A stretch of DNA of 64,000 nucleotides from Tenacibaculum jejuense (lineage in GTDB: Bacteria > Bacteroidota > Bacteroidia > Flavobacteriales > Flavobacteriaceae), in contig NZ_LT899436.1 in NCBI RefSeq assembly GCF_900198195.1, positions 3,563,001-3,627,000 on the forward strand, given 5' to 3'. Below the pieces are notes generated by a model, which was not told the DNA's origin, ran no database searches, and saw only the letters and a program-made list of their open reading frames with translations. Positions 1-64,000 of this stretch are shown piece after piece (the stretch's first letter is position 1; the number at the start of each line of letters is the position of its first letter). A program made the position numbers and the translations under genes.

Positions 1-594
1 AAAAAATGGGTAGAAAAAATAGAAAATGAGCTTGGAGATATTACACCTCTTTTTTTGAATTCATATCAAAACACTTCTTTGTATTGGTTTTATTCTGGTA
101 AAAGACCTATTCAAATTAACACTTGGAACAGTAGAAAAAACCAGTATGATCTATACGAATACAACAAGAATTTTGAATTGGAAGAGTTCTCGATAGTAAC
201 ATTTAGCAGAACTGGATATGCAACAGATTCAATCACTAAAAAAAATAGAAGTCGATTATTTATTGAACACAATACAAACGGATACAAAAAAGTTGGTAAT
301 CTAAAATTCGAAATTAAAAACCCTATACTTAAAGCAGAAGCTAAAAACAGTGTGACTGTATCCTATGACAAACAATTGTTAAATAAATTTGATGGAACTT
401 TAGCTTTATCTGTAATTTTAAAATTAGGAAGCTCTAGAGAAATCATAGAAGCAGATCTTAATGACAATCAAATTACTTTCGAACTACCTCTACTAGACGC
501 TACACCAACTCATATTCAAATAGTTGGAACACCTAACCCTAAAATTTGGCCAGTTCGTTTAAGTACAATGGAAAAGTGTTCGTTTATAGAATAA
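1..594 (+). CDS. C-terminal fragment of a larger protein, possibly a membrane glycosyltransferase
   Basis: The frame is open from base 1 to the TAA at 592-594, so these 197 codons are the tail of a gene starting upstream of the window; the TTG at 55 is not a credible start because the same frame continues before it. The visible part is soluble, with the motif NTSLYWFYSGKRPIQ followed by a beta-rich region. From memory this resembles the extracytoplasmic tail of flavobacterial GT39/ArnT-like glycosyltransferases, which carry the transmembrane and catalytic parts further N-terminal; that assignment is inference only. It converges on the PAP2 gene with only 8 bp between the stops. Confidence 0.5.
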   Translation, partial: KKWVEKIENELGDITPLFLNSYQNTSLYWFYSGKRPIQINTWNSRKNQYDLYEYNKNFELEEFSIVTFSRTGYATDSITKKNRSRLFIEHNTNGYKKVGNLKFEIKNPILKAEAKNSVTVSYDKQLLNKFDGTLALSVILKLGSSREIIEADLNDNQITFELPLLDATPTHIQIVGTPNPKIWPVRLSTMEKCSFIE

Positions 595-602
595 ATCTTT
601 CT

Positions 603-1187
603 TTACAACGACTCTTTAAAAACCTTAAGAAATATAACTTTATATAATTTGTAAAATAAAGTTCCTAAAATAATACCCGAAATATACCCTGCTGAAACGT
701 CTATTGGATAATGAACTCCAAGATACAATCTACTATATCCAAATACTAAAGGAAATAAAATTAACACGTAAATGTATTTTATTTTATTACGCAATAACAA
801 GATAATAAAAGTTGTAAATGTAGTTGATAACGAAGCGTGACCCGACCAGAAACTCTTTCCTCGAGGTTTGTATGAAAATTGTCTTAAATATTCCTGCATA
901 TCAATTGCATTACAAGGCCTCGTTCTTCCTGTCAGGTTTTTGATTAAGTTTGTAAACTGATCAGAAAAAGCTACAAAGATTGCGATAAACAATAGTGTAA
1001 AAAGTGTTTTTTTTACTCCAAACTTCCATGTTATTAATCCCAATATTACAACAAATAAAGGAATCCAATTGAACTGATGTGTAATCCATAACCAAAGATT
1101 GTCCCATTGTTCATTTCCTAAATTGTTTAGATAAATTAATAGGGCTTTATCTTTTGCTATAAGCGTATCGAGCAAACTATTTTCCAA
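603..1187 (-). CDS. PAP2-family membrane phosphatase
   Basis: Integral membrane phosphatase of 194 aa of the PAP2 (type 2 phosphatidic acid phosphatase) superfamily, which dephosphorylates lipid phosphates or pyrophosphates such as undecaprenyl pyrophosphate. All three signature motifs are visible: K83-x6-R90-P91, S115-G-H117 and S152-R153-x5-H159-x3-D163. About five hydrophobic segments surround them. The start ATG at 1185-1187 overlaps the end of the upstream prolyl isomerase gene by 11 bp, so translation is probably coupled. The natural substrate (undecaprenyl-PP, phosphatidylglycerophosphate or lipid A) cannot be read from the sequence. Confidence 0.88.
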   Translation of the reverse strand: MENSLLDTLIAKDKALLIYLNNLGNEQWDNLWLWITHQFNWIPLFVVILGLITWKFGVKKTLFTLLFIAIFVAFSDQFTNLIKNLTGRTRPCNAIDMQEYLRQFSYKPRGKSFWSGHASLSTTFTTFIILLLRNKIKYIYVLILFPLVFGYSRLYLGVHYPIDVSAGYISGIILGTLFYKLYKVIFLKVFKESL

Positions 1188-2229
1188 CTTTTAAAACTTC
1201 AATTTCAAAAATAAGATCTGTATTCGGTTTGATTACCGGCAAACGACCAACTTCTCCGTAACCTAAATAACTTGGAATGAAAAGACGCGCTTTTTCTCCT
1301 TCTTTAAGCATAGCCGCACCTTCTTTCCAGCCAGCAATTAAAGGATAATTAGGATCATTAATAGTAAATGTAAAAGGTTGATTTTGATCTATACTTGAAG
1401 CTATTTTGTTACCTAAATCATCCAATAAAACATAATGAACAGTTGTTGGTAAATCTGGATTTACTTTCTTACCTAAAGTTTCTTTTATTTTAACAACTTT
1501 AAGTCCAGATTTGGTAGTAATAGCACTGTAATAGTCTAACTCTTTTTTAAGATTTTCTTTTGCTATTTTAATTTTTCGTTCTCTTTCTTTTTTTCTTTCT
1601 TCTGAATTAGATAACTCAGTAAGGAAAATTTCAGGAGCATTAAAGTCTTTAGCTTTTTTACCTACTCTAATTATTTCTACTTTGTTAATGAAATCGTTTT
1701 GAACAATAGTATCAACAATATTTTGTCCATATGTCACTTTACCAAAAATAGAATGTTTACCATCTAACCATGGCGTTTCTTTGTGCGTTATAAAAAACTG
1801 AGCAGAATTTGTTGCCGGTCCAGAGTTGGCCATAGATAAAATACCTGGACTGTTATGTTTATAAATTAATTCTCCTTTTTCATTTAAAGGGAATTCATCA
1901 TCAAAACGGTATCCTGCACTTCCTCTACCAGTACCTGTAGGATCTCCTCCTTGAATCATAAAATCTTTAATAACTCTGTGAAATTTAATTCCATCATAAA
2001 AAGGTTTACCTTTTAAAGAATCTGTTACTTTAGGATTGTTTCCTTCTGCTAAGGAAACAAAGTTCGCTACTGTCATAGGAACTATCTCAGAATGTAACTC
2101 TATCAAAATATCACCTTTATTTGTCTGAATATCTGCATATAAACCATCCTTTAATTCAGGGTATTTTACGGTTTTACATGACGAAAAAACAAGTACTGTT
2201 AATGCTATTAAAAATTTTATTGATTTCAT
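1177..2229 (-). CDS. Cyclophilin-FKBP fusion prolyl isomerase, lipoprotein
   Basis: A 350-aa lipoprotein (lipobox around C18, VFSSCKTV) holding two unrelated peptidyl-prolyl isomerase folds. Residues about 32-200 are a cyclophilin domain, with the active-site region FHRVIKDFMIQGGDPTGTG and SMANSGPATNSAQFFI. Residues about 235-349 are an FKBP domain (GWKEGAAMLKEGEKARLFIPSYLGYG). A charged, probably helical linker (RKKERERKIKIAKENLKKE) joins them. It is expected to act in the periplasm or at the membrane surface as a folding factor. A perfect hairpin separates it from the upstream FKBP gene, and it overlaps the PAP2 gene downstream. This two-fold arrangement is found in Bacteroidota but is uncommon elsewhere. 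Confidence 0.9.
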   Translation of the reverse strand: MKSIKFLIALTVLVFSSCKTVKYPELKDGLYADIQTNKGDILIELHSEIVPMTVANFVSLAEGNNPKVTDSLKGKPFYDGIKFHRVIKDFMIQGGDPTGTGRGSAGYRFDDEFPLNEKGELIYKHNSPGILSMANSGPATNSAQFFITHKETPWLDGKHSIFGKVTYGQNIVDTIVQNDFINKVEIIRVGKKAKDFNAPEIFLTELSNSEERKKERERKIKIAKENLKKELDYYSAITTKSGLKVVKIKETLGKKVNPDLPTTVHYVLLDDLGNKIASSIDQNQPFTFTINDPNYPLIAGWKEGAAMLKEGEKARLFIPSYLGYGEVGRLPVIKPNTDLIFEIEVLKVGK

Positions 2230-2246
2230 ATGTTTGAATTAAAATC

Positions 2247-2281
2247 AAAAAGACATTGATAAATATGATCAATGTCTTTTT
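2247..2281. terminator. Intrinsic terminator between two prolyl isomerase genes
   Basis: Perfect 14-bp inverted repeat (2247-2260 with 2268-2281, AAAAAGACATTGAT arm) and a 7-nt loop. The arms begin with A5 and end with T5, so it can act in either direction. It would end or attenuate transcripts leaving the upstream FKBP gene before the cyclophilin-FKBP gene. Confidence 0.75.
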
Positions 2282-2294
2282 GTAATAAATTTAT

Positions 2295-3092
2295 TTAGTG
2301 ACCGTGACCATCTCCTTTACTATGTCCGTCTCCTAATTGTGAAGGAGGCGTAGAAGGCATTACTTCTAATAATTCTACATCAAAAACTAAAGTTGAAAAA
2401 GGCTTTAAAACCGGACCTCTTTGTTGATAACCATAAGCTAATTCTTGAGGAATAAAGAATTTATATTTTGCTCCTGGTTTCATTAATTGTAAACCTTCAG
2501 TCCAACCTTTAATTACCTGAGTAACTCCAAATTCCGCTGGATCTTTTTGTGGATCCATAGTACTATCAAACATAGTTCCATCAATTAAAGCACCGTGATA
2601 ATGTACTTTAACTTTATCTGTAGTTTTAGGAGCATCTCCACTACCTTCTTTAATTACTTTATATTGTAAACCACTAGCAGTAGTTATAACTCCTTCTTTT
2701 GTTTTATTTTCTGCTAAGAATTTCTCGTTTTCTTCTTTGTACTCTTTAAAGCTTGCTTCAGCTTTTTTCTTCATATCTTCTTCCCTCTTCTTCATTTGAT
2801 CCATTCTTAACTTCTGAAAATATTTACTGATAATTTGCTCAGCATCTTTTCTATCAATTAAAGTTGTATTTGTAGAATCTATACCTTCAGAATACCCTTG
2901 TATATATAAATCTAAATCTAACTCTTTCGCTGCTGCATCAGAGCTCATTCTCATTGCTGTGTTCAATCCAATTGCATAACTTACTGAATCTATATAAGTA
3001 TCTAAGTTTGCTTTTGATTTTACTTGAGTATTGTTACATGAAACAATAGTCATTCCCATGGCTGCAATAGCCATAACCTTAGTTAATTTCAT
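2295..3092 (-). CDS. FKBP-type prolyl isomerase lipoprotein with His-rich tail
   Basis: A 265-aa lipoprotein (lipobox at C19, TIVSCNN). Residues about 30-125 form a helical FKBP_N-type dimerisation domain (YAIGLNTAMRM... with a Lys/Glu-rich helix). Residues about 140-245 are the FKBP catalytic domain (KVHYHGALIDGTMFDST, GWTEGLQLMKPGAKYKFFIP, LAYGYQQRGP). The layout is that of Mip/FkpA, which are periplasmic chaperone-isomerases. The C-terminus GDGHSKGDGHGH is rich in His and could bind metal, as the SlyD tail does. Its start overlaps the end of gldI by 14 bp, indicating co-transcription with gldI. Confidence 0.92.
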   Translation of the reverse strand: MKLTKVMAIAAMGMTIVSCNNTQVKSKANLDTYIDSVSYAIGLNTAMRMSSDAAAKELDLDLYIQGYSEGIDSTNTTLIDRKDAEQIISKYFQKLRMDQMKKREEDMKKKAEASFKEYKEENEKFLAENKTKEGVITTASGLQYKVIKEGSGDAPKTTDKVKVHYHGALIDGTMFDSTMDPQKDPAEFGVTQVIKGWTEGLQLMKPGAKYKFFIPQELAYGYQQRGPVLKPFSTLVFDVELLEVMPSTPPSQLGDGHSKGDGHGH

Positions 3093-3624
3093 TATTTACT
3101 TTTTTAATGTCGATTAATGTTAGTTTGCTTTTTAATGTTTGATTCATTCTTATCTTGTTTCCATCACCAGTAACTCCGTATGCTCGATAAGAAGGAATGA
3201 CAAATGTAATAGTTTCTCCTTTTTTCATCAACTTTATTCCTTCTTGTAATGCAGGAATAAAATCTTCTTTATCTACTTTGTATTCTATTTTTTGTTCTTC
3301 ATAAATTGGAGAATTGTAAAAATCGGTAATAGAATATTGTATAGTTACCACATCTCCTTTTTTTGGAGTTATAGTACTTAATGAATCTTTTTTATTGTAA
3401 GTATACCAAAAACCACTCGGAGAACTCAAATAATTATTCAGAGTATCTTTTGCTAAACTATTTTCTATTTGTTTCTTTTCTAACTGATTTAGTTTTATGT
3501 TTTCTTCTATTACTTCTTTGTAAAAATTAGAAGTCGTATGCTTTACAGGTCTTCTAGCTTCTGGCGAATTACAAGCTCCCACTAAAACTACTAATGCTAA
3601 TATGAAAATACACTTACTATTCAT
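3079..3624 (-). CDS. gldI: Gliding motility-associated prolyl isomerase lipoprotein GldI
   Basis: GldI is an FKBP-type lipoprotein needed for gliding and the linked type IX secretion system in Flavobacterium johnsoniae, probably by folding Gld/Spr components. The longest frame starts at 3690, but the internal ATG at 3622-3624 gives a proper lipoprotein signal (MNSKCIFILALVVLVGAC, C18) followed by NSPEARRPV, the N-terminus typical of GldI; I chose that start, giving 181 aa. The FKBP domain occupies the C-terminal two thirds (GDVVTIQYSI, ALQEGIKLMKKGETITFVIPSYRAYG). It overlaps the DHH gene by 8 bp upstream and the FKBP gene by 14 bp downstream. Confidence 0.9.
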   Translation of the reverse strand: MNSKCIFILALVVLVGACNSPEARRPVKHTTSNFYKEVIEENIKLNQLEKKQIENSLAKDTLNNYLSSPSGFWYTYNKKDSLSTITPKKGDVVTIQYSITDFYNSPIYEEQKIEYKVDKEDFIPALQEGIKLMKKGETITFVIPSYRAYGVTGDGNKIRMNQTLKSKLTLIDIKKVNNEIN

Positions 3625-4642
3625 AAGAACTAAATAAGTCATTTTTATATTCTGGTAATAGTGAGGTAAACTTCTTGATTGTCTCTTCAATGTTCACATC
3701 AGATCGTCCTCCAGCAGCATTATCGTGTCCACCTCCATTGAAATGATTTCTTGCAAATTTATTTACCGAAAAACTCCCTTTAGATCTAAAAGAAATTTTT
3801 ACAATTCGCTGCTCTACATCTTCAATAAAGATCACAGCAAATACAATTCCTTTAAGAGATAAAGCATAATTTACTACGCCTTCTGTATCTCCTTTTTCAT
3901 AATTAAACTCGTCCTTATCTTTTTGAGTTAATGTGATGTAAGCGGTTTTATATTCAGGTAATACTTTCAAGTTACTTAATGCTCTTCCTAAAAGCATTAA
4001 TCTACTATGCGAATTAGCATCATAAATATTACTATGAATTCTATCGTTCTTTGCTCCTTTATCTATCAAATCCGCAATAATCCTGTGCGTTCTACTTGTT
4101 GTAGAGCGAAAACGAAAAGAACCTGTATCTGTCATGATTCCTGTGTATAATGCCGTAGCAATATTTTCATCAACAAGGTCTAAATCATCAAACATTTCAA
4201 TGAAGTTGTATATCATTTGACAAGTAGAAGACATTGTTGTATCTGAATACATATATTCAAAATCATCTGGTTGTTGATGATGATCAATCAGAGCAAAATC
4301 ATTTTCATATTTCACTAAGGTATTTTTCATATCGTCACCAACTCTATGTAGCGCATTAAAATCTAAAAGAAAAATAATATCAGATTTTGTTAATGCTTTT
4401 ACGCACTGGTTATTTTGACGATCGAAACGATATACAGTTTCCACTCCAGGAATCCAGTGTAGAAAATCAGGAAATTCATTTGGCATTAATACCTGAGTAT
4501 GATGTCCTTTTTTATCAAAATAATGTTTCAATCCTAAGGTAGACCCTATAGCATCTCCATCAGGATTTTTATGTCCTATTATTACGATACGTCTAGACGT
4601 TTCAAGGTACTTAGAAAGTTCTTTAAAATTCTTTAGAATCAT
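3617..4642 (-). CDS. DHH/DHHA1 phosphoesterase, NrnA-like
   Basis: Cytoplasmic 341-aa member of the DHH-DHHA1 family, similar in layout to NrnA (nanoRNase and pAp phosphatase). Metal-binding motifs are complete: GHKNPDGDAIG (H24, D28, D30), LLDFN, the signature ALIDHHQQPDDF, and TGIMTDTGSFRF. The DHHA1 substrate-binding motif FNGGGHDNAAGG lies near the C-terminus. It is probably a 3'-5' hydrolase of short oligoribonucleotides or pAp; c-di-AMP or pGpG linked activity is also possible. It is the first gene of the overlapping run with gldI and the FKBP gene, an arrangement I remember as common in Flavobacteriaceae. Confidence 0.88.
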   Translation of the reverse strand: MILKNFKELSKYLETSRRIVIIGHKNPDGDAIGSTLGLKHYFDKKGHHTQVLMPNEFPDFLHWIPGVETVYRFDRQNNQCVKALTKSDIIFLLDFNALHRVGDDMKNTLVKYENDFALIDHHQQPDDFEYMYSDTTMSSTCQMIYNFIEMFDDLDLVDENIATALYTGIMTDTGSFRFRSTTSRTHRIIADLIDKGAKNDRIHSNIYDANSHSRLMLLGRALSNLKVLPEYKTAYITLTQKDKDEFNYEKGDTEGVVNYALSLKGIVFAVIFIEDVEQRIVKISFRSKGSFSVNKFARNHFNGGGHDNAAGGRSDVNIEETIKKFTSLLPEYKNDLFSSYE

Positions 4643-4725
4643 AGACAGCGAATATACAATTTAATATTCTTTTAAAAATTTAATAATATCTGATTTGTTA
4701 ATTTGTTGACCATTTAAAAACAATC

Positions 4726-5730
4726 ATGAAAAAAACATTCATACTACTTCTTTGCATTTGTTTGAATTCATTCATTTATAGTCAAAATGATTTCACCATT
4801 GCTTTTGGTTCTTGCAATAAAACTTCAATAGAGAACTTATTTTGGGACGATATAGTATCTCTAAATCCAAATGTTTGGATTTGGGGTGGAGATAATATTT
4901 ATGCAGATACCGATAATATGCAAGAAATGAAAGCTTTTTACAAAGCACAATGGAACCAGAAAGGATACAAAGAACTTACAGAAAAAGTTAATATTTTAGG
5001 AACTTGGGACGATCATGACTATGGAAAAAATGATGCAGGTGAAGAATATCAAATGAAAAGAGAAAGTCAACAATTATTTTTGGACTTCTTACAAGTGAGT
5101 AGATCAGACTCAAGAAGAAAACGTGAAGGTGTATATCATTCTGAAGTGTTTAAAACTAAAAAAGGATCTGTAAAAATTATCATTTTAGATACACGTTACC
5201 ACAGGAGCCCTTTGACAAAGGATAAGAATAGTCCACAAAAAAAATATATTTCTAGTAAATTCAATGAAGGAACTATTCTCGGTAAAAAACAATGGAATTG
5301 GCTAACAAACGAATTACATGATTCAAAAGCAGACTTCAATATTATAATGAGTAGTATTCAAGTAATTTCTAGCGAACATCGATTTGAAAAGTGGGAAAAT
5401 TTCCCTCATGAAAGAAAACGCTTGTTTGAGTTAATCAAAGCCTCAAAAGCTAAAAACACAATTTTATTATCTGGAGACAGACACATTTCTGAATTTTCTA
5501 AAATTAGTATTAAAAACTTACCTTACCCTTTAATCGATTTTACTTCCAGCGGATTAACTCATGCTTACAAAGGTTTTAAAAGTGAGTTAAACAGTAATCG
5601 TGTTGGAGACGTAATTTTTAGAGAAAGTTTTGGTGTTTTAAAGTTTAACTTTGAAAGTAAAAAAGTAATCTTTCAGATGCGTGGTAACGGTAATGCAGTT
5701 TTACATGAACTCTCACAAATTTATCCTTAA
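4726..5730 (+). CDS. PhoD-like alkaline phosphatase family protein, secreted
   Basis: A 334-aa exported metallophosphoesterase of the PhoD group. There is an N-terminal signal peptide of about 20 residues (MKKTFILLLCICLNSFIYSQ). Metal-site motifs follow in order: FGSCNKTS, WIWGGDNIYAD, LGTWDDHDYGKNDAG, ILDTRYHR and ILLSGDRHISE. PhoD enzymes hydrolyse phosphodiesters and monoesters such as teichoic acids or phospholipids outside the cytoplasm using Fe/Ca centres. The protein is shorter than Bacillus PhoD and has no Tat-type twin arginine, so it resembles the smaller Bacteroidota subgroup. It stands alone between the divergent DHH gene and ndk. Confidence 0.85.
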   Translation: MKKTFILLLCICLNSFIYSQNDFTIAFGSCNKTSIENLFWDDIVSLNPNVWIWGGDNIYADTDNMQEMKAFYKAQWNQKGYKELTEKVNILGTWDDHDYGKNDAGEEYQMKRESQQLFLDFLQVSRSDSRRKREGVYHSEVFKTKKGSVKIIILDTRYHRSPLTKDKNSPQKKYISSKFNEGTILGKKQWNWLTNELHDSKADFNIIMSSIQVISSEHRFEKWENFPHERKRLFELIKASKAKNTILLSGDRHISEFSKISIKNLPYPLIDFTSSGLTHAYKGFKSELNSNRVGDVIFRESFGVLKFNFESKKVIFQMRGNGNAVLHELSQIYP

Positions 5731-5731
5731 C

Positions 5732-5761
5732 TTGTTCGTAACATTAAAAAGCGTATTTTTG
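5732..5761 (+). promoter_or_regulatory. Bacteroidota-type promoter of ndk
   Basis: TTG at 5732-5734, 19 bp spacer, then TATTTTTG at 5754-5761. This matches the -33 TTTG / -7 TAnnTTTG consensus of the Bacteroidota primary sigma factor. The ndk ATG follows 28 bp after the -7 box. Confidence 0.75.
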
Positions 5762-5789
5762 CGCGAAATTAAAATAGACAAAAAATAAA

Positions 5790-6209
5790 ATGGCAACAAA
5801 TAGAACTTTTACAATGATTAAACCAGATGCTGTTGAAAACGGACATACTGGAGCTATATTAGAAAAAATTAATGCGGCTGGATTTAGAATTGTAGCATTA
5901 AAGAAAACGCAAATGACTAAGCGTGATGCTGAAACTTTTTATGCAGTACACAATGAGCGTCCTTTTTTCGGAGAGTTAGTTGAATTTATGACTCGTGGTC
6001 CTATCATTGCTGCTGTTTTAGAAAAAGATAATGCAGTTGAGGATTTTAGAACTTTAATTGGTGCTACTAACCCAGCTGAAGCTGCTGAAGGAACAATCAG
6101 AAAACTTTATGCTACTTCTATTGGAGAAAACGCTGTTCACGGTTCTGATTCTGATGAAAATGCTGAAATCGAAAGCAACTTCCACTTTGCTGGTAGAGAG
6201 ATGTTCTAA
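5790..6209 (+). CDS. ndk: Nucleoside diphosphate kinase
   Basis: Ndk transfers the gamma phosphate from ATP to nucleoside diphosphates through a phosphohistidine, keeping (d)NTP pools balanced in the cytoplasm. The 139-aa length is normal. The N-terminal [10 protein letters not shown] signature and the active site NAVHGSDS with catalytic H117 are both present, as is the nucleotide-site segment [10 protein letters not shown]. The gene is monocistronic: it has its own promoter and a 17-bp-stem terminator just after the stop, shared with the convergent DUF721 gene. Confidence 0.97.
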
Positions 6210-6222
6210 GAACATTCAAAAT

Positions 6223-6266
6223 ATAAAACAAAAAACTCGCTTTAAATAACGAGTTTTTTGTTTTAT
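6223..6266. terminator. Bidirectional terminator between ndk and DUF721 gene
   Basis: Perfect 17-bp stem (6223-6239 with 6250-6266) and 10-nt loop, with A-rich 5' arm and T-rich 3' arm. It serves both convergent genes. Confidence 0.88.
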
Positions 6267-6280
6267 CTAAAATTAAGTTT

Positions 6281-6577
6281 TTAAACTAGCATTAATTTCC
6301 TAACAACAGCTTCTCCCATTTCGTGATTAAGCATATTGATAATTTTCTCTTTACCATAACTCAATTCTTCTCGTAATACAGAAGAATTTAATCTAACAAT
6401 TAAAGTGCCATTTTGAAGTTTAACTTCATTCGTATAAGATTGTACACCTGGCCCCATTAGCTTTTCCCAAGCTTCTTCAATTTTTATTTTTTGAAAACCT
6501 TTTTCTAACTTATTTTCTTTGATAAAAGCTCCCATTAGGTCTTTTATCGAAATACTATTGTTTTGTCTTTTTGCCAT
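6281..6577 (-). CDS. DUF721 (DciA-like) protein
   Basis: A 98-aa protein with the DUF721 fold: AWEKLMGPGVQSYTNEVKLQNGTLIVRLNSSVLREELSYGKEKIINMLNHEMG. DUF721 includes DciA, the ancestral loader or operator of the DnaB helicase in bacteria lacking DnaC. In Bacteroidota the short DUF721 protein is usually placed directly after recF, as here (3 bp between the two genes), which fits a role in replication or repair. It is much shorter than actinobacterial DciA and has no extra N-terminal domain. Helicase loading is a family-level inference. Confidence 0.82.
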   Translation of the reverse strand: MAKRQNNSISIKDLMGAFIKENKLEKGFQKIKIEEAWEKLMGPGVQSYTNEVKLQNGTLIVRLNSSVLREELSYGKEKIINMLNHEMGEAVVRKLMLV

Positions 6578-6580
6578 AGC

Positions 6581-7660
6581 TTAAAGATTAAATATCTGAT
6601 ATGGTTTATTACTCTGCTTTACTACATTCTCTGTTCTTTCAGAATGCGTGTCTGTGATAAAAATCTGTCCGAATTCATCGTCATTCACTAGATTCACTAT
6701 TTGTGAAACTCTATTTTCATCAAGTTTATCAAAAATATCATCTAACAACAATATTGGCGTTAATTCCGATTGTTTTTTAATAAACTCAAACTGAGCTAAT
6801 TTCAAAGCGATTAAGTATGATTTTTGTTGTCCTTGAGAACCAAACTTTTTTATTGGATACGAACCAATTCCAAAAGTTAAATCATCCTTATGAACTCCTG
6901 CTGAAGTATACTGTAAAATTTTATCTTTCTCTAATTGCAAATCCAATAAATCGCTAAAAGATGTTGTATTCAACTGACTTTTATAAGATAAGTTTACTTG
7001 TTCATTATCATTAGATATCACTTTATATTTCTCGTTGAAAATTGGAGTAAACTTTTCTAAAAATTCTTTCCTCTTTTCGTGAATTTCTTCTCCAAACTGA
7101 ATTAATTGCTCGTTATACACTTTTAAATTCAATGCATCAAAAGTTCGATTAGCTGCAAAAAATTTCAGTAGGGCATTTCTCTGATTCAAAATTTTATTAT
7201 AAGCTATCAAAGAAGATAAATATTTTTTGTCTTGTTGAGAAATAACTCCATCAATAAATTTACGTCGTGTTTCACTTCCTTCTATAATTAAATCTCTATC
7301 TGCTGGAGAAATTATAACTAAAGGAAATTGACCTATATGATCTGAAAAACGATCATAAACTTTACCATTTCGCTTCAATACCTTCTTTTGACCCCTTTTT
7401 AAAGAACAAATAATTTTTTCGGAACGTTCTTTCACCAAATAATCTCCTTCAACCATGAAAAAATCTTCATTATGTCGAATATTCTGGCCAGCAATTGGGT
7501 TAAAATAACTTTTAGCAAAAGATAAATAATAGATTGCATCGAGAATATTTGTCTTTCCCACTCCATTATTTCCCACAAAACAATTAATCTTTTTCTCAAA
7601 ATTAAATGTTTGGGCTTCAATATTTTTAAAATTAACTAAAGACAGTTTCTGTAAATACAC
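6581..7660 (-). CDS. recF: DNA replication and repair protein RecF
   Basis: RecF is an SMC-like ATPase that recognises gapped DNA and, with RecO and RecR, loads RecA. The 359-aa length is usual. The Walker A motif is G30-NNGVGK-T37, the ABC signature is [18 protein letters not shown], and Walker B is [15 protein letters not shown]. It heads a two-gene unit with the DUF721 gene and is divergent from the TPR gene at 7762. In this lineage recF is not next to dnaA/dnaN in the visible window. Confidence 0.96.
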
Positions 7661-7731
7661 TACACTATTCGTTTTCAGACAGGAAATGCAAAATAACGAA
7701 AAATCGTCTTTTAAAATCCAATTAAAAAAAC

Positions 7732-7739
7732 TATTTTTG
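7732..7739 (+). promoter_or_regulatory. -7 promoter element of the TPR-ribH unit
   Basis: TATTTTTG, an exact TAnnTTTG box, lies 22 bp before the ATG of the TPR gene. A TTTT at 7709-7712 sits at the correct distance (19 bp) for a degenerate -33 element. Confidence 0.6.
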
Positions 7740-7761
7740 CGCCACTAATTTCATAAAAGTT

Positions 7762-8550
7762 ATGGCAACATATAAAAAGAGAGGATATAAACCTAAGAAA
7801 GAAAAGGTTGTAGAAGAAGTTATCGAAGAAACATTTGATGAGTCACAAAGTGACGTCGCAAAAACCTTTGACGGCCTTGATGAAGTTGCTAATAAATCAG
7901 AGCAGTGGATTGAAAAAAACAGCAAGCCATTATTCATTGGATTAGTAGGTGTCGCTGCATTGATCTTAGTGTATTTAGCTTACAATAAATTTGTTTCTGA
8001 ACCTAACGAAGTAAATGCTGCTAACGAATTAGCTTATCCTAGATCTTTCTTTGATCAAGCTGAAAAAGCTGCAGGTGAAAAAGCTGATAGCTTATATACT
8101 TTAGGATTAAAAGGTGGTGCTGATGGAAAATATGGTTTCTTAGATATCGCAAAATCTTTTGGAGGAACTAAAGCTGGAAACTTAGCAAACTATTATGCTG
8201 GTATTACATATTTAAGACAAAAAGATTATAAGAATGCAATTTCTTACTTAAGTGACTTTGATTCAGATGATGAATTATTAGGACCAACTGCTTTAGGTGC
8301 TATCGGTGACGCTTTCGCTGATATTAATCAAACTAAAGAAGCTTTAGAATATTATGAAAAAGCTGCTACTAAGAAAAGTAATGAATTTACAACTCCTATG
8401 TTTTTATTTAAAGCTGGTCAAACAGCAATGAAATTAGGTGAGTACGATAAAGCTTTAAATCATTTTACAGCTATCAAAGAAAAATATGCTACTACTCAAA
8501 TAGGTAGAGATATTGATAAGTATTTAAACAGTGCCAAATACGCTAAATAA
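7762..8550 (+). CDS. Membrane-anchored tetratricopeptide-repeat protein
   Basis: A 262-aa protein with a basic/acidic N-terminus (KKRGYKPKKEKVVEEVIEE), one transmembrane helix at about residues 56-74, then a periplasmic part with several TPR motifs (AGNLANYYAGITYLRQKDYKNAISYL, ALGAIGDAFADINQTKEALEYYEKA, AGQTAMKLGEYDKALNHFTAI). The layout is that of YfgM, an ancillary subunit near SecYEG/BamB, but identity is not certain. It is followed by ribH only 3 bp later and shares its promoter, an arrangement I recall as conserved in Flavobacteriia. An alternative is an unspecified TPR adaptor. Confidence 0.82.
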   Translation: MATYKKRGYKPKKEKVVEEVIEETFDESQSDVAKTFDGLDEVANKSEQWIEKNSKPLFIGLVGVAALILVYLAYNKFVSEPNEVNAANELAYPRSFFDQAEKAAGEKADSLYTLGLKGGADGKYGFLDIAKSFGGTKAGNLANYYAGITYLRQKDYKNAISYLSDFDSDDELLGPTALGAIGDAFADINQTKEALEYYEKAATKKSNEFTTPMFLFKAGQTAMKLGEYDKALNHFTAIKEKYATTQIGRDIDKYLNSAKYAK

Positions 8551-8553
8551 CAT

Positions 8554-9060
8554 ATGGCTACAACAGACTTATCATATTACGATAAAAATACAATCCCAAA
8601 TGCGAAAGACTTTCGATTTGGGATTGTTGTTTCAGAATGGAATCCTGAAATTACAAAGAGTTTACATAAAGGAGCTATCGATACTTTAATTGATTGCGGA
8701 GCTGAAGAAAAGAATATTGTTTCTTGGGACGTTCCTGGTAGTTTTGAATTGGTTTATGGCTGTAAGAAAATGATCGAAACTGAAAAACTTGACGCCATTA
8801 TTGCTATTGGAAATGTAATTCAAGGAGAAACAAAACATTTCGACTTTGTTTGTGAAGGTGTGACTCAGGGTATTGTTGATCTTAATATAGCTTATGACGT
8901 ACCTGTAATATTTTGTGTATTAACAGACAATACGAGACAACAATCTATCGATCGTTCTGGTGGAAAACTAGGAAACAAAGGAATTGAATGTGCTGTAGCT
9001 GCAGTAAAAATGGCTGCATTAAAGAACATCGGTATCAAAAAGAATACTGTAGGTTTCTAA
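8554..9060 (+). CDS. ribH: 6,7-dimethyl-8-ribityllumazine synthase
   Basis: RibH condenses 5-amino-6-ribitylamino-uracil with 3,4-dihydroxy-2-butanone 4-phosphate, the penultimate step of riboflavin synthesis, as an icosahedral or pentameric cytoplasmic assembly. The 168-aa sequence shows the substrate loop VSEWNPEI, WDVPGSFELVYG, the IGNVIQGETKHFDFV segment with catalytic H95, and VIFCVLTDNTRQQSIDRSGG. The remaining rib genes are not in the window. A terminator follows at 9082-9116, so ribH ends the transcript begun at the TPR gene. Confidence 0.96.
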   Translation: MATTDLSYYDKNTIPNAKDFRFGIVVSEWNPEITKSLHKGAIDTLIDCGAEEKNIVSWDVPGSFELVYGCKKMIETEKLDAIIAIGNVIQGETKHFDFVCEGVTQGIVDLNIAYDVPVIFCVLTDNTRQQSIDRSGGKLGNKGIECAVAAVKMAALKNIGIKKNTVGF

Positions 9061-9081
9061 AAGAAACTTTTAAAAAATATG

Positions 9082-9116
9082 TTAAAATAGCCGAGTTATA
9101 CACTTGGCTATTTTAA
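9082..9116. terminator. Terminator after ribH
   Basis: 15-bp stem with a single G-T pair (9082-9096 with 9102-9116) and 5-nt loop, ending in TATTTTAATTT. Confidence 0.8.
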
Positions 9117-9132
9117 TTTCACAAACATACGA

Positions 9133-9163
9133 TTTGATAGCTTATCTTTTATTCGTAATTTTG
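9133..9163 (+). promoter_or_regulatory. Consensus Bacteroidota promoter upstream of the small membrane protein and mutL
   Basis: TTTG at 9133-9136, exactly 19 bp spacer, TAATTTTG at 9156-9163. It is the best consensus match I saw in the window. It should give a leader of about 55 nt for the 9225 gene and probably drives mutL and the rhomboid genes too. Confidence 0.82.
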
Positions 9164-9224
9164 AATTCATATGTTTTTTGGTGTGGTTTTTGAATTGATA
9201 CCTTAAATTTTAAAATCAATTATT

Positions 9225-9515
9225 ATGTTAGGATGGAGTAAATTTAAAGGAAAGACTCATAATGTTTTTGAGTACAAACCTCGTTATTACAAAGGAGAAG
9301 GAAATCCTTATGAATTCAAACACAAGTTTGATGAATACAGAACCACAGTAGGGAAAAAGAAAAACTTAAAAGAAAAATTTAAAGCTGCAATCAATGAATT
9401 TAAAACTTCAGAAAACGGTGGAATAAATAAAACTATCGTTATTATTGCTTCGATTTTAACTTTTATATTTTTATACGTGATAGATTTTGATCTATCTATA
9501 TTTTTTAGCAAATAA
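9225..9515 (+). CDS. Small C-terminal single-pass membrane protein, unknown function
   Basis: A 96-aa protein with a highly basic N-terminal part rich in Lys, Tyr and Phe (KPRYYKGEGNPYEFKHKFDEY) and one C-terminal transmembrane helix at about residues 74-92, so most of it should face the cytoplasm. I do not recognise a functional domain. I recall such proteins being labelled riboflavin synthase subunit beta because of the ribH neighbour; nothing in the sequence supports an enzymatic role. It is 3 bp upstream of mutL, has its own consensus promoter, and is likely co-transcribed with mutL. Confidence 0.78.
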   Translation: MLGWSKFKGKTHNVFEYKPRYYKGEGNPYEFKHKFDEYRTTVGKKKNLKEKFKAAINEFKTSENGGINKTIVIIASILTFIFLYVIDFDLSIFFSK

Positions 9516-9518
9516 TTA

Positions 9519-11384
9519 ATGTCAGATATTATTCAGTTACTTCCCGATCATGTTGCAAATCAAATTGCAGCAGGTGAAGTTGTTCAGCGGCCAGCCTCAG
9601 TTGTAAAAGAACTACTAGAAAATGCAATTGATGCTGGTGCGACTAGCATTACGCTACTTTTAAAAGATGCTGGTAAAACTTTAGTTCAAGTAATCGACAA
9701 CGGAAAAGGAATGAGCACTACAGATGCTCGTTTGTGTTTTGAAAGACATGCTACTTCTAAAATTAAAGATGCTAAAGATTTATTTAATCTAAACACAAAA
9801 GGTTTTAGAGGAGAAGCTTTGGCTTCTATAGCAGCGATTGCTCATGTTGAATTAAAAACAAGACAGCACAACGAAGAAGTTGGAACGGCTATTAAAATTG
9901 AAGGAAGTTCTGTAATATCTCAAGACGTAGTTTCTACAGCTAAAGGAACAAGTTTGGCCGTTAAAAACTTGTTTTATAATATTCCTGCACGAAGAAACTT
10001 TTTAAAATCAGATACTGTTGAAACTCGACACATAATTGACGAATTTCAACGTGTTGCAATGGCGCATCCTGATATTGCTTTTCAATTACACCATAATGGA
10101 AATGAAGTTTATCATCTTAAAGAAAGTAATTTAAGAAAACGTATTGTTGCTATTTTTGGTAACAAAATGAATGAAAAATTAGTTCCTTTAGACGAGCAAA
10201 CAGACATCATGAAAATAAGAGGTTTTGTTGCAAAACCTTCATATGCAAAGAAAAAGAGAGGCGAACAATTCTTTTTTGTTAACGATCGTTTTATAAAAAG
10301 TTCTTATTTAAACCATGCTGTAAATAGCGCTTTTGACGGTTTATTGGAAAATGGATATCATCCAACTTATTTCATCTATTTTGATGTTCCACCGAACACG
10401 ATAGATATCAACATTCACCCAACTAAAACTGAGGTGAAATTTGATAATGAAAAAGCTTTATATGCCATTTTAAGAGCAACTGTTAAACATAGTTTAGGAC
10501 AATACAGCGTTGCTCCTGTTTTAGACTTTAATAGAGATGCTACTTTAGACACACCATATACGTTTAAAGACAAACCAGCTGTTTCAACACCTAAAATAAT
10601 TGTTGATCCTGATTTTAATCCGTTTAAAAATGAACAAATTAGTTCTCCTGCACCAGTAACTCAAAAAAGAGAAGCGATACCATCATCGTCTCCTGCTCAA
10701 AAAACATCATCTTTTAAAACTGATTATAAAAAAGATGCAGGAAGCTGGGAATCTTTATATGTAAACACATACGAAAGTACTCAACAAGAGAAACTGTTTG
10801 AAAGTGAAAAAGAAACAGAAACGGGTAAAACATTTCAAATTCAAAAGAAATATATTTTAAGCACTATAAAATCTGGAGTTGTTTTAATTCATCAATCCTT
10901 AGCTCATCAACGCGTTTTATACGAAGAATTTTTAACGAATATTACCATTAAAGATGCTAATAGTCAACAGTTATTATTTCCAATAAATATTTCATTTTCT
11001 TCGTCAGACATTGAAATGATTTTTAGTATAAAGTCTGATTTAGAAAGTGCTGGATTTGTATTTAATGAATTTACAAAAGAAAGTGTAGTTATTGGTGGAA
11101 TTCCTACATCAATATCAGAAAGTCAAATTAGTTTAATTTTAGAACAACTTTTAGACGATTTAAAATTAGAAGTTCCAGATGCTAGCTTTAGCCATTATGA
11201 TGTTATGGCTAAATCATTTGCTAAATCTTTAGCTATAAAAACTGGAACTATTTTATCTGTAAAAGAACAAGAAACTTTAGTAAATAATTTATTTTCTTGT
11301 AAAGAACCTAGTGTTTCTCCCCTTGGGAAACCAACATTTAAAACCTTAACTTTACAAGAAATCGATAATATTTTTAGTAATTAG
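9519..11384 (+). CDS. mutL: DNA mismatch repair protein MutL
   Basis: MutL links MutS mismatch recognition to strand removal. The 621-aa protein has an intact N-terminal GHKL ATPase: NQIAAGEVVQRPASVVKE with general base E31, N35 in ELLENAIDAG, IDNGKGM, and TKGFRGEALASI. The C-terminal dimerisation domain starts near residue 440. Where endonuclease-type MutL has DQHAxxE(x4)E, this protein reads H458-QSLAHQ-R, and the zinc-site motif CPHGRP reads SPLGKP, so the nicking active site appears absent. It is followed 2 bp later by a rhomboid gene. Confidence 0.96.
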   Translation: MSDIIQLLPDHVANQIAAGEVVQRPASVVKELLENAIDAGATSITLLLKDAGKTLVQVIDNGKGMSTTDARLCFERHATSKIKDAKDLFNLNTKGFRGEALASIAAIAHVELKTRQHNEEVGTAIKIEGSSVISQDVVSTAKGTSLAVKNLFYNIPARRNFLKSDTVETRHIIDEFQRVAMAHPDIAFQLHHNGNEVYHLKESNLRKRIVAIFGNKMNEKLVPLDEQTDIMKIRGFVAKPSYAKKKRGEQFFFVNDRFIKSSYLNHAVNSAFDGLLENGYHPTYFIYFDVPPNTIDINIHPTKTEVKFDNEKALYAILRATVKHSLGQYSVAPVLDFNRDATLDTPYTFKDKPAVSTPKIIVDPDFNPFKNEQISSPAPVTQKREAIPSSSPAQKTSSFKTDYKKDAGSWESLYVNTYESTQQEKLFESEKETETGKTFQIQKKYILSTIKSGVVLIHQSLAHQRVLYEEFLTNITIKDANSQQLLFPINISFSSSDIEMIFSIKSDLESAGFVFNEFTKESVVIGGIPTSISESQISLILEQLLDDLKLEVPDASFSHYDVMAKSFAKSLAIKTGTILSVKEQETLVNNLFSCKEPSVSPLGKPTFKTLTLQEIDNIFSN

Positions 11385-11386
11385 TT

Positions 11387-12112
11387 ATGCAACAATTAAC
11401 ACCTGCTATTAAACACCTAATTATAATAAATGCTATTCTATTTTTTGCACCTCAACTGCTAAATTTAGACTTAACAAATATTCTTGCCTTGCATTTTCCT
11501 CAAAATGATCATTTTGGTTTTTGGCAATATGCAACACATATGTTCATGCATGGAAGTGTAGCTCATATTTTATTCAACATGTATGGTTTATGGGCTTTTG
11601 GAACTCCTTTAGAACAAATGTGGGGAAAAAACAAGTTCCTATTCTTCTATTTTTCAGCTGGTATAGGTGCTGGTTTAATTTATACTTTAGTGAATTATTA
11701 TCAGTTTAATGATACATTTCAACAATTATTAAATCTAGGTTTATCAGAAAATGAAATTAAAAATATTTTAATTTCTGGAAGTTATAATGAAAACATAGTA
11801 ACACTTAGTAATCTCCAAATGAGTAAATTTTACTCACTTTATCACACCCCAGCTGTTGGAGCTTCTGGAGCTGTTTATGGAGTTTTAGTAGCCTTTGCTT
11901 TGGCTTTTCCTAATGCTAAACTTGCTATGATATTCTTCCCTGTACCAATAGCGGCTAAATATTTTGTACCTCTTATTATAGTTAGTGATTTATTCTTTGG
12001 ATTGACAAAATACTCGATTGGAAATGTTGCTCACTTTGCTCATGTTGGTGGTGCAATTATTGGATTTATTATTGCTTGGTATTGGAAGAAAAATCAATTT
12101 AGAAATTACTAA
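11387..12112 (+). CDS. Rhomboid-family intramembrane serine protease (first copy)
   Basis: A 241-aa polytopic membrane protein of the rhomboid family, which cleaves transmembrane segments of substrate proteins. It has six predicted helices. The conserved HMFMHGSVAHILFNMYGLW motif (H, H and N of the oxyanion region), the catalytic Ser in VGA-S160-GAVYG, and the catalytic His219 in HFAHVGGA are all present, so it should be active. A loop of about 55 residues between helices carries a non-conserved insert. It shares the ATG/TAA junction (1-nt overlap) with the next rhomboid gene. Confidence 0.92.
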   Translation: MQQLTPAIKHLIIINAILFFAPQLLNLDLTNILALHFPQNDHFGFWQYATHMFMHGSVAHILFNMYGLWAFGTPLEQMWGKNKFLFFYFSAGIGAGLIYTLVNYYQFNDTFQQLLNLGLSENEIKNILISGSYNENIVTLSNLQMSKFYSLYHTPAVGASGAVYGVLVAFALAFPNAKLAMIFFPVPIAAKYFVPLIIVSDLFFGLTKYSIGNVAHFAHVGGAIIGFIIAWYWKKNQFRNY

Positions 12113-12972
12113 TGGAAACTATTAATAATTTAAAACAACGATTCCTTAGTGCTGGAATGCTAGAAAAATTAATCTATATAAATATAGCTGTGTTTATAAT
12201 AGGCTTGTTAACCATTTCTTTTTCTGGCCTATACGGAACACGAACTAGTTTTTTAACAGAATGGTTTGCCTTACCGTCTGATTTAGATAAATTTATAACT
12301 AGACCATGGTCATTAGTTTCTTATGGTTTTTTACATGCAGGATTCTTGCACATATTATTTAATTGTATTTGGCTATATATATTTGGCAGATTATTTATTG
12401 AATACTTCACTGACAAACAGTTACTAAACTTTTATTTATTAGGAACCGTTTTTGGTGGTATGGCTTTTTTAATTGCCATGAATTATTTTCCAATTTTCAG
12501 TGGTGCAAAACCTCCAATAGTTGGTGCTTCTGCTGGTATTTCTGCAATAATTATTGGTACAGCAACCCATATTCCAAATTATGAATTACGAATTCCTCTA
12601 ATTAACATATACATAAAAGTTTGGCATTTAGCTTTATTTTTTATTCTTATGGATTTAATTAGTTTATCTGGCGGAAACGGTGGCGGCCACTTTTCTCATT
12701 TAGGTGGTGCCTTATTTGGATTTCTTTATGTTAAATACGCAGGCAACAAAGAACTCGATATTTTCCCTTCATTTAAGCGAACTTCTAAAAAGAAAAAAAC
12801 TAACCTTAAAACAGTACATAAATCAAATAATTTAACTCCTAGAGGTCCTTACAGAAGTAAATCTGATCAGCAGAAGAAGATTGATATCATCTTAGAGAAG
12901 ATAGGAGACTCTGGCTATGATTCTCTAACTCAAGAAGAAAAAGATTTTTTATTTGAACAAGGAAAAAAATAA
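12112..12972 (+). CDS. Rhomboid-family intramembrane serine protease (second copy)
   Basis: A 286-aa rhomboid protease with the motif YGFLHAGFLHILFNCIWLYIFG, catalytic S140 in VGAS-AGIS and catalytic His196 in GGHFSHLGGA. After the last helix there is a basic cytoplasmic tail of about 65 residues (KRTSKKKKTNLK...) ending in a helix typical of Bacteroidota rhomboids (QQKKIDIILEKIGDSGYDSL). It differs clearly from the first copy and is not a recent duplicate. It overlaps the first copy by 1 nt and is followed after 5 bp by the EEP-fold gene. Confidence 0.91.
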   Translation: METINNLKQRFLSAGMLEKLIYINIAVFIIGLLTISFSGLYGTRTSFLTEWFALPSDLDKFITRPWSLVSYGFLHAGFLHILFNCIWLYIFGRLFIEYFTDKQLLNFYLLGTVFGGMAFLIAMNYFPIFSGAKPPIVGASAGISAIIIGTATHIPNYELRIPLINIYIKVWHLALFFILMDLISLSGGNGGGHFSHLGGALFGFLYVKYAGNKELDIFPSFKRTSKKKKTNLKTVHKSNNLTPRGPYRSKSDQQKKIDIILEKIGDSGYDSLTQEEKDFLFEQGKK

Positions 12973-12977
12973 ATACG

Positions 12978-14000
12978 TTGCCAAAGAAAAAGAAATATTC
13001 GTTTTTAGATAAATTACTGTACTTCATAAACTCCATTGTTGCTACAGCACTACTTTTATCTTACTTTTTGGCCTTTGTCTCACCAAAAACAGTTCCTGTT
13101 TTTTCTGTGGCAAGTTTAGCTGTTCCTTTTTTAATCATAGCTAATGCCATATTCTTTGTATACTGGGTTTTTAAATTAAGGAAACATTTTATTTTATCAG
13201 GATTAATATTACTGCTTGGCTGGTTATTCCTTCCTCCTTTTATTAAATTTTCTTCAAAAAATACAGCAAGGAATACTGATGTAAAAGTAATGAGTTATAA
13301 TGTAAGAATGTTTAATCTTTACAACTGGATAAAAGAAGACGGAATTAGCGAGAAAATCACAGAGTTTATTAAAGAAAAAGATCCTGATATTTTAGCTATT
13401 CAAGAATATCATCATTCTAAAAAAAGAAATTTAAAATTTCCATATTCATATTATGTTCCAAAGTCGAAGAAAAACAATTTTGGACTAGCTATTTTCTCCA
13501 AATATAAAATTATTAACAAAGGTTCTTTGGATTTTAAAAACAGTGCTAATAATGCAATTTACATTGATGTTATAAAAAATAAAGATACTATTAGAGTCTA
13601 TAATTTACACTTACAGTCTTTACGTTTAAATCCTAAAAAAGAAAATTTTGGTGAGTCTAGCTCTGAGAAACTAATTGGACGTTTAAAAAATGGTTTCATA
13701 AAACAAGCTTCACAAGTTGAAGTCTTTCTAGCTCACGAAAAACAATGGAATCGTAAAAAAGTTATCTGTGGTGATTTTAACAACACTGCGTTTTCTTGGG
13801 TTTACAGACAATTATGTAAGGACAAAAAAGATGCTTTTGAAATAGCTGGAAATGGTTTTGGAAAGTCGTTTAATTACTTCTTCCCTATGCGTATTGATTT
13901 CATTTTAACTGATGAATCTACAAACATCAATAATTTTAAAACCTACACCCCAAAATATTCAGATCATTTCCCGATCATGTCTCGAATAAATTTTGAATAG
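12978..14000 (+). CDS. Membrane-anchored endonuclease/exonuclease/phosphatase-family protein
   Basis: A 340-aa protein with three N-terminal transmembrane helices (about residues 13-30, 40-62, 70-86) and an extracytoplasmic EEP (DNase I-like) domain. Visible catalytic motifs are MSYNVRMFN, DILAIQEYHH with the metal Glu, CGDFNN with catalytic Asp and Asn, and the terminal SDHFPI. EEP proteins cleave phosphodiesters in nucleic acids, inositol phosphates or sphingomyelin; the substrate here is unknown. The start is TTG, 5 bp after the rhomboid stop, because no ATG lies before the first helix. Confidence 0.85.
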   Translation: MPKKKKYSFLDKLLYFINSIVATALLLSYFLAFVSPKTVPVFSVASLAVPFLIIANAIFFVYWVFKLRKHFILSGLILLLGWLFLPPFIKFSSKNTARNTDVKVMSYNVRMFNLYNWIKEDGISEKITEFIKEKDPDILAIQEYHHSKKRNLKFPYSYYVPKSKKNNFGLAIFSKYKIINKGSLDFKNSANNAIYIDVIKNKDTIRVYNLHLQSLRLNPKKENFGESSSEKLIGRLKNGFIKQASQVEVFLAHEKQWNRKKVICGDFNNTAFSWVYRQLCKDKKDAFEIAGNGFGKSFNYFFPMRIDFILTDESTNINNFKTYTPKYSDHFPIMSRINFE

Positions 14001-14035
14001 TTTATATTAGCAGTCTACTAAACTATTTACTCTTT

Positions 14036-15175
14036 ATGAAACATTTTGAAGTTGCAGTAATAGGAAGTGGGCCTTCGGGAGCTTCAACTGCTTTTCATTT
14101 AGCTAAAAAAGGAATTTCAACAGTAATTATAGAAAAGGAAAAATTACCACGTTACAAAACTTGTGGTGGTGGTTTTGTGTATAGAGGTAGAAAGGATTTA
14201 CCTTTTGATATTTCTAGCGTGGTTGAAAGAGAATTTAATACAGTTGATATTTTATTAGGTAAAAAACTTCATTTTAAAACTGTACGTAAAGATCCAACGA
14301 TTACTATGATTATGCGTGATTCTTTCGACAATTTAATTGTTGAAGAAGCTAAAAAATTAGGAGTTACTTTACTTGAAGACAACAAACTAATTGGGTTAGA
14401 TTTTCAAGATGAAAAAACAATAGTTACCACTGATAAGCAACAAATTTCTGCTCAATTTATTATTGCTGCAGATGGAGCTTTAAGTCCGACAGCAAAAATG
14501 GCGGGATGGAATGAAGAAACTCGTAAATTAATTCCTGCTTTAGAATATGAAGTAGAAGTTTCTGAAGAAGATTTTAACCAATTAAAAGATAGTGTACGTT
14601 TTGATATCGATGCTATTCCTTATGGCTATGCTTGGAGTTTCCCTAAGAAAAATCACTTATCAATTGGTGTAGCTTCTACTAAAAAAGCTAGAATCAACTT
14701 AAAAAAATACTATCAAGAATATTTAGAAACGTTAGGCATTACAAATATACTTAGCGAATCTCAGCATGGTTTTCAAATTCCAATCGCTCCAAGAACAGAT
14801 GGTTTTGTAAAAAACAATGTGTTTTTAATTGGTGATGCAGCTGGTTTTGCCGATCCAATTACTGCGGAAGGAATTTCTAACGCTATTTACAGCGGAGTTT
14901 TGGTTGCTAATGCCATTATAGAAAGTAATTCGAACGTTGAAAAAGCTAGTGAATTATACTTAGAAAAACTGAACGAAAGATTAATTCCTGAAATTCAAAC
15001 TGGATTATGGTTAGCGAAATGGTTTTATGAACAAAAAACAATTCGTAATGTACTATTGAAAAAATACGGACAAAGATTTAGCGATGCCATGGCTGATATT
15101 TTTCATGGCGACCGTTCTTATCCGACCGATATTAAACAAGCTATTTCTAAAAAAGTAAAAGAGTTAGTATTTTAA
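14036..15175 (+). CDS. Geranylgeranyl reductase-family FAD-dependent oxidoreductase
   Basis: A 379-aa flavoprotein with an N-terminal Rossmann motif (VIGSGPSGASTAFHLAKKG), the PRYKTCGGG cofactor loop typical of the geranylgeranyl reductase group, and the second FAD motif GDAAGFADPITAEGISNAI. Members reduce isoprenoid double bonds or act as halogenase-like or menaquinone-modifying enzymes. The exact substrate is not determinable; reduction of a polyprenyl or quinone side chain is plausible. The gene stands 35 bp after the EEP gene. Its stop codon sits in the loop of the downstream terminator hairpin. Confidence 0.87.
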   Translation: MKHFEVAVIGSGPSGASTAFHLAKKGISTVIIEKEKLPRYKTCGGGFVYRGRKDLPFDISSVVEREFNTVDILLGKKLHFKTVRKDPTITMIMRDSFDNLIVEEAKKLGVTLLEDNKLIGLDFQDEKTIVTTDKQQISAQFIIAADGALSPTAKMAGWNEETRKLIPALEYEVEVSEEDFNQLKDSVRFDIDAIPYGYAWSFPKKNHLSIGVASTKKARINLKKYYQEYLETLGITNILSESQHGFQIPIAPRTDGFVKNNVFLIGDAAGFADPITAEGISNAIYSGVLVANAIIESNSNVEKASELYLEKLNERLIPEIQTGLWLAKWFYEQKTIRNVLLKKYGQRFSDAMADIFHGDRSYPTDIKQAISKKVKELVF

Positions 15176-15187
15176 ACTAACTCTTTT
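15157..15187. terminator. Bidirectional terminator between flavoprotein gene and btaB
   Basis: 12-bp perfect stem (15157-15168 with 15176-15187) with 7-nt loop that contains the flavoprotein stop codon. A T-run follows on the plus strand and an A-rich arm serves the minus direction. Confidence 0.82.
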
Positions 15188-15188
15188 T

Positions 15189-15821
15189 TTATTTCTTCCC
15201 TAAAAATGTAAAGTATTGCCAAGTATTAAAATATGCACGATGAATTTCATTTTGCACTGTTTCAAACTTAGACTCTAAAACAGGGGTTAAATGACCTTCC
15301 ATTCGTACATGATGGTTTCCCATATGATTACGAAACCATTCGTGTTTAGAGTTATAAAAATCTACAACTGCTACATAACCTCCAGGTTTTAAATCTTTGT
15401 AAGCTTGTGAAATCATAAACGAAAACTCTGGATTTACCATAGTTAACATATATGAGAATAAAATAACATCTGGTTGGATATTATTTAAAATAGTTGAATC
15501 TCCATAAGGACTTTCAATTAATTCAATATTCGAATATTTATTTGCTTTTTTCTCTGCGATACTAAGCATATCTCTAGAAACATCCATTCCTATAATTTTA
15601 CTTTCAGGAAATTTCTTACTTAAGTTTTTCAAATTATATCCTGTACCACAACCAATTTCTAAAATAGTTTTAGGAGTACAAACCTCAGCAATCTTATCTA
15701 TAATTAATTTTCTTCCAAAAAGAAATGACCATCTAGTAACATCGTAAATTATAGATTGAAATTGATAATAATTCTGAATTAATTGATTCTGTTTGATTGA
15801 ATTTTCTACATTCATATCCAT
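15189..15821 (-). CDS. btaB: SAM-dependent methyltransferase, probable BtaB-like betaine-lipid N-methyltransferase
   Basis: A 210-aa class I methyltransferase with motif I ILEIGCGTGYNLKNL, motif II/III region IIGMDVSRDML, and a post-motif DVILFSYMLTMVN. The family alone does not define the substrate. Its position 1 bp after a DUF3419/BtaA gene strongly suggests BtaB, which N-methylates diacylglyceryl-homoserine three times to DGTS betaine lipid. The N-terminus (YYQFQSIIYDVTRWSFLFGR) resembles BtaB and phospholipid N-methyltransferases. An alternative start is the second Met two codons downstream. Confidence 0.78.
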   Translation of the reverse strand: MDMNVENSIKQNQLIQNYYQFQSIIYDVTRWSFLFGRKLIIDKIAEVCTPKTILEIGCGTGYNLKNLSKKFPESKIIGMDVSRDMLSIAEKKANKYSNIELIESPYGDSTILNNIQPDVILFSYMLTMVNPEFSFMISQAYKDLKPGGYVAVVDFYNSKHEWFRNHMGNHHVRMEGHLTPVLESKFETVQNEIHRAYFNTWQYFTFLGKK

Positions 15822-15822
15822 A

Positions 15823-16971
15823 TTACTTTACTATTCCTAAATATACACTTGCATAAGTCCCTACTCTATCTTCTTTATGTAACTGATCTGAGAGTTCTTT
15901 ATCGAAATCAACTCTATCCTTAACAAAATCTGGGAAAAAGTCAATCTCTTTGGCCGCTGATCTCATTAATATTCTAGTTCCTGGTTTACTATTTTTTAAA
16001 ATCAAACTCCATTCTTCTTCTAATGCTGGCACATTATTAGCTGCAAGCCAGTCTTGATGATCTAAAAGTACATAATGAGAATACTCAGCTGGATTTTCTT
16101 TTAAAAAACCACTTAGTGTAGTTGTGTAACTGTATGCATTGTTTTGCTGATCTTTTAATTTTAAAAAATTATCTTGTTTCAAATATTCAGGACAGCATTC
16201 TTGGGTATAAAATCCTTTTAAATACACTTGATAAAAATAATTATCTCCAATATCTAGTTGTGTAAAAACATTTCTGAACGATTCTTTGATATAAGCAACA
16301 TTTCCTCCAGAATAACTTTCTTGTATTAATGCCTGCTGAGCTCTAGGAACTCCAGCTAAATACATGGTTAAATGATTATTCAATAACAAAGAGATAAAAG
16401 GATTAAATATCTTTTCTTCTAAAATTGTGTAATAACTCTCTTGTTGCTTTAAGGTATTTGAAGTCATGAAGTTTTCTAAATTCTGTCTTATCTTCTTGCT
16501 CGTATACAAATACTTTCTGCACAAATAAGCTAAAGCTCCTGAAGCTCCACGATAATAAAATGAATTTCTCTTTCCTTTCCCTTGAAAATAGTGAATGTGT
16601 TCATCCCAATATTCTTTTGCATAATCTGGTAAGTTTTCCCTCAAATATTTTCTGTAGTAACTTTTAGCCTCTTTAAAATTTCCTTCTCCAAAAAACTGAA
16701 ACAATGCTTCATAATCTCCATATTGAAACATAGTTCTTTTTAACTCTAAAAGTGCGTTTTGCCTAAAATTCATGTCTACAGAATGAATTTCCGTAGGTTC
16801 ATCTAAAAGATAATCTAGTAAATTATCACCAGCGCTTGTGATCATAACAAGCTTACTATTTTTATTTAATTGTAATAATTTTCGATCGCATCGTGGATCT
16901 TCCCAACAAGCATTATATATTAATTTTTTTCCGTGTATTTGATGAAAAAACCAGTTTTGTAGTCTACTCAT
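15823..16971 (-). CDS. btaA: DUF3419 protein, BtaA-like 3-amino-3-carboxypropyl transferase
   Basis: A 382-aa DUF3419 protein. The hallmark regions are IYNACWEDPRCDRKLLQL, ITSAGDNLLDYLL, the SAM-binding acid in IHSVDMNFRQNALLELK, and the C-terminal YVLLDHQDWLA and RSAAKEIDFFPDF. BtaA transfers the 3-amino-3-carboxypropyl group of S-adenosylmethionine to diacylglycerol, making diacylglyceryl-homoserine, the first step to phosphorus-free betaine lipid. BtaB follows 1 bp downstream. Function is assigned by family and pairing. I see no exact -7 promoter box upstream. Confidence 0.85.
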   Translation of the reverse strand: MSRLQNWFFHQIHGKKLIYNACWEDPRCDRKLLQLNKNSKLVMITSAGDNLLDYLLDEPTEIHSVDMNFRQNALLELKRTMFQYGDYEALFQFFGEGNFKEAKSYYRKYLRENLPDYAKEYWDEHIHYFQGKGKRNSFYYRGASGALAYLCRKYLYTSKKIRQNLENFMTSNTLKQQESYYTILEEKIFNPFISLLLNNHLTMYLAGVPRAQQALIQESYSGGNVAYIKESFRNVFTQLDIGDNYFYQVYLKGFYTQECCPEYLKQDNFLKLKDQQNNAYSYTTTLSGFLKENPAEYSHYVLLDHQDWLAANNVPALEEEWSLILKNSKPGTRILMRSAAKEIDFFPDFVKDRVDFDKELSDQLHKEDRVGTYASVYLGIVK

Positions 16972-17071
16972 TTTTTTAGTTTAATGAAAGTTTCATAAAA
17001 ATAGCTTGGACATTTAAACTAAAGAGATCCTAATAATTAAGTATTTATGATCTTATTGTTAATAAAAAAAC

Positions 17072-17099
17072 AAAACCACCTGAAACATCAAGTGGTTTT
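17072..17099 (-). terminator. Terminator after the 123-aa unknown gene
   Basis: On the minus strand a 12-bp stem with one mismatch (arms 17088-17099 and 17072-17083) and 4-nt loop is followed by TGTTTTTTTATT. It separates the 17151 gene from btaA. Confidence 0.75.
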
Positions 17100-17150
17100 T
17101 CTAAGAACAGTAATAATCTGTTAACAACAAATGATTAAAACTTAAGTATT

Positions 17151-17522
17151 TTAATAGCTTGCTTCTTCTAAAGATTTAGATTTAATATAATTCTCTACTT
17201 CATCGTGAGGAATTTCTTCTACTTTTACTGTGAAATTCCCATTAGATGCTGAAATAATAATTTCCTCTTGAAAAGCACCTTGGAAAGTTCCGTGAACTTT
17301 ATAAGGAGTTGTTCCTTCACCTAAAGGTCCTGTCCATCCCATAACATCAACTTTTAATCCTCCAACGAAATGTGGATCTCTTACCAAATCAAATCCGTAA
17401 GAATAATTTTGAGCTTCTCCTTGAACATAAACACTGAAGAAACCAGGAGTTCCTAATCCAGTCCATACATACACTACTTTGCACTCGCTTTGAGTAACTG
17501 GTTCTTTACCGTAAAATCCCAT
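17151..17522 (-). CDS. Protein of unknown function, 123 aa, predicted all-beta
   Basis: I do not recognise this family. It has no signal peptide and no membrane helix, is rich in Gly, Val, Tyr and Phe, and alternates polar and hydrophobic residues as in a beta-sandwich (CKVVYVWTGLGTPGFFSVYV, VDVMGWTGPLGEGTTPYKV, EEIIISASNGNFTVKVEEI), ending in a short acidic helix. It has a single Cys at position 14. It is monocistronic: a terminator follows and the upstream 248 bp are non-coding, with a locally GC-rich, structured leader. A lectin-like or phage-tail-like fold is possible but unproven. Confidence 0.78.
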   Translation of the reverse strand: MGFYGKEPVTQSECKVVYVWTGLGTPGFFSVYVQGEAQNYSYGFDLVRDPHFVGGLKVDVMGWTGPLGEGTTPYKVHGTFQGAFQEEIIISASNGNFTVKVEEIPHDEVENYIKSKSLEEASY

Positions 17523-17554
17523 AATTTTGTTTTTTAATTCCCTACTCTATTTAT

Positions 17555-17612
17555 TTTTTGGCTTTTCAGGGGACGCCATCACTTTTCATAAAACAGTGGC
17601 CGCTGTGTATTG
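17555..17612 (-). other. GC-rich structured leader upstream of the 123-aa gene
   Basis: Within otherwise AT-rich DNA, this stretch holds GGGGACGCCATC, a potential hairpin with arms 17580-17586 and 17590-17598, and the near-palindrome CAGTGGCCGCTG at 17594-17605. It lies 33-90 bp before the ATG, so it could be a folded 5' leader or an operator. No known riboswitch signature was recognised. Confidence 0.3.
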
Positions 17613-17725
17613 ATTAGTTACTTCTAATTTATAAATTTAACCCGCTCAAAAACAAACAAATACCTTAAAAGCATATTATTTAGACTTTACCGTTTAATTT
17701 TTATTCTTAACCGAAGCGCATAAAA

Positions 17726-17749
17726 AACCTCTTGATTTCTCAAGAGGTT
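17726..17749 (-). terminator. Terminator after the M36 metalloprotease gene
   Basis: Perfect 10-bp stem (17726-17735 with 17740-17749), TTTC loop in plus orientation, followed on the minus strand by TTTTTTATG. Confidence 0.85.
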
Positions 17750-17770
17750 AAAAAATTAGTTCTCTACAAA

Positions 17771-20700
17771 CTATTTAACAATGAACTGTTTTACATCTGA
17801 TGCATATTCATTTTCAAGTCTCAACATGTAAACTCCAGATTCAAATCGATCGATATTTATAGATCTTCGATTTTTTAAAGGAGCCTGCTCAATTACCTGA
17901 CCTAACATATTAATAATAGTATATGTTGTATTTGATAGGTCTTTCTCTGATCCTCCTATTAAATTTAATAAATATCCTTTTTGTACTGGGTTTGGAGCTA
18001 TTGTTAATGAAGCTAAAATCCCTTCATCTTCATCTCCTAGAATATCAACTCTAGTACCAAAATCATTTGTAACTACTGCAGAAGAACTACTACAGCTACC
18101 TTCATAAATTCTAACATTTGTAAAAGTTGAATTATTTCCTGAACCACCATCATTATCGTTAATAAAGACTAAGCGATCCATTGTTCCGGTATAAGAATCT
18201 CCAACAGGAATTACATAGGTTGTTGTTCCACTTGTGTAATTATCAAAATTTGTAATTCCATAATTCTGCGTTCCATGTACTTTAAAATAACGTGTAGCTG
18301 TTAATGTATTATCATCTTCAAAACCAATTGCGTGAATTTCACCTTGAGAAGTACTACTAAATTCAAACTCTATTACTGTATTTGGTGTTACCGTGTAATC
18401 TAAAGGAATGAATTTCCATGTATTATTTGTTAACGTTAACGAAGCTCCACTGGATCCGATAGAAAAATCACCTGCTGAATCTTGATTAGAAAAAGGAGTT
18501 ATAGTAAAATCATTAAAGTTTAACGAAGTACACCCAGGATCTGGGTTACCTCCAGTATTTTCTCCAATCGTAATTGCATCTAAAGCTATATCACTTTGCC
18601 AACCTTGATTACCAGAACCTGTAACTACTATAAAACGTACTTGAGCTTTAGCTTCTCCTGCATAACTACTTAAATCGATATTAGCTGATTGCCATGTATT
18701 TCCTTGATTTCCAGTTTCTGTAAATACAGACACCCATTCACCATTATTTGCTCTAGCTTCAACTGTTAATGAATTTATCGTACTTCCAAACATATGATAT
18801 TCAAAAGAAAGACTAGGGTTAGTTAACGTACTAAAATTTAAACACGGTGAATTTAAAACTGCTCTTTTATTAGGAAAACCTGTACCATTTCCAGAAGCTT
18901 CTACATAAATATATGTATTTCCATCTGCTGCTGAACTTGGTCCTGTATTATTAGAAGGTGTACCATTAGCATCTCTTGTAAAATCTATATCATCACCAGT
19001 TGTCGCGTTTGTCCAGTCTCCAAAATTAGTTTCAAAACTCTCACTGAATGGAAAGTTTGTTATTTCTCCTGAACACTCATCTCCTCCTGGATTTGGATTA
19101 CCTCCATCACATGGATTTGTAAATGAAACTGTTTGGTCTGTTTGACCGTTTGAACCTCCGTTATTATTTTCATTAGCTCCTTCACCTACTCCTCTTTCAG
19201 CAAAAGCTTTCCAAATTAAACAGCTATACTGTCCTCCGTATAAATCTTGATCTGCTTGTAAAATTCCATCACGTCCAGAAACAAAACCAGGATTTGCTGC
19301 TGTATTTTTTAATCCTTCTATAACTAGAGCCATTGCAATATTATTACCACCAGTACCATTATAAAAATCAGGATCAAAACCTTCTTGGTCTATCAGTAAC
19401 CAAGTCATATCCCATAAAATAGTTGCAAAAGCATACCCAACTCCATGCGGTCTAGCTAAACCTCCTATATCAGCATAATCTGTATCGTTTATCGATCTGT
19501 CTGTAGAATACACTGTTGGTCTAATTCCTAATCCATCTAAACCTTGCCCTAAAACATATGTTCCAACTCCTCTTCTATCTGTTCCTTGATCACCTGCTTT
19601 CATTGTGAGCATTAATCCAAACCAATCAGACCAACCTTCTCCCATTTGCTCAGAACCTCCAAGAACATTGGAATTTCTTCCTCCAACTAATCGCGTGGAA
19701 ATACCATGTCCATATTCATGAGCTATTATAATATTATCAAAAGATCCATCTCTTCCTGGATTTGTTCTATTCCATAAAAACATTTGCATTCTTGGGTTAC
19801 TTCCATCTGGTGGTGTACCAAAGTTTGCATTATTAGTTCCACTTCCATCTTGAGAATCTGCATTTACAGAATCACTTCCTGCACCACCTCTTCCATAATT
19901 ATTTTCTTGAAAATTACCACTAGCTTCATCGAAACCATATTGATACCAAACATCATGCATAATGTTGTTCCAATAAAATAAATTTGTTGTAGAAGCACTT
20001 CTATATGAACTAGGAGCTTGATTCAAATTTACTGGAAAATCAAAATCTAATCCTGAACCTCCATTAGGTGAAGCTCCAGTTCCATTGTTTCCATTGGCAT
20101 CTTCTTGTGCCCAAACGTTATTTCCTCTGGTAATAGTGAACTCTGCTCCATTTGCTCCATTCGTATCATGCCATCCGAAAGGAGATGCGGTTGTGTTAGC
20201 AGGATCAACAACTATACTTCTACCTCCATCATCAGGGTTAATTAAAGGCATTGGATATACATTGTAAGAATCTGGAGCAAACATCATAGAAGTTTTTGCA
20301 TATGGAGCCATTACATGATTTTCTTCTTCTTTATGCTCTCTGTGTTTTAAAACGTGCGTATGATCATGATCTCCAAAGTTACATGAGATTACCCAGTTAT
20401 CTTCAGTAATAATGGTATTTGATGAAACATCAACAAAACTATTCCACCAATTTTGACCTCCTTCTTCATAAAGAGTTACATTCCAACACAAATGCAATTT
20501 CCCTTTATGAGAAACATATACTTTCTTTACAGTTATAGGTTCATTATCTTGAGTATTACCTGTGTTTAAATATTTACTAAAACTATCTCCTTCTGAAGAA
20601 CGACTTATCGTTTTTACTAGTCGTTGCGCAGGCTTCAAGTTATGAGCACGGATCACAGTGTTAATAGCTGCGTCTTCTCGTATTTGCCTTCCTCTATTTT

Positions 20701-21022
20701 GAGGAATTTTAGCAGCTAAACCAGTAATAAACTGATTCTTTTCGAAATTAATTTTACTATTAAATACCGACAAATTTGAAGTAGCATTAACAATAGGTAT
20801 CCCTTTATGATACTGAGTAACATAATAATGCGTAAGTCCTTTTTTAAGTGACGAAGCTGTACTTGTTACTTTCCATTCTTTAAAATCTGAAGAATTATTT
20901 TCGCTCTTTTTTTGAAGAGATTTAAAGTGTTGATCTAAAACACTTAAATCTTTAGTTGAGTTTTGGGAGTAACTTACTTGTAATGCTAGAAATAGCACTA
21001 CAACAACGTAGATTTTTTTCAT
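17771..21022 (-). CDS. Secreted M36 fungalysin-type metalloprotease with T9SS sorting domain
   Basis: A 1083-aa preproprotein. After a signal peptide (about residues 1-19) comes an FTP-type propeptide (to about 240), then the M36 catalytic domain with H435-EYG-H439 zinc motif and third ligand E462 in EGWSD. Residues about 650-825 form a MAM-like jelly-roll (FPFSESFETNFGDW ... DIALDAITI). Residues about 830-970 are a second beta domain. The last 80 are a T9SS type A sorting domain (LTIAPNPVQKG ... GVYMLRLENEYASDVKQFIVK). It should be exported by Sec, cross the outer membrane through T9SS and degrade extracellular protein. It has its own terminator. Confidence 0.93.
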   Translation of the reverse strand: MKKIYVVVVLFLALQVSYSQNSTKDLSVLDQHFKSLQKKSENNSSDFKEWKVTSTASSLKKGLTHYYVTQYHKGIPIVNATSNLSVFNSKINFEKNQFITGLAAKIPQNRGRQIREDAAINTVIRAHNLKPAQRLVKTISRSSEGDSFSKYLNTGNTQDNEPITVKKVYVSHKGKLHLCWNVTLYEEGGQNWWNSFVDVSSNTIITEDNWVISCNFGDHDHTHVLKHREHKEEENHVMAPYAKTSMMFAPDSYNVYPMPLINPDDGGRSIVVDPANTTASPFGWHDTNGANGAEFTITRGNNVWAQEDANGNNGTGASPNGGSGLDFDFPVNLNQAPSSYRSASTTNLFYWNNIMHDVWYQYGFDEASGNFQENNYGRGGAGSDSVNADSQDGSGTNNANFGTPPDGSNPRMQMFLWNRTNPGRDGSFDNIIIAHEYGHGISTRLVGGRNSNVLGGSEQMGEGWSDWFGLMLTMKAGDQGTDRRGVGTYVLGQGLDGLGIRPTVYSTDRSINDTDYADIGGLARPHGVGYAFATILWDMTWLLIDQEGFDPDFYNGTGGNNIAMALVIEGLKNTAANPGFVSGRDGILQADQDLYGGQYSCLIWKAFAERGVGEGANENNNGGSNGQTDQTVSFTNPCDGGNPNPGGDECSGEITNFPFSESFETNFGDWTNATTGDDIDFTRDANGTPSNNTGPSSAADGNTYIYVEASGNGTGFPNKRAVLNSPCLNFSTLTNPSLSFEYHMFGSTINSLTVEARANNGEWVSVFTETGNQGNTWQSANIDLSSYAGEAKAQVRFIVVTGSGNQGWQSDIALDAITIGENTGGNPDPGCTSLNFNDFTITPFSNQDSAGDFSIGSSGASLTLTNNTWKFIPLDYTVTPNTVIEFEFSSTSQGEIHAIGFEDDNTLTATRYFKVHGTQNYGITNFDNYTSGTTTYVIPVGDSYTGTMDRLVFINDNDGGSGNNSTFTNVRIYEGSCSSSSAVVTNDFGTRVDILGDEDEGILASLTIAPNPVQKGYLLNLIGGSEKDLSNTTYTIINMLGQVIEQAPLKNRRSINIDRFESGVYMLRLENEYASDVKQFIVK

Positions 21023-21184
21023 TTTGTTTTAATTTTGAAAGGTTAACTTATTCTAAAAATATCAAAATCAATCCTTTAAAAATAATTTACTTTCAAAACC
21101 AACAAAAAAGACAAAACTGTTTTATTTTAACTTAATTTTTTAAAAATTTAACAAAAACAACGTTAAAAAAACATTTATTTAAAA

Positions 21185-22786
21185 TTATTCTTTTCTCACC
21201 TGTTTTAAACTCAATAAATCAATTGGGTTTATACCTAAATTTTTCACATTCTTTCTTGAAAACCGAATTACCTCATCATAATATAATGGTATCACTGGTG
21301 ATTCTTTAATTATAATGCTATCCATTTCTTGATATAAACGATAGCGATGAATAGTATTCGTTTCTTTGATTGCTAATTGATACAAAGAATCAAATGCCTG
21401 ATTTTTAAAATGTGTATAATTTGGTCCATTAGGAGTGAAATTTTTACTGTAGAACAGTGATAAATAGTTTTCTGCATCAGGATAATCTGCTATCCAACTA
21501 GCTCTAAATATAGGAAGTTTACCATTGGCTTTTCCTTGTCGTAAAGTAGACGGTAAAATCACTTCTACTTTAACATCTAAACCTATATTTTGTAATTCTC
21601 GTTGAATGAATTCACATAAATCTAAATAATTACTATTTGTAGTAATTGTTATTATTACTTCTTTTTTCCCTGTAGACTTTTTAAAATCATTTACAAGTTG
21701 TTTCGCTTTTTCAGGTTGATATGTATAACCTTTAATTCCTGAAAACGATGGTAATCCTTTAGGAATAAAACCATGAATAGCTGGTTCCCCAATATTATTA
21801 CGTAAAAATTTCATCATTTTTACTCTATCAAAACCATAATTAATTGCTTTTCTAATTAACCTTGATTTTGTGGGATACTCATCTGCTACATCCATGTAAA
21901 CTCCTAAATACTCTGTATTTAAATATGCCCCTTTTTGCATATTTACTTTAGCTTTATATTTTTCTTGTAAAGTACCATCTGTAGCTAAAATTTCATCTTT
22001 ATAAGAAGCATCTAAACTTTTCATAAAGTCAATATTCCCTTGAATAAACTGTAAAAACTCATTTTGTTTATCAGGTAAAAAAGTAACAGCTACTGCTTCT
22101 AAATACGGCAAAGAATTTCCTTCTTTATCTTTTTCAAAATATTTTTCGTTTTTTCTTAAAACTAACTTGGTATTTTCTACCCATAATTTGAATTGAAAAG
22201 GTCCTGTTCCTATAGGATTTGACCTAAAATCATTTTTAAAAAAATCTATAGCTTCCTCAGGAACTACTGAGCAATACTTCATACTTAACAAACCTAAAAA
22301 AGGTGGGAAAGGTTGTTTTAATTCTATTTTAAATATGGAATCATTTATTGCTTTTAAATTATCTACATGTTGTAAAACCCATCTACCTGGAGAAGCAACT
22401 TTTTCATCTAATAATCTACGAAATGAATACTCAAAATCTTTAGCTACTACTTTTCTTGTTTTACGATCACCAAAAAGTTTATGTTTATGAAAATAAACAT
22501 CGTTTCGTAATATAAATGTATACGTTAATCCATCTTCAGTTATAGTCCAACTCTTTGCTATGTCTGGTTTTACTTTTAAACTATCATTTAATTGCACTAA
22601 ACCATTAAATAACTGATGAACTCCCCATATATTAGGCTGATCTTTTGCAAAAGCCGGATCTAAAGAAGAAATATTAGAATGCTCATTATAACGAAATACT
22701 TGATCATCTTTAAACTTAGAAGATTCATTCTTACAAGATCCTAAAAACACACATAATAATAGTATAAAACTATTTCTCAAAACCAT
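21185..22786 (-). CDS. Oligopeptide/dipeptide-binding lipoprotein (SBP_bac_5)
   Basis: A 533-aa solute-binding lipoprotein (lipobox FLGSC, C18) of the OppA/DppA group. Family features include the N-terminal SLDPAFAKDQPN, LVQLNDSLKVKPDIAKSWTITEDGLTYTFILR, VAKDFEYSFRRL, and the hinge segment SNPIGTGPFQF. It would bind peptides in the periplasm for an ABC importer, but no permease or ATPase gene is adjacent. It overlaps the ABM monooxygenase gene by 17 bp and is the last gene of a three-gene operon. A non-transport role, such as peptide sensing, is possible. Confidence 0.9.
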   Translation of the reverse strand: MVLRNSFILLLCVFLGSCKNESSKFKDDQVFRYNEHSNISSLDPAFAKDQPNIWGVHQLFNGLVQLNDSLKVKPDIAKSWTITEDGLTYTFILRNDVYFHKHKLFGDRKTRKVVAKDFEYSFRRLLDEKVASPGRWVLQHVDNLKAINDSIFKIELKQPFPPFLGLLSMKYCSVVPEEAIDFFKNDFRSNPIGTGPFQFKLWVENTKLVLRKNEKYFEKDKEGNSLPYLEAVAVTFLPDKQNEFLQFIQGNIDFMKSLDASYKDEILATDGTLQEKYKAKVNMQKGAYLNTEYLGVYMDVADEYPTKSRLIRKAINYGFDRVKMMKFLRNNIGEPAIHGFIPKGLPSFSGIKGYTYQPEKAKQLVNDFKKSTGKKEVIITITTNSNYLDLCEFIQRELQNIGLDVKVEVILPSTLRQGKANGKLPIFRASWIADYPDAENYLSLFYSKNFTPNGPNYTHFKNQAFDSLYQLAIKETNTIHRYRLYQEMDSIIIKESPVIPLYYDEVIRFSRKNVKNLGINPIDLLSLKQVRKE

Positions 22787-23087
22787 ATTCTCGTTCTACT
22801 TTACATATTCGTAATTGGTATTGTTGATACCATTTTTGTCGTCCCATTTCCCTAGCATATGTATGTTCTACATTATTTTTCCATTTAGATATAGCTTCTA
22901 AACTTTTCCAATACGACACTGTAATACCAATTTCACTTCGGGCAGATTCTATACCTAAATACCCTTCTTGTTCTTTAGCTAAATTATCCATCTTCTCTGC
23001 CATTTCTTGATATCCTTCTATATTATCAGTTAATATTGTTGTGAATATTACTGCGTAATATGGTGCTGTGAAAATTTTCGCTATCAT
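22770..23087 (-). CDS. Antibiotic biosynthesis monooxygenase (ABM) domain protein
   Basis: A 105-aa ferredoxin-like alpha-beta protein of the ABM family: YYAVIFTTILTDNIEGYQEMAEKMDNLAKEQEGYLGIESARSE split over the first two strands and helix, then TVSYWKSLEAISKWKNNVEH. ABM proteins include quinone monooxygenases, haem-degrading enzymes and many uncharacterised dimers. The EGYLGIESAR segment is typical of the subgroup with unknown function. It overlaps the GNAT gene by 4 bp (ATGA) and the peptide-binding lipoprotein by 17 bp. Confidence 0.88.
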   Translation of the reverse strand: MIAKIFTAPYYAVIFTTILTDNIEGYQEMAEKMDNLAKEQEGYLGIESARSEIGITVSYWKSLEAISKWKNNVEHTYAREMGRQKWYQQYQLRICKVEREYGFEK

Positions 23088-23590
23088 AATTTTAATTCGT
23101 ATTTAGTTTCAGGTAAGCCAATGTCTTTACTAACAAATTGATGCACTGGTTTAAAATTTAATTTTTCTAAAATTTTGGCTGAGGCTATGTTTTCATTTAC
23201 AACATTACCAATCAGCTTTGTCATTTTTATTTGTTTAGCATATACTATTAATCCTTCACAAATTTCATATCCAAATCCATTCCCCCAATACTCTCTAATA
23301 AATCGATATCCTATTTCATCTTCATTTTGTTCATCTTTAACTAGCGCAACTGTTCCTAAAAAATTCTTAGTTTTTTTATCTTCAATTGCATAAATCCAAA
23401 AATCATTATTCGGCAATGTATATTTAGCTATTACTTCTTTTAAATTCTGCTGAACACCTTCATAAGTATCAACTTCTCCTGTAGCATATTTTAAAACTAA
23501 AGGATCACTTTGTAATTTATAATATCCTTCTATATCTTCTAATTTTAGATATCTAACTTCTAGTCTTTCAGTTTCAAAAATCATTTTCAA
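23084..23590 (-). CDS. GNAT-family N-acetyltransferase
   Basis: A 168-aa RimJ/RimL-type acetyltransferase: ETERLEVRYLKLEDIEGYYKLQSDPLVLKYATG at the N-terminus, acetyl-CoA loop region YRFIREYWGNGFGYEICEGLI, and terminal NENIASAKILEKLNFKPV. It could acetylate a protein N-terminus or a small amine; the substrate is unknown. It starts the operon with the ABM and peptide-binding genes and is divergent from mtaB, with only 34 bp between the start codons. Confidence 0.88.
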   Translation of the reverse strand: MKMIFETERLEVRYLKLEDIEGYYKLQSDPLVLKYATGEVDTYEGVQQNLKEVIAKYTLPNNDFWIYAIEDKKTKNFLGTVALVKDEQNEDEIGYRFIREYWGNGFGYEICEGLIVYAKQIKMTKLIGNVVNENIASAKILEKLNFKPVHQFVSKDIGLPETKYELKL

Positions 23591-23595
23591 TATTG

Positions 23596-23603
23596 TACTT
23601 TTG
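23596..23603 (+). promoter_or_regulatory. -7 promoter element of mtaB
   Basis: TACTTTTG, an exact TAnnTTTG box, lies 21 bp before the ATG at 23625. The TTG at 23601 that opens the longest frame is inside this box, which rules it out as a start. Confidence 0.7.
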
Positions 23604-23624
23604 CAATCGGTTAAATGTACAAGA

Positions 23625-24959
23625 ATGAATGCGGAAAAAAAAGTAGCTTTTTACACATTAGGTTGTAAACTAAATTTCTCTGAAACTTCTACTATCGCTA
23701 GAAACTTTGTTAACGAAGGTTTTGAACGCGTTGAATTTGAAGAAAAAGCTGATATATATGTAATTAACACTTGCTCTGTAACAGATAATGCAGACAAGCG
23801 ATTTAAGACAATTGTTAAGTCTGCACTTAAACAAAATGACGAAGCTTTTTTAATTGCTGTAGGTTGTTATGCGCAATTAAAGCCTGAAGAATTAGCAGCT
23901 GTAGATGGTGTTGACCTAGTTTTGGGTGCTACTGAAAAATTTAATGTAACTAGTTACATCAATGATTTAACAAAAAATGATGTCGGAGAAGTTCATTCAT
24001 GTGAAATAGAAGATGCTGATTTTTATGTTGGTTCTTATTCAATTGGAGACAGAACTCGTGCTTTCTTAAAAGTACAAGACGGATGTGATTATAAGTGTAC
24101 TTATTGTACCATTCCCTTAGCTAGAGGAATTTCTAGAAGCGATACTTTAGAAAACGTTTTAAAAAATGCTAAAGAAATTTCTGAAAGAGGAATTAAAGAA
24201 ATTGTACTTACTGGAGTAAATATTGGTGACTACGGTAAGGGAGAATTCGGAAATAAAAAACACGAACACACATTTTTAGAATTAGTTCAAGCATTAGATA
24301 AAGTTGAAGGAATTCACAGATTACGCATTTCATCAATCGAACCAAACCTATTGAAAGATGAAACAATAGAATTTGTTTCTAAATCAGATACTTTTGTACC
24401 TCACTTTCATATTCCTTTACAATCTGGTAGTGATGAATTACTAAAGAAAATGAAACGTCGTTACTTACGTAAAGTATACACCAATCGTGTTGCTAAAATA
24501 CGTGAAGTAATGCCACATGCTTGTATTGGTGTAGATGTAATTGTTGGTTTTCCTGGAGAAACTGATGAACTTTTCTTAGAAACATATAATTATTTATCTG
24601 AATTAGAAATTTCTTATTTACACGTATTTACCTATTCTGAAAGAGCGAATACAGAAGCTGTTGAAATGGATGGTGTAGTGCCAAAAAATGTTAGAGCCAA
24701 ACGTAGTAAAATGTTACGTGGACTTTCTGTAAAAAAACGTAGAGCTTTCTACGAGAGTCAGATAGGGAATACATTATCTGTTTTATTCGAAGGTGAAAAC
24801 AAAGAAGGATACATTCATGGTTTTACTGAAAACTATGTGAAAGTAAAAGCACCTTGGAACCCTGAATTAGTTAATACTATTCATAATGTAAAGCTAACGA
24901 AAATTGATGAAGACGGATTAGTTCGTTTTGATTTTGTTGATACGGAAGTTATTCATTAA
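23625..24959 (+). CDS. mtaB: tRNA ms2t6A methylthiotransferase MtaB
   Basis: MtaB is a radical-SAM enzyme that converts t6A37 to ms2t6A37 in ANN-decoding tRNAs. With the ATG at 23625 it is 444 aa. The N-terminal UPF0004 domain has cysteines C14, C50 and C81 for the auxiliary cluster; the radical-SAM motif is C154-DYK-C158-TY-C161. A TRAM domain occupies the C-terminal 60 residues (LSVLFEGENKEGYIHGFTENYV). The first frame Met equivalent at 23601 was rejected because it sits in the promoter. A YciO/Sua5-type gene at 63332 may relate to the t6A step upstream. Confidence 0.95.
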   Translation: MNAEKKVAFYTLGCKLNFSETSTIARNFVNEGFERVEFEEKADIYVINTCSVTDNADKRFKTIVKSALKQNDEAFLIAVGCYAQLKPEELAAVDGVDLVLGATEKFNVTSYINDLTKNDVGEVHSCEIEDADFYVGSYSIGDRTRAFLKVQDGCDYKCTYCTIPLARGISRSDTLENVLKNAKEISERGIKEIVLTGVNIGDYGKGEFGNKKHEHTFLELVQALDKVEGIHRLRISSIEPNLLKDETIEFVSKSDTFVPHFHIPLQSGSDELLKKMKRRYLRKVYTNRVAKIREVMPHACIGVDVIVGFPGETDELFLETYNYLSELEISYLHVFTYSERANTEAVEMDGVVPKNVRAKRSKMLRGLSVKKRRAFYESQIGNTLSVLFEGENKEGYIHGFTENYVKVKAPWNPELVNTIHNVKLTKIDEDGLVRFDFVDTEVIH

Positions 24960-25001
24960 ATTGTTTCCACATAAAATCAAAAAACACCTCAATATAACAT
25001 T

Positions 25002-25766
25002 ATGAAAATATTTTTTCTATCTGTTTTTTTATTCGCTTTAAGTTGTGGCGCTCCGAAAGGAGATACCAATAAAACTGAATCGAATTCAGAAAAAGAGACT
25101 CACGAAGTAGCTCCACCTAGCGTTGATAAAAAAGAAATCGAAGTAAATCTTTACAATAGACAATTAGTGTTGGTTCTAAATGATCCTAAACGAGAAGATA
25201 AAACTAAGGAGTTCTTAAAAAATAGTGGTGTTCAATGGAAAAAGAAGGTTTTTGATAATGGAACGTCAAAAATTGCAGTTGTTGAAATACCAAATGACAA
25301 ATATGATTTTTGGTTAAATGCTCTTGGAAATTCTAGTGAATTTAAAACGGTAAAAGTAAATGCTGAAAATGTAGTTGAAGATCTTATCAAAAAAGAAGAA
25401 AACACTTTGTTATCTATGAGAAAAACTGGGTGTTTTGGAGACTGTCCTACCTACGATATTACTATTGACAAACAAGGTATTGTTTCATATAATGGGAAAC
25501 AATATGTATTACAAAAAGGTAAAAAAGAATTCCAACTAACTGAAAAAGAATTAGAAACAATAAATAACAAATTAAACAAAAAGAAATTTTCTTCTTTTAA
25601 TGATGTTTACGATAATCCTAAAATAATGGATTTGGCTTCAACTCATATTTTACATGATGGTAAACAAGTTACAATTCGATTATGGAACGATGATGTTCCT
25701 GACGAATTAATTGACTTACATGAATATATAGAAGGTATTTTATTAAAAAAGAAATTCTTTGAATAA
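25002..25766 (+). CDS. DUF6438 lipoprotein
   Basis: A 254-aa lipoprotein (lipobox FALSC, C15). An Asn/Ser/Glu-rich linker follows, then a region of about 75 residues (NLYNRQLVLVLNDPKREDKTKEF split at the helix) and a C-terminal DUF6438 domain marked by MRKTGCFGDCPTYDITIDKQG and SYNGKQYV. The paired Cys in GCFGDCP are the signature of the family, whose function is unknown. It lies 42 bp after mtaB and 8 bp before an alpha/beta hydrolase gene, probably in one transcript. Confidence 0.82.
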   Translation: MKIFFLSVFLFALSCGAPKGDTNKTESNSEKETHEVAPPSVDKKEIEVNLYNRQLVLVLNDPKREDKTKEFLKNSGVQWKKKVFDNGTSKIAVVEIPNDKYDFWLNALGNSSEFKTVKVNAENVVEDLIKKEENTLLSMRKTGCFGDCPTYDITIDKQGIVSYNGKQYVLQKGKKEFQLTEKELETINNKLNKKKFSSFNDVYDNPKIMDLASTHILHDGKQVTIRLWNDDVPDELIDLHEYIEGILLKKKFFE

Positions 25767-25774
25767 AAAACGAT

Positions 25775-26434
25775 ATGGAAAAAACTCATTTGTATTTCGT
25801 TCCAGGTTTAGCTGCAAACACGAAAATATTTGAGTACTTAGATTTACCGAAAGAAAATTTTGAAACCCATTTTTTGGAATGGATTTTGCCTTTATCTGTT
25901 GAAGAAACCATAGAGAGTTATGCTAAACGCATGTGCGAATCTATAAAGCATGATAACCCAATTTTGGTAGGCGTTTCTTTTGGAGGAGTTATGGTACAAG
26001 AAATGAGCAAACAAAAAGACTGTAAAAAGGTGATTATTATTTCTAGTATGAAAAGTAATAAAGAATTACCAACCAGATTAAAACTTGCTCAAAAAACTAA
26101 GGCTTACAAATTGTTTCCGACTAAAATAGTCGAAAACATTGAAGATTATGAACATCTGTTCTTTGGAGATTATTTAAAGAAAAGAGCAGAATTATATAAA
26201 ATGTATTTATCAATCCGTAATGCAGATTATTTGGAGTGGGCAATTCATAATGTTTTGAATTGGCAGCAAGATTACGAACTAGAAGACATTGTTCATATTC
26301 ATGGAAATAAAGATGAAGTATTTCCAATTAAACATATTAAAAACGCTATAGAAGTGGATAATGGTACTCACATTATGATTTTAAATAAAGCTAAAACTAT
26401 TTCTAAAATTTTGGCTGAAAAATGCGAGTATTAA
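25775..26434 (+). CDS. Alpha/beta hydrolase
   Basis: A 219-aa cytoplasmic hydrolase with a compact lid. The nucleophile elbow is GV-S68-FGG, the acid is the Asp in HIHGNKDEVFP, and the His lies in NGTHIMIL. The oxyanion strand reads LYFVPGLAANTKIF. It is too small to be a lipase with a large cap. It probably acts as an esterase or thioesterase of unknown substrate. It follows the DUF6438 gene by 8 bp and precedes the lytic transglycosylase gene by 31 bp. Confidence 0.85.
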   Translation: MEKTHLYFVPGLAANTKIFEYLDLPKENFETHFLEWILPLSVEETIESYAKRMCESIKHDNPILVGVSFGGVMVQEMSKQKDCKKVIIISSMKSNKELPTRLKLAQKTKAYKLFPTKIVENIEDYEHLFFGDYLKKRAELYKMYLSIRNADYLEWAIHNVLNWQQDYELEDIVHIHGNKDEVFPIKHIKNAIEVDNGTHIMILNKAKTISKILAEKCEY

Positions 26435-26465
26435 TTTCACTTTTAATTAAAATATAAACATATTT

Positions 26466-27413
26466 ATGCAGGTAAAATTATTACGCATCTTTTACGTCCT
26501 TTCTTTTTTAAGTATTTCTTTTTTACTATTAAATTTAAGCAATGCTAAAACAAATAATACCAAACAAATTGAATCATTAAAAGATTCAACAATAGTAAAA
26601 ACAGAAAAAAACGTTAGTCATCTTTATGAAGTGAAAGCTATCAAACTTCCTAAAAAAATGGAATTTGCAGGTGAAGCTGTACCTTTAGATCAACTCGACA
26701 TACAGGAACGTTTAGATCGTGAATTGTTAGTTAACACATATTGGCAATCTAATGGTCTTCTATTAATGAAAAGAGCTAATAAATTTTTTCCTTTACTTGA
26801 ACCATTACTCAAAAAACATGGTTTACCTGACGATTTTAAATATTTATGCGTTGCTGAAAGTGCTTTAATTCAAGTTCCCTCATACAAAGGAGCCGCTGGT
26901 TACTGGCATTTTATGCCTAGAACTGGAAAAGAATATGGACTCGAAGTAAACAGCAATGTAGATGAGCGTTATAATTTAGAATTATCTACAAAAGTTGCTG
27001 CTGAATATTTAAAGAAAGCTAAAAATAAATTTGGTAGTTGGACATTAGCCGCAGCAGCTTATAATGCTGGGAGTGGTAGAATTTCAACCCGTTTGAAAGA
27101 ACAAAAAGTAACAAGTTATTATGATCTTTTATTAAACCCTGAAACTGGGAGATATGTTTTTAGAATCCTTGCTTTAAAAGAAATCATGTCTAACCCAAAA
27201 AAATATGGTTTTTTATTCGATCAAGAAGATTTGTACACTTTTCCTGAAGTAAAAGAAATATTGGTCGACTACCCTATTCCTGATTTAGCTGACTTTGCTA
27301 AACAATATAATATTACTTATAAAGAATTAAAATTAGTGAATCCTTGGTTAAGAGAAACTAAATTAAACAACAATAGTAAAAAGGAATATATAATTAAGAT
27401 TCCAACTCGTTAA
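26466..27413 (+). CDS. MltD-like membrane-bound lytic transglycosylase
   Basis: A 315-aa exported lytic transglycosylase. A signal or anchor segment occupies residues about 7-26. The SLT domain contains catalytic E131 in CVAESALIQ, the AGYWHFMPRTGKEYGL motif (family 1D) and AAAAYNAGSGRI. The end (VDYPIPDLADFAKQYNITYKELKLVNPWL) looks like a single LysM-type module for peptidoglycan binding. It cleaves glycan strands with 1,6-anhydro-MurNAc formation during wall turnover. A long terminator hairpin follows. Confidence 0.9.
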   Translation: MQVKLLRIFYVLSFLSISFLLLNLSNAKTNNTKQIESLKDSTIVKTEKNVSHLYEVKAIKLPKKMEFAGEAVPLDQLDIQERLDRELLVNTYWQSNGLLLMKRANKFFPLLEPLLKKHGLPDDFKYLCVAESALIQVPSYKGAAGYWHFMPRTGKEYGLEVNSNVDERYNLELSTKVAAEYLKKAKNKFGSWTLAAAAYNAGSGRISTRLKEQKVTSYYDLLLNPETGRYVFRILALKEIMSNPKKYGFLFDQEDLYTFPEVKEILVDYPIPDLADFAKQYNITYKELKLVNPWLRETKLNNNSKKEYIIKIPTR

Positions 27414-27478
27414 CATGAATTAAAAGACATCTGAAATTCAAAAAATCAGATTCAAATAACATGTCATTTTATAAAAAG

Positions 27479-27526
27479 ACATATGTAATTGAAGTTATTT
27501 TTCATTTTAACTTTAATTACATGTGT
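27479..27526 (+). terminator. Terminator after lytic transglycosylase gene
   Basis: 19-bp stem with two mismatches (27479-27497 with 27508-27526), 10-nt loop, followed by TTTTTTTG. Confidence 0.85.
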
Positions 27527-27725
27527 TTTTTTGTTTCTCTACACATCGCTACACCAAAAACAATTCATAACCCTATACAAAACAACACTTTAAACCAAAA
27601 AAACTTCTTTTATATTTTATAGTTTTATATTATTTCAGCTAGAATTCCATACACCTTTTTATAAAAAGCATACCCTTTTTTGCTTTTATAAACCCAAATA
27701 TCTTTTTCCTCTAAGTCCCAAATTC

Positions 27726-27733
27726 TACCTTTG
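27726..27733 (+). promoter_or_regulatory. -7 promoter element of the LRR protein gene
   Basis: TACCTTTG is an exact TAnnTTTG box, 38 bp before the ATG at 27772. The -33 element is not a clear match (TTTTT around 27703). Confidence 0.6.
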
Positions 27734-27771
27734 ATAAGACAAAAGAACTATGTAAATAATCCAAAAATTAG

Positions 27772-30700
27772 ATGAAAAAAAAATTACTTCTAGTTACTAT
27801 ATCGTTTATGATATACATTCCTTTTTTTGCACAATGCAATACTATTGTAAATATTCCTGACCAAAATTTTAAAAATGCTTTACTAAATCATTCTCCTATT
27901 ATAGATAGTAATAATGATGGAGAAATTCAGTGTTCTGAAGCAGAAAATTTAACTGGAAGAATGTCTATTTCAAATAAACGTATTTTAGATCTTACAGGAA
28001 TCGAAGCCTTTGTTAATATAACTTTATTAGACTGTACAGAAAACTCTATAACTTCTTTAAATACTTCAAAAAACACAAAATTAGAATATATATGGTGTCA
28101 TTTAAATAGTATAGAAACTATAGATATATCTCAAAACATTTCATTAAAAAGTCTAGAATGCTATAGTAACAAGATAACTTCTTTAGACGTCAGTAATAAC
28201 ATTAATCTTGAAGTATTATGGTGCTACGCTAACGAATTAAACACTTTAGATGTTAGCAAAAATATTAAATTAACAACTCTTGGTTGTGCTGATAATAACT
28301 TAACATCATTAGATCTTTCTTTTAACTCTGTACTAACACATATAGATTGTGCTAGAAATAGTCTTACAGCATTAGATATTTCTAATGGTAATAACAATAA
28401 TGTAAGTTCTTTCTCTTCTATTGAGAATACTGGATTATTTTGTGTACAAATAGACGCTAATTTTACAGTGCCAAATAATAATATTTGGAATAAAGACGTT
28501 AATACAAGTTATGGTTCAAATTGTAACTGTAATGTAACTTTACCTGATCAAAACTTTAAGAATGCATTATTAAATCATTCTCCTATTATTGACATCAACA
28601 ATGATGGTGAAATACAATGTTATGAAGCTGAAAATCTTACTGAAACTTTAAATATTGACAATAATTCTATAGCTGATTTATCTGGGATTGAAAGTTTTGT
28701 AAACATTACAAGACTTGAATGTGATGGTAACCAGTTACAAGCTTTAGATATGTCTCATAACACAAAATTAGAATATTTATCATGTTCTTATAATGAGTTA
28801 ATCGATATTGATATTTCTAAAAACCTACAATTAAAAAGTATATCATGCTCCTCAAATCAACTGAATAGTATTGATCTGACCAATAATACTTCTTTAATCA
28901 ATTTTCGTTGCTCTGATAATAACTTACAAAGTTTAGATGTATCTAATAATTTGAATTTAAATCAACTTACATTAAGTCGTAATGAATTAACAAGTATAGA
29001 TGTATCTAATAATCGTAGTTTAACATCCTTATCTTGTAATAGTAATAATCTTAATTTATTAGATGTTTCACAAAATGTAAATTTATCTTCTTTAGATTAT
29101 TCATTTAATAATTTACCTAATGTTGATTTAAGTCAAAATGTATGGTTATCATACCTAGACTGTTCTTCTAATGAAATTACAGCATTAGATTTAAGCAACA
29201 ATTCAAGACTTAATAGATTACAAATTAGAGGAAGTAACTTAACATCTTTAGACTTATCTACAAATACTTCTTTAGAAGAAGTATGGATTTCACATAGTCC
29301 TTTGTTATTCTCTATCAACTTAGCTAATGGATTTAATAACAGTTTAAATACAATTTGGCTAGAAACAGCTAATTCAAAATTAAATTGTATTCAAATAGAC
29401 AACGGTTTTACACCTCCAAATAATTGGCGAAAACCTGAAACAGCTTTTTACAGCAACGATTGTTCTTGTACGGTTGACATTCCTGATGCAAATTTCAAAA
29501 ATGCACTATTAAACAACAGTGATAAAATTGACTTAAACGAAGATAGTGAAATACAATGTACTGAAGTTTTGGCTTTTAGAGGCGTCCTATTAGATCTTAG
29601 TGATAAAGGCATCTCAGATTTGACTGGAATAGAAGCTTTTAAAGATATCCAAATATTAATATGTGATAATAATGATTTAACTTATTTAGATCTTTCTCAA
29701 AACACAAAACTATCTAATATACAATGCAATAACAATAAAATCACTTCTATAAATGTTACTAACAACAAAGATTTAGTCGTATTAAATTGTATTAATAATG
29801 AGCTATTAAATTTAGATGTTTCACAAAATACCGAATTGGCTTCTCTGAGCTGTCAAGAAAATAAACTAGAAAGCTTAGATGTGAGTAATAATAGCGAATT
29901 AGATATCCTATTTTGTAATGACAATCAACTTACAAGTATAGATGTAACTAACAATCCTAAACTCTTACTTTTTCAACCTTCAAACAATCCTATAGGTGAC
30001 TTAGATATTACTCAAAATCCTGCTCTTCTGCAAATAGGTTGCGTAAATAATTCTTTAACAGAGTTAAACGTAGCCAATAATCCTAATTTAAAAGTATTGA
30101 GTTGTGGAACAAATACACTAACCAATATAGATGTTTCTAACAATCCTAATTTAGAAGTTTTATGGTGTAGTAACAATTCTTTAAGCTCTATAGATGTAAC
30201 CAACAACCCTTTATTAAAGCAGTTATTTTTCAAGAGTAATACGCTAAGTACAATTGATATTTCAAATAACCCAAACTTAGAAAGATTAGGTTGTGGTGAT
30301 AATAATTTAACCAGTCTTGATTTATCTGACAAACTTAAATTAAATACTTTATTCTGTGATGGTAATAATTTAACTACACTAAATATAGGAAATGGCAATA
30401 ACAGTAATTTTATTGATATGAGAGCAAATAATAATCCTAATTTGCTTTGTATTCAGATAGATGAAAATTTCACAGTTCCTGGAACTTGGGCAAAAGATGC
30501 TACTGCAAGATATAGCAGTAATTGTAGAGCTACTGCTAGTGTAAACGATGAAACTATTTATAATTTTAACTTATACCCTAACCCGGTTAATAACATCTTA
30601 AACGTAAAGTTTGACGGAAAAGTTAAAAAAGTAGCCATCTACAACTTACAAGGAAAACAAGTAATGCATAGTTTTAAAAGTAAAGAAATAAATATCTCTA

Positions 30701-30777
30701 AGTTAAGTAATGGACTTTATGTAGTGGCTATAGAAACTGAAAAAGGTAAAGGCATAAAACGTTTTATAAAACAATAA
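27772..30777 (+). CDS. Leucine-rich-repeat surface protein of three tandem modules with T9SS sorting domain
   Basis: A 1001-aa exported protein (signal peptide about residues 1-21). It consists of three homologous modules beginning near residues 22, 253 and 563. Each opens with a capping segment NIPDQNFKNALLNHSPIID...NNDGEIQC, runs through 21-residue LRRs of the type LxCxxNxLxxLDVSxNxxLxx, and closes with CVQIDANFTVPNN...YGSNC. Residues from about 922 are a T9SS type A domain (FNLYPNPVNNILNVKF ... GLYVVAIETEKGKGIKRFIKQ). It should be secreted and probably held at the cell surface for adhesion or ligand binding. The gene has its own promoter and precedes a peptide gene by 80 bp. Confidence 0.92.
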   Translation: MKKKLLLVTISFMIYIPFFAQCNTIVNIPDQNFKNALLNHSPIIDSNNDGEIQCSEAENLTGRMSISNKRILDLTGIEAFVNITLLDCTENSITSLNTSKNTKLEYIWCHLNSIETIDISQNISLKSLECYSNKITSLDVSNNINLEVLWCYANELNTLDVSKNIKLTTLGCADNNLTSLDLSFNSVLTHIDCARNSLTALDISNGNNNNVSSFSSIENTGLFCVQIDANFTVPNNNIWNKDVNTSYGSNCNCNVTLPDQNFKNALLNHSPIIDINNDGEIQCYEAENLTETLNIDNNSIADLSGIESFVNITRLECDGNQLQALDMSHNTKLEYLSCSYNELIDIDISKNLQLKSISCSSNQLNSIDLTNNTSLINFRCSDNNLQSLDVSNNLNLNQLTLSRNELTSIDVSNNRSLTSLSCNSNNLNLLDVSQNVNLSSLDYSFNNLPNVDLSQNVWLSYLDCSSNEITALDLSNNSRLNRLQIRGSNLTSLDLSTNTSLEEVWISHSPLLFSINLANGFNNSLNTIWLETANSKLNCIQIDNGFTPPNNWRKPETAFYSNDCSCTVDIPDANFKNALLNNSDKIDLNEDSEIQCTEVLAFRGVLLDLSDKGISDLTGIEAFKDIQILICDNNDLTYLDLSQNTKLSNIQCNNNKITSINVTNNKDLVVLNCINNELLNLDVSQNTELASLSCQENKLESLDVSNNSELDILFCNDNQLTSIDVTNNPKLLLFQPSNNPIGDLDITQNPALLQIGCVNNSLTELNVANNPNLKVLSCGTNTLTNIDVSNNPNLEVLWCSNNSLSSIDVTNNPLLKQLFFKSNTLSTIDISNNPNLERLGCGDNNLTSLDLSDKLKLNTLFCDGNNLTTLNIGNGNNSNFIDMRANNNPNLLCIQIDENFTVPGTWAKDATARYSSNCRATASVNDETIYNFNLYPNPVNNILNVKFDGKVKKVAIYNLQGKQVMHSFKSKEINISKLSNGLYVVAIETEKGKGIKRFIKQ

Positions 30778-30795
30778 AGAAATTTTCGCGACAAT

Positions 30796-30830
30796 AGACA
30801 TACACCTTGAATGTCTTAAAATGATCAAGG
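30796..30830 (+). ncRNA. Possible H-type RNA pseudoknot in leader of the GG-leader peptide gene
   Basis: Two perfect 6-bp helices interlock: AGACAT (30796-30801) with ATGTCT (30811-30816), and CCTTGA (30805-30810) with TCAAGG (30825-30830). Loops are 3, 0 and 8 nt, the geometry of a compact H-type pseudoknot. It lies 28 nt before the ATG of the 83-aa peptide. Formation is predicted only from pairing. Confidence 0.35.
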
Positions 30831-30857
30831 AAAATAAACTTAAAAATTCAAAATATT

Positions 30858-31109
30858 ATGAAAAAATCAATCTTAAATCTAGGAAAATCTTTAAACAAAA
30901 CTGAGCAACAAAATATTAATGGAGGTTTTGGACCTTTCGGACCTTCTGTTTGTGCTTCTAGTTCAAACTACATCCTTGAAGGAGGAGAAATCATAATTAA
31001 CGGAGTAAGAACTAACGACTGTTCATTTCCATCTAGAGCATCTAAAGGAGCCTTTCCAGGATCTAGATGTTACGGAGGTGTTATCAACGGAGTTTGTACT
31101 GTAGGATAA
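30858..31109 (+). CDS. Small secreted peptide with double-glycine leader, bacteriocin/RiPP-like
   Basis: An 83-aa precursor. Residues 1-23 (MKKSILNLGKSLNKTEQQ then NINGG) match the double-glycine leader seen in Bacteroidota bacteriocin-like and RiPP precursors: a short amphipathic helix ending in I-N-G-G, normally cut by the peptidase domain of a PCAT/HlyB-type ABC exporter. The 60-residue core is rich in Gly, Ser and Asn and has Cys at 32, 55, 71 and 80, which could form two disulfides or carry modifications. No exporter, immunity or modification gene is adjacent, so export in trans is needed. A strong terminator follows. Confidence 0.8.
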   Translation: MKKSILNLGKSLNKTEQQNINGGFGPFGPSVCASSSNYILEGGEIIINGVRTNDCSFPSRASKGAFPGSRCYGGVINGVCTVG

Positions 31110-31139
31110 CGTACTTAATCTAACAAAGATTAAAATAAA

Positions 31140-31167
31140 AAGAGCGTCTATTTTTATAGACGCTCTT
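31140..31167. terminator. Bidirectional terminator after the peptide gene
   Basis: Perfect 12-bp stem (31140-31151 with 31156-31167) with TTTT loop, relatively GC-rich, shared by the peptide gene and the convergent lipoprotein gene. Confidence 0.88.
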
Positions 31168-31190
31168 CATTTATATTGAATAATTTTTTT

Positions 31191-32258
31191 TTACCTTCTT
31201 TTTAAAACAAGTTCTATAGTTCCAATAAAATCATCTCCAAACTCTAATACCAATCTATCGGAAGTCACTTCTTTTACAAACAAACCATCAATTGCAACAT
31301 TTCCAAAATTATACGTTTCAGAATTTCCTCCATCTATAAAATCAGTAAAACTAAAGAAAACAACCGTTAACGAATTATCGTCTTCATTGTAAGCCCAATT
31401 ACCATCAGCTCTATATTCTTCTTTTACTACTTCATCAAAGACAGGAGTACAAGTTTCTTTTGTACTACTGTAATCTAAAGTAGCATATTCTCCTTTTAAA
31501 GATTCAAAGAAACTTCCGTCTTGATTGAAACTGATGTAACCTAACGATTGCGTTAAAGCATCGAAGTCTACAGAAACCGAACTTCCGTTGTCACATATAA
31601 CCATTTCCACATCTGCATCTTCATCATCTTCAGGAACCCATTCTCCAACAATAGATGCATTTCCACCCCAAGCTTCAATAGTTACACAAACCGTTTCGAT
31701 TCTACTGATGTTATTATTACTGTCATAAATGCATATATCATAGCAAAATTCACCAGCTGGAACAGAGTTTTGTAAATCAACATTAATTGTTGTTTCTTCT
31801 TGCATACGCGAAGAAATTCTATGATCTGATTTTTTAAAGATACTTTTAAAATTAGAAGTTCCATCTACCATTCTGCTAGAAAATGACGAAGCTGGAATAT
31901 CAAAAAATGTATTTGTTGGATTTCCTTCACTATCCTTAAACTGTACATAAGCTCCCGCTACATTATCTGTAGAAGTAAACTTAATATCAAAACCTGAACC
32001 TTGAAAACCTGTTTTCAAATCTGAATTAATTTGAAAATCGAGATCACTATTTGGAGCTGGAGGTGTACCTGACTCTTTTGTAGCTCCACTAATAACAATA
32101 CCGTTTTCTATTGTAGAAACAGGAGTTTTATTATCCTCTAATGCGTTCTGTTGTTCTGCTACTTCCTCGTTTCCTGCTGTTGGTGAAGAATCACTACTAC
32201 ATGAGGTAAAATAAACACTAACACATAAAGCTAGTGCTAAAAAACATAGTTTTTTCAT
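31191..32258 (-). CDS. Lipoprotein of unknown function
   Basis: A 355-aa lipoprotein (lipobox YFTSC, C20) with a low-complexity acidic linker to about residue 60. A middle beta-rich region (ISGATKESGTPPAPNSDLDF ... VPAGEFCYDICIYDSNNNIS) follows, with paired cysteines. The C-terminal half begins IVGEWVPEDDEDADVEMVI and continues GYISFNQDGSFFESLKGEY, resembling the lipocalin-like domains common in Bacteroidota lipoproteins. I do not recognise a specific function. It is transcribed alone toward the shared terminator. Confidence 0.82.
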   Translation of the reverse strand: MKKLCFLALALCVSVYFTSCSSDSSPTAGNEEVAEQQNALEDNKTPVSTIENGIVISGATKESGTPPAPNSDLDFQINSDLKTGFQGSGFDIKFTSTDNVAGAYVQFKDSEGNPTNTFFDIPASSFSSRMVDGTSNFKSIFKKSDHRISSRMQEETTINVDLQNSVPAGEFCYDICIYDSNNNISRIETVCVTIEAWGGNASIVGEWVPEDDEDADVEMVICDNGSSVSVDFDALTQSLGYISFNQDGSFFESLKGEYATLDYSSTKETCTPVFDEVVKEEYRADGNWAYNEDDNSLTVVFFSFTDFIDGGNSETYNFGNVAIDGLFVKEVTSDRLVLEFGDDFIGTIELVLKRR

Positions 32259-32293
32259 AATTAAAATTTTTAAAAGTTGACAATTATTTTTTC

Positions 32294-32301
32294 CAAATAT
32301 A
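32294..32301 (-). promoter_or_regulatory. -7 promoter element of the 31191 lipoprotein gene
   Basis: On the minus strand this reads TATATTTG, an exact TAnnTTTG box, 35 bp before the ATG. A TTTG (plus-strand CAAA at 32317-32320) lies upstream with a shorter than usual 15-bp spacer. Confidence 0.5.
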
Positions 32302-32497
32302 ACAATTCAACAATAACAAAAAGAATTGTCTTATAAGCAATTAACTACCTAATTATATCTATTTTACTTTGTAATCCACGTATAAAGAATACGCTTATAA
32401 CCAAATATCATACGACTAAAACTTAAAAGAAATCTTCGCTTAAAAAAACAGCTACTTTTAAATATATCAATTAATACAACTATTAAAATTATAAACA

Positions 32498-35368
32498 ATG
32501 AAAACTGAATATGATATTATCATTATTGGTGGTGGTGCCATGGGATTAGCAACAGCTGCCGAACTTGCTAAGACAAAGAAAAATGTTCTGGTACTCGAAC
32601 AATTTTCTTTTTTTAATGACAAGGGAAGCTCTGCAGGATTATCGAGGCAATTTAGAGTTCAGTATGCTCAAAAATATATGGCTCAACTTGCTTTGGATAC
32701 TATTCCATATTGGGATGAACTTCAAAAAACAACCAAAGATACACTGATTGAAAAAGTAGGTTCATTATGGTTTGGAGACCCAAACATAAGCTCACAAGAA
32801 GGAGGAATTAAAGCTGCAATGGAAGTAATGGATGAATTAAACATTCCATACACTAAATTAAAAGCTAAAGAAATCGAAAAAGATTTTCCTTTCAAAAAAT
32901 TACCAAAAGACTATTATGGTTTTTTTCAGGACCAGGGAGGGATTATTGACTTGAAAGCTACATTGAAAGCGTTATTTAATATCGCTGATAAAGCAAAAAA
33001 TATCGATTTACTTGAGTTTACAAAAGTTACCAATATTGAATCTTTAAATACTGGAATTATAACAGTATCAACTTCTGAAAACACGTATTCTACAGAAAAA
33101 TTAGTGATTACTCCTGGTGCTTACATTAATGATATCTTAAAACACTTCGGCCTTTCAGTTAATGTAGATATTTGGGAAATGTCTTCAGCATATTACAAAA
33201 AAACAGAAGACATTAAATTACCAACTTGGTTTGTTTTTCAAGAACCTCAAAATACAAGTCTATTTTATGGATTTCCTGAAGAAAATTGGGCAAATCCTGG
33301 ATACATTAGAGTTGCACCTGATATTCCTGATCAAATTATTAAAGATCCATCAGAAAGGTCAGGAATTCCAAACGAAAAGAGTTTACAACTAAACTCTAAT
33401 TGGGTTAAAAACCACATGAAAGGTCTAAGTGACACACCTGAATTTACTTCTACTTGTTTAATAACACTAAACAATAACAATAAAGAATTAATGCTAGATA
33501 CATTACCTAATTGGGTTCATAATCATAAAAATATTGTTGTATATACTGGTGGGTGGGCTGCTAAATTTATTCCTCTTTTAGGAAAAATCCTGTCTGATAT
33601 CGCCTTAAAGGGTAAAACGAAATTTGACATTTCTCCATTTAAAATTCAATGGCCTGTAGTTCGTGGTGAAGTAAGTAATAAGTTTATTACTGAAGAAGTT
33701 AAACGATTACAGTTAGATGTTGCTATAATAGGAGCTGGTGCATCTGGTTTATATTCTGGATATCGTCTTTTAAACGGAACTAATAAGAAAGGAAAAAAAC
33801 TCGATCTTGATGTTGCTATTTTTGAAATGAGTGATCGTATTGGAGGAAGATTAGAATCTATTAAATTACCAGGAATGAATGTTGTTGGTGAACTTGGGGG
33901 TATGAGATATATGACTGAACAAAAAATTGTAACTGCTTTAATTGAAGATGTTTTCTCAACTCAATATGGACTGAATCCTATAGATTTCCCTATGGGAGAT
34001 GCCAATCATCACTTATATTATTTGAGAAAACAAAGATTTTTTGCGAATAGGTTTGATCAAGCAAAAATAACTGGTGAAAACTTTAAAACTCGATACTTTG
34101 TTGAAGAACGTTTTGAAGGAAAAAGTTCAGATGATATTTTCACAGAAATTATTAGTGAAGTATTGCTAGCAGATGGATACTCTCTTAAACAAATTCAAGA
34201 AAATCCTAATCCGAGAGAAGAATGGAATAGAGTAAAGAAAGAACTTACATATAGATTTGAAGGACCCTATAACGGACTAAAAGTATATGAAATTGGATTT
34301 TGGAACTTACTAAAAGATAGATCATCGCAAGAATGTTATGAATTTTTAGCTCAGGCTGGCGGTTACTATTCTAATACTATAAACTGGAATGCAGCTGAAG
34401 CTTTTCCTTATATGGTGGGTGATTTTGCTAGTGATGCAGTAAAATATAAAACTATTGATGGCGGTTACGATCAAATTCTAACTTGTTTAGGAGATGATTT
34501 TATTCAAAAAGGAGGTAGTATTTACACAAAAAACAAGCTTAAAACATTTAAGAAAAACCCTAAAAAATCAAGTAAGTATAAATATATATTAAAATTCTAT
34601 AACTTAGAAAAAGAAGAATATTGGGAAGTTGAAGCTAAGGATATAATTCTAGGAATGCCTAAGCGATCTTTAGAATTATTAGATCAAGACAACTTCTTTT
34701 TCAATGCTGAAAAACAACATAAACTCCACAATAATTTAAATTCAGTTATACCAGAACCTTCAGTTAAAATCTTGTTAGGATTTGAAGAACCTTGGTGGAA
34801 AAAAGATTTAGGAGCAATGGCTGGTGAATCTATCACCGACTTGCCCATGAGGCAGTGTTATTATTTTGGTGTAGATCCTAAAAATTCACACTCTCTATTT
34901 TTAGCAAGTTACAATGATATGCGAACTGTTAGCTTTTGGCAAGCATTAGAAGAAGGAGAAAAATTTCAAACTAGAGAAACTAAATTAGTTAGAGCTAAAA
35001 ATACCATTTATCCTAATTATGAACATGCGAGTAAAGTTATGGTTGATGAAGTTATGAGTCAAGTAGAAGAATTACACGGACCAAATATTAATGTACCTGC
35101 ACCTTATACTTCTGCTTACAAAGATTGGACTAAAGATCCTTATGGTGGTGGTTACCACGCTTGGAAAAATAGTTATAAAGTTTGGGAAGTAATGCCATAT
35201 ATAAGACAACCAAAGCAAGAAGAGCGTATTTTTATTACTGGTGAAGCCTACTCTGATCAACAAGGATGGGTTGAAGGAGCATTTTGTGTTACTGAACATA
35301 TTATGAGAGAACAATATGAACTCGAATGTCCTGAATGGTTAGATAAAGACTACTATTTAGGTTGGTAA
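32498..35368 (+). CDS. Fusion of a DAO-type amine oxidase and a flavin L-amino acid oxidase
   Basis: A 956-aa protein with two complete flavoenzyme halves. Residues 1 to about 385 are a DAO-family oxidase like sarcosine or N-methyltryptophan oxidase: Rossmann motif G11-GGAMG, SRQFRVQYAQKYM, and C320 in STCLITLNNN at the place where that family links FAD covalently. Residues about 405-956 are a flavin amine oxidase with its own Rossmann motif G412-AGASG, FEMSDRIGGR, GELGGMRYM and a terminal FAD motif GEAYSDQQGWVEGA. The second half resembles L-lysine or L-phenylalanine oxidases. No signal peptide is seen. Expected products are an imine or oxo acid and H2O2. No linked pathway gene is visible except a tiny ORF downstream. 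Confidence 0.9.
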   Translation: MKTEYDIIIIGGGAMGLATAAELAKTKKNVLVLEQFSFFNDKGSSAGLSRQFRVQYAQKYMAQLALDTIPYWDELQKTTKDTLIEKVGSLWFGDPNISSQEGGIKAAMEVMDELNIPYTKLKAKEIEKDFPFKKLPKDYYGFFQDQGGIIDLKATLKALFNIADKAKNIDLLEFTKVTNIESLNTGIITVSTSENTYSTEKLVITPGAYINDILKHFGLSVNVDIWEMSSAYYKKTEDIKLPTWFVFQEPQNTSLFYGFPEENWANPGYIRVAPDIPDQIIKDPSERSGIPNEKSLQLNSNWVKNHMKGLSDTPEFTSTCLITLNNNNKELMLDTLPNWVHNHKNIVVYTGGWAAKFIPLLGKILSDIALKGKTKFDISPFKIQWPVVRGEVSNKFITEEVKRLQLDVAIIGAGASGLYSGYRLLNGTNKKGKKLDLDVAIFEMSDRIGGRLESIKLPGMNVVGELGGMRYMTEQKIVTALIEDVFSTQYGLNPIDFPMGDANHHLYYLRKQRFFANRFDQAKITGENFKTRYFVEERFEGKSSDDIFTEIISEVLLADGYSLKQIQENPNPREEWNRVKKELTYRFEGPYNGLKVYEIGFWNLLKDRSSQECYEFLAQAGGYYSNTINWNAAEAFPYMVGDFASDAVKYKTIDGGYDQILTCLGDDFIQKGGSIYTKNKLKTFKKNPKKSSKYKYILKFYNLEKEEYWEVEAKDIILGMPKRSLELLDQDNFFFNAEKQHKLHNNLNSVIPEPSVKILLGFEEPWWKKDLGAMAGESITDLPMRQCYYFGVDPKNSHSLFLASYNDMRTVSFWQALEEGEKFQTRETKLVRAKNTIYPNYEHASKVMVDEVMSQVEELHGPNINVPAPYTSAYKDWTKDPYGGGYHAWKNSYKVWEVMPYIRQPKQEERIFITGEAYSDQQGWVEGAFCVTEHIMREQYELECPEWLDKDYYLGW

Positions 35369-35488
35369 AATAAATCTAGACTGTACTGCATTTTTATATT
35401 TTAAAATTTATTTCATTTTTTTCTTTTTTATTGGTAACATTTAAATTCTTTCATGAACATAAGAATAGTAACAGTAAAATTATAGATC

Positions 35489-35590
35489 ATGAGTAACATC
35501 AAAGATTTAAAAAAAATTGAAATATTAGAAAGAGAAAAGCTACAAATCAATACATCTAAGTATCCTAATAAATGTGGGGAAATTGCCTAA
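35489..35590 (+). CDS. Putative 33-aa peptide downstream of the oxidase fusion
   Basis: An ATG-started ORF of 33 codons begins MSNIKDLKKIEILEREKL and ends SKYPNKCGEIA. The first 20 residues would form an amphipathic helix (I4, L7, I10, L13, L18), like leaders of some Bacteroidota peptide natural products, and the tail has a single Cys. It starts 120 bp after the oxidase stop and is followed by a terminator, so it could be the last gene of that transcript. There is no Gly-Gly site. The ORF may be real or chance. Confidence 0.35.
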   Translation: MSNIKDLKKIEILEREKLQINTSKYPNKCGEIA

Positions 35591-35665
35591 AGAAATAAAA
35601 ACACATCACAAACTATCCTAACCATAGTTTCTGATTATATAATTAATTGCTATTTTATTTAAACT

Positions 35666-35697
35666 AAAAAATCCAGTAAAATTTTACTGGATTTTTT
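35666..35697 (+). terminator. Terminator of the oxidase-fusion transcript
   Basis: Perfect 32-bp palindrome (16-bp arms, 35666-35681 and 35682-35697) with core AATCCAGT / ACTGGATT and a T7 run at 35692-35698. Confidence 0.8.
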
Positions 35698-35706
35698 TAA
35701 TTTAAA

Positions 35707-35728
35707 AAGTGCGGCTTTCACCGCACTT
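35707..35728 (-). terminator. Terminator-like hairpin after folE
   Basis: 8-bp GC-rich stem (AAGTGCGG 35707-35714 with CCGCACTT 35721-35728), followed on the minus strand by TTTAAATTAAAAAAATCC. It sits 29 bp after the folE stop. Confidence 0.65.
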
Positions 35729-35757
35729 CATATTTATAGTAAACTTCGATTGGTTTG

Positions 35758-36447
35758 TTAATCGAAAGGTGTATCCATTTTAATATAATCTAAAAACTCT
35801 CTTTTAGTATCTTTATTTTTAAATTTCCCTCCAAATTCTGCGGTAACTGTAGAGCTTTCAATATCTTTAATTCCACGAGAATTTACACATAGATGTTTTG
35901 CATCTATAACACATGCTACGTCTTCTGTACCTAATGCTTCTTGCATTGCTTGAACTACTTGCATTGTTAAACGCTCTTGAACTTGTGGTCTTTTGGCAAA
36001 ATAATCTACAATACGGTTCATTTTAGATAAACCAATTACTTTTCCATCTGAAATATAAGCTACATGAGCTCTACCAACTATAGGCAATAAATGATGTTCA
36101 CAAGTAGAATAAACTATAATGTTTTTTTCTACCAACATTTCTCCGTAGTTGTAATTATTGTCAAAAGTAGATGCCTTAGGTCTATTTTTAGGATTTAGCC
36201 CCATAAACAACTCATTTACAAAAGCTTTAGCTACACGTTTAGGTGTACCACTTAAACTATCGTCGGTCAAATCCATTCCTAAAGTGATTAAAATATCTTT
36301 TACACTTTCTTGGATCTTTTCTATCTTCTCTTCGTCCGAAATATCAAAAGCATCAGCACGCAATGGTGTCTTAGCAGATGTACCGATGTGGTTTTCTCCT
36401 ATTTCGTCTATTCTTTCGTCTGTCATATTATTGTGGATCTCGAACAT
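35758..36447 (-). CDS. folE: GTP cyclohydrolase I
   Basis: FolE converts GTP to 7,8-dihydroneopterin triphosphate, the first step of folate and tetrahydrobiopterin synthesis. The 229-aa protein has a variable N-terminal extension of about 45 residues, then SLSGTPKRVAKAF, the zinc ligands in YSTCEHHLLPIVGRAHVAYI and the third Cys in IDAKHLCVNSRGIKDIESSTVT. A 12-bp inverted repeat (36448-36491) abuts its ATG. It follows hisS on the same strand with a 48-bp gap. Confidence 0.96.
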   Translation of the reverse strand: MFEIHNNMTDERIDEIGENHIGTSAKTPLRADAFDISDEEKIEKIQESVKDILITLGMDLTDDSLSGTPKRVAKAFVNELFMGLNPKNRPKASTFDNNYNYGEMLVEKNIIVYSTCEHHLLPIVGRAHVAYISDGKVIGLSKMNRIVDYFAKRPQVQERLTMQVVQAMQEALGTEDVACVIDAKHLCVNSRGIKDIESSTVTAEFGGKFKNKDTKREFLDYIKMDTPFD

Positions 36448-36491
36448 AACTTTTTGTTTAATGTTTTTATGTAAAGATAAAACAAAAAGTT
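36448..36491 (-). repeat. Inverted repeat directly before the folE start codon
   Basis: AACTTTTTGTTT (36448-36459) and its exact complement AAACAAAAAGTT (36480-36491) with 20-nt spacer. In the folE mRNA the 3' arm touches the AUG. It may be a weak hisS terminator, a translation-control hairpin, or a protein-binding site. Confidence 0.45.
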
Positions 36492-36495
36492 GTTT

Positions 36496-37860
36496 TTATT
36501 GTACTTTTTTTATTATTTCCTTGATAGTAAGATCATTTTCTTCTCTGTTTTGAGTGTTTTTGAACTTAAACTTACCATCTTTTATAGAGGTTACTACAAA
36601 CTCTATGCCTCTTTTATCTACATATTTCCATTGTTTCTTCTGTTGATTGTTACTTGAAGCCACATCTGGATATAATTCTGTTTTAATTCCGTTAGCTCTT
36701 AACTCGTTAATTGCTTTCATTTTAACCAAATTTTCATCTTCGTCAAAATTTAAAAATAAAACTTTAGGTTTGGGTAAAGCTACGGTTTCAAAAAGCCCTA
36801 ATTCATCCATAACTAGGTAAATACGATCTAAACCAAAGGAAATCCCTACTCCACTAACGTCTTTCAAGCCAAATATCCCGGTCAAATCATCGTATCTTCC
36901 TCCTCCTCCGATAGAGCCAATCTTTACTTCTTTTGGTGCTGCAACTTCAAAAATTGCTCCGGTGTAATAATTTAAACCTCTGGCTAAAGTAACATCTAAC
37001 TCTAAAGTTGCTGTTTGTAAACCTAACTCAGCAATGTGATTAATCACAAAAGTTAACTCTTCAACTCCTTTTAACCCTTCTTCAGAATCTGACAACATCG
37101 CTTTTAGAGATGCCAACTTGTCTGTATTACTACCTGTAAAATCAAATAACGGCTGTACTTTTTCGATAGCTTCTTCAGAAATTTCCTTAGAAAGCATCTC
37201 TTTTATCACTCCGTCTTTACCAATTTTATCAAGTTTATCTAAAGCAACTGTAAAATCAATTAACTTATCTTTTGCTCCAATAACTTCTGCAATACCTGAA
37301 AGTATTTTTCGGTTATTGATTTTGATAGTCGTTCCTTTTACATTTAACTTACTAAAAACTGCATCGTAAAGTTGAACAAACTCTACTTCTTGCCATAAAG
37401 AATCACTACCAACTACATCTGCATCGCATTGATAAAACTCTCTAAATCTTCCTTTTTGAGGACGGTCTGCTCTCCAAACTGGTTGTATTTGATATCTTTT
37501 AAATGGAAATGTAATTTCATTTTGATGTTGCACTACATAACGCGCAAATGGTACAGTTAAATCGTAACGCAAAGCTTTCTCTGAAATTTTTGAAGTTACT
37601 TTTGTGCTGTTTTTTGAAGCTAACAATTCATTATCAACCTTATTCAAATAATCTCCTGAGTTTAAAATTTTAAAAATCAAGCGATCACCTTCTTCTCCAT
37701 ATTTCCCCATTAAGGTTGATGAATTTTCAAAACTTGGTGTTTCAATTGGCTGAAAACCATGCAACTCAAAAGCATATCTTATTGTATTAAAAATAAAATT
37801 TCTTCTGGCTACTTCTGTTGATGAAAAGTCTCTTGTTCCTTTTGGAATTCCTGGTTTCAT
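36496..37860 (-). CDS. hisS: Histidyl-tRNA synthetase
   Basis: Class II synthetase that charges tRNA-His. At 454 aa the length is normal for the bacterial form. Motif 1 region ([15 protein letters not shown]), motif 2 ([13 protein letters not shown]), the histidine-specific motifs [14 protein letters not shown] and [16 protein letters not shown], and motif 3 ([15 protein letters not shown]) are visible. The C-terminal anticodon-binding domain spans about residues 350-454. It is likely co-transcribed with folE downstream. Confidence 0.97.
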
Positions 37861-37929
37861 ATAGAATATGCTATTTAATTCTTTAATTACTTCGTTTTAA
37901 GCCTGCAAATATCCGAATTTATCGGCGGA

Positions 37930-38859
37930 TTATGAAGTTTTATTTCTACGTTTTAATTGATAGATAGAAGCGTTTAATTCGAATCCTAAAAGCAACACTA
38001 TCGCATTTAACCAAACGAATAGCATTAAAATTAATAATGTTCCTATAGATCCATAAAGTTGATTGTATTTAGCGAATTCTAATACATAAATTCCAAAAAG
38101 ATAAAATGTAAATAAAGACACTACTGTAGTTAAAAAAGCTCCTGCTGAAAAGAACTTTACTGTTCTTCCTTGTTTTGTTCCGTATCTGAATAATAAATAC
38201 ACAATTGTGTAAATCATAACTAAGAAAATAAAACCTCTTCCTAAATAAAATAAGTTTAACTCGCTTGTATCGAACCAACCAATTTCATCTATTCTAGATA
38301 ATGCTATTTGATATAATACAACCAAACAAACTACAATAATTAAAAAGAAAGACATTAAAAGTGATACACCTAGAGAAACGATATATGTTTTAAATACATT
38401 TCTAAATTCCTGAACATGATACGAATACTCAAAACCTCCAAAAATGGCATTTACACCATTGGTCATTAAGAAAATAGAGGTCAAAAAACCAAACGATAAT
38501 AACCCCCCGTATTGGTTATTTAAAATATCTTTAATTACTCCATCTACAGCATCGAACGTTTTTGGTGGTAAACCTTCTCGAATTAAATCGAATAATCCTT
38601 CTTGAAAACCGTCAACAGGTATGTATGGAATTAAGGTTAGAATGAATAATAAGAATGGAAAAATTGCCATAAAGAAACTAAAAGCAATTCCTCCTGCTCT
38701 AGTCGTTAATGCTCCTTTAACAATTCCGATAATATACATTTCGATAACATCGTATAAGGATAAGCCTTCTAAACCGGGAATTTTAATTTCTTTTCCGATT
38801 TTAACGAGCCAATTTACTATTGGAATTTTCTCTAGATTTTCTTCTATTCTTTTAGACAT
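37930..38859 (-). CDS. YihY/BrkB-family inner membrane protein
   Basis: A 309-aa protein with six hydrophobic segments and the hallmark start of the second part, ALTTRAGGIAFSFFMAIFPFLLFIL, then GGLLSFGFLTSIFLMTNGVNAIFGGFEYSYH and a final segment FVWLNAIVLLLGFELNASIY. The family was once called ribonuclease BN in error; it is now treated as an envelope or virulence-factor-like membrane protein of unknown activity. Its start is 19 bp after the stop of the 38879 gene, so co-transcription is likely. Confidence 0.88.
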   Translation of the reverse strand: MSKRIEENLEKIPIVNWLVKIGKEIKIPGLEGLSLYDVIEMYIIGIVKGALTTRAGGIAFSFFMAIFPFLLFILTLIPYIPVDGFQEGLFDLIREGLPPKTFDAVDGVIKDILNNQYGGLLSFGFLTSIFLMTNGVNAIFGGFEYSYHVQEFRNVFKTYIVSLGVSLLMSFFLIIVVCLVVLYQIALSRIDEIGWFDTSELNLFYLGRGFIFLVMIYTIVYLLFRYGTKQGRTVKFFSAGAFLTTVVSLFTFYLFGIYVLEFAKYNQLYGSIGTLLILMLFVWLNAIVLLLGFELNASIYQLKRRNKTS

Positions 38860-38878
38860 TAATGCAAAAATCTGATTT

Positions 38879-39334
38879 TTATCCCTGATTTAAAAATGAA
38901 TAGACCATTTTTGAATCTGATTCACTATCAAATTTAATTTTTAATTGAATAGAACTCTTTTCAAATAGCCTGTTTTTGGTTCCAATGATTTTAATGGTTT
39001 TGTTTTCTAGTGAAGAAGATTGATACAAAATTTTGAATTTTAAATTATTTTCTAAGTTGGTATTTAATTGAATTACATCGTAATTAAACTTACTTTGTAT
39101 TAGAATATAATTTTTAAACAACTTCACATTACCAATCCAAAAACTTCTCTTGATAGATTCAATATTTTTTATTTCAACATTGGCAAATGAATTTATTAAT
39201 GGCTCTTCAGAAAGCAAATGCATTGTTTTCTTTTTTTGATTCATCGTATACATTACACCTGTTATAAAAAACAAGATTATGATAGAAATAAAAAAAGTTG
39301 AAATGATGGAGTTTATATCCAATTTATGAAACAA
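38879..39334 (-). CDS. Small membrane-anchored protein of unknown function
   Basis: A 151-aa protein with one N-terminal transmembrane helix (about residues 10-31, IISTFFISIIILFFITGVMY) and a mainly beta extracytoplasmic part rich in Lys, Ser and Ile. I do not recognise a family. It overlaps the upstream pentapeptide-repeat gene by 11 bp and precedes the BrkB gene by 19 bp, so the three are probably one transcript. A role as a partner of the pentapeptide-repeat protein is only positional inference. Confidence 0.7.
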   Translation of the reverse strand: MFHKLDINSIISTFFISIIILFFITGVMYTMNQKKKTMHLLSEEPLINSFANVEIKNIESIKRSFWIGNVKLFKNYILIQSKFNYDVIQLNTNLENNLKFKILYQSSSLENKTIKIIGTKNRLFEKSSIQLKIKFDSESDSKMVYSFLNQG

Positions 39335-39896
39335 TTTTGATTTTATACTTTTCTAGCAAATTAGCAACATTATCTTTTGAAAAAATTGCTTTTTCTACTC
39401 TATTAGACTCTAAATCGATAGAAAAGTTACGCGCAGTTTTGAAATTTACATTTCTTAAATCTGAAGCTTCAAAAATTGACCCAAGTAAATCACAATCATC
39501 AAAGTAACTAAACTGAAGATTTGCTTCAGTAAAATCTACTTCTTTCACACTACAATTTACAAATTGAAAATTTTGCATTTTTAACTGATAAAAAGAAGAA
39601 TAATCAACTTGACAATCAGTAAAATTTATCTTCAGTAAAAAAGGATCTATTTCGTAGAATTTAATTCCTAATAATTTTGAACTATAAAAATGGACTTCTT
39701 TAAAACTACTCTCTTTCAATCTTGTATTGCTCAAATTACAATCGATAAATTCACATTCTAAAAACTCTGAATTTACAATATGCATATCCGAAAAATCGCA
39801 ATTCTCAAATATACAAAAATCAAAATCTGATCTGCTTATTTGATCATTTGTAAAAGCTACTTTTTTAAATGTTTCATTGTCGTAATAATCGTTCAT
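39324..39896 (-). CDS. Pentapeptide-repeat protein
   Basis: A 190-aa protein made mostly of pentapeptide repeats of the A(D/N)Lxx type, forming a right-handed beta-helix: FCIFENCDFSDMHIVNSEF, LSNTRLKESSFKEV, FTEANLQFSYFDDCDLLGSIFEASDLRNVNF. Some family members mimic DNA and protect gyrase (Qnr), but many have no known role; nothing here selects that function. No signal peptide is visible, so it is cytoplasmic. It heads the run ending in the BrkB gene. Confidence 0.85.
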   Translation of the reverse strand: MNDYYDNETFKKVAFTNDQISRSDFDFCIFENCDFSDMHIVNSEFLECEFIDCNLSNTRLKESSFKEVHFYSSKLLGIKFYEIDPFLLKINFTDCQVDYSSFYQLKMQNFQFVNCSVKEVDFTEANLQFSYFDDCDLLGSIFEASDLRNVNFKTARNFSIDLESNRVEKAIFSKDNVANLLEKYKIKIVS

Positions 39897-39950
39897 CTTA
39901 CTATTCTTATGTTAGAATAATAATAGTATAAATTTCTCAAATAAATTATT

Positions 39951-40655
39951 TTAAGATATTCTTTTATTCATAATCCAGGATTCTATCATTTCATCTGACA
40001 TTAACTTTCCTATCACTCTGTACTTTGAATATGCTATTGGACTGTAAGAATTTAATTTTTCTGAAACTACACCTTTTTCTGGTTCGTAATAATCAGCATG
40101 TATAAAACGGACTTTATTTTTATTTACGTAGATAAAACCTGTGTGTGAATCTAAACCCACCAAATACAAACCATCTCCTGAATTTACAAGATACTTTTCT
40201 ATATTTTCTATCGGCTTATTTACAAATCGCTTGATCTTATTTTTGGCTAATCTTTTAATAAAGACTTCTGATGCAGACTGTGCCCATTTCACCCTTGGGA
40301 TATCAAACCCAACATCTGTTAAAATATTAGTGATGAAATATCCGCATGCAATTTTACCTTGTTTTGGAATTCTAGTAGTTCCATTAAAATCCCATTTTGT
40401 ACCGTACCAATACGGAAACAATTCTGTTCCGATACTACTTACTAAATACAATCTGGCTTTTTGTAAAATAATCTTCTTCTCTTCAGGACTTGAAGCTATG
40501 TACTCTTGTTTAAAAGTATTTCGTTTGGATAGTATTTCTTTTATAAAAGCTACATATTCTTTTTTATTTTCTCTATCTACTTTTTCTTCTTCTTTGATTT
40601 TACCTAAACACGATAACGTGGTTGAAAAAATTAACACAAGTAATATTTTTTTCAT
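39951..40655 (-). CDS. Lipoprotein with NlpC/P60-like cysteine hydrolase fold
   Basis: A 234-aa lipoprotein (lipobox TTLSC, C16). The second half has the circular order of an NlpC/P60-type papain fold: WYGTKWDFNGT, the likely nucleophile C104 in GKIACGYFITNILTDVGF, the likely His171 in LDSHTGFIYV, and H186 in FIHADYY. NlpC/P60 enzymes cut peptidoglycan stem peptides or related amide bonds. The motif CGYF in place of CSGF and the long spacing to the His mark it as a divergent subgroup, so peptidoglycan activity is inference. Confidence 0.72.
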   Translation of the reverse strand: MKKILLVLIFSTTLSCLGKIKEEEKVDRENKKEYVAFIKEILSKRNTFKQEYIASSPEEKKIILQKARLYLVSSIGTELFPYWYGTKWDFNGTTRIPKQGKIACGYFITNILTDVGFDIPRVKWAQSASEVFIKRLAKNKIKRFVNKPIENIEKYLVNSGDGLYLVGLDSHTGFIYVNKNKVRFIHADYYEPEKGVVSEKLNSYSPIAYSKYRVIGKLMSDEMIESWIMNKRIS

Positions 40656-40720
40656 TTTCTTTACAATTTAAAACTACTTCTAAAAGTTACACTACAATAC
40701 TTCTCCTTTTATTTAGTATC

Positions 40721-40751
40721 ATAATTACATAGTAATTTTTACTATCATTAT
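40721..40751. other. Hairpin in the 181-bp gap between lipoprotein genes
   Basis: ATAGTAA / TTACTAT perfect 7-bp stem (40729-40735 with 40739-40745) with TTT loop, extended outside by ATAAT/ATTAT with a small bulge. No T-run follows, so terminator function is doubtful. Confidence 0.35.
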
Positions 40752-40836
40752 AAAATAAGAACAGTGATAATATTTAAAATTTGACCATTTCAATTCTTTT
40801 ATTTTCTTGTAGCAATTCATTTTTGCAATAATAATC

Positions 40837-41727
40837 TTAATGCCTAGCATCACATTTCACCCATAATCTGTTACACGATGGTTCTAAAAATTCTATACTA
40901 TTACAATTGAATGAATAATACATAAACCCTAGTATTACTGGTGGTTTATTTTTAAATAATTTACCTGTCCATTGCTCATAATGTTGGCTATTATCCTTCT
41001 GTTGAAAAGCCAACGGAGCTGGTGTTGCTCCTTCGCTACCATGAAAAAAACCATTATAAACTATTTTCTCTTTTTGTTTAATTATCAAATGAAAAACTTT
41101 GTTATACATATCTTCTTTGTCTTTTATTTTCAAGTAATATGTGTAATCCTTATTTATAAAACTATAATATTGTAATGTATCTGTTTTATTAAATAAAAAT
41201 GGTTTATTAAAATCTGTAGCCAAAGCTTTTACTGTAGGAAATTTATCTTTTTTTATCTTCTTCCAAATAATTGGTTTCATGCCTCCTTTATTAAAAGGAT
41301 CTTGATCACCTATAAAAACATACGATTCTACATAATTATCTAGCTCTCCTTTTTTAACTTTATTTTTTAAATCAAAAGCTATATAATCATATCCTCCATA
41401 AGCATCTTCTCTGGTTATTATAGATAAATCTTTAACTTTAAATGTAATTATTTCATTTATGATAAAACTATAAATAAATACACTATCGAACTCTTTAATA
41501 CCTATTTTTTCAAGAACTTTTTTTCTAGATTTTGGAGTCAATGTTTCTTTTAAATCCATTTCTTCAATTTCTTTCCAATCAATTCCATCTGATAAAATTA
41601 TAAAGTAATTTTCCTTATTATTTTTTTCATAGGTTTGAACATTGTAGATATTAAATAATCCTTTTTTTTCTTGTGCTTTTAAAGAAAAGACAAGTGTTAA
41701 AAGTAATATCAAAATAGTATTTTGCAT
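40837..41727 (-). CDS. Secreted protein of unknown function, paralogue A
   Basis: A 296-aa exported protein (signal peptide MQNTILILLLTLVFSLKAQ). It is collinear with the C-terminal 290 residues of the neighbour at 41772: both share IGIKE(F/S)D, (F/L)KIKVKDL-type, IG-Q(D/N)PF-KG, PLIWxKxxK, EG(A/S)xPxPLxF, QWTGxLxKNxxPVI-G, and end in CDxRH. I do not recognise the family. The conserved C-terminal Cys-Asp-x-Arg-His may be structural or functional. This copy lacks the N-terminal SH3-like domain. Confidence 0.78.
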   Translation of the reverse strand: MQNTILILLLTLVFSLKAQEKKGLFNIYNVQTYEKNNKENYFIILSDGIDWKEIEEMDLKETLTPKSRKKVLEKIGIKEFDSVFIYSFIINEIITFKVKDLSIITREDAYGGYDYIAFDLKNKVKKGELDNYVESYVFIGDQDPFNKGGMKPIIWKKIKKDKFPTVKALATDFNKPFLFNKTDTLQYYSFINKDYTYYLKIKDKEDMYNKVFHLIIKQKEKIVYNGFFHGSEGATPAPLAFQQKDNSQHYEQWTGKLFKNKPPVILGFMYYSFNCNSIEFLEPSCNRLWVKCDARH

Positions 41728-41771
41728 TAGTGTAATTTCTATTTTATTAATATTTATCTTTAATTAATTAT

Positions 41772-42968
41772 CTAATGTCTATTATCACATAAAACATAAA
41801 TACTTTTTTCTTTTTCATTTAGAAAATGAATTCCTTCACAACCAAATGATTGATAAGATAAGCCAAAAATCACTGGATTTCTATTTTTCAATAAAACACC
41901 AGTCCATTGCATTAAATATTGTTTTGATTCTTTGAATGTTAATGGCGTAGGTGAACTTCCTTCTCCTCCTCCCATTACTAATGTTTTAACTATTTTATTA
42001 TCAGTAACTATTGTAATTAATGGATCTTGAAAATACCTCTCTTTATTTTTTTGTATTCTTAAGAAATAAGTATAATGTTTGTAGTGAAATTCAAAAATCT
42101 CAATACTCTCCATTTTATTTTTTTCAAGTGATTCTATAATCTCAATAGTCTCTTGCGAATACTTTCTTTTATCAACTTTATTCCAAATCAAAGGAATTAA
42201 TTTTCCTTTTGCAAATGGGTTCTGACTACCTATTCCCACAAAAGACCTGTAATAAACATCTGTCTCTTTTGCTGCTATTTTATTACGCATACTAAATCCT
42301 ATAATATATTCCCATTCATCTACATTATCACTTACACCATAAGGATTTGGTTCTGCTACTATAGTTAAATCTTTCACTTTAATTTTTAAAGTTTTATCCT
42401 GAAAATAATTATATATGTAAATAAAATCTGATTCTTTAATTCCTAGTTTAAAGAGAAATATTTTTCTGTAATTTCCTTTAATTATGTTACGCCTAGCTTC
42501 GTTTTCTCCTAAAAATTCCTTTTGAATAATTTCTCCTGTTTTATACTGATATAAAGATGCATCATCTGTTAAAGGAATAAATCCAAAATATTGATTTGTT
42601 TCTTTTATATGATAGCTCTGAAAGTCATATAACTTAGGTTCTACCCTTTTTTGAAGCTTAGTTAAAAAACCATCAAAAACATAAACTGTATCTGAGTTTT
42701 CGGTAATTTTTACACCAACCCATTCACCCTCAATATAATTAGAGTTTACTTTTACACTACTAAGGTTACCTGTGCGTTCTGTGATTTTTACTTTAGTTAG
42801 AGGTGCTAGTTTACCTAATATTTTCCCCCAAGGTTTTGCTCTATAATTCAATCCATTTGTAGCTAGTACATAATAAGTTGTTGTATCTTTTTTAAAAGTA
42901 TTCTTACTTTGTGCTTTAACTTCTATTAAACTAAATAGAATCGATAGAACGACTATCAAAATTTTCAT
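41772..42968 (-). CDS. Secreted SH3-domain protein of unknown function, paralogue B
   Basis: A 398-aa exported protein (signal peptide to about residue 19, KAQ). Residues about 30-108 form a bacterial SH3-like domain (YYVLATNGLNYRAKPWGKILGKL ends with WVGVKI and YVFDGFL; the first run is longer than shown here). The rest is homologous to the 40837 protein, including GSQNPFAKGKLIPLIWNKV, GEGSSPTPLTF, MQWTGVLLKNRNPVI and terminal CDNRH. SH3b domains often bind cell-wall peptides or act as protein-interaction modules. The two genes are separated by 44 bp and are likely co-expressed. Confidence 0.78.
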   Translation of the reverse strand: MKILIVVLSILFSLIEVKAQSKNTFKKDTTTYYVLATNGLNYRAKPWGKILGKLAPLTKVKITERTGNLSSVKVNSNYIEGEWVGVKITENSDTVYVFDGFLTKLQKRVEPKLYDFQSYHIKETNQYFGFIPLTDDASLYQYKTGEIIQKEFLGENEARRNIIKGNYRKIFLFKLGIKESDFIYIYNYFQDKTLKIKVKDLTIVAEPNPYGVSDNVDEWEYIIGFSMRNKIAAKETDVYYRSFVGIGSQNPFAKGKLIPLIWNKVDKRKYSQETIEIIESLEKNKMESIEIFEFHYKHYTYFLRIQKNKERYFQDPLITIVTDNKIVKTLVMGGGEGSSPTPLTFKESKQYLMQWTGVLLKNRNPVIFGLSYQSFGCEGIHFLNEKEKSIYVLCDNRH

Positions 42969-43034
42969 ATCAATTAATTATTAAAAATTATTTTTTAAGT
43001 ATTTATTCTTTTCTTCAAGTTATTTCGGCGTTTT

Positions 43035-43466
43035 CTATTTAATATTCTCTTTAAAATCATATTCTTTATCTTGCCCATTTGGATATGTGATAGCGCCTTT
43101 TAATTTTCCATTTTTCAAATTCAACTTCAATTTTTCTAAATAAGTATATCTAACCTCTTCTGGATTTGAGTTAATAACAACAACTTCGTCATCTAAACTC
43201 CAAGCATATTTAAACTGATATGCTACTGTTTCTTTATCACAACTTGATCTATTTTTCTCTGTAATTGTAACTTCTTCTTTGTTGAATTGTAACACTAAGA
43301 ATATTTGTTGTCCTGCGCAAGGATTTGGCTCTGGCGTTTCCTCACATATGTATCCTACTTTAGCTGAAAAAATTTTACCAACTAAACTTTCTTTTGTTTG
43401 CTGTGCTTGAAGGTTGATAGCAATAATTATAAAAACTATATTTAATTTTATTGTTTTGAGTCTCAT
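43035..43466 (-). CDS. Small secreted protein of unknown function
   Basis: A 143-aa exported protein (signal peptide about residues 1-21, ending LQAQ). The mature part is beta-rich with four Cys at the N-terminal half (GYICEETPEPNPCAGQQIF and SSCDKETVA hold three of them), likely disulfide bonded. A domain ending TYPNGQDKEYDFKE resembles small lipocalin-like stress proteins, but no family is recognised. It lies 12 bp after the 43479 lipoprotein gene. Confidence 0.68.
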   Translation of the reverse strand: MRLKTIKLNIVFIIIAINLQAQQTKESLVGKIFSAKVGYICEETPEPNPCAGQQIFLVLQFNKEEVTITEKNRSSCDKETVAYQFKYAWSLDDEVVVINSNPEEVRYTYLEKLKLNLKNGKLKGAITYPNGQDKEYDFKENIK

Positions 43467-43478
43467 GAGGAAATCTAT

Positions 43479-44726
43479 TTAATTATTATCAGGAGATTCA
43501 CAGATCATTATTTTATTTTTCTCTACATATGCAACATATTCATTTGTTTTAATCTCAAAGAAATATGGATGAATGGCTTCATGCTCTGGTACTATTTTCG
43601 TGACTTTATTTTTATCAAAATCTATTTGCCAAATACATCGAAACATCATCCCACTATTATCAAAATACAAAATGTTTTTTCTAGTATGCCAACAAACTCC
43701 TCCGAACAAAAGCACATCTTTATCATGATCAGGATCACCATATAAATCGTCATCATAATATTTAAAAAATTGTTTTAAGTCAAAATCTATTTTTGATAAA
43801 TTATTAGATAAATTTCCTCCAGAGAAAATGATTTGACTATCATTTTTCCAATCAGATATATTAAAGAAATTTAATTCTTCTCCCCAGTAATCTACTACTT
43901 TTGTTTTATCTGGGCTAATTGCATAAATTGATAATGAAGATTCTACAATAGTGTTTGAAAATACCGTTGTATTAATTTTTCTTGGAGCCGTTTTTGTACC
44001 GATTAAATATTCATAAAATTCTTTTTCTGGTTTTTGATAAAAGTAAGTTTTATCCAACTCATTAATTTTATAATAATACAATCGACCGTCTTTTACAATT
44101 AAATTATCCATTTGTAATAACATAAACTCCTGCAAATGAGTTTCCTTATCTAAAGAAAGTTGGTACTCTGAATCTGAGTTAATCTTTGGTAATAAATTTA
44201 TGGTATCTATAACATGAAGTTTCTTGTTTTCATCTAGTTCATAAATAGTTCCTACTGGATTTTTAATATCAAACGGTTGTTGTACTCCCATAAAATAAAA
44301 TCGTAAGTGATTATTTATAATGGAAGTTCTAACATTATAAAGATATTCTCCTTTTTTTTCTGATGTATAATACGCTCCCCTTTTCCAATACTTATCATCA
44401 GAAGTTATTTTATAATTCAAAACTTTAGCATATTCAGAATTCATATTGCTAACTGTAGCATCAATCCCCCTAGCTATTTTATATAATTTAGATATAGAAT
44501 CTCGTTCTCTTTTTAGTTTTGTAACACTCTCTTTTACTTGTTCTAAACTTTCATTATTTGCTTTCTTTAGCTTTTCTATAATTACTTTTCGATCTTGTAT
44601 TTGATATTTCTGATTTGTTATTTCTTTTTCTAAACGTTCAATTTTTTCTAAATCTTCTTTTTTTGACTTTGTAGAACAACTAAAGATGATTAACATTATT
44701 ACTATTACAGTTGAAATTTGTTTCAT
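43479..44726 (-). CDS. Lipoprotein with coiled coil and beta-propeller-like C-terminal part
   Basis: A 415-aa lipoprotein (lipobox IIFSC, C17). Residues about 22-85 are a strong coiled coil (LEKIERLEKEITNQKYQI, then KLKKANNESLEQVKE). The remaining part contains repeated Trp/Tyr-rich segments such as WKNDSQIIFSGGNLS, LFGGVCWHTRKNILYFDNSG and CIWQIDFDKNKVTKIVPEHEA, which look like blades of a beta-propeller. The function is unknown. Its downstream neighbour is the 43035 secreted protein. Confidence 0.72.
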   Translation of the reverse strand: MKQISTVIVIMLIIFSCSTKSKKEDLEKIERLEKEITNQKYQIQDRKVIIEKLKKANNESLEQVKESVTKLKRERDSISKLYKIARGIDATVSNMNSEYAKVLNYKITSDDKYWKRGAYYTSEKKGEYLYNVRTSIINNHLRFYFMGVQQPFDIKNPVGTIYELDENKKLHVIDTINLLPKINSDSEYQLSLDKETHLQEFMLLQMDNLIVKDGRLYYYKINELDKTYFYQKPEKEFYEYLIGTKTAPRKINTTVFSNTIVESSLSIYAISPDKTKVVDYWGEELNFFNISDWKNDSQIIFSGGNLSNNLSKIDFDLKQFFKYYDDDLYGDPDHDKDVLLFGGVCWHTRKNILYFDNSGMMFRCIWQIDFDKNKVTKIVPEHEAIHPYFFEIKTNEYVAYVEKNKIMICESPDNN

Positions 44727-44781
44727 TTAAATGATATTTAGAAAAACATATTAAACAGTTAAAAATAAAATATATAAGCGA

Positions 44782-44815
44782 AAAGCAATCAGAATAATAC
44801 AATTCTGATTGCTTT
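44782..44815. terminator. Terminator between the M3 peptidase and the 43479 lipoprotein genes
   Basis: Perfect 14-bp stem (44782-44795 with 44802-44815), 6-nt loop. On the minus strand it ends the M3 peptidase transcript, although the T-run is interrupted (TTTCGC). Confidence 0.7.
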
Positions 44816-44865
44816 CAATTTATTTCTGCAAAGAAATAATCTTTTTGTGTTTTAAATTAGAGTTA

Positions 44866-46974
44866 CTATTTCAATCCTCTAGCCTGCAACATTGGTTCTG
44901 CTTTTGGATCGCGCCCTGCAAACACTTTATACATTTCAGCATAATCCATTGTGTTTCCTTTAGACAATACTTCTTTACGGAATTTATCTCCATTTGCACG
45001 AGTTAATAATCCGTTATTTTTAAACCAATCATAAGCATCGTGACTTAACATTTCTGTCCATAAATACGAATAATAACCTGAAGCATAACCTCCACTAAAT
45101 ATATGAGCAAAATAAGTAGATCTGTATCTTGGAGGGATTTGATCTATATTTAAATTCATTTTTTCTAAGGCTTCTTTTTCAAACTTTGCTACATCTTCGA
45201 TTTTTACATCTGTACCAATAGTATGCCATTGCATATCTAAATTTGATGAACATAAATTCTCTATAATCGAATATCCTTGATTAAAAGTACCTGCCGCTTT
45301 TATTTTTTTCAATAAAGTATCAGGAATTACTTCTCCAGTTTTATAATGTAAAGCATAGTTATTTAACACTTCTGGATGTGTGGCCCAATTTTCATTAAAC
45401 TGTGATGGAAACTCAACGAAATCTCTAGCTGTACTTGTTCCTGAAATTGAAGCATATTGCTGATCTCCAAAGAAACCATGTAATGCATGACCAAATTCGT
45501 GAAACATGGTTTCTACCTCATCAAAACTAATTAAAGCAGGCTCTCCTGCTGCTGGTTTTGGAGAATTACAAACATTGTAAATTACAGGTTTTTGATTACG
45601 TAATTTTGATTGTTTCACAAAAGGACTCATCCAAGCTCCTCCTCTTTTGCTATCTCTAGCAAAGAAATCACCATAAAACAAACCTAATTTACTTCCATCT
45701 TCTTCAAACAATTCGTACACTACAACATCTGGATGATAAACTGGTATGTCTTCACGCTTTTTGAATGTAATTCCGTATAATTTATTCGCTGCAAAAAAGA
45801 CTCCTTTTTCTAAAACATTATTAATTTCGAAATACTGTTTTACTTCTTCTTCATCTAAATTGTATTTAGATTTACGAACTTTCTCTGCATAATGATTCCA
45901 ATCGTATGGCGTTAATTCAAAATCTCCTCCTTCTTTATTAATCTCTGCTTGAATTTCTTTTATTTCTGAAGCTGCTTTTTCTAATGAACCTGGAATTAAG
46001 TTTTTAAACATTTCAAAAACTTTATCTGGTGTGCTTGCCATAGTTCCTTGCAAACTCCAACTTGCATAATTATCAAAACCTAAAATTTCAGCTTTTTTAG
46101 CTCTTAATTCTACCATTTGCTTTACTAAGTCTGAAGTATCGTAAGTTCCTCCTTCAGTTCTACAAATAGATTTTTTGAATAACTTTTCACGAAGTTCTCT
46201 ATTCTCTAATGTTTGTAAAGATGGTTGTTGTGTTGTATTAATTAATTGAATTTCATACTTCCCATCTTTCTCTATAGATTTAATCTTTTCTTCTGAAAAA
46301 CCTTTCAATTCACTTTTTTCAGCAACTACAACGCCTCCTTTTTTCATAGCATCTATCCCTTTTTTTCCAAAATCGTTAGATAAACTAGCTAATTGCGCAT
46401 TAATTGCTTTTAATTCTTCTTTTTTATCTTCTGATAAATTAGCTCCTGCTTTTACAAAATTCTTGTAGTATTCACTTACTAAATGTTTAGACTCTGGATC
46501 TAAATTTAAACTTTCTAAACTATTATAAACTGTTTTGATTCTTTCAAACAGCTTTGTATTCAATAAAATATTATCTCCATGTTTAGAAAATTTAGGCGCT
46601 AGTTCTTTTTGATTTTCACGAATAACATCATTCGTATGTGCACTAGTTAATGCAGAAAAAATAGCATTTACATTATCTAACGTTTTACTACTTTCTTCTA
46701 AAGCTAAGATTGTATTTTCAAAAGTTGGTGCTTCGGTATTGGATACTATTTTTGCAATTTCAGAATTTTGAACTTCCATTCCTTTTAAAATAGCAGGCAT
46801 AAAATGCTCATTCTTTATTTTGGTGAAATCTGGAGCTCCATAATCTAAACTACTTTTTACTAATAAAGGATTTTCAGAAGTACTCATATCTTCGGTATTT
46901 TCTTTTTTGGATTCTTTTGTATTACAGCTAAATGTAAGGGCTAGCACTGTAACGATTAGTATATGTTTTTTCAT
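44866..46974 (-). CDS. dcp: M3-family metallopeptidase, Dcp-like lipoprotein
   Basis: A 702-aa oligopeptidase lipoprotein (lipobox LTFSC, C17) of family M3, closest in layout to peptidyl-dipeptidase Dcp and oligopeptidase A. The zinc motif is H492-EFG-H496 in VETMFHEFGHALHGFF, and the C-terminal substrate-binding segment reads FAHIFSGGYASGYYSYLWTEMLS. It cleaves short peptides. The lipoprotein anchor places it in the periplasm rather than the cytoplasm where Dcp of enterobacteria is found. It is the last gene of the nadC-led operon. Confidence 0.93.
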   Translation of the reverse strand: MKKHILIVTVLALTFSCNTKESKKENTEDMSTSENPLLVKSSLDYGAPDFTKIKNEHFMPAILKGMEVQNSEIAKIVSNTEAPTFENTILALEESSKTLDNVNAIFSALTSAHTNDVIRENQKELAPKFSKHGDNILLNTKLFERIKTVYNSLESLNLDPESKHLVSEYYKNFVKAGANLSEDKKEELKAINAQLASLSNDFGKKGIDAMKKGGVVVAEKSELKGFSEEKIKSIEKDGKYEIQLINTTQQPSLQTLENRELREKLFKKSICRTEGGTYDTSDLVKQMVELRAKKAEILGFDNYASWSLQGTMASTPDKVFEMFKNLIPGSLEKAASEIKEIQAEINKEGGDFELTPYDWNHYAEKVRKSKYNLDEEEVKQYFEINNVLEKGVFFAANKLYGITFKKREDIPVYHPDVVVYELFEEDGSKLGLFYGDFFARDSKRGGAWMSPFVKQSKLRNQKPVIYNVCNSPKPAAGEPALISFDEVETMFHEFGHALHGFFGDQQYASISGTSTARDFVEFPSQFNENWATHPEVLNNYALHYKTGEVIPDTLLKKIKAAGTFNQGYSIIENLCSSNLDMQWHTIGTDVKIEDVAKFEKEALEKMNLNIDQIPPRYRSTYFAHIFSGGYASGYYSYLWTEMLSHDAYDWFKNNGLLTRANGDKFRKEVLSKGNTMDYAEMYKVFAGRDPKAEPMLQARGLK

Positions 46975-46983
46975 GTTGGATTG

Positions 46984-47604
46984 TTATTTAAGTTTATCAA
47001 TTAAATTACCTGTTAAATTTTGAAGATTTTCCGTGATTTTTTCAATCGGCCAATCCCACCATTTTAACATTAACAATTTATCAATAGTTTCTTCATTGAA
47101 ACGTTTCTTTATTTCTTTCGCTGGATTCCCTCCTACAATTGTATAAGGAGGAACATCTTTAATCACTGTTGAATTTGTAGCAATTATAGCTCCATCTCCA
47201 ATGGTAACTCCAGCCATTATTGTTGCATTATGACCGATCCAAACATCATTACCAACAATAACATTTCCTTTATTTGGATATGACTTTCCTTCCATTGATT
47301 TCTCCCAACCGTTTCCAAAAATTGCAAAAGGATATGTAGAAACTGCATCAGTTAAATGATTTGCTCCGTTCATGATAAAACTAACTCCTGAAGCAATCAT
47401 ACAAAACTTACCAATGATTAGTTGATCTCCTGTAAAATCAAAATGATATTTTACATTTTTTTCAAAATTCTCGACATTTTCAAAATCATCGTAATAGGTA
47501 TAATCCCCAACAATAATATTGGGATTTTTAATTACATTTTTCAGAAAACATAATTTATCATAATTCGGTAAAGGAAAAATTTCGTCTTTATTTGGGCCTT
47601 GCAT
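46984..47604 (-). CDS. Vat/CatB-like xenobiotic O-acetyltransferase
   Basis: A 206-aa left-handed beta-helix acetyltransferase. Hexapeptide repeats are clear in VIVGNDVWIGHNATIMAGVTIGDGAIIATN (shown in part) and the motif GGNPAKEIKKRF follows. The likely catalytic His83 lies in MNGANHLTD, equivalent to the Vat active site. Length and N-terminus (MQGPNKDEIFPLPNYDKL) match streptogramin A acetyltransferases (VatD type). It could inactivate streptogramin A, but chromosomal homologues often have other natural substrates. It shares 1 nt with the upstream gene and lies 9 bp before the M3 peptidase gene. Confidence 0.88.
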   Translation of the reverse strand: MQGPNKDEIFPLPNYDKLCFLKNVIKNPNIIVGDYTYYDDFENVENFEKNVKYHFDFTGDQLIIGKFCMIASGVSFIMNGANHLTDAVSTYPFAIFGNGWEKSMEGKSYPNKGNVIVGNDVWIGHNATIMAGVTIGDGAIIATNSTVIKDVPPYTIVGGNPAKEIKKRFNEETIDKLLMLKWWDWPIEKITENLQNLTGNLIDKLK

Positions 47605-48065
47605 TACGTTCTAGATTTTACTAAATACTGTTTTTTTGATATGATTAGGGTTGTTTTTCTGTCACAACCTCCAAAAAAGTTTGACAAAACATATATCGTT
47701 CTTTTGTTTACTTTTATCTTTAAAACATAATTTCTATTTAAACCTTCTATTGTTGTGAACTTAATCACACGATTTGTAGAATCATAATCTGTATAAACCG
47801 TATTTCTTAGTATTGGTGGTAAATTATTAATATTAAAATTTTCAAACTCGAAATTTTTTAATTGTTTTTCATCCAATAGCACACCATAATAATAGTCTTG
47901 ATTATGATCTGTAGAACTTTTCTTTATTTGTAGAATTTCATACGTTATTTCTTCTGTATTTGTTTCAGTTTTAATCTCGAATCTAAATATTCCAGATCCG
48001 CAAGCTTGAGAAAAAACACCAAACTGAGAAATAAATATGTACATAAGTAAGAAACTTCTTACCAT
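47604..48065 (-). CDS. Exported protein of unknown function
   Basis: A 153-aa protein with an N-terminal signal peptide (MVRSFLLMYIFISQFGVFSQ). The mature part starts with ACGSG and is mainly beta-strands, with a second Cys near residue 133 (FFGGCDRKTTLII) that could pair with the first. I do not recognise a family. It sits 3 bp after nadC and overlaps the Vat-like gene by 1 nt, so it is part of that operon. There is no evidence for a link with NAD synthesis. Confidence 0.68.
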   Translation of the reverse strand: MVRSFLLMYIFISQFGVFSQACGSGIFRFEIKTETNTEEITYEILQIKKSSTDHNQDYYYGVLLDEKQLKNFEFENFNINNLPPILRNTVYTDYDSTNRVIKFTTIEGLNRNYVLKIKVNKRTIYVLSNFFGGCDRKTTLIISKKQYLVKSRT

Positions 48066-48068
48066 AAA

Positions 48069-48929
48069 CTATTCTACAGCTTTTAAACTTAAATCTAAAT
48101 TATAAACAGAATGTGTTAACGCTCCTGAAGAGATAAAATCAACACCACACTCGGCGTATTTACGAATAGTTTTTTCATTGATTCCTCCAGAACTTTCAGT
48201 TAAACATTGATCACCAATAAGTGCTACGGCTTTTCTTGTATCATCATAATTAAAGTTATCTATTAAAATCCTGTACACTCCTTCATTGGATAAAATTTCT
48301 TTGATTTCATCTAAATTTCTAGCTTCTACTATAATTTTAATATCTAAATTTTTCTCTGCTAAATAAGCTTTCGTTTTTGTGATGGCTTGTGTAATTCCAC
48401 CAGCGAAGTCGATATGATTGTCTTTAATCATCACCATATCATATAATGCAAAACGATGGTTTTCTCCTCCTCCAATTTTTACTGCCCATTTTTCTAGTGC
48501 TCTAATACCTGGAGTTGTTTTACGCGTGTCTAACACTTTTGTTTTGGTTCCTTCTAACAATCCCATGAAATAGGCTGTTTTGGTTGCTATAGCACTCATA
48601 CGCTGCATTGCATTTAAAACTAAGCGTTCAGCTTGAAGTATTGATTGAGATTTTCCTGAGACATAAAAAACGATATCTCCATACTTTACTTTCTCTCCAT
48701 CATTTATTAAAGTTTCTACTTTTAAATCTTTGTCCACATAAGCAAAAACTTGTTTTGCAAATGCTACACCAGCAATTATTCCTTCATCTTTTACCAATAA
48801 TTTAGCTTTTCCTGTGGCTTCTTCAGGGATACAAGATAAAGATGTATGATCTCCTTCTCCAACATCTTCACGGATTGCATTTGCTATAATTAACTCTAGT
48901 TCTTTATTAAATTGTTCTTGAGGTATCAT
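48069..48929 (-). CDS. nadC: Nicotinate-nucleotide pyrophosphorylase (carboxylating)
   Basis: NadC makes nicotinate mononucleotide from quinolinate and PRPP in de novo NAD synthesis. I used the ATG at 48927-48929 (286 aa), which gives the usual N-terminus ahead of REDVGEGDHTSLSCIP; the longer frame from 48971 would begin within a palindrome. Motifs include ERLVLNAMQRMSAIAT, LDTRKTTPGIRALEKWAVKIGGGENHR (shown up to the RALEKW region), MIKDNHI and the final SSGGINEKTI. It heads an operon with an unknown gene, the Vat-like gene and the M3 peptidase gene. Confidence 0.95.
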   Translation of the reverse strand: MIPQEQFNKELELIIANAIREDVGEGDHTSLSCIPEEATGKAKLLVKDEGIIAGVAFAKQVFAYVDKDLKVETLINDGEKVKYGDIVFYVSGKSQSILQAERLVLNAMQRMSAIATKTAYFMGLLEGTKTKVLDTRKTTPGIRALEKWAVKIGGGENHRFALYDMVMIKDNHIDFAGGITQAITKTKAYLAEKNLDIKIIVEARNLDEIKEILSNEGVYRILIDNFNYDDTRKAVALIGDQCLTESSGGINEKTIRKYAECGVDFISSGALTHSVYNLDLSLKAVE

Positions 48930-48934
48930 ATAAA

Positions 48935-48978
48935 TTTTATTATAGAGGTAAAAATAATGTTTTACCTCCATAATAAAA
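48935..48978 (-). repeat. Long inverted repeat in the nadC leader
   Basis: 19-bp arms (48935-48953 and 48960-48978) with one mismatch and a 6-nt centre; core GAGGTAAAA / TTTTACCTC. The arms end in ATAATAAAA on the 3' side in both directions, so it lacks a terminator U-run. It ends 5 nt before the nadC ATG and could be an operator or an RNA hairpin covering the ribosome-binding region. Confidence 0.55.
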
Positions 48979-49007
48979 ATTCAACTCGAACTATTAACTT
49001 TATAAAA

Positions 49008-50402
49008 CTATGAAATAAACTCGTCTCCGTAGTAATAGAATAAAATACTTAATAAGAATTTTGATCTCCTTATTCTTCCTCTCATTGCATAATGTTCTGC
49101 TCTCTTACATAAGAATTGAACAGCTCTCTCTTCTGGGAATTGCTTTTTAAATTTGTAGATGTAATATGGAATTCTTAAATCTTCTTTACGATATTTTACC
49201 GCTGTATACTCTTGTAATTTTTCTAAATGCGCGAAACCAAATTCTTCTGTAGGTTCAATCATTGTTCCTTCACCGAAATCATTCCACGTTGCTATTTGAA
49301 TGAAATCTGTTTTTTGGCTTCTTGACTCAAGAAAAGATTCTTCAAAAGTTTGTAAACCATTATCTTCAAGTTCCCATTCATAAGCTTCAGTAGATCTCCA
49401 TCCGCCTTCTTTATAAAAATCATTAAACCTTGGATAAGCTACACCTCCTACAACTTCATCTCTAAAGCTTGCTTCAAAATCATAATAACCTCTAAGTGTT
49501 TGCATATGATCTTTGTCTATCCAAGCATATTCTCCAGAACAAATATCATTTCCTATAACTTCTCTTGCGTTCCATAATGTAAGCACTTTACTTTGCTTTA
49601 CTACTGGTTTTAAAATTTCTTGCCAATCTGATGACTCTGTAATGTAATTAGGTCCAAAAATCATTAACATTTTCTTTCCTTGTACTTTGATATAATTTCT
49701 TTTTTTGAAGTAATTTCTTTTTATGTATTTGATATCTCTTTTAGCTTGATTTAATTGAATATTAGATAATCCTCTACCTTGTTCACTCACAACTCTATCT
49801 TCATACATTACGGCAAACTTCATTTTTGTCTTATCTAATTCTGGAATAAAACTATTCATTCCGTTTTTTATAAGTTCAAAATCCAAAACATCTCTAGCAC
49901 CATACCAATCGAAAATAACTCCGTCTACGCCACTTAGTTTCATTAGTAACAAGTGGTATTTTTGTAAGTCGACATCGTTTGTTGAATAAGGACCAATTTT
50001 AGGATAATAGTGTGAAGCAATTTCTCTTTTTCCATTAGCATCTACAAGATCAGGATTTTTGTTTGTCATAGTCCAATGCTGTCCCCAGAATCCGTCTGTA
50101 TTTTTAGACTGAAACCAAGGCATGTAGTGTACATATATTTTTTTTCCTCTTCTTGTTGAACCTCCACGTTGTTGAAGTTCATTACTCACATTTACTATTG
50201 GTGTATTTTCTTCTTCATTTATAACTTTTTGTAAGTCATAATCTTCTTTTTCAAAATTCCAATTTTCGTAGAATTTCTTTTCAGTTGTTTTTTGTTGTTT
50301 TGTTGACTGTTGTGTAGTCTCTTGCACTAAATAATCTTCTGAGCATGAAGTTAGTAAAAAGCTCAATAAGATTATTATGCAATTCATTGGGGGGAATCTC
50401 AT
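49008..50402 (-). CDS. GH99/GH71-like glycoside hydrolase lipoprotein
   Basis: A 464-aa lipoprotein (lipobox LLTSC, C20; a start at Met6 is equally possible). After a Gln/Thr-rich linker comes a (beta/alpha)8 domain of the GH71/GH99-like group: YVHYMPWFQSKNTDGFWGQHW, IGPYSTNDVDLQKYHLLLMK, VDGVIFDWYGARDVLD, FAVMYEDR and ATWNDFGEGTMIEPTEEFGF. GH99 enzymes are endo-alpha-mannosidases or mannanases; GH71 acts on alpha-1,3-glucan. The acidic residues in YEDR and NDFGEGT are candidate catalytic groups. The gene stands alone, divergent from rlmH. Confidence 0.85.
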   Translation of the reverse strand: MRFPPMNCIIILLSFLLTSCSEDYLVQETTQQSTKQQKTTEKKFYENWNFEKEDYDLQKVINEEENTPIVNVSNELQQRGGSTRRGKKIYVHYMPWFQSKNTDGFWGQHWTMTNKNPDLVDANGKREIASHYYPKIGPYSTNDVDLQKYHLLLMKLSGVDGVIFDWYGARDVLDFELIKNGMNSFIPELDKTKMKFAVMYEDRVVSEQGRGLSNIQLNQAKRDIKYIKRNYFKKRNYIKVQGKKMLMIFGPNYITESSDWQEILKPVVKQSKVLTLWNAREVIGNDICSGEYAWIDKDHMQTLRGYYDFEASFRDEVVGGVAYPRFNDFYKEGGWRSTEAYEWELEDNGLQTFEESFLESRSQKTDFIQIATWNDFGEGTMIEPTEEFGFAHLEKLQEYTAVKYRKEDLRIPYYIYKFKKQFPEERAVQFLCKRAEHYAMRGRIRRSKFLLSILFYYYGDEFIS

Positions 50403-50485
50403 AATAATTAGTATTCAAATGTTTACGTCTTAAAATTATTTATTTGATTCTTAAAATAAACAGGAAATTAACTGATTTTTTGATT

Positions 50486-50493
50486 TAGATTTG
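50486..50493 (+). promoter_or_regulatory. -7 promoter element of rlmH
   Basis: TAGATTTG, an exact TAnnTTTG box, 16 bp before the rlmH ATG. No clear -33 element is seen at the expected distance. Confidence 0.55.
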
Positions 50494-50509
50494 CCCAAAA
50501 TCGTTAAAC

Positions 50510-50983
50510 ATGAAAATTAAATTACTTGCTGTAGGAAAAACTGATGATAAAAATTTAATTCAGTTAATCGATGTTTATCAAAAAAGATTAAAACATTATG
50601 TTAAGTTTGAAATAGAAGTTATTCCTGATATTAAGAATGCTAAAAATCTTTCGGAAGCACAACAGAAAGAAAAAGAAGGCGAACTTATACTTTCAAAACT
50701 TCAAAATACAGATCAATTGATACTTTTAGATGATAAAGGAAAACATTATACTTCTATTGAGTTTTCTAATTTTTTACAAAAAAAAATGAACTCTGGAATT
50801 AAACAATTGGTTTTAGTTATTGGTGGGCCCTATGGTTTCTCTGATGCTGTGTATAAAAAAGCGAATGGAAAATTATCTTTATCGAAAATGACATTTTCTC
50901 ATCAAATGATTCGTTTATTTATTGTTGAACAAATTTATCGTGGTTATACTATTCTTAAAAATGAACCTTATCATCATGAATAA
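50510..50983 (+). CDS. rlmH: 23S rRNA (pseudouridine1915-N3)-methyltransferase RlmH
   Basis: RlmH is a small SPOUT methyltransferase that methylates pseudouridine 1915 in helix 69 of 23S rRNA. The 157-aa length is standard. The SPOUT knot is visible in [34 protein letters not shown] (first 20 residues quoted elsewhere as [14 protein letters not shown]) and the C-terminal [17 protein letters not shown], which binds SAM and RNA. The start [13 protein letters not shown] is typical. It is followed by a separate promoter for rdgB. Confidence 0.96.
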
Positions 50984-50989
50984 AAAACA

Positions 50990-50997
50990 TACTTTTG
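50990..50997 (+). promoter_or_regulatory. -7 promoter element of rdgB
   Basis: TACTTTTG, an exact box, 18 bp before the ATG at 51016. The TTG at 50995, which would extend the frame, is inside it. Confidence 0.6.
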
Positions 50998-51015
50998 CTT
51001 CATATAATTTTAGTT

Positions 51016-51594
51016 ATGAAACTAGTTTTTGCTACCAATAATTTAAATAAATTAAAAGAAGTTCAAGAAATGTTACCTAAATCAATTGAACTTTTATCTT
51101 TAAAAGACATTAATTGTTTTGAAGAAATAGAAGAGACAGCTACAACCTTGGAAGGCAATGCAAAAATTAAAGCCAATCATATCTCTGAGAATTACAATTA
51201 TAATTGTTTTGCTGATGATACAGGCTTAGAAGTAGATGCTCTATATGGTGAACCGGGAGTTTATTCTGCAAGATATGCAGGCGAACCTGCTAATGCCGAG
51301 AACAATATGACTAAACTTCTGAAAAATCTTGAAAATAAAACCAATAGAACTGCTCAATTCAGAACATCTATTTGTTTGAACTTAAACGGTGAGCAATTCC
51401 TTTTTGATGGTATTTGTAAAGGTGATATTTTAACTAATAGAAAAGGAGAAAAAGGCTTTGGCTACGATCCTGTTTTTCAACCTAAAGGATACCAAAAATC
51501 ATTTGCACAAATGAGTTCTGAAGCTAAAAATAAAATAAGTCATAGAGGACTGGCAATTCAAAAACTTGTTGAGTTTCTTAAAAAAACATATTAA
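51016..51594 (+). CDS. rdgB: dITP/XTP pyrophosphatase (RdgB/HAM1)
   Basis: RdgB hydrolyses dITP, ITP and XTP to the monophosphates, keeping deaminated purines out of DNA. The ATG at 51016 gives 192 aa starting [16 protein letters not shown], the usual N-terminus with the substrate-binding TNNxxK motif. [24 protein letters not shown] (metal Asp within [10 protein letters not shown]), [11 protein letters not shown] and SHRGLAI follow. The permease gene starts at the very next base after its TAA, so the importer genes are probably expressed from the same promoter. Confidence 0.95.
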
Positions 51595-52626
51595 TTGACT
51601 TCTTTTAAGAAAACATATTATTTCTACTTTATTTTACTGAGTTTCGTTTTAATACTCTTCTGTTTTGTAAATCTTAGTCTAGGATCTGTAACTATTCCTT
51701 TAGAAGAAATTTTAAGTATTCTGGTTGGAAAAACCTCGTCTAAAGCTAGCTGGGAAACAATTATTATCAATTATAGGTTACCTAAAACTATAACTGCTGT
51801 TTTAGTTGGCTCTGGTTTATCCGTTTGTGGTTTATTAATGCAAACATTATTTAGAAATCCTTTAGCAGGTCCTTTTGTTTTGGGCATTTCATCTGGAGCT
51901 AGTTTAGGAGTCGCTTTATTTGTTTTAGGATCTGGATTTATTAGTAGCCTATGGGGATTAAGTATTCTTGATCTAGGTTTGCCTTTAGCTGCTAGCTTAG
52001 GTGCTTTTTTTGTTCTAATTGCAATAATACTAGCTGCCAACAAAGTAAGAAATACAATGTCTATCTTAATTATAGGACTCATGTTTGGTGCACTTACTTC
52101 TTCAATAATAAATGTATTATCTTATTTTAGTGAAGCAGAACAATTAAAACAATTTGTCTTTTGGGGATTTGGAAGCCTTGGAAATTTAACTTGGAATGAA
52201 ATTTTTATTTTTTTGGGAATTTATTTTATTTGCGGAATAGGAATTTTTACTTCTATTAAAGCTTTGAATAGTTTTTTACTTGGTGAAAATTACGCGCAGA
52301 GTTTGGGTATTAACACCAAAAAAAGCAGAAACATAATTTTTATCATAACAAGTATATTAACAGGCATAATTACCGCATTTTGTGGTCCTATAGCTTTTAT
52401 TGGACTTGCAGTTCCGCATATTACTAAGCTAATTTTTAAAACCTCCAATCATAAAGTATTAATTCCTGCTGTTGTAATTACTGGAGCCATTATTTTATTA
52501 ATTTGTGATACAATAGCTCAGCTTCCTAGATATGAATTTACATTACCTATTAATGCTATTACATCATTATTCGGTGCTCCTGTTGTTATTTGGCTTTTAG
52601 TAAGAAAGAAAAAAATTTACGTATAG
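51595..52626 (+). CDS. FecCD-family ABC importer permease
   Basis: A 343-aa inner membrane permease of the BtuC/FhuB/FecCD type with about ten helices. Signature regions are NYRLPKTITAVLVGSGLSVCGLLMQ (first part INYRLPKTITAVL), FRNPLAGPFVLGISSGASLG and FCGPIAFIGLAVPHITKL. It would carry iron-siderophore, haem or cobalamin from a periplasmic binding protein into the cell. The start is TTG directly abutting the rdgB stop; no ATG lies before the first helix. The ATPase gene begins one base after its stop. Confidence 0.92.
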   Translation: MTSFKKTYYFYFILLSFVLILFCFVNLSLGSVTIPLEEILSILVGKTSSKASWETIIINYRLPKTITAVLVGSGLSVCGLLMQTLFRNPLAGPFVLGISSGASLGVALFVLGSGFISSLWGLSILDLGLPLAASLGAFFVLIAIILAANKVRNTMSILIIGLMFGALTSSIINVLSYFSEAEQLKQFVFWGFGSLGNLTWNEIFIFLGIYFICGIGIFTSIKALNSFLLGENYAQSLGINTKKSRNIIFIITSILTGIITAFCGPIAFIGLAVPHITKLIFKTSNHKVLIPAVVITGAIILLICDTIAQLPRYEFTLPINAITSLFGAPVVIWLLVRKKKIYV

Positions 52627-52627
52627 T

Positions 52628-53425
52628 TTGAGTTTAGACAAAAAAAATATAATTCTAGAAACTAAAAAACTTTCTATTGGTTATCTTTCAAAAAGACAAA
52701 CCAACACTATAATTTCAGAGATAGATTTAACTGTTTCACAAGGTAAGTTAATCGCTTTGTTAGGTAAAAACGGTATAGGTAAATCCACATTGCTCAGAAC
52801 ACTTAGTAAAGTTCAACAGCCAGTATCTGGTGATATTTTAATTCAAAATTCTTCTTTAGCAAACTATAGTCAAACTGAATTAGCTAAAATTTTAAGCGTA
52901 GTACTAACAGAACGTTTACCTGAGAGTCAGCTTTCAGTTTTTGAAATCGTTGCTTTAGGGAGACAACCTTACACCAATTGGTTAGATCGTTTATCAATCA
53001 CCGATATAAAAAAAATTCAAACAGCATTAGATTTAACAGCTATTACTCATTTAAAAGATAAACCTTTCCATCAACTTAGTGATGGACAATTACAGAGAGT
53101 TCTTATAGCGAGAGCACTAGCTCAAGACACAGAAATTATTATTTTAGATGAACCCACAGCTCATCTAGACATCCATCATACATATAAAGTCTTTTCTCTG
53201 TTAAAAGATCTTGTAAAAAACACTAATAAAACTATTATTATTTCTACTCACGAAGTAAATTTGGCCATACAATTAGCAGATGAGTTTATTCTACTAACAG
53301 AAAAACAAGTCTTTAACGGTAATACTTCTAGCTTAATCGATCAAAATGCATTTTCTGAGCTTTTTCCTTCAGAAAACATTAGCTTCAATAAAGAATTACA
53401 GCAATTTGTAATTAACAAAAATTAA
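52628..53425 (+). CDS. ABC importer ATPase, FecE/BtuD-like
   Basis: A 265-aa ATP-binding subunit. Walker A is LLGKNGIGKSTLLRTL, the signature is LSDGQLQRVLIARALA, Walker B is IIILDEPTAHLD and the switch His is in IISTHEVNLA. The VFEIVALGRQPYTNWLDRL segment is typical of siderophore, haem and B12 importers. It starts with TTG one base after the permease stop. No binding protein or TonB-dependent receptor gene lies nearby, so those must be encoded elsewhere. Confidence 0.92.
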   Translation: MSLDKKNIILETKKLSIGYLSKRQTNTIISEIDLTVSQGKLIALLGKNGIGKSTLLRTLSKVQQPVSGDILIQNSSLANYSQTELAKILSVVLTERLPESQLSVFEIVALGRQPYTNWLDRLSITDIKKIQTALDLTAITHLKDKPFHQLSDGQLQRVLIARALAQDTEIIILDEPTAHLDIHHTYKVFSLLKDLVKNTNKTIIISTHEVNLAIQLADEFILLTEKQVFNGNTSSLIDQNAFSELFPSENISFNKELQQFVINKN

Positions 53426-53426
53426 A

Positions 53427-53458
53427 TTTGAGTTGTGTAGAGTATTCTTGTATTTTTG
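53427..53458 (+). promoter_or_regulatory. Consensus promoter of the M28 peptidase gene
   Basis: TTTG at 53427-53430, 20-bp spacer, TATTTTTG at 53451-53458. The -33 box begins immediately after the ATPase stop. The long-frame TTG start at 53456 lies in the -7 box and is therefore rejected. Confidence 0.78.
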
Positions 53459-53494
53459 AATCCCCTCTTATTTTTCAAAACCATTATATTTATT

Positions 53495-54532
53495 ATGAAG
53501 AATTTTATCTATGCAACATGCATATTTGCTATGTTAGCTTGTAGTTCTGGACAACAAGCGACTTCATCAAAAAAGCATGCTAAAATTAAAGATTTTGCTG
53601 CTTTTTATGCAAAATCTATCACTGCGAAAGACTTAAGTAAACATCTTTATATTTATGCTTCTGATGAGTTTGAGGGTCGAAATACGGGTGAACCTGGTCA
53701 GAAAAAAGCAATCAACTACTTAAAAGATTTTTATGTTAATGAAGGTATCGCTTCTCCTTTAGGTGGTGATGATTATTTCCAAGAAATTCCCTCTTCTTAT
53801 TTAACTAAAAACCACAGAGGTGGTGAATTGAAAGATTCTGAAAATGTATTAGCATATATTAAAGGGACTGAAAAACCTGATGAGATTGTTGTTATTTCAG
53901 CACACTTAGATCACGTTGGAACAAAAGATGGAGAAATTTATAATGGAGCTGATGATGATGGTTCTGGAACTGTAGCTGTTTTAGAAATTGCTCAAGCTTT
54001 TCAAAAAGCAGCTAAAGCAGGAAAAGGTCCAAAACGATCTATCCTTTTTTTACATGTAACTGCTGAAGAAAAAGGTTTAATAGGTTCTAAATACTATACA
54101 GAAAACCCTGTTTTCCCTTTAAAAAACACGGTTACAGACCTAAATATAGATATGGTAGGACGAGTTGATGAAAGACATAAAGAAAATCCTAACTATATTT
54201 ATTTAATCGGTTCAGATAGACTCAGCACCGAACTCCATAATATATCTGATTCTATGAACACAAAATACACAAATATTAAGTTAAACTACAGGTATAACAG
54301 AAGAACTGATCCTAATTTCTTCTATTATAGATCTGATCATTATAACTTTGCAAAACATAATATTCCTATTATTTTTTACTTTAATGGTGTTCATGAAGAT
54401 TATCATAAACCTACTGATACACCTGATAAAATAAATTATAATTTACTAGAAAAAAGGACAAAACTTGTGTTCTACACGGCTTGGGAAGTAGCTAATAGAG
54501 AAAATAGGCTTATCGTTGATAAAGCTGAATAA
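53495..54532 (+). CDS. M28-family zinc aminopeptidase lipoprotein
   Basis: A 345-aa lipoprotein (lipobox AMLAC, C16 from the ATG at 53495). The M28 di-zinc site is complete: H137 in VISAHLDHVGTKDG, the bridging Asp in NGADDDGSGTVAVLEIA, the catalytic Glu pair in TAEEKGLIGSKYY, Asp in NIDMVGRVDE and the final His in HEDYHKPTDTPDKI. It should remove N-terminal residues from peptides in the periplasm or at the surface. A terminator hairpin follows immediately after the stop. Confidence 0.93.
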   Translation: MKNFIYATCIFAMLACSSGQQATSSKKHAKIKDFAAFYAKSITAKDLSKHLYIYASDEFEGRNTGEPGQKKAINYLKDFYVNEGIASPLGGDDYFQEIPSSYLTKNHRGGELKDSENVLAYIKGTEKPDEIVVISAHLDHVGTKDGEIYNGADDDGSGTVAVLEIAQAFQKAAKAGKGPKRSILFLHVTAEEKGLIGSKYYTENPVFPLKNTVTDLNIDMVGRVDERHKENPNYIYLIGSDRLSTELHNISDSMNTKYTNIKLNYRYNRRTDPNFFYYRSDHYNFAKHNIPIIFYFNGVHEDYHKPTDTPDKINYNLLEKRTKLVFYTAWEVANRENRLIVDKAE

Positions 54533-54535
54533 ACA

Positions 54536-54563
54536 AAAAAACTCGTCGTTTGATGAGTTTTTT
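54536..54563 (+). terminator. Terminator after the M28 peptidase gene
   Basis: 12-bp stem with one G-T pair (54536-54547 with 54552-54563), GTTT loop, ending in T6. The extended DUF1304 frame would run through it. Confidence 0.82.
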
Positions 54564-54593
54564 ATTTTTTATATCTTGAAGAAAACTTTTTTT

Positions 54594-54956
54594 ATGCTTA
54601 TTGTAATCAACATATTAATAGGATTTATCGCCTTTTTTCACCTTTATATTTTATGGTTTGAAATGTTTGCTTGGGAAACTAGAGGTCCTAAAATATTTAG
54701 ACACTTCCCTAAGGAATTATTCCCAAAAACTAAAGCTTTGGCAGCCAATCAAGGCCTTTATAATGGCTTTTTAGCCGCCGGATTGATCTGGACTTTCTTT
54801 ATTGAGAACATTGAATGGAAAACTAATGTTTCTATTTTCTTTTTAGCTTGCGTGGCTATTGCTGGTATTTATGGAGCGCTTTCAGCAAGCAAGAAGATCT
54901 TTTTTGTTCAAGGATTGCCTGCTATTATTACTCTTGTGATTGTCTTAATACAATAA
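54594..54956 (+). CDS. DUF1304 membrane protein
   Basis: A 120-aa inner membrane protein with four hydrophobic segments. The ATG at 54594 gives the family N-terminus LIGFIAFFHLYILWFEMFAW, followed by ANQGLYNGFLAAGLIW and YGALSASKKIFFVQGLPAI, all hallmarks of DUF1304. The function of the family is unknown. The longer frame from 54516 was rejected because it includes the end of the M28 gene and its terminator. Its stop is 2 bp from the stop of the convergent HEAT-repeat gene. Confidence 0.88.
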   Translation: MLIVINILIGFIAFFHLYILWFEMFAWETRGPKIFRHFPKELFPKTKALAANQGLYNGFLAAGLIWTFFIENIEWKTNVSIFFLACVAIAGIYGALSASKKIFFVQGLPAIITLVIVLIQ

Positions 54957-54958
54957 GT

Positions 54959-55768
54959 TTATTTCTTATTTATTGTTCTTAGCGCTCTTTTTATGATGTA
55001 CGCTGTTTCTTTAGAAGAAGACTTTTTCTCCCATTGTTTACAGACATTTAAAACCCATTCTGGTTTAGATTTACTAGCATCATTTAACCAATTTGCAACT
55101 GCATCTCGAACATACTTTGAAGGATCTGATTTTAATGGATTAAGTAGAGAAATTCCTTTTTCAGGATTATCCTGAAAAGTTGCTATCTTTTTGGTCCATA
55201 CTCCAACTGGTCTTAACGACTCTACTGCATAACGTCTCACATTTTCATCAGTATGAGTAGTCCAAGAAGACAAAATAGTTATAGATGTATCTAAATCTTC
55301 AATCATTCGTTCTTTAGTGGCAAAAATTACTACTTCTCGTACCCCAAAATGAGTATCTGCAGCATAAACTTGCATGGCATTCAATAGTTCTTCTATTTCA
55401 TCAAAATGTAAACTTTCCGCCCAACAAGACCAACATCTTACCACATCAGAAGTATGATTTTTTAGTATATCATAAATATTTTTATCGTTTGTTAATACCC
55501 CAAAAGTATGACCAATGACTTTTGTATTACTGTTTGCCGTAGGTTTCTTTTGGTTATTAACCGCTTGTTCAAAATCTAAAAACCATGTTTTCTTACCTAA
55601 AGATTTTAAAACTAATTGTAATAAAGTTAACTGATCAACTGCTAACCATTCCATTAAGTTTTTAGTTTCTATCAATCCTTTATTTAAATATTCTATTGCT
55701 TCTGGATTCAAATCCTTAGAACTTCTGGCTCCTTTTCTATTTAAAATAGCTTCTGGTATATTCTGCAT
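54959..55768 (-). CDS. HEAT-repeat DNA alkylation repair-like protein (AlkC/AlkD type)
   Basis: A 269-aa all-helical protein related to the AlkC/AlkD DNA glycosylases, which remove N3- and N7-alkylpurines using a HEAT-like solenoid. Visible repeats are FGVREVVIFATKERMIED, ENVRRYAVESLRPVGVW and SKYVRDAVANWLNDASKSKP; the last two are highly typical of this family. A Trp/Cys cluster WSCWAESLHFDE lies in the middle. Several homologues have lost glycosylase activity, so catalysis is not assured. It is monocistronic. Confidence 0.78.
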   Translation of the reverse strand: MQNIPEAILNRKGARSSKDLNPEAIEYLNKGLIETKNLMEWLAVDQLTLLQLVLKSLGKKTWFLDFEQAVNNQKKPTANSNTKVIGHTFGVLTNDKNIYDILKNHTSDVVRCWSCWAESLHFDEIEELLNAMQVYAADTHFGVREVVIFATKERMIEDLDTSITILSSWTTHTDENVRRYAVESLRPVGVWTKKIATFQDNPEKGISLLNPLKSDPSKYVRDAVANWLNDASKSKPEWVLNVCKQWEKKSSSKETAYIIKRALRTINKK

Positions 55769-55910
55769 AAAATTATTTTTTAGATAGTATTTTCAACTAG
55801 AAAACTCATTGAATGAAACTTTATAATGTTCTATAAATTTAGAAAAAAGCTTTATTTTCATTATATTAAAGTATTGCTTATTGAAAATTCAACTTTAAAA
55901 ATTGTTTATT

Positions 55911-56186
55911 ATGGACGGATGGGGCTCACTAAAAATGTTGATGAATAGACAACAAGGAAACCAACAAAGAAAGAAAAAACTAAAAGATGCTAGAGATAAA
56001 ACATTAAGTTCTCCTGTTTATTCTAAAACTAGATTTAACTTTCCTAAGGCTTCTAAAAGTGTCATTAAAAAATATGGTCAAGAAGCTAAGAAAACTCAAA
56101 AAAAAGAATCTCTTATTAAGTATTCTGTAATTTCTATAATTATAATAATTTCTTTTATTTACCTATACTTCACAGATTTTTTCTAG
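55911..56186 (+). CDS. Small basic protein with C-terminal membrane helix
   Basis: A 91-aa protein from the ATG at 55911 (a TTG at 55902 would add three residues). The first 65 residues are Lys/Arg/Gln-rich (NRQQGNQQRKKKLKDARDK), and residues about 70-88 form one transmembrane helix, so it is tail-anchored facing the cytoplasm. It recalls the 9225 protein in layout but not in clear sequence identity. The function is unknown. Its stop abuts the convergent DUF1569 gene. Confidence 0.72.
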   Translation: MDGWGSLKMLMNRQQGNQQRKKKLKDARDKTLSSPVYSKTRFNFPKASKSVIKKYGQEAKKTQKKESLIKYSVISIIIIISFIYLYFTDFF

Positions 56187-56639
56187 CTATACTCCAAACT
56201 GCGTTAAGTGATGATCTAAATGTTTGTAAAATAAATTATTCCACTCCTGTTTGGTTAATTTACCAAATGAAGTTGATTCTTTTCCATCGAAATGAACTTC
56301 TCCTAATTCTTGAGTTTTACGAAGATAATCGATTAAAATTTGTTTTTCTGCTTCAAAGTTTTTCTCTTCCGTGATTAAAAACTGAGGCGCAGTTTTACCA
56401 TTTTTAGGATATGGTTTTTCAGAAACTACTTGTTTCTTCACTAATAATTTCAATATCAATTTCATAAAAGCATTTGGTTTTGGATGCTTATTTGTGTATA
56501 CTCCCTCGTATGAAACTGAACAATGAGCCATCATTTGTGCTACATTCATTTTCCCCCATTCAGGCTGAGTTTCTGAAGTTAATGTATTGATTCTAGAAAT
56601 TACTTCTTCTGTAACTTCTTTCGTAAAAATGTTTTTCAT
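56187..56639 (-). CDS. DUF1569 (DinB-like) protein
   Basis: A 150-aa helical protein of the DUF1569 family within the DinB/YfiT four-helix superfamily. Typical segments are WGKMNVAQMMAHCSVSYEGV at the N-terminus and LTKQEWNNLFYKHLDHHLTQFG at the end; the latter His residues and the early His (AHCS) could bind a metal as in YfiT-type thiol transferases. The function is unknown. It is divergent from the outer-membrane barrel gene. Confidence 0.88.
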   Translation of the reverse strand: MKNIFTKEVTEEVISRINTLTSETQPEWGKMNVAQMMAHCSVSYEGVYTNKHPKPNAFMKLILKLLVKKQVVSEKPYPKNGKTAPQFLITEEKNFEAEKQILIDYLRKTQELGEVHFDGKESTSFGKLTKQEWNNLFYKHLDHHLTQFGV

Positions 56640-56678
56640 TTCTTTTTATTTAATTCATAAATAAAGATAAATACTTTT

Positions 56679-56686
56679 TATATTTG
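56679..56686 (+). promoter_or_regulatory. -7 promoter element of the outer-membrane barrel gene
   Basis: TATATTTG, an exact TAnnTTTG box, 13 bp before the ATG at 56700. No clear -33 element. Confidence 0.5.
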
Positions 56687-56699
56687 AAAAAAATCTTCT

Positions 56700-57935
56700 A
56701 TGACTCGTAAAATTGCCCTAGTATTCATTCTAGTAGTAAACACTTTATTTGCTCAAATTTCTTTTGAAAAAGGTTATTTCATTAACAATACTGGTGAACG
56801 TATTGATTGTTTGATAAAAAATTTAGACTGGCAAAATAATCCTACAGAGATTCTTTACAAAAACAATGAAAATAGTCCTGAAAAAAAGCTATCAATACAT
56901 CAAGTACAAGAGTTTTCAATTTTAAACTCTTCAAAATTTATTAGAGCAGAAGTTGCAATAGATAGATCGTCTGATGTTTTACACTTGTTAACTAGAGAAA
57001 GAAATCCGAACTTTACAAATGAATTGATCTTCTTAAAAGTTTTAGAAGAAGGAAAAGCTAATTTATATTATTACAGTGATAATAATTTAACTCGATTCTT
57101 TTTTAGTAAGCCCAATAAAAAAATTACACAGTTAGTATATAAACGATATTTAGCTAATGTTAGCGAGATTAAGACTAACAATTATTACAAACAACAAATT
57201 TTAAAGAATTTAGATTCAGATAAAATATCAAATAGTAAAATTAAATGGCTGAAGTATAATTTAAAAAGCTTAAAAGGTATTTTTTCTTTATACAATGAAT
57301 CAACTAACGAATTAAATACCAATCAAATTAAAAATGATTCTAAGAGTTTCTCTGACTTCTTTAATTTAAATGTAAGACCGAGAATAAACAACAGCTCTTT
57401 ATCTATCGCTAACTCTTCAATTTTTCAAGGATTTAGGAGTGCTATTTTTGAGAGTAAAACAAATTTTGGATTAGGTATTGAAGCAGAATTGCTTTTACCT
57501 TTTAATAAAAATAAATGGAGTGTAATTATTGAAGCTAATTATTTTGAATATGAATCTTTGGGGCAGAAATTTGTAAATCCTGTTTCTTTAGCTAATGAAC
57601 AAGGTAAAATAACATATAAATCACTTGAAATACCTGTAGGTATTCGCCATTACATGTTTTTAAACGAAAAATTAAGTTTATTTGTAAATTTACAAGTCGT
57701 TTTTAATAATACTTTTGATTCTTCAAGTATTGAATTTATTTCTGAAAATGATCGCCCTACGATAAATCCTTTAAGTATCTCTTTTACTAACAACTATGCC
57801 ATTGGCGCTGGTTTAAAACACAAAAGATTTATCTTAGAATTTAGACACTACACCAATAAAAAGCTGAAAAACTTAACAAATTGGGATTCAGAATTTAGCA
57901 CAAATTCTATTATTTTAGGTTACGCTTTGTTTTAA
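56700..57935 (+). CDS. Predicted outer-membrane beta-barrel protein
   Basis: A 411-aa exported protein (signal peptide MTRKIALVFILVVNTLFAQ). The N-terminal region FEKGYFINNTGERIDCLIKN is a domain I remember in many flavobacterial proteins of unknown function. From about residue 235 alternating strands such as FGLGIEAELLLPFNKNKWSV, IIEANYFEYESLG, YKSLEIPVGIRHYMF and ILEFRHYTNKKL end with the aromatic terminus YALF, as expected of an outer-membrane barrel (OmpA/PorT-like). The partner and function are unknown. It overlaps the convergent holA gene by 4 bp. Confidence 0.8.
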   Translation: MTRKIALVFILVVNTLFAQISFEKGYFINNTGERIDCLIKNLDWQNNPTEILYKNNENSPEKKLSIHQVQEFSILNSSKFIRAEVAIDRSSDVLHLLTRERNPNFTNELIFLKVLEEGKANLYYYSDNNLTRFFFSKPNKKITQLVYKRYLANVSEIKTNNYYKQQILKNLDSDKISNSKIKWLKYNLKSLKGIFSLYNESTNELNTNQIKNDSKSFSDFFNLNVRPRINNSSLSIANSSIFQGFRSAIFESKTNFGLGIEAELLLPFNKNKWSVIIEANYFEYESLGQKFVNPVSLANEQGKITYKSLEIPVGIRHYMFLNEKLSLFVNLQVVFNNTFDSSSIEFISENDRPTINPLSISFTNNYAIGAGLKHKRFILEFRHYTNKKLKNLTNWDSEFSTNSIILGYALF

Positions 57936-58933
57936 TGTAATACTCTAAAAATTAACTCTTTTAAAATATCACTGTGGGACTGATTTGCTCCTACACCTTT
58001 GCTTTTTACATCTGCATCTCTTAATAATCCTATAATTTGAGATACTTTACGCATTGGGTAGTTCCTTGCTGCATTAACATAATCATCAACAAAATAAGGA
58101 TTTACTCCTAGTGTTCGTGCAACAGAAGCTTTAGATTTATCTTTTAACCCGTGGTATGATAATAACTGTGTGAAAAAACTATTCAATAATGAAATCGTCA
58201 TTACCAGTGGATTATTTTTTGGATTCTGACTGAAATAATTAATAATTCTATTTGCTTTTACAACATCCTTAAGACCAACAGCTTTTCGTAATTCGAAATT
58301 ATTAAAATCTTTAGAAATCCCGATATTTTCTTCTACATGACTTGGGTTTATTATAGTTCCAGCTTCTAAAACAGAAGTAAGCTTATCTAATTCATTGCTT
58401 ATTTTACTTAAATCTGTTCCTAAGAACTCAACTAACATTTGAGCTGCTTTTGGCTCTATTGTAAATTTTTTACCTTTTAAAACTCTTGCGATCCAATCAC
58501 CAACCTGATTTTCATATAGCTTCTTACTTTCGAAAATCAATCCATTTTTTGCTATTGCTTTGTATACTTTCTTTCTCTTATCTAACTTTTTGTATTTGTA
58601 ATTGAAAACTAAAACTGTTGATTGTTGCGGATTTTCAGCATAACTATCTAATTTTTCAATAGATCGACTTAAATCCTGAGCTTCTTTCACAATGATAACT
58701 TGATGTTCAGCCATCATGGGAAACCTTTTTGCAGAAGAAACGATTTCATCTACAGTTACATCTCTTCCATACATTACCATTTGATTGAATCCTTTTTCAG
58801 ATTCATCTAGCACATTGTTTTCTATGTAACTTGAAATTTTATCAATATAATAAGGTTCCTCTCCCATTAAAAAGTAAATAGGTTTTAACTTACCTTGTTT
58901 TATATCGTCGACAATTTGTTTTACTTCGTTCAT
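57932..58933 (-). CDS. holA: DNA polymerase III delta subunit
   Basis: The delta subunit opens the beta clamp in the clamp loader. The 333-aa protein starts with the AAA+-like fold (IKQGKLKPIYFLMGEEPYYI, then DYVN and FPMMAEHQVIIVKEAQ) and has the characteristic central ILKGKKF...LVEFLGTDLSKISNELDKL and C-terminal collar RTLGVNPYFVDDYVNAARNY. It lacks a Walker A lysine, as usual for delta. It is divergent from the HSDR_N gene with 45 bp between starts. Confidence 0.94.
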   Translation of the reverse strand: MNEVKQIVDDIKQGKLKPIYFLMGEEPYYIDKISSYIENNVLDESEKGFNQMVMYGRDVTVDEIVSSAKRFPMMAEHQVIIVKEAQDLSRSIEKLDSYAENPQQSTVLVFNYKYKKLDKRKKVYKAIAKNGLIFESKKLYENQVGDWIARVLKGKKFTIEPKAAQMLVEFLGTDLSKISNELDKLTSVLEAGTIINPSHVEENIGISKDFNNFELRKAVGLKDVVKANRIINYFSQNPKNNPLVMTISLLNSFFTQLLSYHGLKDKSKASVARTLGVNPYFVDDYVNAARNYPMRKVSQIIGLLRDADVKSKGVGANQSHSDILKELIFRVLH

Positions 58934-58966
58934 TAATTTTCAACAAAATTTAATTCAAACTTTTAC

Positions 58967-58974
58967 TACTTTTG
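58967..58974 (+). promoter_or_regulatory. -7 promoter element of the HSDR_N gene, very close to the start codon
   Basis: TACTTTTG, an exact TAnnTTTG box, ends only 4 bp before the ATG at 58979. With a usual start 4-7 nt after the box, the mRNA would be leaderless or nearly so. Confidence 0.55.
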
Positions 58975-58978
58975 ATCG

Positions 58979-59425
58979 ATGCAAAAATTGAATTTACCTT
59001 CTTACACTTTCAAGATCAAAAGTAATGAAAAACACTATCTGATTTTTGATGAAATTAGAAAAAAATATATTGTTTTAACACCAGAAGAATGGGTAAGACA
59101 ACATTTTGTACAGCTCTTAATACAAGAAAAAAAATATCCTGTTTCTTTAATTGCCATTGAAAAACAGTTGGTTATTAATAACCTAAAAAAAAGGAGCGAC
59201 ATTTTGATTTTTAATTCAAATGGCACTCCTGATATTATTGTAGAATGTAAAGCTCCTTCTATAAAAATTACTCAAGATACTTTCGATCAAATAGCTCGCT
59301 ATAATTTAAAATTAAATGCAAAGTATTTGATTGTAACCAATGGAATAGAACATTACTATTGTATCATGAATACTAAGGATGAAAACTATACTTTTTTAAG
59401 AGATATTCCTGAATACAAAAATTAA
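58979..59425 (+). CDS. Solitary HSDR_N-type (type I restriction R-subunit N-terminal) protein
   Basis: A 148-aa protein equal to the nuclease-fold N-terminal domain of type I restriction subunits, without helicase. LTPEEWVRQHFVQLLIQEKKYP is the family signature, and the PD-(D/E)xK-like residues lie in RSDILIFNSNGTPDIIVECKAP (written here in part: Asp in RSDIL, Glu and Lys in VECK). No hsdM, hsdS or helicase is nearby, so it is not a restriction system. Its place beside holA is, as I remember, conserved in Bacteroidota, suggesting a housekeeping DNA role. Its stop overlaps the response-regulator stop by 4 bp. Confidence 0.86.
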   Translation: MQKLNLPSYTFKIKSNEKHYLIFDEIRKKYIVLTPEEWVRQHFVQLLIQEKKYPVSLIAIEKQLVINNLKKRSDILIFNSNGTPDIIVECKAPSIKITQDTFDQIARYNLKLNAKYLIVTNGIEHYYCIMNTKDENYTFLRDIPEYKN

Positions 59426-60135
59426 GCACTTTGTACTGTATTATCTAACAACTTATATCCTTCACCTCTAACATTTACAATAGCTATGTTTTCATCACAC
59501 ATTAAGTATTTTCTAAGTTTAGTTATATAAACATCCATACTTCTAGAAGTAAAGTAGTTATCATCTCTCCAAATTTTTGTTAATGCTATGGCTTTCGGCA
59601 TAATTGCATTTTTATATTCAGATAAATACTTTAATAACTTGCTTTCTTTTGGAGTAAGTCTTCTTGGTTCTTCTCCTTTGAACGACAATTGACGCGTTCT
59701 GTAATTAAACGTGAAATCTCCAATAGTATATTCTATTGCACTAAATCTCTTGTTATGTTCCCTTTCTTTTGATTTTATTATTCCTTTTATTTTTTCAATT
59801 AAAACTTCTGTTGAAAATGGTTTTTTAAAACAATAATCAACTAAAGGAATTTTATTTATCTCAAATACATCTTCTAACAGAATTTCTTCTGAAAGGAAAA
59901 TCACAGGAAAATCATTGTTATTTTTTCTAACAGAATCTATAAACTCTGTTCTACTTGTTGTAATCAACTTAGAATCAACGATAGATAAATCAAACCTAGA
60001 ACTACTTATTAATAAAGAAATATCATTTACTGAACTTGTAAAAGTTACATTGTAACCATTTAAAAGTAAATAATTCTTTAATACCATTCCAAAGTCTACA
60101 TCTTCATCTATCAATAAAATTTTTATCGACCTCAT
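59422..60135 (-). CDS. Orphan OmpR/PhoB-type response regulator
   Basis: A 237-aa regulator. The receiver domain has acidic pocket D10-E11-D12, phosphoacceptor D54 in SIVDSK, S82 and K105-P106. The winged-helix DNA-binding domain (about residues 130-235) shows RRLTPKESKLLKYL and YITKLRKYLMCDENIAIVNVRGEGYKL. It resembles Bacteroidota RprY-type regulators. No sensor kinase gene is adjacent, so it may pair with a kinase elsewhere or work without phosphorylation. The receiver core is divergent in the beta3-beta4 region. Confidence 0.92.
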   Translation of the reverse strand: MRSIKILLIDEDVDFGMVLKNYLLLNGYNVTFTSSVNDISLLISSSRFDLSIVDSKLITTSRTEFIDSVRKNNNDFPVIFLSEEILLEDVFEINKIPLVDYCFKKPFSTEVLIEKIKGIIKSKEREHNKRFSAIEYTIGDFTFNYRTRQLSFKGEEPRRLTPKESKLLKYLSEYKNAIMPKAIALTKIWRDDNYFTSRSMDVYITKLRKYLMCDENIAIVNVRGEGYKLLDNTVQSA

Positions 60136-60370
60136 TAAATATATTTTTTATGCCCCCTAATTTCTAGTCGTACTTTTACAAACAATCTTACAGTGAGCAT
60201 ATTACATTTTATCACTCTCAATTACAATTGCTTACTTCTTATCCCCAAAAGAATTCCAAGTACATATATAATACAGTTGAATTCATAAAATTCCTACCCT
60301 TTAAACATTATTTTTTTCAACGTTCTAAAAAATTAATACTTCTTTACATTTTAAAATAATTTTATTGGTG

Positions 60371-60378
60371 TATGTTTG
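60371..60378 (+). promoter_or_regulatory. Possible -7 promoter element overlapping the GT2 start
   Basis: TATGTTTG fits TAnnTTTG exactly and contains the ATG at 60372 used by the longest frame. If it is the real promoter, translation must begin downstream, at the TTG of 60384. Confidence 0.4.
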
Positions 60379-61382
60379 CAAACTTGAAAACTGCTGTAGT
60401 CATATTAAATTGGAATGGGAAAAAGTTGTTAGAACAATTTTTATCTTCTATTATTAACTTTTCTTCTGATGATGCAACTATTTACGTAGCTGATAATGCA
60501 TCGACAGATCAATCCATAACATTTGTTAAGAATAATTTTCCTCAGGTAAAAATTGTAGCTAATAAATTTAATGGCGGATACGCTAAAGGATACAATGATG
60601 CTTTACAACACATTGAAGCTGATATTTATTGTTTAATTAACTCTGATGTTGAAGTAACTCAAAACTGGTTAACTCCGATTATTGAGACTTTTAAAAATGA
60701 TGAGAATACAGCTATTATTCAACCAAAAATTTTAGATTTTAAAGATAAAACAAAGTTTGAATACGCTGGTGCAGCTGGAGGTTTTATCGATACTTTAGGC
60801 TATCCTTATTGTAGAGGAAGAGTTTTTAATTGTCTTGAAACTGATACTGGTCAATTTGATGAAACATCAGAAATATTTTGGGCCTCTGGAGCTTGCTTTT
60901 TTATCCGTAGTGAAGTTTTCCATAAGTTAGAAGGATTTGACGAAGATTATTTCGCGCACCAAGAAGAAATTGATCTTTGTTGGAGAGCTCAAAATGAAGG
61001 ACTTTCAGTAAAGTACGTGGGAAATTCTACTGTTTATCATGTTGGAGGAGCTACATTACAAGAATCTAATCCAAGAAAAACCTACCTCAATTTTAGAAAT
61101 AGCTTGTTAACCGCTTTAAAAAATGTTCCAAGTAAAAATTTATTCTTAGTTATTTTTATGCGCCTAATTTTAGATGGCGTTGCTGGTTTAAAATTTATAG
61201 TAGAACTAAGGCCAATACATACATGGTCTATAGTAAAAGCGCATTTTAGTTTTTATAAAAACTTGGTAAAATTCACTAAGAAGAGAAAACAAATTCAGCG
61301 TAAATCAAATTATAGCATTCACACTTCGGTAGTTTGGCAACATTTTGTTCTACAGCGTAAAAAATTTAACACCTTAAAATAA
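60372..61382 (+). CDS. GT2-family glycosyltransferase, rhamnosyltransferase-like
   Basis: A 336-aa GT-A glycosyltransferase of family 2. Motifs are TAVVILNWNGKKLLEQFL, YVADNASTDQS, NKFNGGYAKGYNDAL, the DxD-type INSDVEV, and WASGACFFIRSEVF...DEDYFAHQEEIDLCWRAQ (quoted in part). The C-terminus carries an amphipathic segment likely to touch the membrane. It probably adds a sugar in surface polysaccharide synthesis. Family members usually start MKxAVVILNWNG, which would correspond to the TTG at 60384; the ATG at 60372 lies in a promoter-like box, so the true start may be four codons later. Confidence 0.92.
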   Translation: MFANLKTAVVILNWNGKKLLEQFLSSIINFSSDDATIYVADNASTDQSITFVKNNFPQVKIVANKFNGGYAKGYNDALQHIEADIYCLINSDVEVTQNWLTPIIETFKNDENTAIIQPKILDFKDKTKFEYAGAAGGFIDTLGYPYCRGRVFNCLETDTGQFDETSEIFWASGACFFIRSEVFHKLEGFDEDYFAHQEEIDLCWRAQNEGLSVKYVGNSTVYHVGGATLQESNPRKTYLNFRNSLLTALKNVPSKNLFLVIFMRLILDGVAGLKFIVELRPIHTWSIVKAHFSFYKNLVKFTKKRKQIQRKSNYSIHTSVVWQHFVLQRKKFNTLK

Positions 61383-61384
61383 AA

Positions 61385-61414
61385 AGCTGTTCGAATTTCT
61401 ACATTCAAACAGCT
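61385..61414. terminator. Terminator between GT2 and GyrI-like genes
   Basis: 12-bp stem with one mismatch (61385-61396 with 61403-61414) and 6-nt loop, between convergent genes. Confidence 0.7.
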
Positions 61415-61424
61415 ATCATTACTC

Positions 61425-61886
61425 TTATTCTGTAGAAATATAAATTTTAACTTCTGTTTCTTTTTGTTGATCGACATCTGCTGGATAAACTTCAAAATCT
61501 GCTTCATATTTCCTGTCCAAATCTGTATTATTCCATATTTCCATCCATTTATTATACACTATATTATCTTCTAACTTTCCTTCTGCTGAAAATGCTTCGT
61601 AATTACCTTTTGCTATTTGAATACCGATCATATCCTCTGGGATATCTTTTAGCTGATCAACTTTGCACCCAATAATAATATCATAGGCTTCTGTAAAATC
61701 AGATTCATAATTCGTGTAGATAGCATAAACATCATTATTCTGTTTATGATTTATTTTACTTAAAACATCATCAGACATAAACTTTCCCCATAATGCAGGA
61801 ATATCTTTTGCTGCCTGCATATTCGCGTTAGTTGTTCTTGCTTTAATTCCAATAATGTTGAACGAATCGATTTGTGTTTTCTTCAT
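61425..61886 (-). CDS. GyrI-like effector-binding domain protein
   Basis: A 153-aa protein from the ATG at 61884-61886, giving the normal start MKKTQIDSFNIIGIKARTTN; the longer frame from 61913 adds residues outside the fold. It has the GyrI/AraC effector-binding fold: PALWGKFMSDDVLSKI, DVYAIYTNYESDFTEAYDII and GKLEDNIVYNKWMEIWNNTD. Such stand-alone domains bind hydrophobic cations or drugs. It follows the WYL regulator gene by 42 bp, a pairing that suggests ligand sensing or detoxification under that regulator. Confidence 0.88.
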   Translation of the reverse strand: MKKTQIDSFNIIGIKARTTNANMQAAKDIPALWGKFMSDDVLSKINHKQNNDVYAIYTNYESDFTEAYDIIIGCKVDQLKDIPEDMIGIQIAKGNYEAFSAEGKLEDNIVYNKWMEIWNNTDLDRKYEADFEVYPADVDQQKETEVKIYISTE

Positions 61887-61928
61887 TTTTGTAGTTTTAA
61901 AATTATTTACCACAAATCTAAAACCAGC

Positions 61929-62651
61929 TTATGTCAAAGGTGTGTCAGGGGTAGGATAATATTTTGCTCTACAAATATCAAAGTATTCTTTGAGCGTCAT
62001 TTCGTGTGGAGTAAAGTTGCTATCTAAATTTTCTATCTGATCGATTAAATCGATTCGAAAAACTCTAAAGTCATTTCTAAGTCGGCAAAATGCTATTAAA
62101 AGCCAGTTTTCATTTGTACTATATAATGCAAAAGGCTCTATTATTCGTTTTGTCAAATTATTTTCTAGAGAATTGTACTTAATTTTAATTAGTTTAAAGT
62201 CTGTTATTGCTGTTTGTAATGTAATTAAATTTTTACTTGTTGTTGCTTTTTCTGGATTGTATCTGAACTCTATTCTTTGTTCTAATAATTCTGATTTTTG
62301 CTGTTGTTGTTTTCTAAAAACAGACTTTATTTTCGTTATAGCATTCTCATAATTTTCAACTAAAGATTGGTCTTTATTTTTACCTATTAAATAAGCTGCT
62401 GTAATTAAAGCGTTGGCTTCTTCTTCAGTAAACATTACTGGAGGCAAATAATATCCTTCTAGAAGCGAATATCCTTTTCCTTCTTCAGTATAAACTGGAA
62501 TACCAGAATCTTCGATAGTTCTTATATCCCTATATATAGTTCTAACGCTTACCCCAAATTTTTCAGCCAAATAAGTTGCTGTTACAATTTTCTTTGATTG
62601 TAATTGTGTAATAATTGCTGTTAAGCGAGAAATACGCGGCTTATTGTTCAT
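61929..62651 (-). CDS. YafY-type HTH-WYL transcriptional regulator
   Basis: A 240-aa DeoR-like regulator with an N-terminal winged helix (RISRLTAIITQLQSKKIVTA, FGVSVRTIYRDIRTIEDSGIP) and a C-terminal WYL domain (LIKIKYNSL...IIEPFALYSTNENWLLIAFCRLRNDFRVFRID, quoted in part). WYL domains bind ligands such as nucleic acids or small cations. It overlaps the ceramidase-like gene by 11 bp and probably controls this operon or the GyrI-like gene that follows. Confidence 0.92.
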   Translation of the reverse strand: MNNKPRISRLTAIITQLQSKKIVTATYLAEKFGVSVRTIYRDIRTIEDSGIPVYTEEGKGYSLLEGYYLPPVMFTEEEANALITAAYLIGKNKDQSLVENYENAITKIKSVFRKQQQQKSELLEQRIEFRYNPEKATTSKNLITLQTAITDFKLIKIKYNSLENNLTKRIIEPFALYSTNENWLLIAFCRLRNDFRVFRIDLIDQIENLDSNFTPHEMTLKEYFDICRAKYYPTPDTPLT

Positions 62652-63342
62652 CAGATAATTCTTCTCTGTCTTTATAAATGTAATTTAATAAGAAAAAAAC
62701 AGCTACACCTCCGAAAGAATGCCACAACCAATGTGTTCCCATAGGTAAAATTGGAGTTAAAGTTCCTTTCACTACTAAATTATCTAAAGTTCTAAATGAA
62801 ACTGCTACTCCGAATATTAAAAATCCATATAATATGAGTTTAGCATTTTTCCATTTTGTTTTATAAGCATACCAAACAAAAGGAGTTACCACTGCTAAAG
62901 CTGTTACTAAATAACCAAATGAAATTCTATACTCATCAGGAAGAGGAATTTTTCTTGGAAAAATTGACAATGCCAAAAAGCCTAATAATAGTAAAATTCT
63001 TTTCCACCATTGTTTTTCAATTTTGCCAATAAAATAAATAATTCCTCCAAGACAAACTACCATAATTGGCAACCAATCTAGAACTAACCAAAACTCATGA
63101 CTTCTTGTACCGTGAAACATTGTTCCTCCAATCCAACTCGCGAAAATTACAGGGATTGCAAATAGAAAAAAAGGATGTTTTTTAGGATTTTTGTAGATCT
63201 TTGAACCAAAATAAATTAAAATACCGATAAATATGAGATTACTAAATGTATTGAAGGGTTCTACTGGTAATCTTCCTTCTATGGTTTCTTGATAAATTGG
63301 TCCGCTGTCATTTGGGAATTTCTGAATAATACTAAATAACAT
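62641..63342 (-). CDS. Alkaline-ceramidase-like membrane hydrolase (CREST superfamily)
   Basis: A 233-aa protein with about seven transmembrane helices. The pattern fits the CREST superfamily of alkaline ceramidases: an early acidic segment GRLPVEPFNTFSNLIF, the metal-site stretch SWIGGTMFHGTRSHEFWLVLD (shown in part as GTMFHGTRS and LVLDWLPIM), and the terminal H-x3-H motif in THWLWHSFGG. Family enzymes use a zinc site to cut the amide of ceramide. The sequence is divergent, so the substrate could be another amide lipid. It overlaps both neighbours by 11 bp. Confidence 0.72.
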   Translation of the reverse strand: MLFSIIQKFPNDSGPIYQETIEGRLPVEPFNTFSNLIFIGILIYFGSKIYKNPKKHPFFLFAIPVIFASWIGGTMFHGTRSHEFWLVLDWLPIMVVCLGGIIYFIGKIEKQWWKRILLLLGFLALSIFPRKIPLPDEYRISFGYLVTALAVVTPFVWYAYKTKWKNAKLILYGFLIFGVAVSFRTLDNLVVKGTLTPILPMGTHWLWHSFGGVAVFFLLNYIYKDREELSDEQ

Positions 63343-63952
63343 CTAAGCTTCCTTTTCCTTCTCTTACTACTTCTGGCTCATCTTGTGTTAAATCAATAAC
63401 TGTAGACGCATAATTATCTCCATAACCTCCATCTATAACAACATCAACAATTTGCTGCCATTTTTCGAAGATCAGTTCAGGATCTGTAGTGTATTCAATT
63501 ACTTCATCTTCATCATGAATTGACGTTGAAACAATAGGATTTCCTAATTGTTGCACAATAGCTCGTGCTATATTATTATCTGGCACACGTATACCCACAG
63601 TTTTTCTTTTCTTAAATGCTTTCGGTAAACTTGTACTTCCAGGTAAGATAAAAGTATAAGGCCCTGGTAAGGCTCTCTTTAAAATTTTATAAACTGGTGT
63701 GCTTATTTGCTTAACATAATCTGATAAATGACTCAAATCATTACAAACAAAAGAAAAGTTAGATTTTTCTAATTTCACCCCTTTAATACGAGCAACTTTT
63801 TCCATTGCTTTCATATTGGTAATATCACAACCTAATCCGTAAACTGTGTCCGTAGGATAAATAATTAAACCTCCAGATTGCAATACCTTTACAGCTTTAT
63901 CTATTTCTTTTGGATTCGGATTATCATTATATATTTTTAAAAATTGAGCCAT
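63332..63952 (-). CDS. YciO/Sua5/YrdC-family protein (threonylcarbamoyl-AMP synthase-like)
   Basis: A 206-aa protein of the YrdC/Sua5 superfamily, which makes threonylcarbamoyl-AMP for the t6A37 tRNA modification. Signature parts are GGLIIYPTDTVYGLGCDI, PGPYTFILPGS, TVGIRVPDN, GNPIVSTSIH and STVIDLTQDEPEVVREG. Length and the opening MAQFLKIYNDNP are closest to E. coli YciO, a paralogue whose main role is less certain than that of TsaC. It heads a four-gene minus-strand operon. The bases after it to the window end hold nothing I recognise. Confidence 0.9.
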   Translation of the reverse strand: MAQFLKIYNDNPNPKEIDKAVKVLQSGGLIIYPTDTVYGLGCDITNMKAMEKVARIKGVKLEKSNFSFVCNDLSHLSDYVKQISTPVYKILKRALPGPYTFILPGSTSLPKAFKKRKTVGIRVPDNNIARAIVQQLGNPIVSTSIHDEDEVIEYTTDPELIFEKWQQIVDVVIDGGYGDNYASTVIDLTQDEPEVVREGKGSLDVI

Positions 63953-64000
63953 TATAAATTGAACTTTAATATAAAGCTAAAAAGAAAACTTCCAACATGT

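Follow-up and report, generated by a model that had tools for sequence, protein, structure and literature searches.

A solo double-glycine peptide gene of Tenacibaculum jejuense and the dispersed, partly pseudoknot-headed precursor set to which it belongs

A small gene of Tenacibaculum jejuense probably codes for a precursor from which a secreted peptide with disulfide bonds is made; the peptide would be exported by a C39-type transporter, oxidized by a VKOR-DsbA fusion protein, controlled through an RNA pseudoknot and active in the manner of a bacteriocin. This joint explanation was derived by comparing sequences. The gene lies in a stretch of 64,000 nucleotides (the window, to which coordinates refer unless given in kb or prefixed C1) within the single 4.61-Mb contig of the genome.

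The peptide gene and its locus

The open reading frame (ORF) at 30858-31109 specifies 83 residues, with a leader ending in I20-N21-G22-G23 and cysteines at positions 32, 55, 71 and 80. Reading the ORF confirmed all of these features, which were listed in a preliminary description of the sequence, as was the position behind a secreted LRR protein gene: the start lies 80 nt past the end of that gene, the product of which carries a T9SS sorting domain. The features of the locus are as follows.

27772..30777, + strand: LRR protein with T9SS sorting domain, a neighbour only (L052 and L055 lack it at the corresponding locus)
30778..30795, + strand: conserved block just 5' of the pseudoknot, with a TCGCGA box and a possible weak hairpin (pair test mixed)
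30796..30830, + strand: H-type RNA pseudoknot in the 5' leader of the gene (covariation, genome-wide matches)
30796-30801 with 30811-30816, + strand: stem S1
30802-30804, + strand: loop L1
30805-30810 with 30825-30830, + strand: stem S2
30817-30824, + strand: loop L3
30858..30926, + strand: double-glycine leader, 23 codons (23 residues in 497 of 515 distinct precursors)
30927..31106, + strand: 60-residue core with four cysteines (stop codon 31107-31109)
31139..31168, no strand assigned: bidirectional intrinsic-terminator-like stem-loop 3' of the gene (two in 30600-31300 against 0.1 expected from shuffles)

Nine neighbours scanned against Pfam are ordinary genes. They encode a Radical SAM/UPF0004 protein, presumably of the tRNA methylthiotransferase type, a DUF6438 protein, a hydrolase, a lytic transglycosylase, the LRR protein, a lipoprotein without Pfam match (downstream of the peptide gene, on the opposite strand), a DAO-amine oxidase fusion, GTP cyclohydrolase I and HisRS. 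The oxidase fusion is a 956-residue protein (32498-35368) in which a DAO-type FAD oxidoreductase is joined to a flavin amine oxidase. As previously described, no exporter is present among the nine scanned neighbours, and no C39 match occurs within the window. No immunity gene was recognised near the peptide gene, which is unusual for classical class II bacteriocins; immunity genes share no common signature.

In two Tenacibaculum relatives (L052 and L055), the same locus holds the peptide gene and lacks the LRR gene (window 27538-30772). Proteins encoded by flanking genes are at least 80% identical to their window counterparts in 18 of 23 comparisons (range 43-99%), and the cores are approximately 45% identical. 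The homologous sequence starts again at the LRR stop codon or immediately before it, adjoining the conserved upstream block, which indicates that the LRR gene was inserted or lost at this locus. Since both relatives have the peptide without it, the LRR neighbour is incidental to the peptide gene. Small size and solo position are all that would favour a spurious or decayed ORF trailing the LRR gene, and this reading has next to no chance of being correct, given the homologues at the same locus in relatives devoid of the LRR gene, leader dN values of 0.04-0.10 against dS values of 0.38-1.29, and cysteines that are invariant in the core family. Retention of leader and cysteines in relatives argues that the gene is more than a chance ORF.

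A database search with the 83-residue peptide returned 11 proteins at E up to 0.001, query included, five of the others sharing both core and leader. The core family of the window peptide, made up of 22 members in the analysed loci and four database proteins, some nearly identical, is common to Tenacibaculum and Aquimarina. The four cysteines are invariant in all 26 members. Two further cysteines, at the CxC and CC positions, occur together in 16 members and are jointly missing from 10, and are hence paired in 26/26; two of the 10 members lacking them feature a different extra pair. The structure model of the core is of modest confidence (pLDDT 74.8, pTM 0.53) and shows no known fold. The YGNGVXC motif, given as typical of mature class IIa pediocin-like peptides in the part of PMC6671954 consulted, is absent from the core.

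The precursor set and its probable export and oxidation machinery

Used as query, the peptide retrieved 24 matches in its own genome; counting that genome, 10 of the 59 searched gave matches, and these 10 all belong to Tenacibaculum. Aligning 29 precursors of the own genome extended its set to 57 matches at E up to 1. All 54 of those read are ORFs with a leader and a cysteine-bearing core, so that the search for other precursors with such a leader, suggested in the preliminary description, was fruitful; the gene is solo locally, as stated there, but not genome-wide. The 54 precursors occupy 31 places: 13 lie in the cluster of a first exporter, one approximately 15 kb from that cluster, one by a second exporter and 39 elsewhere. 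Solo position is normal for precursors in this genome. The number of cysteines is even in 48 of the 54 cores (one counted by eye) and odd in six.

A leader model run on fetched loci, which were chosen for holding such genes and come in many cases from Tenacibaculum and Aquimarina, yielded 515 distinct precursors. Column entropy ranges from 0 to 3.1 bits in the leader and from 3.8 to 4.1 bits in the first 17 core positions. The leader is therefore conserved and the core hypervariable across these relatives, as the preliminary description had anticipated. A leader ending in GG, with a spaced hydrophobic pattern and common to siblings, is what characterises double-glycine peptides exported by PCATs. 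Cores contain 2 (7 cores), 4 (227), 5 (20), 6 (230), 7 (1) or 8 (30) cysteines. The number is thus even in 494 cores and odd in 21, whereas shuffled cores are even in 257.5 cases on average and in 288 at most (200 shuffles). BLAST comparisons grouped the 515 precursors into 157 core families, 86 of which are singletons; even numbers prevail in 150 of the 157 families (by majority) and in 80 of the 86 singletons.

Three C39 matches were identified in the genome: a PCAT at ~494-496 kb, a second PCAT at ~4224-4226 kb and a weak match, which corresponds to the N-terminus of the VKOR-DsbA fusion. Both PCATs feature C39, ABC membrane and ATPase domains, and the catalytic residues Q, C, H and D were read by eye. 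The first PCAT can be aligned with a bacteriocin exporter of known structure, 4ry2, over residues 1-720. Its cluster (C1:487-498 kb) comprises the PCAT, an HlyD protein, the C39-like-VKOR-DsbA fusion and 13 precursors; beside it, adjoining the fusion gene, is a gene for a LuxR-type regulator, which also gave a PAS match below cut-off. The presence of two full exporters, along with the conserved leader, supports the earlier proposal that the exported peptide would be served by a transporter elsewhere in the genome. The first exporter is the likely server of the window peptide, the second being another candidate. The second PCAT-HlyD pair (L005, C1:4215000-4234000) has one nearby precursor (C1:4227686-4227865), with a divergent leader and on the opposite strand, and may serve a divergent-leader subset.

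Among members of the window core family, some lie directly behind the fusion gene (L060, L064), some occur with PCAT, HlyD and fusion (L063, L085, L097) and some with HlyD, where the contig ends (L043/L061). No exporter part was found near the other members, those of the window, L052, L055 and L102 among them, within the available DNA, which in L052 extends only 0.1 kb downstream.

The fusion protein was compared in 38 aligned rows, one of which is a longer reading of the reference. Six cysteines are invariant, corresponding to a loop pair, the VKOR CxxC and the DsbA-like CxxC. The C39-like part contains no cysteine in 20 rows and one in 18. This single cysteine is at reference position 75, whereas a catalytic one would lie near the N-terminus. 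A structure model of the fusion matches C39, VKOR and ScsC/DsbA structures. The C39-like domain, devoid of the catalytic cysteine, probably recognises the same leader. Peptides are present in 10 of 36 Tenacibaculum genomes; the nine with VKOR above cut-off are all among these 10, and the remaining genome, G012, is assembled to 67% completeness. Three peptide-free genomes of the genus have VKOR matches below cut-off, and two genomes of other families (G039 and G052) have VKOR above cut-off with no match to the 83-residue peptide or to the RNA model. C39 occurs in 18 of the 36 genomes, including all 10 with peptides and eight without, and is alone less specific than VKOR for the presence of peptides.

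Disulfides are the best-supported modification, as suggested by the even cysteine counts and by the VKOR-DsbA fusion in the exporter cluster. The excess of even numbers is predicted by disulfide pairing and not by thioether linkage; the odd counts noted above, in both the 515 cores and the 54 of this genome, are a point against the disulfide reading. It is improbable that the products are lanthipeptides or other thioether peptides in which cysteines are joined to dehydrated serine or threonine by LanB/LanC enzymes of this genome. LanC and LanB matches do occur on opposite strands at C1:722846-726508, making another cysteine chemistry available in principle, and six of the 29 own precursors weakly resemble the class I lanthipeptide leader model (best E 0.043). 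Yet thioether chemistry does not require the even numbers found, none of the 57 precursor matches maps at 722-727 kb, and the exporter cluster holds the VKOR-DsbA fusion rather than LanB/C. Class I lanthipeptides have linked LanB/LanC genes, whereas the pair at 722-727 kb is far from the window gene and from all 57 matches. The region C1:722846-726508 is a separate lanthipeptide-type locus.

An RNA pseudoknot upstream of precursor genes

An H-type pseudoknot that starts 62 nt before the ATG of the window gene is shown by covariation among related sequences. Such a two-stem pseudoknot lies upstream of 218 of 514 precursors, window gene included, against 5 of 514 shuffles. S1 and S2 have 6 bp each, L1 mostly 3 nt and L3 mostly 8 or 9 nt, and S1 mostly starts 58-66 nt before the ATG. 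The pseudoknot is preceded by an A-rich tract and by the TCGCGA box, found in 121 of 169 distinct contexts.

The RNA model R1 holds S2 as pairs, and S2 pairing in matches found with it is biased towards the structure; when only S1 and L3 served as anchors, 171 distinct elements were obtained, in 159 of which S2 is fully paired. Of 46 variant S2 arms, 36 pair fully with their own partner, compared with a mean of 12.8 and a maximum of 18 when partners are swapped. In an alignment deliberately enriched for variation (70 elements: all 46 that have variant arms, plus 24 taken from the 125 with the common arm), S2 cells pair in 95.0% of cases and two-sided changes occur in all six S2 pairs. Cells changed on both sides number 80 against 25.5 in shuffles, none of 500 shuffles reaching 80. 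Non-Watson-Crick cells, counted after leaving out one of the 171 elements (fewer than four Watson-Crick pairs), are G-U 50, A-C 3 and other 11 in S2; for the two S1 pairs that were not part of the anchor, the corresponding counts are 37, 1 and 8. The excess of G-U over A-C is as sense-strand RNA demands. Elements from outside the genus behave similarly, with G-U 13 and A-C 1, and with 45 cells changed on both sides against 14.4 in shuffles in the 32 of 39 elements compared, four duplicates and three with another loop length being left out. As the sequences are related, p-values of the RNA tests are indicative.

Searches of Rfam with the window region 30700-31200 gave no match over its element at E up to 5. 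For five loci, no match at E up to 1 covered an element, and a search of five loci other than the window at E up to 0.1 gave no match at all. The pseudoknot looks like an uncatalogued control element. preQ1-I riboswitches are similarly compact H-type pseudoknots upstream of a start codon, with an A-rich third loop; the element described here differs from preQ1-I-type elements in heading genes for exported-peptide precursors and in having no Rfam match. A promoter or operator, with a sigma-70-like TAGACA-N16-TAAAAT and with the arms acting as protein half-sites, is an unlikely alternative reading of the element. The promoter-like match at 30795-30822 and the conserved TCGCGA box upstream agree with it, but promoter-like matches in the region are at shuffled expectation (3 versus 2.7). 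In double-stranded DNA, moreover, G-T and A-C mismatches would be expected in about equal numbers, in contrast to the 50 versus 3 and 37 versus 1 observed, and the S2 arms change together in all six pairs.

The own-genome scan, in which 150 of 8162 first-look candidates were scored, yielded 16 model matches. Fifteen immediately precede precursors, with 13-18 nt between the end of the model and the start codon. A scan of the 54 precursors read placed the element ahead of 15, so that the whole set is not covered; many of the remaining precursors are downstream genes in a unit, but some without the element are solo. The sixteenth match is in the exporter cluster (C1:496139-496184; L004 9140-9185, minus strand), between the fusion gene and the PCAT gene, and no precursor ORF follows it. 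In L085 and L086, a precursor with such an element is found behind the fusion gene. The sixteenth element could either be a relic or serve to control the exporter.

Where a preceding precursor lies within 600 nt upstream, the gap is shorter than 60 nt in none of 90 genes with the element, a result that follows partly from the length of the element itself, versus 202 of 277 genes without it; the other 75 element-less genes have a longer gap and still no element. The position of the pseudoknot fits the head of units. Of the 59 genomes, exactly the 10 with peptides have the pseudoknot, some of them having supplied elements to the model. In a family-wide sample, it was found in 18 of 199 Flavobacteriaceae genomes, two of which belong to the genus. 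All 44 matches in the 16 genomes outside the genus were read, and 41 precede an ORF judged leader-like by reading, one of these ORFs being short and devoid of cysteines and a few carrying a variant of GG. When G252, which may share a record (L100) used for the model, is excluded, the count is 36 of 39. Outside the genus, leaders behind the pseudoknot often differ from the Tenacibaculum type. Some pseudoknot-headed precursors of other genera (L202, L205 and L208) have a quite different leader, of LQRNxLKTIxG type, which indicates that the pseudoknot crosses leader classes.

Proposed pathway, activity and implications

We propose that transcription yields a unit headed by the pseudoknot, from which the precursor is translated. 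The PCAT at ~494-496 kb, acting with HlyD, would bind the leader, cut after G23 and move the 60-residue core across the inner membrane, and the core would leave through HlyD and a putative outer-membrane channel. The C39-like-VKOR-DsbA fusion of the exporter cluster would make two disulfides in the core, as suggested by cysteine parity, by the paired gain and loss of cysteines and by the linkage of the enzyme. The pseudoknot may act in cis, as a control or stability element, and thereby jointly regulate the part of the dispersed set to which the window gene belongs and perhaps also the exporter cluster. Mature peptides would have an extracellular role, the most likely one being that of narrow-spectrum bacteriocins resembling bacteroidetocins. 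Parts of these steps have sequence support; cleavage, export, oxidation and regulation are inferred.

On balance we regard bacteriocin activity as the probable function of the peptide. A less likely possibility, though one to be taken seriously, is that the peptides serve, once exported, as signals for recognition or quorum sensing, with a different message in each core and the LuxR-type regulator reading the state. The regulator adjoining the fusion gene, the lack of a recognised immunity gene by the window gene and the sharing of the core family by Tenacibaculum and Aquimarina are compatible with signalling. Tens of different disulfide-rich cores per genome speak against it; this is, to our knowledge, more than known signalling systems use. 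Bacteroidetocin producers, too, are described as devoid of immunity proteins in the section of PMC6671954 seen, and their peptides nevertheless kill.

Bacteroidetocins seem to be the nearest precedent for a bacteriocin of this kind. As outlined in the part of PMC6671954 available to us, these class IIf products are four-cysteine double-glycine peptides of Bacteroidota with inferred disulfides, a thiol oxidoreductase and a C39 exporter as partners, and no recognised immunity protein. In contrast, their leader has 15-16 residues (23 here), 36 peptides were reported in 35 regions (54 were read in a single genome here, mostly unlinked), the oxidoreductase here is a C39-like-VKOR-DsbA fusion, and the portion of PMC6671954 seen makes no mention of a pseudoknot. 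The linked transmembrane protein, thiol oxidoreductase and C39 exporter of bacteroidetocin loci are not found beside the window gene; oxidoreductase and exporter are linked to sibling precursors at C1:487-498 kb. Double-glycine leaders resembling those described here are modelled for the class IIb lactobin A/cerein 7B family (TIGR03949) and as a Chryseobacterium bacteriocin-like leader (NF047798). The 83-residue peptide scores 14.4 bits against TIGR03949, below the cut-off of 21.5, and NF047798 matches only three of the 29 own precursors (best E 0.065). Double-glycine precursors with PCATs have been reported in Bacteroidales (PMC10352776, consulted in part), and the portion seen of a survey of flavobacterial clusters (PMC7440613) does not mention this peptide set.

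Hundreds of uncharacterised disulfide-rich peptides, which share a leader and a maturation machine, seem to be encoded in Flavobacteriaceae. This set forms a natural library, the layout of which is comparable to that of venom peptides or prochlorosins. Both prochlorosins and conotoxins combine a conserved leader with many hypervariable cores, as seen here; prochlorosins differ in being lanthionine products, and conotoxins in being eukaryotic and exported by signal peptides. With the pseudoknot as a handle, such peptides can be found in further genomes despite differing leaders, and the co-regulation of unlinked peptide genes becomes a directly testable question. A bolder reading, for and against which we see the chances as evenly balanced, is that Flavobacteriaceae possess a new class of cis-regulatory RNA, a 35-nt switch responding to a metabolite, a protein or a processing enzyme and shared by an unlinked arsenal and its exporter, and that the C39 domain without catalytic cysteine, fused to VKOR-DsbA, is a leader-reading enzyme that installs disulfides. 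If the dead C39 domain does guide disulfide formation, the system would amount to a programmable disulfide-peptide factory.
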